Shown here: positions 1-32,653 of the stretch, piece by piece
Layout of the letters: every line of letters starts with the position of its first letter
Numbering within the stretch: the first letter of the stretch is position 1
Source: Bacteroidales bacterium
GTDB lineage: Bacteria > Bacteroidota > Bacteroidia > Bacteroidales > UBA932
Assembly: GCA_017616655.1 (NCBI GenBank)
Contig: JAFZXU010000015.1
Coordinates: 1-32,653, forward strand
Direction: 5' to 3'
DNA: 32,653 nucleotides
Made by a program: the position numbers and the translations under genes
The notes under the pieces: generated by a model
Seen by the model: the letters and a program-made list of their open reading frames with translations, nothing else
Database searches by the model: none
Told to the model about the DNA's origin: nothing

Positions 1-221
1 ATCAGCTGGCTGTTCACCACCGGACGCATCTTCTCGAGGTTGAAGAGATACACCCTTGCCAGGGAGTCCATCCCCCTCGGATAGACTATCTTGAAATCGG
101 GGGTCCGTATCTGGGACCACCTGACCCGGGAAGGGTCGGTTCCGAAATTGTAGAACTGGGCTCCGGCCGGGATGGTGACGGCCAGGAGCAGCATGCCGGT
201 TATCAGAGACTTCAATCGCAT
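1..221 (-). CDS. secreted protein, N-terminal part only (runs off the left edge)
   Basis: About 73 codons are visible and no stop is reached. The N-terminus is a clear signal peptide: basic start MRLKS, hydrophobic core with LLLAV, and a likely cleavage after AGA before QFYNFGTDP. The mature start, with VRWSQIRTPDFKIVYPRG and then DSLARVYLFNLEKM, resembles from memory a family of large secreted or outer-membrane-associated Bacteroidetes proteins of unknown function. I cannot assign a role. The ATG overlaps the 3' end of the AddA-like gene by 10 bases, so it is probably the last known member of the pgi operon. Confidence 0.7.
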   Translation of the reverse strand, partial: MRLKSLITGMLLLAVTIPAGAQFYNFGTDPSRVRWSQIRTPDFKIVYPRGMDSLARVYLFNLEKMRPVVNSQL

Positions 222-3200
222 TCTACCACTTTGTTTGATTTACAGTACCACAGATAGCCGCTCACGTCGGAGTAGCCGATACCGCGCAACAGGTCCATAT
301 AATCCTTGACCTGCTTCCGGTGTTTGGGAAGCTCGAGGCCGAATTTATAATCAATAACGAGCGCCTTCCCCTCGCCGGTCGGCTTTCCCTTCTCCACGAG
401 CACGCGGTCGGGACGGAAAACACTTCCGTCGGCAGCCACTATCGAGACCTCGTTCAGCGGCCTGTAGGTGCCGTCGAACCAGTGGCGGTCGGCAACCGTG
501 GCCAGATAGCCCTCCATCTCCGCGGTAATGGAAGCCGCCTCCGCAGCCGGGAGTTCCTCGGCGTTGACGGCCGCTGCCACCGCGCGCGCTATATCCCCCG
601 CCTTATCTACCCGGGCCAGAATATCGTGACGGACGATTCCCGCCTCGCGGTCATAGTAGTCGCCGGCCTTGAGGGAGAGGCGCAGTTTGTCGGAAAAGTC
701 ATGGAACCTGATTCCGGGAATCCGGATTCCTGGCTCTGAAACCTCCTTGCGCCTGTCCTCATCCTCCTCGCCGATCTCGAATACGTTATTCTCATCGAGA
801 CGGTCCTTCAGGTGCGTATAGAGCAGGTCGGAAACTGATGTAGGCTTAGATTCATTCTCCGGCATCGGAGCCAGGATTATCATATCCCCCACCGCACGGG
901 TCATCGCGACATAGGCGGTATTGACAGAATCCAGAATACTGTCGAGTTTTTCCCGCTGAAGATCATCGTTGAAAACGGTATACTCCAAATCCTTTACTGT
1001 CGCATTCAGGGGCACGACTCCGATTTTATTGAACGGCTCGATAGAAGAACTGCACCATATACAAGAACGCCTTGATGTATCCAGGTCTTCTTTCAGTAAA
1101 GGAATCACAATTGCCGGTGAAGAGAGTCCTTTAGCCTTGTGTACTGTCATCACTTTCACCGCTCCGTTTCCTTCTGGAGCCGATACGCTCTTCTTGCTTC
1201 CAGTTGAATCCCACCACTCAATAAAGCCGTTGAGATCAGATCCGAATCGAGCCATATAAGAAAGAACTGAATCCAGAAAAGCGGTGACGAATGCAGCCTC
1301 TGACGCGGGAATCTCTTCGCAGATGGATGAAAGCAGCGCCTTGCTTATTCCGAAAAGGGATGTATCAACTCCTGACGTTTCTGCCACATCAGGCACTCCG
1401 CCAATCCCGAAAAGCGATATCAACTGCAGGTTGTTGACTTCATCATCCGGATTGACCGCTCGCTTCAAAAGACATACTGTCTTGCGGACAAGGGGCGATA
1501 ACATGACATTGAGGGAATCTTCAGTAATAACCTGGTACTTTAACTCAATGAGTTTTGAGGCAACACGTTCGCCCTCACTGTTCTTTCTCACAAGGAGAGT
1601 GATTTCCGAAGGATCATAACGTTTAAGGAGGTTTGCCATAATGCCTTCGATGCTATCAAGCGCCTTATCTTGCCAACTCCGAATCACCGTTTTCCCATCC
1701 TCTGATTTGTCGTTGCGAATAAATATGACCTTGACGCGCCCAATTCCCGCATTATGCTGCATTGCAATCTGGCCGGAACCCTTATAGTATCCGCCTATAG
1801 TCTTGGAGACATCTACTCCCAGAGGTTCCAGCAACGTTCCGATATTCTCAAAAAATGAACTGTTGAAACAGACGATCGTTTCCGCACTGCGCCAGTTCTC
1901 ATTCGGTCCGTCATCATTATAGGACAGCGGCGGCGGAAAATCTTTCTCTATCTCATTGCCAAGCAAGGAAAGGTCGCCTCCGCGCCAGCGGTATATGCTT
2001 TGCTTGATATCGCCCACTATAAGATTAGCATTCCTATAGCTCAGGCTCTCCTTGATGAGCGGCTTGAACCCTTCCCACTGAAGGCGGGAAGTATCCTGGA
2101 ACTCGTCGAGCATATAATGGTCGTATCGGGTTCCAGTCTTTTCATATATGAACGGAGTGTCATTACCGTCTATGATTTTGGAAAGAGTCTCCGCAGTCTC
2201 GCCGAGCAGGATGAGGTTGTTCTCCTTGAGATATAAGGTCATCTGGGCATAAAGGTCAGAGAAAATGCCGAGGATATAGAGTTTGTCGCGAAGCAGCAGC
2301 GCCGTTTTGTAAACCCTGCGGCGCTGTGAATCAGCTCCGGCCAGAAGAAGAGCTTCATCTACTGCAGCGGCAAGGCCAGCCCGATAGGCATCGGCAATGA
2401 TACCGGCCTTCGTCTGGTATTTCTTGTCTTTCTTCACCCAATTGTCAAAGCCCTGTGAAAAGCCCAAAAACTTACTTCCTTTAAGAATCAGATCCTTGGC
2501 ACCTGTAAAATCCCTAAGATTCTCAAATTGCCTTATCAACTCTTTTCCTTCGCATATGGCATCGACCGGAACGTTGTAATCGTCAACTATTTTCAACGCC
2601 TTCCCGCCAAGGGCATTCATGTCGCTGACATACTTATCGATGATGTCGTTCACCTCCTTTTTCAGGGAAGAGAGCGCCTTGCGATTGCCCAGGGAGCCTC
2701 CGGCAGCGCGTCTCTTGACTTTGAAATCCTCACTTAAGAAGCGCTTGGCCATATCCTTCAATTCATTCGTGATGTCCCACCTCTTGCCGTTTTCTATGTT
2801 CTTGATGGAGTATTCCATAAGCCAGTCGAACAGGTCGCGATTCTCCTCATCTTCAAGGGAGGCGAGCATGCGGTCAACAGCCAGTTCGATGACTGCAGCG
2901 GAATCAAGTTCCACTTTATACGATGCAAATTCCCCTATCTCGCGGGCGAAAGCACGCATCACACCCTGGAAGAACCGGTCTATGGTACTGATAGAAAAAC
3001 TGGAATAGTCGTGAAGGATAGCGGTAAGTACCTCCTTGGCGCGATGGCCGCGTTCAGTATTCCGGGCAGCCTCCCTGGCCAGTTCCCTCACGACCCGGCC
3101 TTTCATCTCATCAGTGGCCTTGTTTGTGAAAGTCACGGCCAAAACATGTCTGTAGGCCTCCCTGTCAAACCTCCCTCCGTTCTCCGGAATCAGAAGGTTG

Positions 3201-3271
3201 ATATACTCTTTAGTGAGTTTTGTCGTCTTTCCGCTGCCTGCGGAAGCCTTGATAATCCTCAATCCTGCCAT
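212..3271 (-). CDS. addA: AddA-like UvrD-family helicase with C-terminal PD-(D/E)XK nuclease domain
   Basis: This 1019-residue protein is the helicase-nuclease subunit of an AddAB/RecBCD-type complex that resects double-strand breaks. Superfamily 1 motifs are visible in order: Walker A ASAGSGKT (K15), motif Ia AVTFTNKATDEM, motif II DEFQDT, motif III VGDIKQSIYRWRGGD, motif V MTVHKAKGL and motif VI YVAMTRA. The C-terminus has a nuclease signature, PDRV then VIDYKFG then HRKQVKDY. I place the start at 3271 (MAGLRIIKASAGSGKTT) because family members begin just before Walker A. A longer frame opens at 3328 but would overlap the upstream gene by 70 bases. At 3271 the overlap with the AddB-like gene is 13 bases. 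The section from about 945 to the start is much less GC-rich than the 3' end. Confidence 0.88.
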   Translation of the reverse strand: MAGLRIIKASAGSGKTTKLTKEYINLLIPENGGRFDREAYRHVLAVTFTNKATDEMKGRVVRELAREAARNTERGHRAKEVLTAILHDYSSFSISTIDRFFQGVMRAFAREIGEFASYKVELDSAAVIELAVDRMLASLEDEENRDLFDWLMEYSIKNIENGKRWDITNELKDMAKRFLSEDFKVKRRAAGGSLGNRKALSSLKKEVNDIIDKYVSDMNALGGKALKIVDDYNVPVDAICEGKELIRQFENLRDFTGAKDLILKGSKFLGFSQGFDNWVKKDKKYQTKAGIIADAYRAGLAAAVDEALLLAGADSQRRRVYKTALLLRDKLYILGIFSDLYAQMTLYLKENNLILLGETAETLSKIIDGNDTPFIYEKTGTRYDHYMLDEFQDTSRLQWEGFKPLIKESLSYRNANLIVGDIKQSIYRWRGGDLSLLGNEIEKDFPPPLSYNDDGPNENWRSAETIVCFNSSFFENIGTLLEPLGVDVSKTIGGYYKGSGQIAMQHNAGIGRVKVIFIRNDKSEDGKTVIRSWQDKALDSIEGIMANLLKRYDPSEITLLVRKNSEGERVASKLIELKYQVITEDSLNVMLSPLVRKTVCLLKRAVNPDDEVNNLQLISLFGIGGVPDVAETSGVDTSLFGISKALLSSICEEIPASEAAFVTAFLDSVLSYMARFGSDLNGFIEWWDSTGSKKSVSAPEGNGAVKVMTVHKAKGLSSPAIVIPLLKEDLDTSRRSCIWCSSSIEPFNKIGVVPLNATVKDLEYTVFNDDLQREKLDSILDSVNTAYVAMTRAVGDMIILAPMPENESKPTSVSDLLYTHLKDRLDENNVFEIGEEDEDRRKEVSEPGIRIPGIRFHDFSDKLRLSLKAGDYYDREAGIVRHDILARVDKAGDIARAVAAAVNAEELPAAEAASITAEMEGYLATVADRHWFDGTYRPLNEVSIVAADGSVFRPDRVLVEKGKPTGEGKALVIDYKFGLELPKHRKQVKDYMDLLRGIGYSDVSGYLWYCKSNKVVECD

Positions 3272-6120
3272 CTGTTGCACAATTCTTTGAAAACGCACAT
3301 ACAACCCCCATATTGCGGCTTTTCGCAAGGCGAGAACGGGACTTCGGGGTTGAATATTTCATTAATCAATAATCTAAGGCGATCTTTAAACTCCAATAAA
3401 TAATCTGAAGAAACTTCGGGTTTGTCTGAAGGATCCCTGGAGAACAGATCGCGCAGGGAATAGACGGATGTGCTATAATTTTCACAAGCATCAGAAATCT
3501 CACCATTCAGTACAAGGAACAGATAGAAATACAATTGGAAAGCAATATAGGGACGCTTATCCGGATGATTCTGGTCAAACATATTCTGGACTTTCTTGAA
3601 AACGGATTTATCTAATTGACCAGTTTCAACCGAACCTGTCTTATAGTCAATAATCTGAGTACGCCCCGCAAAGCTGTCAATCCTGTCAATCTTGCCAAAT
3701 AAAGAGACCTTACGTCCATTATCATCCAGATCAAAAGAAACCGTCCGTTTGGACTCAACTCCGTTTAACTTGAACGGCGCCTTCCTTGCGTCCACCTCAA
3801 GCACTTTGTCGATGAAACGCAAGACAAGATTGCGGACAATCAGCTTGTGCCCCGAAATCTCGTTTATCTTGCATTCCGAACGGAAAGCGTCATCCACGGT
3901 GCGTCCTAAAAGTTCACCGTCCGCTTTAATGGCATTGATATCGGCGGCGGAAACGTCCCGGCCTACGAACGGAAGATATAGGACCTCCATAGACCGATGG
4001 AAAATAATGCCGAGCATACGGCCGTCAAGTTCTTCGGTCACTTCATCAGCCTCGGATATTCCGAGAACGTTGGCATAGTAGAATTTCAACTTGCACTGAA
4101 AATAATTGTTAAGGCTCGTTGCCGAGAAGTGACCGTTTCCCTGAATATATTTCTCCTCCAGAAGTCTCATTATCTCCGGGGTCTTCTCTACCGGCCGGGG
4201 GGAATCCAGGATGTCGCTCCCGGCTATGTCGTATGACGCAGTCGCTTCTTTGACTTCAACACCGTACAGGTATTTCAGCTGCTTGACATATCGGCTCTCC
4301 TCGCCGCTGCTCAAGCCCTCTGTCCTGGAATCCCGTATGAAAACCACATTCTCCGCACGGCAGATGCTGCGGTAGAAGTGGTATGCGGAGATGGCGTCCT
4401 GGAACTCGTAGGTCGGCAGGCCGAATCCCCTTCGGAGATTGTATGGGATAAATGAGGCGCTTACGCCACGGCCGGGGAAGGTACCTTCGTTGGCGGAGAG
4501 TATTATTACGTTCCTGAAATCGAGGGCGCGGGTCTCGAGGGGTCCCATTATCTGGAGTCCCTTCAATGGCTCGCCGCTGAACTGCACCCGGATAACCTCG
4601 GCCAGGCGGCCCAGCAGTTTGAAAAATGTATCAGTCCGGATTTCAAGGCCGTAGCTGGTGAGCGAATTGAGGCACTTCTCCAGGCTGTAGATGAATTCCT
4701 TATCGATCCCGTCGAGTTTATCCTGAAGGATGCCGATAATCGAGTGCAGATAGTCCGGGAGGGCCTCTGCGTCATCCACCCGGCGGAATATGGCAGCCAG
4801 CAGCCCATCGCCTGCAAAGGTCTCTTCCGGTGAATAAACAATATTGTCCTTTCTGATCCGGGCGACGATCCCGTCTGCAAGTTCCGATATTCCCTTGTGC
4901 ACAAAGGGATGAGTCAGCATCGCGATTACGTCACGGTGATAGAACTGGCAGGCCCCGTTCCTGACGCGGCGGTTCCGGTGCAGCCGGTCGAGCATCTTCA
5001 GGAAGGTGGCGACATTGCTGGCCGACAGGGGAAATCCCATCGTCACGTTGACATCCGCCACGCACTCCGGAATGGCGCCGAGCATCGGCAGCAGCAGGTT
5101 CTCATCCGGCAGGACGACGGCAGTTTCCTCCTTTATAAAACCCTGCTTGTCAGCGATTTCCTCCAGCAGCGAGCAGGCCAGGCGGGTCTGCCCGACGGCG
5201 GAGGGGACCGCTATCGAACGGAATGTCTGCGTGGCAGCCAGGGCCGGATCGATGCTGTGACGCGAAGGATATCTCTCGACATTCTCCCGCAGGAAAATGG
5301 ATGACTTGTTGTTCCCATCCGTCACCATCTTGCCGTAGTAATCCCAGTAGAAGTCGGCTTCACACTCCTTTTTCAAGGTATCGAGGAGCACCTTCTCGCA
5401 CTCGTTCAGGGCGTTCAGCCCCACGAACACTATACGCCTGAAGCCCCGGATTCGTGCCAGGCTGTCCTCCAGCCCCGCCCCGGTCTCCTTGAGCCGCTCC
5501 GCCACCTCGCGGTAAATCATCCCCTCATAGCCCTTGCCCTGCGCCTTGAGGTCATCCCTGAAGCCGGAATATAGCTCGAAGAGGATGCTCCATACCGTAC
5601 GGAATTCGGCCTTCTTGTCGAGCCGCCCCTCTTCCACGGGTGCACCCTCCTTCAGGAAACTGCCCCAGAACTGCCTGATCGCGTCGATCTGCGCTGGGGT
5701 CAGGAATGAATAGCCGGCGTCGATCTCATTCAGTTCGGATATGTTGGCGAAAAGCAGACGGGCGTCCACAAGATATTTGTCCACATCCTCGAAATCGTTG
5801 AGCAGAGTGTCGCCCCAAAATACGAAATCGTCGAATGTCTCCTTCGGCTCCACGCCGGGCCACATCAGCGACGCGTACCTGCGGTAGAGCATATCCAGAG
5901 CAGGGATCTTGCCGACCGTCTCCAGCCCGGAGAGCTCGCTGAAAAGGTCGTTGATCGACATCAGGCGGGGAGACAGGATGGGCCCCGATGCGCATTCGCC
6001 GAGGTATTTCCGGAAGAAAAGAGCGGAACGGCGGTTGGGAAAGACGAAGCAGCACTCCGCCACCCTTTTGCCGAACTCTTTGTAATAACAATCGGCTACC
6101 TGCCGCAGGAACTCATTCAT
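3259..6120 (-). CDS. addB: AddB-like PD-(D/E)XK nuclease subunit
   Basis: The protein has 953 residues and is the partner of the AddA-like gene directly downstream. The nuclease domain is near the C-terminus (FGKIDRIDS, then IIDYKTG), followed by a cysteine cluster at C932, C940, C942 and C948. With an upstream Cys (YFQCKLKFYY) this could hold an Fe-S cluster as in AddB, although the spacing is C-x1-C-x5-C rather than the usual C-x2-C-x5-C. The N-terminus (CCFVFPNRRSALFFRKYL) has no Walker A motif, so it is probably not an active ATPase. It overlaps pgi by 8 bases and the AddA-like gene by 13, suggesting translational coupling. The last 900 bases are markedly AT-richer than the rest of the gene. 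Confidence 0.83.
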   Translation of the reverse strand: MNEFLRQVADCYYKEFGKRVAECCFVFPNRRSALFFRKYLGECASGPILSPRLMSINDLFSELSGLETVGKIPALDMLYRRYASLMWPGVEPKETFDDFVFWGDTLLNDFEDVDKYLVDARLLFANISELNEIDAGYSFLTPAQIDAIRQFWGSFLKEGAPVEEGRLDKKAEFRTVWSILFELYSGFRDDLKAQGKGYEGMIYREVAERLKETGAGLEDSLARIRGFRRIVFVGLNALNECEKVLLDTLKKECEADFYWDYYGKMVTDGNNKSSIFLRENVERYPSRHSIDPALAATQTFRSIAVPSAVGQTRLACSLLEEIADKQGFIKEETAVVLPDENLLLPMLGAIPECVADVNVTMGFPLSASNVATFLKMLDRLHRNRRVRNGACQFYHRDVIAMLTHPFVHKGISELADGIVARIRKDNIVYSPEETFAGDGLLAAIFRRVDDAEALPDYLHSIIGILQDKLDGIDKEFIYSLEKCLNSLTSYGLEIRTDTFFKLLGRLAEVIRVQFSGEPLKGLQIMGPLETRALDFRNVIILSANEGTFPGRGVSASFIPYNLRRGFGLPTYEFQDAISAYHFYRSICRAENVVFIRDSRTEGLSSGEESRYVKQLKYLYGVEVKEATASYDIAGSDILDSPRPVEKTPEIMRLLEEKYIQGNGHFSATSLNNYFQCKLKFYYANVLGISEADEVTEELDGRMLGIIFHRSMEVLYLPFVGRDVSAADINAIKADGELLGRTVDDAFRSECKINEISGHKLIVRNLVLRFIDKVLEVDARKAPFKLNGVESKRTVSFDLDDNGRKVSLFGKIDRIDSFAGRTQIIDYKTGSVETGQLDKSVFKKVQNMFDQNHPDKRPYIAFQLYFYLFLVLNGEISDACENYSTSVYSLRDLFSRDPSDKPEVSSDYLLEFKDRLRLLINEIFNPEVPFSPCEKPQYGGCMCVFKELCNRWQD

Positions 6121-7453
6121 CTATGCGCCTCCTCAATTCCTCGGAGAGTCCTTCATAACCGGGCTTGCCCAGAAGGGCGAACATATTCTTCTTATAGGAC
6201 TCCACCCCAGGCTGGTCGAATGGATTGACCCCGAGCATATAGGCGCTCAGGCCGCAGGCCTTCTCGAAGAAATAGAAGAGCTGCCCGAGGTTGTATTCGT
6301 CGATCTGGTCGATGGATATCGTGATGTTGGGCACCCCGCCGTCGATGTGGGCCAGTTTGGTGCCCAGCTGCGCCATCCGGTTGCAGTACTCCAGGTTGGT
6401 GTTCGCAATGAAATTCAGGCCGTCCAGATTATCCTCGTCCGGCTCTATGACCTCCTCCCTCCTGCTGTTCTCAACGTTCAGGAAGGTCTCGAAGAGGCTC
6501 CTCTCGCCCTGCTGGATATACTGTCCCATGGAATGGAGGTCGGTGGTGAAGATCACCGATGCGGGGAAGATGCCCCTGCCCTCCTTGCCCTCGCTCTCGC
6601 CGAACAGTTGTTTCCACCATTCGGCCAGGAATGCCAGCTTGGGATTGAACCCCGCAAGGATCTCTATCTTCCTGCCGGAATCATATAGAAGGTTGCGCAT
6701 CGCGGCATATTTTATCGCGGGGTTATTCTCGTCGGGGGTGTCGCAGATACGCTGCATCTGACGGGCGCCATCGAGCAGCGCCTCGATGTCGAAGCCGGCG
6801 AGGGCGATTGGCAGAAGTCCCACGGGGGTCAGCACGGAGTAGCGTCCGCCGACGTTGTCGGGGATGACGAAGGTCCTGTAGCCCATCCTGTCGGCGAGCC
6901 CCTTCAGGGCGCCGCGGGAGGCGTCGGTGACGGCCACGATGCGCGAAGCGGCCTCATCCAGGCCATACTGCCTCTCGAGGTGGCTTTTCAGCAGGCGGAA
7001 AGCCACTGCAGGCTCGGTGGTGGTGCCCGACTTGGAGATGACGACCACCGCGGTATTCTTCATATATACGAGGTCCATCAGCTCGGCCATATACTCCTCG
7101 GAGAGGGTGTGGCCCGCAAAGGCTATCCGCGGCGCGGCGGTGAGGTTCATCTCCCTGCTGAAGGAGTGAGAGAGCGCTTCAATGGCCGCCTTCGCACCCA
7201 GATAGGAGCCGCCTATGCCGACGACCACTATCAGTTCAATCTCTTTTTCAATCCAGCTTTCGGCCACTGCCATGATGGCGTCCGTCAGCTCCTTGCCGGT
7301 TTCGGAGGGGAGTTCATTCCAGCCGAGGAAGTCACTTCCTGCTCCAGTACCGCTGTCAAGCGTCATCAGCGCCTTGCGCGCCCTTGATACATATTCTTGA
7401 TAATCAGCATTTCCGGCAAACGGCCGGCATCCGTCCAATTCAACCTTTATCAT
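6113..7453 (-). CDS. pgi: glucose-6-phosphate isomerase
   Basis: This enzyme interconverts glucose-6-phosphate and fructose-6-phosphate in the cytoplasm. Clear PGI motifs are present: VVVGIGGSYLGAKAAIEAL, the sugar-phosphate loop VVISKSGTTTEP, the family signature GGRYSVLTPVGLLP, and FGESEGKEGRGIFPAS, which carries the catalytic Glu region. At 446 residues it fits the short bacterial PGI class. The frame opens upstream at 7489, but I choose ATG 7453 (MIKVELDGC) because a TAAATTTG promoter element at 7477-7484 would place the transcript start downstream of the longer start. It is the first gene of the minus-strand operon with the AddB- and AddA-like genes, and is divergent from the pyrimidine operon. 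Confidence 0.95.
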   Translation of the reverse strand: MIKVELDGCRPFAGNADYQEYVSRARKALMTLDSGTGAGSDFLGWNELPSETGKELTDAIMAVAESWIEKEIELIVVVGIGGSYLGAKAAIEALSHSFSREMNLTAAPRIAFAGHTLSEEYMAELMDLVYMKNTAVVVISKSGTTTEPAVAFRLLKSHLERQYGLDEAASRIVAVTDASRGALKGLADRMGYRTFVIPDNVGGRYSVLTPVGLLPIALAGFDIEALLDGARQMQRICDTPDENNPAIKYAAMRNLLYDSGRKIEILAGFNPKLAFLAEWWKQLFGESEGKEGRGIFPASVIFTTDLHSMGQYIQQGERSLFETFLNVENSRREEVIEPDEDNLDGLNFIANTNLEYCNRMAQLGTKLAHIDGGVPNITISIDQIDEYNLGQLFYFFEKACGLSAYMLGVNPFDQPGVESYKKNMFALLGKPGYEGLSEELRRRIDE

Positions 7454-7476
7454 ATGAGTCAGATTTAAGCATTTTA

Positions 7477-7484
7477 CAAATTTA
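7477..7484 (-). promoter_or_regulatory. -7 element of the pgi promoter
   Basis: On the minus strand this reads TAAATTTG, a full match to the Bacteroidetes TAnnTTTG element. It lies 23 bases before ATG 7453, giving a short leader. I see no good TTTG at -33, so the call rests on the -7 match and its position. Confidence 0.5.
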
Positions 7485-7502
7485 ATCATTTCCTCCGTAT
7501 TT

Positions 7503-7534
7503 CTTGGTGAAATGGCATAAAGTTGCTATCTTTG
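7503..7534 (+). promoter_or_regulatory. promoter of the pyrimidine operon
   Basis: CTTG at 7503-7506 and TATCTTTG at 7527-7534, with 20 bases between them, match the Bacteroidetes TTTG / TAnnTTTG promoter. The expected transcript start is around 7538-7541, at or next to the ATG of the 12-codon leader ORF. Confidence 0.65.
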
Positions 7535-7539
7535 CACAA

Positions 7540-7578
7540 ATGGTATTCGATGAAAACCTTATTCCCATAGAGATATAA
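7540..7578 (+). CDS. 12-codon leader ORF of the pyrimidine operon (predicted)
   Basis: ATG 7540 opens a 12-codon frame, MVFDENLIPIEI, ending in TAA at 7576-7578. The stop lies 6 bases before the 5' arm of the terminator hairpin at 7585. A ribosome at the last codons would cover that arm. This is the geometry of translation-coupled attenuation, as in the E. coli pyrBI leader. The ATG sits at the predicted transcript start, so the ORF may be read leaderless. A shorter frame (MKTLFP, 7550-7570) and an overlapping frame through the hairpin (7583-7636) are alternatives. Translation is not proven. Confidence 0.45.
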   Translation: MVFDENLIPIEI

Positions 7579-7584
7579 CTTGAT

Positions 7585-7611
7585 GACGACTGGCAAGTCG
7601 TCTTTTTTTTT
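7585..7611 (+). terminator. attenuator: intrinsic terminator just before pyrC
   Basis: GACGACT (7585-7591), loop GGCA and AGTCGTC (7596-7602) form a perfect 7-bp stem followed directly by nine T (7603-7611). The pyrC ATG begins 3 bases later. No gene lies upstream on this strand except the leader ORF, so the terminator can only act on transcripts of the pyr promoter itself. It is therefore best read as an attenuator of the operon. The 45 bases before it look too short for a Bacillus-type PyrR antiterminator, and I see none. Confidence 0.8.
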
Positions 7612-7614
7612 GAA

Positions 7615-8871
7615 ATGGCAGAGGTTATACTGTTGAAAAACGCGGTTTTATGCGAAGGTGGCAGGTGCCGTCCGGCCGATATCCTCATCCGCAGCGGCAT
7701 CATCGAACGCATTGCCATCGGCATTCAGCCGGAAGCGGGATGGAGGCACTTCAGGCAATACGACCTGGAGGGGTGCATCGTCACCCGGGCCCTGGCCGAC
7801 GTCCACGTCCATTTCCGGGTACCTGGGCGCCCCGACAAGGAGACAATAGCCACCGGCAGCGCCGCAGCGGCACGCGGAGGCTACTCCTGCGTCTGCCCTA
7901 TGCCCAATCTCAACCCCGTCCCCGATTCCCCCAGGAACCTCAAAGAGGAGCTGAAGCTCATACGCCGCGAAGGTACCGTCGATATCATCCCATACGCCGC
8001 AATTACCAAGGGACGCGAAGGGCGCGAAGTGGTGGACATCACCGCGCTGAAAGGCTCGGTGGCAGGGTTTTCAGATGACGGCAGCGGAGTGCAGGACGAT
8101 GCGGTGATGCGTGAGGCGATGCTCAGGATTGCCTCCGAAGGATGCATCCTGGCAGCGCACTGCGAGGACAATTCACTGCCTTCGGGGAGCCCCGAAAGCG
8201 AATGGCGCCAGATCGAGCGTGATGCCGCCCTGGCAGCGGAAACCGGCTGCAAATACCACGTGTGCCATATTTCCACGCGCGAGAGCGCTGATATTATAAA
8301 GAAGGCGAAGGCGTCGGGATGCGATATCTCCTGCGAAACCGCCCCCCATTACCTGACACTCTGCGAAGATGACGTGCAGGATGACGGCCGCTTCAGGATG
8401 AATCCGCCGCTGCACTCCGCCGCCGACAAGGAGGCCCTGATCGAGGCTCTCGCCGACGGCACGATAGATATGATTGCAACCGACCATGCGCCCCACACCG
8501 CCGGGGAGAAATCCCGGGGCTTCGCAGGCAGCGCGATGGGCATAATCGGATTGGAGACGGCATTCCCGGTGCTCTATACCAGATTGGTGCGCACCGGCAG
8601 GATCCGCCTCGAGCGGCTGGTAGAGGCGATGGCCGAAGCTCCCCGGAAGCGCTTCAACCTCGATAAGGGAAAGAAAGCCGCGGGCGTACGGGTAGGCGAC
8701 GCTGCCGACCTGGCGGTGTTCGACATCAGCCACGAATTCACTATCGACCCTGAGGAGTTCAGGAGCAAGGGCCGCAGCACACCCTTCGCGGGCTGGAAGG
8801 TTTACGGCAGGTGCCTGCTGACCTTCTGCCGCGGTCGTAAAGTTTGGTCTTATGAAACAGCGGATATTTGA
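7615..8871 (+). CDS. pyrC: dihydroorotase
   Basis: This enzyme catalyses the reversible cyclisation of N-carbamoyl-aspartate to dihydroorotate, the third step of UMP synthesis. The 418-residue protein has the amidohydrolase metal ligands: H64 and H66 (DVHVHFRVPG), the Asp of GFSDDG (about 154), H182 (AHCED), H218 (CHIST) and D290 (ATDHAPH). The Asp at the bridging position suggests the long class I type rather than the E. coli type with a carboxylated Lys. It is the first structural gene of the operon. Its ATG is 3 bases after the attenuator T-run, and its end overlaps pyrK by 20 bases. Confidence 0.94.
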   Translation: MAEVILLKNAVLCEGGRCRPADILIRSGIIERIAIGIQPEAGWRHFRQYDLEGCIVTRALADVHVHFRVPGRPDKETIATGSAAAARGGYSCVCPMPNLNPVPDSPRNLKEELKLIRREGTVDIIPYAAITKGREGREVVDITALKGSVAGFSDDGSGVQDDAVMREAMLRIASEGCILAAHCEDNSLPSGSPESEWRQIERDAALAAETGCKYHVCHISTRESADIIKKAKASGCDISCETAPHYLTLCEDDVQDDGRFRMNPPLHSAADKEALIEALADGTIDMIATDHAPHTAGEKSRGFAGSAMGIIGLETAFPVLYTRLVRTGRIRLERLVEAMAEAPRKRFNLDKGKKAAGVRVGDAADLAVFDISHEFTIDPEEFRSKGRSTPFAGWKVYGRCLLTFCRGRKVWSYETADI

Positions 8872-9613
8872 AATAAAGGAGAACAGGCAGATTGCGGAAG
8901 GCACCTTCAAAATGGTGCTCAAGGGCGATACCGCCGATGCAGGAGGCAGCGGCAAGTTCGTCAACATCTCCCTGCCGGGCCTCTTCCTGAGGCGTCCGAT
9001 CTCCATCTGCGACCTCTCCGGCGGAGAACTCACCCTTGTTTATAAGGTGGTGGGCAAAGGTACCGGAGATATGGCGCAAATGCAGCCCGGAGAGACCCTG
9101 GACCTTCTGACCGGTCTGGGCAACGGCTTCGACGTTTCGGCCTGCCGCAAGGAGGCTCTTCTACTGGGAGGCGGAGTGGGTACCGCCCCGCTGGTATTCC
9201 TGGCTAGGGAACTTGTGGCCATCGGAAAGCGCGTAACAGCGCTCCTGGGCTTCAACAAGGCTTCAGAGATAATGCTCGCCGACGAACTTCGAAGCCTCGG
9301 AGCAACGGTATTTATCGCAACTCTAGACGGCTCGCAGGGCACCCGCGGCTTCGTAACCGACATCCTTAAGGAGAAAGCCGGCACAGGCAATCCGATAACA
9401 TTCGACTGTTTCTATGCCTGCGGACCGATGCCAATGCTCAAAGCTCTCTGCAGCGCAATCGACGCACCCGGCGAGGTGAGTCTCGAGGAGCGAATGGGAT
9501 GCGGCTTCGGCATCTGCTACGGCTGCAGCTGCCACACAACGGCAGGTCCCAGGCGGGTTTGCGCCGACGGCCCCGTGTTCAAAAAGGAGGAATTGATATG
9601 GCAACAGAAGTGA
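8852..9613 (+). CDS. pyrK: dihydroorotate dehydrogenase B, electron transfer subunit
   Basis: PyrK carries electrons from the catalytic PyrD subunit to NAD+ through FAD and a 2Fe-2S cluster. The 253-residue protein shows the FAD motif RRPIS (48-51), the nucleotide-binding loop LLLGGGVGTAPLVF (103-116), and the cluster cysteines C217, C222, C225 and C237 in GCGFGICYGCSCH to VCADGPVF. Its presence identifies the neighbouring PyrD as the class 1B, NAD-dependent type. It starts inside the end of pyrC and overlaps the pyrD start by 16 bases. Confidence 0.93.
   Translation: MKQRIFEIKENRQIAEGTFKMVLKGDTADAGGSGKFVNISLPGLFLRRPISICDLSGGELTLVYKVVGKGTGDMAQMQPGETLDLLTGLGNGFDVSACRKEALLLGGGVGTAPLVFLARELVAIGKRVTALLGFNKASEIMLADELRSLGATVFIATLDGSQGTRGFVTDILKEKAGTGNPITFDCFYACGPMPMLKALCSAIDAPGEVSLEERMGCGFGICYGCSCHTTAGPRRVCADGPVFKKEELIWQQK
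9585..9590 (+). promoter_or_regulatory. strong ribosome binding site of pyrD
   Basis: AGGAGG lies 7 bases before ATG 9598, inside the end of pyrK. Such a perfect Shine-Dalgarno is uncommon in Bacteroidetes and fixes the pyrD start against the longer frame opening at 9499. Confidence 0.7.
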
Positions 9614-10503
9614 ATTTCTGCGGAATACGCCTTCGCAACCCGGTGATTCCGGCCAGCGGCACCTTCGGATTCGGCCTGGAGATGGCAGATGTCTATGACC
9701 TCGACGTCCTGGGCGGCATCTCCCTGAAGGGGACTACACGCGAAGCGCGTTTCGGCAACGAATGTCCCCGCATCGCGGAGTGCCCCGACGGGATGATCAA
9801 TTCCGTAGGGCTGCAGAATCCCGGCATCGAAGTCTTTGTAAAAGAGAAACTTCCGGCCCTGCGCAAAATATATTCCGGAGCAATCATAGCGAACATCAGC
9901 GGCTTCAGCGAAGATGAATACCGCGAGTGCTGCGAAAAGGCCGCAGAGGCCCCCGAAGTGGATATCATAGAGGTCAACATCTCCTGCCCCAACGTGCACG
10001 GAGGCGGGCTCGCATTCGGCACTTCGGCAAAGGCCGCCGCCGCGGTAACGCACGTCGCCAAGTCGGTCTCGACAAAGCCGGTATTCATCAAGCTCAGCCC
10101 GAATGTCACTGATATAGTGGAAATTGCGCGCGCCTGCGAAGATGAGGGCGCCGACGGCCTGACACTTATAAACACCCTTCTCGGGATGCGAATCGACATA
10201 GCCCGCCGCCGCCCTGTGATTGCCAACCGCTACGGCGGATTCTCGGGCAGGGCGATATTCCCCATTGCGCTGCGAATGGTCAACCAGGTGGCTCGCGCCT
10301 GCCGGATTCCGATAATGGGGTGCGGCGGTGTGGCAACGGCCGAAGATGTCATAGAGATGATGATGGCCGGTGCCACTGCCGTACAGGTCGGAGCCGAAAA
10401 CCTGCGCGACCCGTATGCCTGCAAGCGGATCGCAGAGGAACTGCCGGAGGTGATGTCACGACTGGGAATCAAGGATTTAACTGAAATAATAGGTATCGTA
10501 TGA
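9598..10503 (+). CDS. pyrD: dihydroorotate dehydrogenase B, catalytic subunit
   Basis: This FMN enzyme oxidises dihydroorotate to orotate, together with PyrK. The 301-residue protein begins [21 protein letters not shown] and carries NSVGLQNPG, the catalytic-Cys segment [12 protein letters not shown] (C130), [18 protein letters not shown] and the phosphate-binding [15 protein letters not shown]. The Cys base and the adjacent pyrK both indicate class 1B. The start is set by the AGGAGG at 9585. The end overlaps pyrF by 4 bases. Confidence 0.95.
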
Positions 10504-11201
10504 AAGATGTCATAATAGCCTGCGATTTCGGCAGGGCCGAAGAGGCGCTCGCATTCCTGGACCGTTTTGCGGAGTGCCCCCGCAAGCCTTTCGTCAAGAT
10601 AGGAATGGAACTCTACTACGCCTCCGGGCCGGATATCGTAAAGGCGGTCAAGGCACGGGGCCACAGGATTTTCCTGGACCTCAAGCTGCACGATATTCCC
10701 AATACCGTACGCAAGACTATGCAGGTGCTCTCGGCGCTCGACGTGGATATGACGAATGTCCACGCAGCAGGTACGATCGAGATGATGAAGGCGGCCCGCG
10801 AGGGGCTCACCCGCCCCGACTGCACCCGTCCCCTGCTGATTGCGGTGACTCAGCTCACCTCGACAAGCGAGGAGAGGATGCACAGCGACCTGCTGATCGG
10901 AGCGCCTATCGGAGAGACGATTGCGCATTATGCCTCCTGCGCGAAGGAGGCCGGACTCGACGGCGTAGTATGCTCGCCACTGGAGGCTTCGCTTATCAAG
11001 GAGCGTTGCGGTGCAGATTTTCTGGCAGTCACTCCCGGAATCCGCTTTGCGGATGCTGCAGGAGACGACCAGGTGCGTATCACGACTCCCGCCCGCGCAA
11101 GGAAGATTGGCTCCGACTTCATAGTGGTCGGCCGTCCCATCACCGCCGCCCCCGACCCCGTCGCTGCTTATATGAAATGTGTCAAAGATTTTATTGGATG
11201 A
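10500..11201 (+). CDS. pyrF: orotidine 5'-phosphate decarboxylase
   Basis: This enzyme performs the last step, OMP to UMP. The 233-residue protein has the charged catalytic network D60-L-K62-L-H-D65-I66 ([13 protein letters not shown]), the N-terminal substrate Asp D9, and the phosphate-binding TPGIR and VVGRPIT segments. Length and motifs fit the common bacterial group. ATGA overlaps at both ends, with pyrD upstream and pyrE downstream, indicate coupled translation. Confidence 0.94.
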
Positions 11202-11839
11202 ATATGAAAGAGATTATTGCAGAACAATTGCTCAGTATAGGAGCGGTCTTTCTGAGGCCCGAAGAGCCCTTTACCTGGGCCAGCGGCATCAAGAGCCCCA
11301 TCTATTGCGATAACAGACTGATCCTCAGCGCGCCGAAGACCCGCACAATCGTCGAGCAGGCAATCGCCGACACCTTAAAGAAGTACTATCCCGGGGCTGA
11401 AACCCTGATGGGCACCTCGACTGCGGGCATCGCGCACGCCGCCATCGCCGCAACCATCCTCGGCCTGCCTATGGGCTACGTCCGCGGCGAAGCCAAGAGC
11501 CACGGCCGCAACAACCGCATCGAGGGAAGGCTCGACAAAGGCGCAAAAGTAGTTGTCATCGAGGATCTTATCTCCACCGGCGGCAGCGCGATCGAAGTAG
11601 TGGAAGCCCTCCGCGAAGCCGGAGCCGAGGTTCTCGGCATAGTAAGCATCTTCACCTACGGCATGAAGAAGGGGCTTGAGAGGCTCGCAGCAGCCAACGT
11701 AGAGAACCACTCCCTCAGCAACCTAGACACACTCGTGGAGGTCGCCGCCAGGGATGGGCGCATAGCGCCTGAGTGGAAGGAGCGCATCCTCCGCTTCCGC
11801 GACAACCCCTCGGACGAAAGCTGGATAAAAAACAATTGA
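11198..11839 (+). CDS. pyrE: orotate phosphoribosyltransferase
   Basis: This enzyme joins orotate and PRPP to give OMP. The 213-residue protein has the flexible catalytic loop ([11 protein letters not shown], about 100-110) and the PRPP motif [12 protein letters not shown] (E122-D123). ATG 11198 overlaps the pyrF stop (ATGA). A second ATG at 11204 (MKEIIAEQ) would give 211 residues and is nearly as likely. The frame stays open far upstream inside pyrF, but that part is only a shadow of pyrF. Confidence 0.93.
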
Positions 11840-11845
11840 CGAGAT

Positions 11846-12937
11846 ATGAAACACCTCATCGACCCGACCGACCTCACCAAAGAGGAAGTCGACCAGATTG
11901 TCGAACTGGGAGAGGCCATTTACGCCGACCCCGGGAAGTACCGCGACGCCCTCAAGTATCACAAGCTCGCGACCCTCTTCTACGAACCGAGCACCCGCAC
12001 AAGGCTCAGCTTCACCGCCGCGATGATGGAGCTGGGAGGCAACGTGCTGGGATTCGCCGACGCCACCAACAGCTCCGTAGCCAAAGGCGAAAGCGTCGAG
12101 GATACCGTCAAGGTGGTCGGTTCTTTCGCCGACATTATCGCCATCAGGCACCATATCGAAGGGGCTCCCTATGTGGCCAGCCAGATCTCTTCCGTACCCA
12201 TCATCAATGCAGGAGACGGCAGCCACGCCCATCCCACCCAGACCCTTACCGACCTGATCACCATCAAGAAGGAACTCGGGCACATCGACGACATCACCAT
12301 CGGCTTCTGCGGCGACCTGCGCTTCGGACGGACCGTCCACTCCCTGATCAAGGCCCTTTCGCGCTATAAAGGGATCAACGTCATACTCATCGCGCCGGAC
12401 GAGCTGAAACTGCCCGACTATATAAAACAGGACGTCTGCCGAAAGCAGGGTATCGCATACCGCGAGGTCAACAACATCGAGGAGGTGATTTCAGAGCTCG
12501 ACGTGCTCTATATGACAAGGGTGCAGAAGGAGCGCTTCCTCGACGAGGATGAATTCGAGCGCGTCAAGGACAGCTTCGTCCTCGATAGCAAGAAGATGAC
12601 GCTCGCCAAGGAAAAGATGGCGGTCCTCCACCCTCTTCCCCGCGTCAACGAAATCCTGCCGGAGGTGGACGACGACCCCCGCGCCGCATATTTCCGCCAG
12701 GTGGAATATGGCAAATTCGTACGAATGGCGCTGATCCTCAAGCTGTTGGAATGGAAGGACGATCCCGCCCATCCGATGCCCAAGCCAGAGGAGAACTTCT
12801 CGGACCGCCGCCTGAGGTGCAACAACGCGCGCTGCATCTGCAACTGCGAGCAGCACGTACCGCAGAGTTTCAGGCTCTCGGATTCAGGGATTATCCGCTG
12901 CTTCTACTGCGACTCCCGCGCCGCCAAGAACAACTGA
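11846..12937 (+). CDS. pyrB: aspartate carbamoyltransferase fused to a PyrI-type zinc domain
   Basis: The 363-residue protein forms carbamoyl-aspartate. The catalytic part (about 1-302) has the carbamoyl-phosphate loop STRTRLSF (50-56), SVAKGESVEDT, HPTQTLTDL and HPLPRVNEI. After a charged linker (about 303-322) comes a segment found in PyrI, not in ordinary PyrB. Its four cysteines are C325-x4-C330 and C352-x2-C355, with CIxxxE and SF between, matching the zinc domain of the E. coli regulatory chain. The PyrI nucleotide-binding domain is absent and no separate pyrI is in the window. I infer that the zinc module stabilises the assembly without CTP/ATP control. The gene begins 6 bases after pyrE and ends 3 bases from the opposing SusD-type gene. 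Confidence 0.93.
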   Translation: MKHLIDPTDLTKEEVDQIVELGEAIYADPGKYRDALKYHKLATLFYEPSTRTRLSFTAAMMELGGNVLGFADATNSSVAKGESVEDTVKVVGSFADIIAIRHHIEGAPYVASQISSVPIINAGDGSHAHPTQTLTDLITIKKELGHIDDITIGFCGDLRFGRTVHSLIKALSRYKGINVILIAPDELKLPDYIKQDVCRKQGIAYREVNNIEEVISELDVLYMTRVQKERFLDEDEFERVKDSFVLDSKKMTLAKEKMAVLHPLPRVNEILPEVDDDPRAAYFRQVEYGKFVRMALILKLLEWKDDPAHPMPKPEENFSDRRLRCNNARCICNCEQHVPQSFRLSDSGIIRCFYCDSRAAKNN

Positions 12938-12940
12938 CGG

Positions 12941-15820
12941 CTACTTCTCCTGGAAGGCGAGAATGCAGTTCGAATACACAGTCTCGTCTGTCGGCAGGTC
13001 ATAGGTATAATTGTTCTTCTGCGCAGGGCTCCAGCTGCCGGCATGGGCAGCTATGAAACTGCCTCCGTCTGCGAAGGAACTCCTTACGATGTTGTCGCCC
13101 CAGCGCTTAATGTCGAAGAAGTTGGAACCTTCACCCCAGAGTTCGATGGCACGATAGGTCTTTATCTCTTCAAACAAATCCGCACCGGTCTTGCTGCAGG
13201 AATATGAAGGATCCCTGCCGGAAGTCCTGTTCAGATACTCCAGCCTGTCACGTGCGGCGCTCTCATTCCCAAGGAAATAATTTGCTTCCGCTTCGATGAG
13301 GACCATTTCGGATGCGCGTATGTAGGGCAGCTGCCCCATTCCCGGCGTAATGGTGCAGGCGAACTTGAACTGCATCCAGGCGTAAACCCTGGAGGTTGAA
13401 TAAAGGCCTACCCTGCCGTCTTTAGCCGCATATTCACGGCCATAGCCTGTCAGTTCGGTATCTGCAAGTCCCGAATCCGTATTGTAAGGATATTCCAGGG
13501 GATCAAGGAAAAGCGACTTCCGGATATCGGTCGACGGTATCTTGTCGAACAGGGTCCTGCTGATGCGGGCGGGGCATGTCCTTATCCTTGAAGAATTGCT
13601 GTTATAACCCATATAGGCATAGAAGGACCAATAGTAAATATTGAGCTCCGTAGTTGCGGCGCCCGGCTGCGCTCCCCATATCCACTCGGCATTGGCGAGA
13701 TTGAAACCTGAGGTATATTCACTGTTGGACATCAGAGGGAAACCGTTTTCAGCCATCTGTGCATATTCGAGGGCCTGCTGATAGTTCTTCTGGACGAGGC
13801 TTGCCTTGGCATAGATGGCATACGCGACGCTCTTGTCGGCTATATGCGCGTCGCTGCGGCTCAACGTCGAGTGGTTGAAGAGGGTTATCGCCTCGTCAAG
13901 GTCCGAGTAGATATAATTGAAAACCTCGCTCAGCGTATTCTTGGGAGTCAGGGCCCACACGGGAATATTCCTGTAGGGGAAGCAGGGCTGCGATGCCGCT
14001 TCCGGCCATGCACCTGCATAAATCTGGGCGAGCATCAGATAGCAGTAAGACTTCAGGGTAAGCATCTGAGCCTTATAGAAATCCGAGTCCGCGGTGGTCT
14101 GGCCGGCAACCGCGGCATTGTCGTACTTATGGATAAGGCTTAAAACGTGATTGATGACAGTGTGATAGTAAGCAAGGGGATAATACAGGTTATGGCTGCC
14201 CTGATGGGTAAGAGCCGAATGATCTACGAAGGGGTTGGTGAATGTCGCGTTGGGCACAGCCAACGATTCTCCCGCCAATTCGCCGTATAAGAGCCTGACA
14301 GCTCCTTCACCTCCGAATCCCTGGGAGAATTTCTGGTACTGGGCGGTCATTTTCTGATATATCTTTTCCACCCACTGGGGCAGGAAATCGAGCTTGAAGA
14401 CCTCAGTCAGAGAAATCCCGTTGTTTATAATGGAGAGATAATAGGACTGTCCCTCGGCCAAAGTGACGTTCACACCCGGATTGTCGCTGACGTTCACGCT
14501 ATATAATTTGTAATTGTCGGAGATATCAAGCGAAACGATATTGTTGCCGGAGCAATTGAAGTTAGACAGATTGGGGCATCCGGAGACGTCTAGTTCGGTC
14601 AGCTGGTTATTGGCACAGGAAAAAGTCTGCAGCCACGGCTGGGAACCCAGTATGATGCTGCTTAGATGGTTATTGTCAAGATTGACGCTGGAAAGGAATC
14701 TGTTCTGGCTGAAATCCACTTCGGTCAGTCCTCCGGATACTTCATCCGACGCCCTTGTACCAGCCGATTTCGATCCTGTCGCTTTCAGTGTATTGAGATT
14801 ACGGAAAAGTGCGATTCCTTCAAGGGAAGAAATACCGTCGGTATTGATATCGATGGTCCTGACGGAATTGGCCTCCGCATTGGAAAGGATGAAATCGCCG
14901 TTGGTGTCGAACGACTCGATAATGGCGCCGAAGAAGCCCGGATCCGGAATCTGGGCGGGAGTGCCAGAAAAGACCTTTGAGGTGGTTGCCGCCACATGGT
15001 TGCGCTCGATTGCGAGGGCTTCGGAAGTGGAAACTGTCATCTCGTTGCCGGCATCGTCGCGGAAACAAACCGTAAAGCCCGAATTGAAAGTGACGGGGGG
15101 CAGGGCTATGTAGAAATCCGTCGCTTCCGAGGTGGAAAGGGCGACCCCGGCACCGCAGTCAAGCCTTACCGTACGGGAAGCCGATGTCGAAGGAACCACC
15201 TGTGGATCAGCGCGGTATATCGGCTGAACCATGAAACTGCCGGAGACCGGTTCGTTGGAGTTACCCCTGAAGATTATGCTCTTGATGGTGGCTTCGCCAG
15301 TGAGGCTGAAGCGGATACCGCTGCTTATGGTCTTGAAATTGAATTCGGTGTCGGCTGTGCCTGATGTCACCGCCGCCATCTGCCACAGCCCGGGTGCGAA
15401 CCAGTTGCCGGCATAGCTCTGGACGGCGGGATACGTCATCGAAATCACCCACGAGTCGGACACCTTCAGCATGGCCGTGCCGTCATTCCAAGGATACAGG
15501 GCATAATTTGCCGGAAGTTCGTTGACCGAGGTGTAGGGAGTCTCGGCAGCGACGAAAGTACCGATACCGGTACCTGCTCCTTCATCGAGTATGTACTTCA
15601 GGTTGGCGTCATAACCGGCGAATACACTGATCAGGTCTCCGGTCTGCCAAACCAGGTCCGACCCGTTCAGCTCCGTCCTGGTCCCGCGCTCCATTGAGGC
15701 GGTAAAGACGCGGGCCGTGCTTTTCTTGCCCGAAGTAAGCAGTTCATCCGTCGAAGTGCAGCAGGAAACAATCAGCAGCAACAACGCGAACGACGCAAGG
15801 AAATAAAACTTCGTTTTCAT
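12941..15820 (-). CDS. chimeric surface lipoprotein: fimbrillin-like region, EF-hand loop, leucine-rich repeats, SusD domain
   Basis: The 959-residue protein starts with a lipoprotein signal (LLLLIVSCC, Cys 20/21). Residues about 35-290 (FTASMERGTRTELNG, LVWQTGDLISVF, YALYPWNDG) resemble Mfa-like/fimbrillin-like lipoprotein domains. A canonical EF-hand loop follows (D305, N307, D309, I311, E316), then leucine-rich repeats at about 325-450 (LSSVNLDNNHLSSI, LTELDVSGCPNL). The rest is SusD/RagB-like, with the signature YIRASEMVLIEAEANYFLG and RAIELWGEGSNFFDIKRWG. SusD proteins bind glycans or peptides on the cell surface with a SusC transporter, but no SusC is in the window and the usual SusD N-terminus seems replaced. 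The substrate is unknown. It follows a 39-residue ORF by 11 bases and has its own AGGAGG. Confidence 0.85.
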   Translation of the reverse strand: MKTKFYFLASFALLLLIVSCCTSTDELLTSGKKSTARVFTASMERGTRTELNGSDLVWQTGDLISVFAGYDANLKYILDEGAGTGIGTFVAAETPYTSVNELPANYALYPWNDGTAMLKVSDSWVISMTYPAVQSYAGNWFAPGLWQMAAVTSGTADTEFNFKTISSGIRFSLTGEATIKSIIFRGNSNEPVSGSFMVQPIYRADPQVVPSTSASRTVRLDCGAGVALSTSEATDFYIALPPVTFNSGFTVCFRDDAGNEMTVSTSEALAIERNHVAATTSKVFSGTPAQIPDPGFFGAIIESFDTNGDFILSNAEANSVRTIDINTDGISSLEGIALFRNLNTLKATGSKSAGTRASDEVSGGLTEVDFSQNRFLSSVNLDNNHLSSIILGSQPWLQTFSCANNQLTELDVSGCPNLSNFNCSGNNIVSLDISDNYKLYSVNVSDNPGVNVTLAEGQSYYLSIINNGISLTEVFKLDFLPQWVEKIYQKMTAQYQKFSQGFGGEGAVRLLYGELAGESLAVPNATFTNPFVDHSALTHQGSHNLYYPLAYYHTVINHVLSLIHKYDNAAVAGQTTADSDFYKAQMLTLKSYCYLMLAQIYAGAWPEAASQPCFPYRNIPVWALTPKNTLSEVFNYIYSDLDEAITLFNHSTLSRSDAHIADKSVAYAIYAKASLVQKNYQQALEYAQMAENGFPLMSNSEYTSGFNLANAEWIWGAQPGAATTELNIYYWSFYAYMGYNSNSSRIRTCPARISRTLFDKIPSTDIRKSLFLDPLEYPYNTDSGLADTELTGYGREYAAKDGRVGLYSTSRVYAWMQFKFACTITPGMGQLPYIRASEMVLIEAEANYFLGNESAARDRLEYLNRTSGRDPSYSCSKTGADLFEEIKTYRAIELWGEGSNFFDIKRWGDNIVRSSFADGGSFIAAHAGSWSPAQKNNYTYDLPTDETVYSNCILAFQEK

Positions 15821-15827
15821 ACCGGAG

Positions 15828-15833
15828 CCTCCT
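15828..15833 (-). promoter_or_regulatory. ribosome binding site of the SusD-type gene
   Basis: On the minus strand this reads AGGAGG, 7 bases before ATG 15820. It overlaps the TAG stop of the 39-residue ORF, suggesting translational coupling. It also confirms the start of the lipoprotein. Confidence 0.65.
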
Positions 15834-15951
15834 ACCAGTTGATGGGTTTGTCAATGATGGGATTTTCCAATTGCGACTGTGCCAGAACGGCTCCCGGCTG
15901 CAGCGCAACCGACTCGGAGATTGGCGTCGAATATTCTTCTTTCAGATTCAT
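15832..15951 (-). CDS. 39-residue ORF upstream of the SusD-type gene
   Basis: ATG 15951 opens a 39-codon frame (MNLKEEYSTPISESVAL, ending NPIIDKPINW) that stops 11 bases before the lipoprotein ATG. It has no signal peptide or membrane segment. A start of the form charged residues, then Y-x-x-P, then an alternating hydrophobic stretch, is seen in small proteins next to surface lipoprotein genes in Bacteroidales. This is from general familiarity, not a search. A TATATTTG promoter element lies 28 bases upstream and a strong ribosome binding site overlaps its stop. Function unknown. Confidence 0.55.
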   Translation of the reverse strand: MNLKEEYSTPISESVALQPGAVLAQSQLENPIIDKPINW

Positions 15952-15979
15952 ACTAGAAACGGCTGTAGGAATAATAACA

Positions 15980-15987
15980 CAAATATA
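15980..15987 (-). promoter_or_regulatory. -7 element of the small ORF / SusD-type operon promoter
   Basis: On the minus strand this reads TATATTTG, matching TAnnTTTG, 28 bases before ATG 15951. No clear -33 TTTG is seen. Confidence 0.5.
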
Positions 15988-15988
15988 C

Positions 15989-15996
15989 TACTTTTG
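15989..15996 (+). promoter_or_regulatory. -7 element of the yitT-like gene promoter
   Basis: TACTTTTG matches TAnnTTTG, 29 bases before ATG 16026. It lies one base from the opposing element at 15980-15987, so the two divergent promoters may compete. The -33 box is not recognisable. Confidence 0.4.
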
Positions 15997-16025
15997 CGAA
16001 ACAGAATTGCAGATTATCATTCAGA

Positions 16026-16964
16026 ATGAATAAAATCCTCTCAATCCTCAAGACACAGAAGTTCTGGTCGGAGTTCCTGACCATGACCATCGGAATGTTC
16101 GTGGCCGCTGCCGCAGTCAATTATTTCCTGGTACCCAGCAAGATCATAGTGGGAAGCATCACCGGTCTCTCGATGGTGCTCACCGGAATCCTCGAATCGA
16201 TGGGAATCCCGTTCAAGCTTTCCTTAATGATTTTCTTAATCAATGGAATACTGCTGGTGCTGGCCTACTTCCTGATAGGGCCGGAATTCGGCATCAAGAC
16301 GGTCTATACGGCCCTGATACTGGGTCCGATGATCGAGATATGGGAGTCGATCCTGCCAGCCAGCGCGCTGATGGAACCCGGAAGCACCTCCGTGATGAAC
16401 GACCCATGGTTCGACCTGCTCTGCTTCGTGCTGGTCCTGAGCGCTTCGCAGGCCATAATGTTCCGGATAAACGCAAGTACGGGCGGACTGGACATCCTGG
16501 CCAAGATAATCAATAAATATCTCCATTTCGACATCGGGGCCTCCGTCACCATCGCAGGAGCCATCATCTGCTGCACGGCTTTCGCCATCAATCCCTTCCG
16601 TCTCGTGGTAATCGGCCTTATCGGCACCTGGATCAACGGCACCGTGGTCGATTATTTCACCGCCACCCTCAACCGCCGCAAGAGAGTCTGCATCATCAGC
16701 GACGATCCGGAACGCATCCGGCAATATATAATCGACACTATGAAACGAGGCTGCAGCCTCTACCCCGTCAAGGGCGGATACAAAGGCGAAGAAAGAGTGG
16801 AAATACAGGCCATCCTTGCCCAGAACGAGTTCAGCGACCTGATGAATTTCATCCGCACAAACGACATCCACGCCTTCATAACGGCCGGCAACGTGAGCGA
16901 AGTGTACGGCCTGTGGAAGACGAGCCATCACGGCAAGGACGAGGTCCGCGTCCTCAACCAATAG
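16026..16964 (+). CDS. YitT family membrane protein with C-terminal DUF2179 domain
   Basis: The 312-residue protein has an N-terminal membrane part of about five or six helices (MTIGMFVAAAAVNYFLVPS at 20-38, LSLMIFLINGILLVLAYFLIG, then DLLCFVLVLSASQAI, VTIAGAIICCTAFAI and LVVIGLIGTWING). A soluble C-terminal domain from about 219 (RRKRVCIISDDPERI) contains the Gly-rich KGGYKGEERV turn and ends FITAGNVSEVYG, typical of DUF2179. YitT-type proteins are widespread and their transport function is unsettled. It is probably co-transcribed with the YqaA-like gene 9 bases downstream. Confidence 0.88.
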   Translation: MNKILSILKTQKFWSEFLTMTIGMFVAAAAVNYFLVPSKIIVGSITGLSMVLTGILESMGIPFKLSLMIFLINGILLVLAYFLIGPEFGIKTVYTALILGPMIEIWESILPASALMEPGSTSVMNDPWFDLLCFVLVLSASQAIMFRINASTGGLDILAKIINKYLHFDIGASVTIAGAIICCTAFAINPFRLVVIGLIGTWINGTVVDYFTATLNRRKRVCIISDDPERIRQYIIDTMKRGCSLYPVKGGYKGEERVEIQAILAQNEFSDLMNFIRTNDIHAFITAGNVSEVYGLWKTSHHGKDEVRVLNQ

Positions 16965-16973
16965 CTTTTCCTG

Positions 16974-17435
16974 ATGTCTGACCTTAGCAGCCTGGGGCTT
17001 CTGGGCCTTTTCCTGGGGACGTTCCTGGCCGCGACTGTCGTGCCGTTCAGTTCCGACGCTCTTTACATAGCGGTCCTGCTGGCGACGAAACAGCCATTGG
17101 CCTGCCTTGCAGTAGGCTCGGTCGGCAACTGGCTGGGCAGCGTAACGACCTATGTTCTCGGGCGCACCTGCAGATGGGAATGGCTCGAGAAGACATTCAA
17201 GGTCAAGCGGGAATCGCTCGAGAAGCAGAAGAAGAATATCGACAGATACGGCGTCTGGATGGCCCTCATCAGCTGGGTGCCGATCATCGGCGACGTCATT
17301 TCGCTGGGTCTTGGTTTCTACCGCACCAAGCCCTTCTGGACGATTGTTTTACTGCTCGTCGGAAAAGTCCTGCGATTCTCAGTCTGGACGCTTCTGCTCC
17401 TCCACCCTGCCATCGCCCAGGCACTTCATTTCTGA
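16974..17435 (+). CDS. YqaA-like (DedA/SNARE-associated superfamily) membrane protein
   Basis: The 153-residue protein begins with a hydrophobic segment with GLFLGTFLAATVVPFSSDALYIAVLLA, then GNWLGSVTTYVLGR, a basic loop with many Lys, and WVPIIGDVISLGLGFYR before a final membrane stretch. The order Gly-rich segment, basic loop, W-x-P-x-x-GD fits the YqaA branch of the DedA superfamily, which includes lipid-handling proteins. The exact role is unknown. Its end overlaps by 10 bases the end of the opposing small membrane protein gene. Confidence 0.8.
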   Translation: MSDLSSLGLLGLFLGTFLAATVVPFSSDALYIAVLLATKQPLACLAVGSVGNWLGSVTTYVLGRTCRWEWLEKTFKVKRESLEKQKKNIDRYGVWMALISWVPIIGDVISLGLGFYRTKPFWTIVLLLVGKVLRFSVWTLLLLHPAIAQALHF

Positions 17436-17716
17436 TTTCCCAGCAGATCCCGACGGTTGGGGCCGATGTAGATGAAATAGAGGACGAGGTCGACGGCCAC
17501 GAGGGTGGCGTTGAAGGCATAGAGCCAGGTGACTATGTCGGGGTTGTACAGCAGCTTGTGGATTATTCCGAAAATATAACCCAGTATGATCAGCCCCATG
17601 AAGAAGGGGCTCTTGCCTATCACCACCTTTGTCCGCAGTGACCTGGCTATCGATATGGGCCAGCTCACTGCGAAACAGAGGAGGAACAGCACCTCCCAGA
17701 TGCTGAACGAACTCAT
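17426..17716 (-). CDS. small conserved membrane protein, PQ-loop-like
   Basis: The 96-residue protein has three predicted membrane helices: [35 protein letters not shown] and [20 protein letters not shown]. The first ends in SWPISIARS and is followed by [11 protein letters not shown], an arrangement like half of a PQ-loop/SWEET-type repeat. Similar small proteins occur in Bacteroidetes without known function. The ATG overlaps the pckA stop by 4 bases (ATGA), so it is translated with pckA. Whether it is functionally tied to gluconeogenesis is unknown. Confidence 0.78.
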
Positions 17717-19329
17717 ATCCTGGGGCCTGCAGCCACGAGAGCAGCACCTGCGGCATTACCCGTAAACTTCACGAAATTCTTCACGAAGCGGTGAGCCAGG
17801 TCATCGGCCTTTTCCTGCCACTGTGCAGGATCGACATAGGTATCGCGGGGATCGAGGATTGCAGGATCCACTCCGGGAAGGGCGGTAGGAACCTTAAGGT
17901 CGAAGACCGGAATCATCTTGGTGGGAGCCTTGTCTATCGAGCCGTCGAGGATAGCGTCGATGATGCCGCGGGTATCCTTGATGGAGATACGTTTGCCGGT
18001 ACCGTTCCAGCCGGTATTTACCAGATATGCGGTAGCGCCGCTCTTCTCCATCCTCTTCACCAGCTCCTCGCCGTACTTGGTGGGATGCAGTTCGAGGAAT
18101 GCCTGTCCGAAGCAGGCGGAGAAGGTCGGAGTGGGCTCGGTAATGCCGCGCTCGGTACCCGCCAGCTTGGCAGTGAAGCCGCTGAGGAAGTAATACTTGC
18201 ACTGATCCGGAGTCAGGATGCTGACCGGAGGAAGCACTCCGAATGCGTCTGCGCTCAGGAAGATGACCTTCTTAGCGGCAGGACCTTCCGATGCAGGGCG
18301 CACGATCTTCTCGATATGATATATAGGATAGCTTACGCGGGTGTTCTCGGTGACGCTCTTGTCGGCGAAGTCAATCTTGCCCTCAGCATCCACAGTCACA
18401 TTCTCCAGCAGAGCGTCGCGGCGGATAGCGTTGTAGATGTCAGGCTCGCTCTCCTTGTCAAGATTGATGACCTTGGCATAGCAGCCGCCTTCGAGGTTGA
18501 AGACGCCCTCGTCGTCCCATCCGTGCTCGTCGTCGCCGATGAGAAGGCGCTTGGGGTCGGTGGAAAGGGTGGTCTTGCCGGTGCCGGAGAGGCCGAAGAA
18601 GATGGCGGTGTTCTTGCCGTCCATATCGGTGTTGGCGGAGCAGTGCATGGATGCGATGCCCTTGAGCGGCAGATAGTAGTTCATCATGGAGAAGAGACCT
18701 TTCTTCATCTCTCCGCCGTACCAGGTGTTGAGGATTACCTGCTCCTTGCTGGTGACGTTGAATGCCACGCAGGTGTCTGTGCGGAGACCGAGCTCCTTAT
18801 AGTTGTCTACCTTGGCCTTTGCTGCGCAGTATACCACGAAATCGGGCTCCTGGTCGAACTCCTCCTGATTCTTGGGACGGATGAACATGTTGGTGACGAA
18901 GTGTGCCTGCCATGCGACCTCCATGATGAAGCGGACCTTCATGCGGGTGTCTTTGTGGGTGCCGCAGAAGCCGTCCACAACAAAGAGCCTCTTGCCGCTG
19001 AGCTGCTTGAGAGCAAGCTTCTTGACCTCGGCCCAGACTTCCTCGGACATCTTGTGGTTGTCGTTGGGATAGCCTTCCGTTGTCCACCATACCTCGCCGG
19101 GAGCGCCTTCTTTGGAGGTCTCGTCGTACACGATGTACTTGTCTTTAGGGGAACGGCCGGTGTAAACGCCTGTCATGACGTTGATGGCGCCAAGCTCGGT
19201 TACCTGACCCTTGTCGTAGCCCTCGAGGCCGGGTTTGGTCTCTTCGTTATAAAGAACCTCATAGGTGGGGTTATACAGCACCTCGGTCACGCCCTCGATG
19301 CCATACTTACCAAGATTGATTTTAGACAT
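17713..19329 (-). CDS. pckA: phosphoenolpyruvate carboxykinase (ATP)
   Basis: This enzyme converts oxaloacetate and ATP to PEP, CO2 and ADP. In anaerobic Bacteroidetes it often runs in reverse, fixing CO2 on the way to succinate. The 538-residue protein has the substrate loop [11 protein letters not shown], the segment [18 protein letters not shown], the P-loop [13 protein letters not shown], the metal-binding [13 protein letters not shown], and [14 protein letters not shown]. Length matches the ATP-type family. It has a well-formed promoter (19364-19394) and leads an operon with a 96-residue membrane protein. Confidence 0.97.
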
Positions 19330-19363
19330 AATGATATAAAAGTTAAAGATTTATTCCAGTCCA

Positions 19364-19394
19364 CAAATTTAACTATTTTTCATTTATAGTCAAA
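19364..19394 (-). promoter_or_regulatory. promoter of pckA
   Basis: On the minus strand TTTG (19391-19394), 19 bases, then TAAATTTG (19364-19371) is a full match to the Bacteroidetes promoter consensus. The transcript should start near 19358, about 30 bases before ATG 19329. This is the best promoter in the window. Confidence 0.75.
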
Positions 19395-19407
19395 TAGTAA
19401 ATTGAAC

Positions 19408-19555
19408 AAAAATCGGCGGTGTCTGTTTCGTAGTCATAAGCACCCACGCTTCCCCGATAGGCAAATATGAATTAAAGCTCCCGGCGAGCCGGGAGGGGCC
19501 CGCTTGCGGGAGGGCGAGCGAAGCGAGGACGGAGAAACAGATACCGCCGATTTTT
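19408..19555. repeat. palindromic element, copy 1 (intergenic)
   Basis: Arms 19408-19429 and 19534-19555 are inverted repeats of 22 bp with one G-T pair, enclosing 104 bases. The left arm begins with A5 and the right arm ends in a T-run to 19556, so a folded transcript would have a U-run in either direction. Inside are a perfect 8-bp hairpin (CTCCCGGC / GCCGGGAG, 19479-19496) and a core at 19491-19533. The core begins GGGAGGGGCCCGC and has a CCCGC-TT-GCGGG hairpin. The core start and length are shared with copy 2; the arms are not clearly shared. No protein-coding frame is convincing here. Confidence 0.8.
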
Positions 19556-19557
19556 TC

Positions 19558-19565
19558 TATATTTG
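19558..19565 (+). promoter_or_regulatory. -7 element of the rsmI-like gene promoter
   Basis: TATATTTG matches TAnnTTTG and ends 5 bases before ATG 19571, so the mRNA would be leaderless or nearly so. It lies immediately after the right arm and T-run of palindromic element copy 1. No -33 TTTG is seen. Confidence 0.5.
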
Positions 19566-19570
19566 CAACT

Positions 19571-20272
19571 ATGAAAGGAAAGTTGTATCTGATTCCGTCG
19601 CCGCTGGGCGAGTATGCTCCGGAGCTGGTGTTGCCGGGGGCGGTGCTGGAGGTGGCGTGCTCGCTCAAAACGTTTGTGGTGGAAGAGGTGAGGACGGCCA
19701 GACGCTTTCTGTCTGCAGCCGGACTCAAGGGGCATATCGACGAGCTGACCTTCCATACCCTCAATGAACACACTGCGCCCGAGGAGGTTGCCAGGCTCGC
19801 CACATTGTTCGACGCCGGCGACGTGGGCCTCATCTCAGAGGCCGGCCTGCCGGCTGTGGCGGACCCGGGAGCGGCGCTCGTAGCCCTCTGCCACGAAAAG
19901 GGTATCGAGGTCGTCCCCCTCGTGGGCCCGTCTTCCCTGATGCTCGCGCTGATGGCATCGGGCCTCAACGGCCAGAGCTTTGCCTTCCGGGGCTATCTCC
20001 CTGCAAAGACAGACGAACGCAGGGCGGCCCTCAAAGACGTGGAACACCTTTCCAAGCAGCTGAATCAGAGCCAGATATTCATAGAGACGCCCTATCGCAA
20101 CGACGCTCTCCTGGCAGATATGCTCAAGTATCTGCAGCCCGGCACCCGCCTTTGCGTGGCGGCAGACATCACGCTTCCTGGCGCCTTCATCCGCACCCGC
20201 ACTGTGGCACAGTGGCGCCGTGAACCCATAACCATAGGCAAGCGCCCCTGCGTCTTCATCATCCTTGTATGA
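19571..20272 (+). CDS. RsmI-like SAM-dependent methyltransferase (tetrapyrrole methylase fold)
   Basis: The 233-residue protein has YLIPSPLGEY at the N-terminus, GLISEAGLPAVADPG (the RsmI-type glycine motif), VPLVGPSSLMLALMASGLNGQSFAFRGYLP and IFIETPYRN. These are hallmarks of the RsmI/YraL branch, whose founding member 2'-O-methylates C1402 of 16S rRNA. It is shorter than E. coli RsmI (286 residues), as in a Bacteroidetes subfamily, so I do not assign the symbol. It overlaps recQ by 4 bases (ATGA). Confidence 0.85.
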   Translation: MKGKLYLIPSPLGEYAPELVLPGAVLEVACSLKTFVVEEVRTARRFLSAAGLKGHIDELTFHTLNEHTAPEEVARLATLFDAGDVGLISEAGLPAVADPGAALVALCHEKGIEVVPLVGPSSLMLALMASGLNGQSFAFRGYLPAKTDERRAALKDVEHLSKQLNQSQIFIETPYRNDALLADMLKYLQPGTRLCVAADITLPGAFIRTRTVAQWRREPITIGKRPCVFIILV

Positions 20273-22134
20273 CGGCTCAGGAGACGCTCAAACGCTGGTG
20301 GGGCTACGACGGCTTCCGCCCTATGCAGGAGGAGATTATCAGCACCGCCCTGCAGGGCCGCGACGTGCTGGCCATCCTCCCGACGGGCGGCGGCAAATCG
20401 GTGTGCTTCCAGGTGCCGGCAATGATGCGCGAGGGGCTGGCGCTCGTCATCACCCCCCTCATCGCCCTTATGAAAGACCAGGTGCAGAACCTGGAGAAGC
20501 AGGGCATCAAAGCCATTGCGATCCACGCCGGAATGTCCAGGCGCGAGGTAGACCTGGCCCTCAACAACGCAGCATACGGAGACTGCAAATTCCTGTACGT
20601 CTCTCCGGAACGGCTCGGCACGCAACTCTTCCAGGCATACGTCAGCGTGCTGAATATCAACTATATAGTTGTGGACGAGGCGCACTGCATATCGCAGTGG
20701 GGGTACGACTTCAGGCCCGATTACCTGCAGATAGGCGAGCTACGGCAGAGCGTGGATGCCCCGGTAATCGCCCTTACCGCCACGGCCACAGAGAGCGTTG
20801 CGCAAGACATAGTCAGGCGCCTTTCCGCAGACCCTGAAAAACCCTCCTTTACAACGCTTAAGGCTCCTTTCGAGCGCCCCAACCTCTCCTACATAGTGCG
20901 CGAGTGCCAAGACAAGGCGGGCCAGCTGCTGGACATCTGCCGTGGCGTGGCGGGCAGCGGCATAGTGTACCTGCGCAACCGCCGCCGGTGCGAGGAGGTT
21001 GCCGAGCTCCTCCGGGCCCAGGGAGAAAGTGCGTCTTTCTATCATGCCGGCCTGGGGCCCCTTGCCAGGAGCGAAAGGCAGGAGGCCTGGAAGCGCGGAG
21101 ACATACGTGTGATGGTTTGCACCAACGCCTTCGGAATGGGCATAGACAAGCCCGACGTGCGCTTTGTGGTGCATTGGGAGCCGTCGGACAGCATCGAATC
21201 TTACTTCCAGGAGGCCGGGCGAGCCGGACGCGACGGACTGCGCTCGTACGCCGTGCTGCTTTGGAATCCTAGCGACATCGCCCACCTGCATCAGCTGCAC
21301 GACGCCTCCTTCCCCTCCCTGGAGACCATAGACGACATCTACCAGAAGCTTCACATCTTCCACGGCATCATATACGAAACCGGTGAATCCCGCACCCTGC
21401 GCTTCGACACGGAGGCCTTCTGCAAGCAGTTCGGGCTCCGGCCTGCTACAGTGCATTACGCCCTCCGCTACCTGGAGCAATCGGGCCACATAAGCTATTC
21501 GGAAGATGCGGAGTTTCCCACGCGAGTGCGCATAAGCATACCCCGTAACGAGCTGTACGACGCCGACTTGCGCGAGCCGCAGATGATTCCGCTCCTGGAG
21601 GCGCTGATGCGCGGCTACCCCGGCATAATGTCTTACTCGGTGCCCATAGACGAGGAGCGTCTCGCCCGCGAATGCGACGCCACCGTGCCCTGGCTGCACC
21701 AGTTGCTGTACCAGCTTTCGCTGGACCGCATCATCAATTATGTCCCGGCAGACCGCAGTTCTCTGGTGTACCTGCATCACGACCGCCTCACGCCCGGCAA
21801 CATAGACCTTCAGCCGCAGCGCTACGCCCTCCTGCAGAAGCTGGACGCAGACCGTATAGATGCAATGGAAGCGTATCTGACCAACGACCGGGTATGCCGT
21901 TCCCGCCAGCTGCTGGCCTACTTCGGGCAGGAAAAGACCTCCGACTGCGGCAGCTGCGACGTCTGCCGCGCCCTCACCCCGGAGCAGCGTACCCGCACCC
22001 TCCTCAAACGCTATATGGAAGAGCATCCCGGCTGCAGCCTCGCAGACGTCACCGCCTGGTGCCGGGACCCGCAGAACGGCCTTCCTCCGGATGCCCTTGA
22101 GGTGCTCCGGAAGATGGTTGACGACGGAGAATAA
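20269..22134 (+). CDS. recQ: RecQ-family ATP-dependent DNA helicase
   Basis: This 3'-5' helicase acts in recombination and repair. The 621-residue protein has the aromatic-rich start (WWGYDGFRPMQEEII), Walker A LPTGGGKS (K43), DEAH (136-139) with ISQWGYDFRPDY, and the C-terminal core motifs VCTNAFGMGIDKPDVRFV and QEAGRAGRDG. The zinc motif C543-x16-C560-x2-C563-x2-C566 is intact but lies far towards the C-terminus. About 200 residues with winged-helix-like stretches separate it from the helicase core, whereas E. coli RecQ has it right after the core. I see no HRDC domain. This looks like the short Bacteroidetes RecQ type. Its stop is 3 bases from the opposing hydrolase gene. Confidence 0.92.
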   Translation: MTAQETLKRWWGYDGFRPMQEEIISTALQGRDVLAILPTGGGKSVCFQVPAMMREGLALVITPLIALMKDQVQNLEKQGIKAIAIHAGMSRREVDLALNNAAYGDCKFLYVSPERLGTQLFQAYVSVLNINYIVVDEAHCISQWGYDFRPDYLQIGELRQSVDAPVIALTATATESVAQDIVRRLSADPEKPSFTTLKAPFERPNLSYIVRECQDKAGQLLDICRGVAGSGIVYLRNRRRCEEVAELLRAQGESASFYHAGLGPLARSERQEAWKRGDIRVMVCTNAFGMGIDKPDVRFVVHWEPSDSIESYFQEAGRAGRDGLRSYAVLLWNPSDIAHLHQLHDASFPSLETIDDIYQKLHIFHGIIYETGESRTLRFDTEAFCKQFGLRPATVHYALRYLEQSGHISYSEDAEFPTRVRISIPRNELYDADLREPQMIPLLEALMRGYPGIMSYSVPIDEERLARECDATVPWLHQLLYQLSLDRIINYVPADRSSLVYLHHDRLTPGNIDLQPQRYALLQKLDADRIDAMEAYLTNDRVCRSRQLLAYFGQEKTSDCGSCDVCRALTPEQRTRTLLKRYMEEHPGCSLADVTAWCRDPQNGLPPDALEVLRKMVDDGE

Positions 22135-22137
22135 TCT

Positions 22138-22995
22138 TTATTCTATCACCAGTCCGTCATAGGCCGGATGGACGTGCTCCGGCAGCTGGCGGTCGAAATC
22201 GGCGTGGGCCGGCAGGAGGTGCGAGATGTGCGTGATGTACGATTCCTGCGCTCCCACGCGTTCAAAGAACTCGAGGCATTCGTCCAGAGAGAAGTGAGAG
22301 TGGTGAGGCCCCGGCTTGACGCAATTCAGCGTTACGGCGCGCAGGCCCTTGAGCTTCTCGAACTCCGGCTCCTCGATGAGGTTCATATCGGTAAGATAGG
22401 CTATGTCTCCAAAACGGTAGCCCAGCACGGACAGCTTCTTTACCTTATGGTGCCAGCCCTGGATGGGAATTACCTCCACGCTTGCGCCCTCCTTGCCGGA
22501 TGCGCCGAGGTGCCTGTATCCGAAGCCCTTTTCCCACTGCAGCACCTCGTCGCCGGCATTGGAAACAACCTTGAACGGTTTGCTGCCGTCGATGGTATGC
22601 ATATGCCATTCAGGCGAGCCGGGATACTTGGGGTCGGCAAAAGCGTAGGCGTACATATGGCGCAGGGAATCCTCTACGTAAGGCTCGCAGTAGATGTTAA
22701 CGGGGCGGCTTTCGCAAAGGTTGAGCGCACGGGTGTCGTCCAGCCCGCCGGTGTGGTCCATATGGTTGTGGGTCAGCAGGATGGCATCGAGGTGCGTGAT
22801 TCCGGCACGGATTGCCTGATAGCGGAAATCAGGCCCGCAGTCGATAAGGATGGTAAGCCCGCCGTATTCTGCCAGTGCAGAGGCGCGGAGCCTCCTGTCC
22901 CGAGGGTCGGCAGATTTGCAGACGGGGCAGTTGCAACCTATCATCGGCACGCCGGAAGACGTGCCCGATCCGAGTATGGTCAGCTTTGCTTTCAT
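22138..22995 (-). CDS. PhnP-like metallo-beta-lactamase-fold phosphodiesterase
   Basis: The 285-residue protein begins MKAKLTILGSGTSSGVPMIG and has the metal site H76-x-H78-x-D80-H81 (LLTHNHMDH). It has a second zinc site, C21-x-C23-x2-C26, at the same positions as the structural zinc of E. coli PhnP, which acts on cyclic phosphodiesters. Later ligands lie in GWHHKV, YLTDM and HISH. No phosphonate genes are nearby, so the natural substrate is unknown. Start 22995 is chosen because it overlaps the mtaB stop (ATGA); the frame opens 9 codons earlier. Confidence 0.88.
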   Translation of the reverse strand: MKAKLTILGSGTSSGVPMIGCNCPVCKSADPRDRRLRASALAEYGGLTILIDCGPDFRYQAIRAGITHLDAILLTHNHMDHTGGLDDTRALNLCESRPVNIYCEPYVEDSLRHMYAYAFADPKYPGSPEWHMHTIDGSKPFKVVSNAGDEVLQWEKGFGYRHLGASGKEGASVEVIPIQGWHHKVKKLSVLGYRFGDIAYLTDMNLIEEPEFEKLKGLRAVTLNCVKPGPHHSHFSLDECLEFFERVGAQESYITHISHLLPAHADFDRQLPEHVHPAYDGLVIE

Positions 22996-24410
22996 ATCGT
23001 AACGTCTATTAGCTTTCCGCACAGCTCTGCATCCCAGGGCCTGCGTACGCGGATGTAATTACCTGTATATCCTTCCATCCAGCCGGAACGGTCTGTAGAT
23101 TCGAACAGCACGCGCTCGTGAACCCCGCGGTTGGCCTCTACGAACTCCGAGTGCAGCCGCTCGCAGATGGCCTCCAAAGCCGCCACGCGCTCTTTCTTGA
23201 CCGCCTCAGGCACCTGCCCGGGCATAGACGCCGCCGGCGTTCCGGGACGGCGCGAATAAGGGAAGACGTGGATGAACGCCGGCCGGATGCGCCCGCTCAG
23301 GAACTCGCAGGTGCGGGCAAACAGCTCATCCGTCTCTCCCGGAAGGCCGCACATGACGTCTATGCCAAAGAAGACCAGCGGCTTGCCGGGAGCCTCCATC
23401 GCCCTGCGTATATAGTCTATGCGCGATGCAAACAGCGCAGTGTCGTACTTGCGCCCCATAGCACGCAACATCTCGTCCGTGCCAGTCTGCAGCGGGATAT
23501 GGAAATGGGGCTGGAACTTGGTGCCCGACGCAATCCAGTCGATAATCTCCTCCGTAAGGAGATTCGGTTCGATGCTGGAAATGCGGTACCTCTCTATGCC
23601 GTCCACCTCATTCAGCGCCTGCAGCAGCTGCAGGAACGTCTCTCCCGTGGTGCGCCCGAAATCGCCCGTATTCACCCCCGTAAGCACAATCTCCTTCACC
23701 CCCAGCGCCGCCGCCTTTTTGGCATTGGCCACACACTCCGCAACCGGCACATTCCTGCTCTCCCCCCTTGCATACGGCACCGTACAATACGCACAATAGT
23801 TATTGCACCCGTCCTGCACCTTCAGGAACGACCTCGTCCTCTCCCCACTGCTCCAGGCCGAAAAAACACAATTAGAGTCTATAGCCACCCTCGGATCCTT
23901 GTGGGCTGGTAAGATGATTCCGGCGCCAGATGGTGTTGTCTCCAAATCTGTTGCCACCCTCGGCACCATAAGAGGGAGGGGCCCGCCGCTTGCGGTGGGA
24001 GGGGTCGCGTAGCGACGATTTGGAGACAACACCATCTGGCGCCGCCCCTCAAGAATCGCCAACGTCTCAGATACAACCAGAGACTTCTCGTTGCAACCGA
24101 AAACTCTTGCTACTCCGGGAATGGATTCGTAGTCTGAGCGGCGGAGCTGGGCGCTGCATCCGGTAACTACAACTATGGCCAAGGGATTGACTCGCAGTAC
24201 TTTACGCACAAGGTTGCGGGATTTGGCATCGGAGGTTGCGGTAACGGAACAGGTGTTGACCAGATAGACGTCGGCCTTGTGCGACCACGGCACCACCTCC
24301 AGCCCGGCCTGCACGAAGCCGCGCTCATACGTACTCGTCTCGGCATAGTTCAGCTTGCAGCCGAGCGTGAGAAACGCTATCTTCTTACCGTCACCCTTGC
24401 CCATTCGCAA
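22992..24410 (-). CDS. mtaB: tRNA t6A37 methylthiotransferase MtaB, with an in-frame palindromic element
   Basis: This radical SAM enzyme converts t6A to ms2t6A at position 37 of tRNAs reading ANN codons. The 472-residue protein has the N-terminal cluster cysteines C18 (LGCKLN), C54 (NTCSVT) and C85 (TGCSAQ), the radical SAM triad C202-x3-C206-x2-C209 (GCNNYCAYC), and a TRAM-like C-terminus. Between the UPF0004 and radical SAM domains, residues 123-164 are encoded by a 124-bp palindromic element. A nearby direct repeat, PRVATD (150-155) / PRVAID (173-178), is 69 bases apart. The insert keeps the frame and lies in a linker, so the enzyme may still work. ATG 24404 is an alternative start. It overlaps folB. 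Confidence 0.9.
   Translation of the reverse strand: MRMGKGDGKKIAFLTLGCKLNYAETSTYERGFVQAGLEVVPWSHKADVYLVNTCSVTATSDAKSRNLVRKVLRVNPLAIVVVTGCSAQLRRSDYESIPGVARVFGCNEKSLVVSETLAILEGRRQMVLSPNRRYATPPTASGGPLPLMVPRVATDLETTPSGAGIILPAHKDPRVAIDSNCVFSAWSSGERTRSFLKVQDGCNNYCAYCTVPYARGESRNVPVAECVANAKKAAALGVKEIVLTGVNTGDFGRTTGETFLQLLQALNEVDGIERYRISSIEPNLLTEEIIDWIASGTKFQPHFHIPLQTGTDEMLRAMGRKYDTALFASRIDYIRRAMEAPGKPLVFFGIDVMCGLPGETDELFARTCEFLSGRIRPAFIHVFPYSRRPGTPAASMPGQVPEAVKKERVAALEAICERLHSEFVEANRGVHERVLFESTDRSGWMEGYTGNYIRVRRPWDAELCGKLIDVTI
23878..23963. repeat. imperfect direct repeat in mtaB
   Basis: TCTnnnGCCACCCTCGG occurs at 23878-23894 and 23947-23963, exactly 69 bases (23 codons) apart. The second copy begins at the inner end of the left arm of palindromic element copy 2. 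Beyond these 17 bases the two units differ, so this is not a plain tandem duplication. It may be a trace of how the element arrived. Confidence 0.6.
23921..24044. repeat. palindromic element, copy 2 (in-frame inside mtaB)
   Basis: Arms 23921-23948 and 24017-24044 are perfect 28-bp inverted repeats around 68 bases. The interior holds a core at 23974-24016 that starts with the same 13-mer as copy 1 (GGGAGGGGCCCGC). It folds into CCCGCCGC-TT-GCGGTGGG (one G-T pair) and GTCGC-GTA-GCGAC hairpins. The core is 43 bases from the 13-mer to the right arm, as in copy 1. On the coding strand the arms encode RRQMVLSPN and DLETTPSGA, so the inverted repeat is read in two unrelated peptide frames with no stop codon. 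Confidence 0.9.
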
Positions 24411-24730
24411 AGCCCTCCTACAGGTGGATTCTTCTTACTCACACAAACTTCAAAAGGATCGAGCCACGGGAACTCCTCCCTTATTGCATCCGCAATGCGC
24501 CCGGCCACGGCCTCCAGCAGATTGGAGGGGATTTGCATCTCCCGTTCGACTATAGCGTAAATGCGGCTGTAATCCAGCGTGTCGGCCAGGTCGTCGGAGA
24601 GCTCGGCATGCGATGTGTCCAGCTCGCAGGAAAAGTCTACCGTAAAGTCCCCGCCGTTCACACGCTCGCTTTCCAGGCAACCGTGGTAGGCCCGGAACTG
24701 CATGCCGGTCAATTGGATACGTCCTTTCAT
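24377..24730 (-). CDS. folB: dihydroneopterin aldolase
   Basis: This enzyme makes 6-hydroxymethyl-dihydropterin in folate synthesis. The 117-residue protein has MQFRAYHGCLESER (active-site Tyr and Glu region), LDYSRIYAIVEREM, LLEAVAGRIADAI and the C-terminal VSKKNPPVGG with the catalytic Lys region, all typical of FolB. Its ATG overlaps the stop of the TamB-like gene (ATGA) and its end overlaps mtaB by 34 bases. No other folate gene is in the window. Confidence 0.93.
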   Translation of the reverse strand: MKGRIQLTGMQFRAYHGCLESERVNGGDFTVDFSCELDTSHAELSDDLADTLDYSRIYAIVEREMQIPSNLLEAVAGRIADAIREEFPWLDPFEVCVSKKNPPVGGLCEWARVTVRR

Positions 24731-27700
24731 TCTTCTACTTCGATTACTATGTACTCTTTCTTCTTGCCGGCCTCCGCGAGCGCCTCCGCCGCCTTTCGCT
24801 TGCGCGACATGAACAGCTGGTGGAAGAACTCGCTTGTCTTGTTGAACTCCTTCTGGTAAGAGAAGCCCAGGCCGTTGCGCTGGGAATAGTCAAGGCTGCT
24901 GGTGTACTCGTCTGCCGAATGGCTGAACACCTTGAATCGGAGCTCGCCGCTGTTGTCCAGCTTGAGCTCTATGTCAAGGTCTCCCACCAGGTCTCCGTTG
25001 GCACTCTTGGAGGTGCTGTATTTGCGGTTGCCCAGCGAGCCGCCCACAACCAGGCGGTTGTTGAACAGCTGCGTAGACACGGCTACGTCAAACATATCGG
25101 TCCCGTAATTGTCTTGCTGATATCCAAGGCCTATATCCACCGGGATGTCCAGCTTCTGCAGGATGTTGTTGAGCTGCCCGGCCACTATCTCTCCAACATT
25201 GGAGTAGATCATGTTGCTGCTGTTGACGATACCGGAACTCTCTTCCGGGATGAAGGTTCCGAAGAGCAGCAGCGCCACGAACTGCTTCTGCACCTTGTCT
25301 GTGGTATTCAGAGCGGCGTCCACCGCCATCTTTGTATTGGGTTCCAGGTCCGGAACGTCTATGGAGAAGGAAATCTCCGGGCTGCGGAGCTTGCCTCCTA
25401 TGTTGAGCCCGCATTCCACGTTGCGGCGTGTAGATATGGCCGTAGAGTCTGCCAGAAGCGTACCGAGGGATGTCTTGACGTTATGCACGGCATTGATGTC
25501 CAGCGTGCTTTCCAGCACGTTGCCGTTGAACTTGATGGCGCTGCCCTCCTTGATGTCGAACTCCTTGCTCACGATGCCCGGGATGTTGAAGAGGTACTTG
25601 CCCTTGTTGAGCAGGTAGTCTCCCTTGAGCTGGAATTTCTCCTTGGCGGTGTTGAGGTCCAGCACCACGTCTGCGGTGCCTCCGGCGGTAAGCACGTGGC
25701 CGGATTCCTTGTCTATCTCTACGTTGGCGGTTACGTCGGGCGATACCTTCACGCGGGCATGCACCACCACTCCGGCGTCGGACCTGTGCTTGATTTCCTG
25801 CACTGCAGTTGCGTCGTCTTCGTCTTCTGAGACGGGCTGGGTGAATACCAGCAGGTCTCCTTCCGACGCGGCGGAAGATGCGGAAACGGGCACGTTGACC
25901 AGGCCGTTGCCGGCGCTGTACACGTCTGCGTCTATGCCGAGGGCGTTGAAAGGCCCGCGTATGCGTCCGCTGCCGGAGATCGCAAGGTCTCCGTACACGC
26001 GGATGTGACTCTCCGGCCCGGGAATGTCTATTGCCTTGAGACGGTTCATGTCCAGCGTGGCGTCAATCCTTGGCGACTTGAAGTTGCCAAGTGCCAGAGA
26101 ACCCTGCAGAACGCCCATCCCGCCATACTCGTCCTGAACGCCTATGTTGTTGAATGTAACCGTGTTATTGTCGATTCCGGCTGTGCCGTTGAGCGTATAG
26201 AACACGTTGGTATGCTTGACCCGTCCGCAGAGCCCGTTGAGCCGTATATCGTCGCTGGACAGCACAAGCTTGTCTGTCTTTCCCTTGATGTCGATGCTGC
26301 CGCTTACCTGTCCGCCCACCTGCAGGAGAACGTTCTGCAGGAACGGCGCCAGCACCTTGGCGTCAAGCTCGTCCAGCTTTGCCCTGGCGTCCAGCATTTT
26401 GTTCTTTGTGCCGTACTTGCCGGTGAGCTGCAGGGCCTGCTGATCGCCAAGGGTGTTGAGGATATCGAAGGATATGGTGCGGGTCTTGTCGTCCCAGTCG
26501 CTGTCTATCAGGAAGTCGCCTGCGGGGATGCCGCCTATCGTGAGGCCGTCCACCACCAGTCCTGCAAAGAGGCCCATCTTGGACGGGAGAGGAGACAGCA
26601 GGGTTGCGTCTCCGTCAAGTATTCCGGTAAACTCGGGTATCTTGTCTCCGAGGAATTCGCTCACGAGGCTCAGGTCCAGCTCCCGGAAGTGCATGGAGAG
26701 GGTATCTGCACCCATTCTCTGAAGGCCTCCGTCTATGGAGATGCTCTGTTCGCCGCACGCCATCTCGAATCCGCTTGCATTGAGTTTGCCGGAGGTAAGC
26801 TGCACCAGAGACTCGCTTATCTCCCAGGTGTCTCCCTTGACCGTAATCTGGGAGGGGAGTGTGTTGATGTCTACGACCAGGGAATCCCGGACGTCGCGGG
26901 AGAAGGCGGCGTCTATGTACATCTCGCTGCCGCCGTCCAGCACCTCTGCACTTTCGTAATTGAGTGACATGCCCACGCGGTCTTCCACTGCGTCTGCCAG
27001 GAACGCTACCTTGTTGAACGGCAGATTCCCTATGGCCAGCCGGTCTGCGGCTACGGTGCATCCAAGGCTGCCGTCCAGGTTGCCTATGGAGGCGTCGAAT
27101 CCCTGTGCGCTGATGTTGTTGTACGTGATGCCGGGAGAACTGATGTAGCCCAGCAGCTGGCCGTTCCTGTCCAGGTCGATGTTGACGGCGGTGTTGTTGT
27201 CTATGCTCAGGCCGGGCAGCAGGAAGGCCAGCATGCCTTTGGTCTGATGGAAGATGGCGCTGAACGAGCAGTTGCCCGTAGACAGCGTATCCGATGGCGT
27301 GGTGCCGGGCGCGAAGACGGTGGGCAGGTACCTGTTTACCGTAACCTCCTTGAGGTCGGCAATGAGCCCCTTTATGTTGGACGTGCCGTGGTATTTGGCG
27401 TCGAACGCCTCTGAATTGAGGATCAGGGTGAGGATGTTGCCGCTGATGCGTGCCTGGGACAGGATGTCTCCGATGAGGTAGACGCCGTCGTCCCGGGTGA
27501 GCGTAAGGTCGTTGATGACGATCTGCGCCGGCTCGCTGGGGTCGAGGCCCTGCTCTGCGGAGATGAAGCAGGACACGGCCGATTTGCCGCCGCGCGTGTC
27601 GAGGTTGAGGGTGGCCAGGTCGAGGTCGGTGATTTCTGCCTCTATGCGGCCGGTCTGGTTCTTCCAGTCTACGTTTGCGGTGATGTTGGCAAAGGCGTTG

Positions 27701-29097
27701 GGGTCTGAAGACGAGATGATGGCTTGAAGGGCGGAGCCCATCATCAGCCCGTTCATGCTGATGTCCGAATAATTGTATCCCAGGGCGTTGAGACTGGTGA
27801 TGTCCAGCTTCTCCAGGCGGATAGTGGGTGATGACCCCAACGCGCCGCCCGCCCTGGCGCTGAATGTGCTTGGGCCGAGCGACGGGTTGCCCAGAAGCTT
27901 GCCAAGGTCGAAGTTGGAGCCGGAAACGTCGGCCCTGAACTCTATCGGCTTGCCGGAAACCGTTATGTTGCGCACCGCGGCGTCTACCCTGGCGCTGCCG
28001 ATGCCGGACGTAAGGTGCAGAGCTCCCTTGAGGTCTTTGAGCAGGCCCGAGAAGGTGCCGTTTGCCGTGAATGCGGTGCCTTTGGCGAGTTTTGACAGGT
28101 CTGCGGAAGAATTGAGGTCAGACAGTATCTTTGTAACGGCCTCGGTAGTGAAGCGTACGTCGTGCACCGCACCGTCGAAGTACATCTGCTGCGTCCTGGG
28201 GATGCCGCTGATGGAGCAGTCTATGGTGCCGGAGGCGTCGCACTCTGTGCCGCTGAAGGTAAATCCCTTGACGCTGAAATTGCTTACGGGGCCCTTGAAG
28301 CGGCCGGCGGAAATGTCGGCCTGCAGGGGGCAGTCTTTGAACACGCTGCCGCTGAATGCGCTTATGGAACCGAACACCAGATGGCTCTGGCCAAAGCTTA
28401 TGTCCAGCTCCACGTCTTGCACGAAATTGCCCCAGGCTTTCGGGTTGTCCTCGTAGTTAAGGTCGACCTTCGGGAAATACAGGCTGCTGCCGCAATTGTC
28501 CCGGACCTTTAAGTTTCGGATGTTGGTGTGCCCCATTCCCACCTGGCAGCTGCCGGAGATGTCGTACATCTCGTAGCCGCATTTCTCCCGTATGTCCAGT
28601 TTGTCCACCACGGCGCACATACGGCCGCCACGAAAACTCAGGTCGTGGGCTTTGGCGTCGAACCGCACATCCATGTCCATGAAGTCTATGCCTGTCTCGC
28701 GCGGGACGGGATTGGGCCCCAGGCCCACCATCCTGTAGCGGGCGTTGGTCACGTTGAGCCGATGTACGGAAAACAGGGTGTCCAGCGGCATGGTGGAGTC
28801 TTTGCCGCCTCCGATGCGGAATATGCGGGTGACGTTGGTGGAATACTCTCCGCCCGGCTCTGTGGCAAGCTGGAACAGGACGTCTTTGGCGTCTACGCGG
28901 CCGAGGTGGATGCCGCCGCCCTTGGACAGGAGCGATGCGGGCGACAGTGTAACCGATATCTGGCCTATGCTGGCGAGGGTGTCTATGGTGCCGCAGCCGC
29001 GGCCGTAGCGGTCGGGGCAGGGGTTGTCGTCTATTATGCACACGTCTTTGAGGGTGACGGCATTGAATGGATGCAGGCGGATGGAGCCTATCTCCAC
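24727..29097 (-). CDS. TamB-like translocation/assembly module protein
   Basis: TamB/AsmA-type proteins bridge inner and outer membranes and help lipid transport or outer membrane protein assembly. From the first conventional start (GTG 29097) the protein has 1456 residues. Repetitive beta-rich stretches fill the middle. The C-terminal TamB domain is recognisable by GDYLLNKGKYLFNIPGIVSKEF, IKFNGNVLESTLDI and KQFVALLLFGTFIPEESSG, then DIGLGYQQDN. The frame stays open upstream of the GTG for about 50 codons encoding the expected N-terminal membrane helix, so the true start is probably further upstream (see 29098-29247). It is the first gene of an operon with folB, mtaB and the PhnP-like gene. 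Confidence 0.85.
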   Translation of the reverse strand: MEIGSIRLHPFNAVTLKDVCIIDDNPCPDRYGRGCGTIDTLASIGQISVTLSPASLLSKGGGIHLGRVDAKDVLFQLATEPGGEYSTNVTRIFRIGGGKDSTMPLDTLFSVHRLNVTNARYRMVGLGPNPVPRETGIDFMDMDVRFDAKAHDLSFRGGRMCAVVDKLDIREKCGYEMYDISGSCQVGMGHTNIRNLKVRDNCGSSLYFPKVDLNYEDNPKAWGNFVQDVELDISFGQSHLVFGSISAFSGSVFKDCPLQADISAGRFKGPVSNFSVKGFTFSGTECDASGTIDCSISGIPRTQQMYFDGAVHDVRFTTEAVTKILSDLNSSADLSKLAKGTAFTANGTFSGLLKDLKGALHLTSGIGSARVDAAVRNITVSGKPIEFRADVSGSNFDLGKLLGNPSLGPSTFSARAGGALGSSPTIRLEKLDITSLNALGYNYSDISMNGLMMGSALQAIISSSDPNAFANITANVDWKNQTGRIEAEITDLDLATLNLDTRGGKSAVSCFISAEQGLDPSEPAQIVINDLTLTRDDGVYLIGDILSQARISGNILTLILNSEAFDAKYHGTSNIKGLIADLKEVTVNRYLPTVFAPGTTPSDTLSTGNCSFSAIFHQTKGMLAFLLPGLSIDNNTAVNIDLDRNGQLLGYISSPGITYNNISAQGFDASIGNLDGSLGCTVAADRLAIGNLPFNKVAFLADAVEDRVGMSLNYESAEVLDGGSEMYIDAAFSRDVRDSLVVDINTLPSQITVKGDTWEISESLVQLTSGKLNASGFEMACGEQSISIDGGLQRMGADTLSMHFRELDLSLVSEFLGDKIPEFTGILDGDATLLSPLPSKMGLFAGLVVDGLTIGGIPAGDFLIDSDWDDKTRTISFDILNTLGDQQALQLTGKYGTKNKMLDARAKLDELDAKVLAPFLQNVLLQVGGQVSGSIDIKGKTDKLVLSSDDIRLNGLCGRVKHTNVFYTLNGTAGIDNNTVTFNNIGVQDEYGGMGVLQGSLALGNFKSPRIDATLDMNRLKAIDIPGPESHIRVYGDLAISGSGRIRGPFNALGIDADVYSAGNGLVNVPVSASSAASEGDLLVFTQPVSEDEDDATAVQEIKHRSDAGVVVHARVKVSPDVTANVEIDKESGHVLTAGGTADVVLDLNTAKEKFQLKGDYLLNKGKYLFNIPGIVSKEFDIKEGSAIKFNGNVLESTLDINAVHNVKTSLGTLLADSTAISTRRNVECGLNIGGKLRSPEISFSIDVPDLEPNTKMAVDAALNTTDKVQKQFVALLLFGTFIPEESSGIVNSSNMIYSNVGEIVAGQLNNILQKLDIPVDIGLGYQQDNYGTDMFDVAVSTQLFNNRLVVGGSLGNRKYSTSKSANGDLVGDLDIELKLDNSGELRFKVFSHSADEYTSSLDYSQRNGLGFSYQKEFNKTSEFFHQLFMSRKRKAAEALAEAGKKKEYIVIEVEE

Positions 29098-29247
29098 GCG
29101 GCCGTCTATGGCCTCCTGCAGCTTGCCGGTGGCATATCTGGCAAGACCTGTCTGTACCGCAGGCAGCTGCAGGACAAAGAGCCCGCAGAGCAGCAGTACT
29201 ACCAGGAACCCGACTATGCGGGCGATTATATATCTTGCCTTAGCGAT
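29098..29247 (-). other. likely N-terminal extension of the TamB-like gene, without a standard start codon
   Basis: Read in the TamB frame this encodes IAKARYIIARIVGF, a hydrophobic LVVLLLCGLFVLQLP helix, then VQTGLARYATGKLQEAIDGR. That is the membrane anchor and first segment expected for this family. There is no in-frame ATG, GTG or TTG between the predicted transcript start (about 29264) and GTG 29097. ATC 29247, other ATA or ATC codons, or CTG 29205 would have to serve. A sequence error is the alternative. Confidence 0.6.
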
Positions 29248-29269
29248 GACTAATAGTGTGTTTAACCTA

Positions 29270-29277
29270 CAAATTTA
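29270..29277 (-). promoter_or_regulatory. -7 element of the TamB-like operon promoter
   Basis: On the minus strand this reads TAAATTTG, matching TAnnTTTG, in the AT-rich gap between the TamB-like gene and tsaD. No clear -33 TTTG is seen. Confidence 0.5.
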
Positions 29278-29289
29278 ATAATTATTTAC

Positions 29290-29297
29290 TAAATTTG
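29290..29297 (+). promoter_or_regulatory. -7 element of the tsaD promoter
   Basis: TAAATTTG matches TAnnTTTG, 22 bases before ATG 29320, and is divergent from the element at 29270-29277. It probably drives tsaD, gdhA and the gene at the right edge. Confidence 0.55.
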
Positions 29298-29319
29298 CGG
29301 TTGCGAAAGGCTATTTCGA

Positions 29320-30342
29320 ATGGCAGACATCATCCTTGGCATAGAATCCTCCTGCGACGACACATCCGCCGCCGTTATCCGCGACGGCTGGCTGCTTTCC
29401 AACGTAATAGCAAGCCAGGACGTCCACAAAGCCTATGGCGGAGTGGTGCCGGAGCTTGCCTCCCGCGCCCACGAGCTCAACATAGTGCCCGTGGTGAGCG
29501 AGGCCCTGAGCCGCGCCGGCGTGCAGCCCGCAGACCTCACCGCCATTGCCTTTACCCGCGGCCCCGGCCTGCTCGGCTCGCTGCTCGTCGGCACTTCGTT
29601 CGCCAAGGCGCTCGGCCTCGCGCTGGATATCCCCATAATCATGGTCAACCACCTCCAGGGGCACATCCTGGCAGATTTCATCAAGGAACCGGGCGTAGAG
29701 GTACGCCAGCCGGCGTTCCCGTACCTGTGCCTGCTGGTCAGCGGCGGCAACTCCCAGATAGTGCGCGTAGACGGCCCCCTTGAGTACACCATCCTCGGCC
29801 AGACCATAGACGATGCTGTGGGCGAGGCATTCGACAAATGCTCCAAGATGATGGGCCTCGGCTATCCCGGAGGCCCGGTCATAGACCGCCTTGCAAAGGA
29901 GGGCAACCCCAGGCGCTTCAAGTTCGCCAAGCCCCGCATCCCCGGGCTGGATTATTCCTTCAGCGGCATCAAAACGTCTCTCCTCTACTTTGTGAGGGAC
30001 GAGATGGCCAAAGATCCCGATTTCCTGCAGAACAACAAAGAAGACATCTGCGCATCGTTCCAGAACACCCTGGTGGACATCCTGCTGGACAAACTGGTCA
30101 AGGCCGCCCGCCAAACGGGTATCAAGGATATCACCATAGGCGGCGGCGTGAGCGCCAACAGCTGTCTGAGGGGGCGCATAGAGGCAGAGGGCCGCAAGCG
30201 CGGGTGGCGTACATTCCTTCCGCCTTTCAAGTTTACCACAGACAATGCGGCAATGATAGCCATAGCCGGATACTTCCGCTACCAGGCAGGGGAGAGCACC
30301 CCTCTTGACGTAGCTCCGGTGTCCCGTATGGCGAATTTTTAA
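29320..30342 (+). CDS. tsaD: tRNA N6-adenosine threonylcarbamoyltransferase
   Basis: TsaD transfers the threonylcarbamoyl group to A37 of ANN-decoding tRNAs, with TsaB and TsaE. The 340-residue protein starts ILGIESSCDDTSAAV and has VVPELASRAHELNIVPV, the metal ligands H111 and H115 (NHLQGH), the nucleotide loop LLVSGGNSQI, and the C-terminal TDNAAMIAIAG with the conserved Asp. Length is typical. MtaB, which modifies the product, is encoded about 5 kb away on the other strand. Confidence 0.96.
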   Translation: MADIILGIESSCDDTSAAVIRDGWLLSNVIASQDVHKAYGGVVPELASRAHELNIVPVVSEALSRAGVQPADLTAIAFTRGPGLLGSLLVGTSFAKALGLALDIPIIMVNHLQGHILADFIKEPGVEVRQPAFPYLCLLVSGGNSQIVRVDGPLEYTILGQTIDDAVGEAFDKCSKMMGLGYPGGPVIDRLAKEGNPRRFKFAKPRIPGLDYSFSGIKTSLLYFVRDEMAKDPDFLQNNKEDICASFQNTLVDILLDKLVKAARQTGIKDITIGGGVSANSCLRGRIEAEGRKRGWRTFLPPFKFTTDNAAMIAIAGYFRYQAGESTPLDVAPVSRMANF

Positions 30343-30353
30343 TACGGTTAGTT

Positions 30354-31709
30354 ATGAGTAGTTTTACAGACAAGTACACCGCCTCCTTCATGTCGGGCCT
30401 TATTGCCCGCAATCCCGGAGAGACTGAATTCCATCAGGCGGTAAGCGAGGTCCTCGGCAGCGTGGCCCCCACTTTGGAGGCCTATCCCTACCTGCTGGAC
30501 GCCAAGATCATGGAGCGTATGACGGAGCCCGAGCGCGTGATCATGTTCCGCGTCCCCTGGATGGACGACAGCGGAGAGATCCAGATCAACCGCGGCTTCC
30601 GGGTGCAGATGAACAGCGCCATCGGCCCCTACAAGGGCGGCATCCGTTTCCATCCCAGCGTCAACCTCAGCATCATGAAGTTCCTCGCCTTCGAGCAGAC
30701 CTTCAAGAACGCCCTCACAACCCTTCCTATGGGCGGCGCCAAGGGCGGTTCCGACTTCAACCCCCGCGGCAAGTCGGATGCGGAAGTCATGCGCTTCTGC
30801 CAGAGCTTCATGACCGAGCTCCAGCGCCACATAGGCCAGGATACGGACGTTCCTGCGGGCGATATAGGCGTGGGCGGCCGTGAGATAGGCTTCCTGTTCG
30901 GCCAGTACAAGCGCCTGCGAGACGAGTTCTCCGGCACCCTCACAGGCAAGGGCTTTGCCTGGGGAGGCAGTCTCCTGCGCCCGGAGGCCACCGGCTACGG
31001 CGTATGCTATTTTGCCCAGCAGATGCTCGCTACCCGCGGCGAGGGCTTCGAGGGCAAAACCGTTGTGGTTTCGGGAGCCGGCAACGTGGCCCAGTACGCC
31101 GCCCAGAAGGCGATGAGGCTCGGTGCCAAGGTCGTTACCATGTCCGATTCCGACGGTTACATCTACGACCCCGACGGCCTCGACGAAGAGAAGATGGCCT
31201 ATATCTTCCGCCTCAAGAATGTTCTGCGAGGCCGTATCAAGGAATACGTAACTGAATATCCCACAGCAAAATACGTTGCGGGGGAGAAACCCTGGCGCGT
31301 CAAGTGCGACATCGCCCTCCCTTGCGCCACCCAGAACGAGCTGGACGCCGACGGCGCCCGTGCCCTTGTTCAGAACGGCTGCATCTGCGTAACCGAGGGT
31401 GCAAACATGCCTACCACGCCGGAGGCGATAGAAATCATACAGGGAGCAAAGCTCCTGTATTCGCCCGGCAAGGCGTCCAACGCCGGCGGAGTGGCAACGT
31501 CGGGCCTTGAGATGACCCAGAACTCCATCCGCCAGAAATGGACTGCGGAAGAGGTCGATTCCCACCTGCGCCGCATAATGTCCGACATCCATGCCGCCTG
31601 CCTCAAGTACGGCACCGGAGAAGACGGCTACATCAACTACGTCAAGGGCGCCAACGTCGCATCCTTCCTCAAGGTTGCCGGCGCAATGATGGACCAAGGC
31701 CTCGTTTAA
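30354..31709 (+). CDS. gdhA: glutamate dehydrogenase (NADP type)
   Basis: This enzyme assimilates ammonia by reductive amination of 2-oxoglutarate. The 451-residue protein is the small hexameric class I type, with GPYKGGIRFHPSVN, the catalytic Lys segment PMGGAKGGSDFNP (K130), TDVPAGDIGVGGREIG, the nucleotide fold VVVSGAGNVAQYAAQKA and SDSDGYI. The last suggests NADP(H) use, by analogy. It begins 11 bases after tsaD with no promoter in between, so it probably shares a transcript. A 449-codon open frame on the opposite strand is a shadow. Confidence 0.95.
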   Translation: MSSFTDKYTASFMSGLIARNPGETEFHQAVSEVLGSVAPTLEAYPYLLDAKIMERMTEPERVIMFRVPWMDDSGEIQINRGFRVQMNSAIGPYKGGIRFHPSVNLSIMKFLAFEQTFKNALTTLPMGGAKGGSDFNPRGKSDAEVMRFCQSFMTELQRHIGQDTDVPAGDIGVGGREIGFLFGQYKRLRDEFSGTLTGKGFAWGGSLLRPEATGYGVCYFAQQMLATRGEGFEGKTVVVSGAGNVAQYAAQKAMRLGAKVVTMSDSDGYIYDPDGLDEEKMAYIFRLKNVLRGRIKEYVTEYPTAKYVAGEKPWRVKCDIALPCATQNELDADGARALVQNGCICVTEGANMPTTPEAIEIIQGAKLLYSPGKASNAGGVATSGLEMTQNSIRQKWTAEEVDSHLRRIMSDIHAACLKYGTGEDGYINYVKGANVASFLKVAGAMMDQGLV

Positions 31710-31715
31710 GACCGT

Positions 31716-32653
31716 ATGGAAGACAGCAAGACCCTGATGGCCAAAAGGATACGCAGTATCCTCCTGGTTTGCAACAGCTACGATTCCTTCTCTCTGGAGG
31801 AGGACGGGCGCATAGATACCCAGATAGCCCGCGAATACGCCGACCTCAATCTCAGCAACCCGCCCCGGATCCGCCGTGCTGCCAGCACGTCCGAGGCTCT
31901 GGCGCTGCTCGAGGGAGGGGAGCGCTTCGACCTCGTAATCACTATGTACTACGTGGGAGAGGTGAGCGTGTTCGATTTTGCAACCAGGGCCAAGGAACTG
32001 GATTCCGGGATGCCCATAGTCCTGCTGTCGTCATTCTCCCGCGAGGTTTACCGCCGCATACAGGAAGAAGCCTGTACCAGCATAGATTATGTATTCTGCT
32101 GGAATTACAACACAGACCTCATCATCGCCATAATCAAGCTTCTGGAAGACAGCCTCAACGCAGACACAGACATACTCGAATATGGCGTGCAGGCCATCCT
32201 GCTGGTGGAAGATTCCATAAAGTACTATTCCACCTATCTGCCGGCGCTCTACAACATGGTGCTCCAGCAGAACACCAAGGCCATCAAGGACGCCCTCAAC
32301 GAGCAGCAGCAGATACTGCGCAAGCGCTCCCGCCCCAAGATACTTATGGCAACCAACTATGCCGACGCCCTGGATTACTACGAGCGCTATAAGGACAACC
32401 TGCTCGGCATAATCTCCGACGTAGGCTTTGTGATGCACAAAGGAGACAAACCTTCCTCCGAGAAGCTGGACGCCGGCGTGCAGCTCTGCCGCGTCGTGCG
32501 CGCAGACAATCCGCGTATGCCGTTCCTGATGCAGTCTTCCCAGGCCAGCATGAGGCAGGTTGCCGCCAAACTCAAGGTGGGCTTCCTTCTCAAACAGTCC
32601 AAGACCCTCACCCAGGAACTGGGCGAATACCTCGAGCGTGAATTCGGCTTCGG
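31716..32653 (+). CDS. N-terminal part of a protein with two receiver-like domains, probably a Bacteroidetes PEP/pyruvate-binding (PEP synthase-like) protein; partial
   Basis: About 312 codons are visible before the window ends. Residues about 12-140 form a receiver-like fold (RIRSILLVCNSYDSFSLEEDG, DLVITMYYVGEV, PIVLLSSFS). A second follows at about 160-310 (AILLVEDSIKYYSTYLP, KILMATNYADAL, LGIISDVGFVMHKGD, PFLMQSSQ, GFLLKQSKTL), with an Asp where phosphorylation would occur and a Lys in the right place. From memory this arrangement begins large Bacteroidetes proteins annotated as phosphoenolpyruvate synthase. The catalytic part is beyond the window, so this is an inference. It starts 6 bases after gdhA. 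Confidence 0.7.
   Translation, partial: MEDSKTLMAKRIRSILLVCNSYDSFSLEEDGRIDTQIAREYADLNLSNPPRIRRAASTSEALALLEGGERFDLVITMYYVGEVSVFDFATRAKELDSGMPIVLLSSFSREVYRRIQEEACTSIDYVFCWNYNTDLIIAIIKLLEDSLNADTDILEYGVQAILLVEDSIKYYSTYLPALYNMVLQQNTKAIKDALNEQQQILRKRSRPKILMATNYADALDYYERYKDNLLGIISDVGFVMHKGDKPSSEKLDAGVQLCRVVRADNPRMPFLMQSSQASMRQVAAKLKVGFLLKQSKTLTQELGEYLEREFGF

Follow-up and report, generated by a model that had tools for sequence, protein, structure and literature searches.

A putative mobile palindromic element with copy-specific arms lies in frame within mtaB and other genes of a Bacteroidales family

The window, by which we mean the whole 32,653-nt stretch of DNA analysed here, carries on its reverse strand the gene mtaB (22992–24410), a 472-aa open frame identified with NCBIfam and Pfam as the tRNA t6A37 methylthiotransferase. 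Inside this gene lies a palindromic element, delimited by its perfect arms at 23921–24044 on the forward strand and corresponding, on the opposite strand, to MtaB residues 123–164. An inverted-repeat search places the left arm at 23921–23948 and the right arm at 24017–24044 (28 nt each, 100% complementary, spacing 68 nt). Between them, a structure counted on 25 copies of the element comprises, all on the forward strand, the core hairpins P2 (23950–23967), P3 (23982–23999) and P4 (24004–24016, with a GTA triloop), together with a pseudoknot in which P2 loop bases 23957–23961 pair with 23972–23976. An earlier note, made from the sequence alone, had described a perfect 28-bp inverted repeat around 68 bases, placed it in the linker between the UPF0004 and radical SAM domains of MtaB, and read it as translated without a stop. 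At the level of the sequence, each of these points holds: the repeat is found at 23921–24044, the Pfam domains lie on either side of it (UPF0004 at residues 10–103, Radical_SAM at 197–371), so that residues 123–164 are linker, and the 472-aa frame on the minus strand runs through it uninterrupted.

The host protein scores 368.5 against TIGR01579 (MtaB; cut-off 357.05). When it is compared with the solved MiaB structure 7mjv, residues 6–122 and 188–437 align, and the 65 residues between these blocks stand opposite only 23 in MiaB. An AlphaFold model built with 39 aligned MtaB proteins reaches a mean pLDDT of 85.4, with 316 of 472 residues at 90 or above; residues 128–176 fall below 50 and form no structure. 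The insert is, on this prediction, most likely a floppy, disordered loop, and, judging by the open frame, some of the element's sequence probably ends up in the protein.

Among inverted repeats of the window whose arms are no more than 200 nt apart, the 28-bp repeat is the longest, whereas the longest repeats in 20 first-order Markov controls measured 10–17 bp. Masking it brings up, as the next in length, a 13-bp inverted repeat at 19408–19555 on the forward strand. This is another copy of the element (model match 19415–19551), degenerate but with arms of its own, and it separates genes that by eye resemble those for PEP carboxykinase and a methyltransferase. We therefore take the palindrome in mtaB to be beyond chance, also because its core recurs across the genome bin to which the window belongs.

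A DNA search of that bin returned dozens of partial core matches. Alignment shows a shared ~65-nt core, flanked in each copy by two mutually complementary arms whose sequence varies among copies. In alignment A1, which holds 25 of 34 copies (nine were omitted for large loop inserts, truncation or divergence), we scored the arm helix, P2, the pseudoknot from the P2 loop, P3 and P4. Paired cells amounted to 88.4%, against 38–48% in slid controls, with two-sided changes at 22/40 pairs; none of 500 shuffles was as high on any of five measures. In the pseudoknot, which is paired in 25/25 copies, two of the five pairs show two-sided changes. The P4 loop, under a loose text test, reads C-GNA-G in 24/25, 13/15 and 14/15 rows of three partly overlapping sets of copies, and loops of this type form unusually stable DNA mini-hairpins. 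Searching Rfam with 12 loci that contain copies (E ≤10) gave no convincing family. It returned a tRNA in L064, away from the element copy, and a match of MIR856 to the stem of L001 that, at 26.3 against a gathering score of 297, lies far below acceptance; other copies had no notable match. As separate observations, L050, L051, L052 and L054 share a near-identical lengthened P3 loop despite differing arms, and a second repeat family apparently sits within the P3 loop of L048 (G000 C59:22392) and within the rewritten interior of L333 (17700–17960).

For genome searches we used a covariance model of the element, R1. The window's bin contains 43 matches. Under stricter filters, 29 of 36 genomes of genus relatives match, with 1–47 copies each, as do 81 genomes in a draw of 199 from the family, representing 11 of 25 genera; the same stricter filters gave no match in 24 genomes taken from the order's other families. 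All 24 genomes behind the MtaB loci chosen below carry the element, in 8–47 copies. Nearly all of these genomes are metagenome bins. The results outline what looks to be a new element family, dispersed in gut and rumen Bacteroidales of this family. The exact 30-nt core pattern had no match in viral contigs, and blastn of one copy (L041) against plasmids and phages had none either. A long, autonomous copy was sought among 101 core motifs in the loci examined: 78 have a complementary arm within 320 nt, 23 are without any, and none has only a distant arm.

Several lines of evidence point to the segment in MtaB being an insertion of this element. First, the genus comparison comprised 30 rows, from 29 relatives and the bin's second MtaB, of which 29 were usable after exclusion of L036; the segment is missing in all 29, and also in the nearest kin of the window's MtaB (L113, L116 and L118). 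It is thus not common to all MtaB homologues, the case that the earlier note had named as speaking against insertion.

Second, the same linker is occupied in other species. An MtaB scan of the named genomes gave 438 relatives, of which the 80 best loci were kept. An R1 match lies in the linker in 14/80 at E ≤1.4e-4, and four weak ones besides (L166, L182, L146 and L161; E 0.006–0.55). All 18 lie within a stop-free spanning frame. The core is oriented as in the window in 13 and reversed in five, and 11 of 15 MtaB inserts stay open when the core is reversed. In the 14 strong inserts and the window, the arms span 26–53 aligned columns, 80–100% of them matched; those of the four weak matches span 7–14 aligned columns only. 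Two sister pairs, L124/L129 (C-terminal parts 94% identical) and L159/L168 (90%), have opposite cores between similar arms. Occupation of this linker in many other species and in both orientations, with arms that vary between copies, goes beyond anything in the earlier note.

Third, insert presence changes repeatedly over the MtaB tree. On a tree of 85 C-terminal parts, with the insert label on 19 rows including the four weak ones, it requires at least 11 changes, 10 of them forced by well supported branches, and the window's MtaB clusters with three genes that have no insert (95/92). The label is also more clustered than in 500 shuffles, and sharing is therefore partly inherited. Within the window's own linker, a 17-nt direct repeat (23878–23894, forward strand; 88% match to 23947–23963) is perhaps the remnant of an older copy, as we read it because L112, which has no R1 match, retains a similar linker peptide.

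The matches at 18/80 MtaB loci, four of them weak, would also be found if the segment were an old native part of MtaB that is palindromic by accident. This reading is already refuted by the relatives that lack the segment, in the genus and among the nearest kin, and it is further opposed by the occurrence of the same element in many other genes and intergenic sites; we give it almost no credence. Two observations stand beside these results. The MtaB linkers of L151, L172, L180 and L187 hold peptides resembling translated copies of other palindromic repeats, perhaps of REP type. In three genus relatives whose MtaB is without the insert, the element occurs no more than about 25 bp from where the mtaB match has its 3′ end (G029 C39:81584–81702, G034 C7:41111–41220 and G007 C114:4097–4211).

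The element also occupies other genes. When the bin's 42 copies besides that in mtaB were checked for spanning frames, three proved to sit inside genes that could be recognised: a class I fumarase (with 254 aa ahead of the insert and 272 behind it), an FHA protein whose contig starts nearby, and a PAP2 phosphatase, where the copy sits behind an apparent signal peptide (by eye). The count of core copies suggested by the earlier note thus runs to dozens, with four of the bin's 43 copies, mtaB included, in frame within recognised genes and most copies elsewhere. In 23/23 other genomes with fumarase hits, the match is split in two around the insert site, and the empty loop was read directly in six of them (a text motif missed the remainder). 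It is for mtaB and fumarase that absence of the insert in relatives is established.

A further 71 match rows, mostly the genomes' best-scoring copies or copies within fetched stretches and hence a non-random sample, include two places in duplicate (L088=L295 and L084=L330). In 24/71 a spanning frame has at least 60 aa on either side, and 13/71 are in recognisable genes. CutC carries a copy at the same place in two species (L087, L313), and TrmB does so in three (L262, L264, L245), one with its core reversed; in RibF and in CarA the copy falls between two domains. TruB, FolC, UvrA, a biotin carrier, a Thump-like protein and a metallo-beta-lactamase-fold protein are further hosts. Twelve of the 13 gene rows were searched with profiles, and each of the twelve passed a curated cut-off at least once; L264 was assigned to TrmB by its likeness to L262. 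One additional row is mtaB again (L240 = L124), and the copy of L337 lies inside what by eye resembles an rRNA methyltransferase gene. Judging by eye, we did not count as gene insertions those frames that fuse adjacent genes or lie antisense (for example, L225 and L088/L295), nor L133, a weak match (E 0.37) inside a real gene.

Could the arrangement be an artefact of assembly? Nearly all the data are metagenome bins, and the MtaB of the window contig is unlike the other one in its bin. The same arrangement, however, recurs with different arms in bins of several different projects, and host genes can be recognised both before and after the insert; we consider an artefact highly improbable. The bin does hold two mtaB genes of different clades, one on C51 (4621–5493) that groups with the genus and that of the window contig, C54, which groups with a clade holding Candidatus Cryptobacteroides; its estimated contamination is 4.6%. 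The window contig may therefore come from another member of the family. The claim of a family-wide element is independent of the contig's origin, because genomes of both sides carry the element.

Cores and arms vary separately. Among four copies (L041–L044), the cores are identical in all six pairs and arm identity is 0.20–0.59 in five of the six; in L058 and L064 the cores are 65% identical and the arms 100% and 93%; and several copies have a common consensus arm with different cores. We also aligned gene-borne copies, in sets A3 and A4. These lean towards the model, because they were fitted to R1 and each has one row in common with A1. Pairing in their arm helix reaches 93%, and 18/19 and 19/19 pairs show two-sided changes. 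G–U pairs occupy 4/285 and 8/285 arm cells in the gene-borne copies and 30/475 in A1. Together, the low G–U content and the two-sided changes point to arm pairing at the level of DNA.

These figures bear on the suggestion that the palindrome is a regulatory RNA structure of mtaB, selected for control of mRNA translation or stability. Such a structure would agree with the strong covariation, with a pseudoknot paired in every A1 copy and with the recurrence of the element in this linker across many species. It fits poorly with the two orientations, 13 and 5 among 18 MtaB inserts, with the many unrelated host genes and the position of most own-bin copies outside recognised genes, and with the scarcity in the arms of G–U pairs, which RNA helices tolerate. 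We judge it improbable. The earlier note had raised the idea that a hairpin in the mRNA could affect translation of mtaB; both orientations, many unrelated genes and few arm G–U pairs leave this idea unsupported as a function, though the hairpin may still have a side effect on translation.

Two closely related genomes, G004 and G033 (95.4% identical over 124 kb), have four copies in common. The orthologous copies keep their arms, one with an arm base pair changed on both sides, and therefore arms can also be inherited, evolving in step. At one intergenic site, G004 has a different palindrome (L306 13557–13626) where G033 has the element (L330 9963–10077). At L302/L333, one arm is common and the opposite side is rewritten, and at another site the right flank is non-homologous. 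No clean filled and empty pair at the nucleotide level was found among the G004/G033 sites.

Such changes could be understood if only the core moves, with insertion fold-back-copying the neighbouring sequence or landing in the tip of a pre-existing palindrome. Identical cores with unrelated arms, the differing palindromes at the L306/L330 site, the one-sided rewriting of L302/L333 and the repeat apparently lodged in the P3 loop of L048 all fit this account, and REPs are reported to lie within palindromes (PMC3733652). Several copies with a common consensus arm and different cores speak against it, as do the G004/G033 orthologues, which keep their arms and include one two-sided change. We hold movement of the core alone to be a minority possibility, to be taken seriously.

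As to what moves the element, Y1_Tnp matches occur in 27/40 genus genomes and 23/24 genomes of the MtaB set, and in a set of 37 genomes copy number correlates with the number of Y1_Tnp matches (rho 0.55). Genome size correlates with both copies (0.48) and Y1 (0.44), and G021, G018 and G065 have no Y1_Tnp match and 27, 11 and 11 copies, respectively. No model match (E ≤1) lies within about 1.5 kb of the bin's five Y1 loci, where a string check was also done. Of six further places, chosen because they seemed close and including C47 of the bin, five have one copy 0.4–2.9 kb away, and none has copies on both sides. The correlation is confounded, and a Y1/RAYT enzyme as the mover is only a suggestion.

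We consider it likely that the palindrome in mtaB, taken as a whole, belongs to a multi-copy palindromic element, non-autonomous and able to insert both between and inside genes. Its three hairpins and pseudoknot form a conserved core between long arms that pair within each copy and differ between copies, and it is found in frame, in either orientation, in many housekeeping genes at places that are empty in relatives. In this explanation, the element would move as folded single-stranded DNA by means of an enzyme supplied in trans; we infer single-strand movement because of the P4 loop type and the family resemblance to REPs. Copies in genes would persist only if they keep the frame open and place their peptide in a tolerant loop or linker, with the host protein continuing to work with some 30–70 extra residues. 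The arms would be kept complementary as DNA, through template switching at the palindrome or fresh synthesis at each insertion, rather than through selection on an RNA helix. Counting against this explanation, neither a clean filled and empty pair at the nucleotide level nor an autonomous copy was seen, three genomes with 11–27 copies have no Y1_Tnp match, the flip test left only 11/15 frames open, and 30/475 arm cells of A1 are G–U.

A bolder version, which we put forward tentatively and think rather less likely than its opposite, is that a pseudoknotted DNA core builds a near-perfect palindrome at each insertion or rewrites its arms in step, flips, and re-enters permissive enzyme loops in frame. 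If true, this would be an undescribed insertion mechanism that turns non-coding mobile DNA into protein in gut bacteria. Rickettsia is the main known source of protein-coding palindromes, to which scattered REP cases from elsewhere can be added; in the present data, such palindromes extend across one gut and rumen Bacteroidales family, in core enzymes and with the same sites used repeatedly. They offer natural replicates for studying how mobile DNA enters proteins, how perfect coding palindromes persist and which loops tolerate insertion, and the gene models of these bins may include translated mobile DNA.

We recognised no earlier report of the R1 element family among the open-licence papers searched. 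Comparison with known systems concerns likeness of behaviour and architecture. REPs, some of which are reported to lie within genes including uvrA and truB (PMC3733652), resemble the element in their many dispersed palindromic copies, and uvrA and truB are also struck in our set. REPs measure 20–40 bp and bear a tetranucleotide tag, whereas the unit here exceeds 100 nt and has no tag or only part of one. REPs with a CGTC tag are reported from Bacteroidetes, with an 8–9-bp stem, a 4–5-nt loop and a terminal tag. Assignment to these was rejected: CGTC occurs at the junction of arm and P4 in 11/25, 7/15 and 7/15 rows (partly overlapping sets), the P4 stem is short with a triloop, and the unit is longer than 100 nt. 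GTAG REPs were set aside because GTAG appears anywhere on the read strand in 3/25, 2/15 and 3/15 rows only, and REPtrons or TIRtrons because no transposase gene is flanked by the element at the Y1 loci examined. MITE copies share terminal inverted repeats; the copies here have no common terminal repeats, the arms being their least conserved part.

Enterobacterial repeats of RU/ERIC type are described as small, MITE-like and providing open frames within annotated genes (PMC2759123); they belong to other bacteria and differ in sequence, and the sections of that description that we draw on mention no copy-specific arms. In the mitochondria of Nematomorpha, long near-perfect inverted repeats lie in coding genes with their arms kept identical, and template switching or repeat conversion has been proposed for them (PMC6649704). 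Those arms encode conserved protein parts and belong to no dispersed family with a common core, whereas the palindrome here is an insert with a conserved core.

The closest parallel is that drawn by the earlier note, with the Rickettsia palindromic elements (RPEs). RPEs are palindromes some 150 bp in length that often lie in frame within protein genes, RPE-1 in truB being one case mentioned (PMC10969869, PMC3733652), and they are reported to lose repeat identity over time (PMC6649704). The comparison holds in the sense of working alike, the likeness being drawn from descriptions of RPEs rather than from their sequences, and Rickettsia belongs to another phylum. Here, too, a palindrome is dispersed in many copies (43 in the bin; arms matched at 28/28 in the window), and copies lie in frame in different genes (4/43 in the bin and 13/71 elsewhere). 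The difference is in the arms, which are 80–100% matched in 15/15 long-armed MtaB inserts despite their variation between species. By analogy, then, the element appears to work like the Rickettsia palindromic elements, and its near-perfect, copy-specific arms would mark a new feature.
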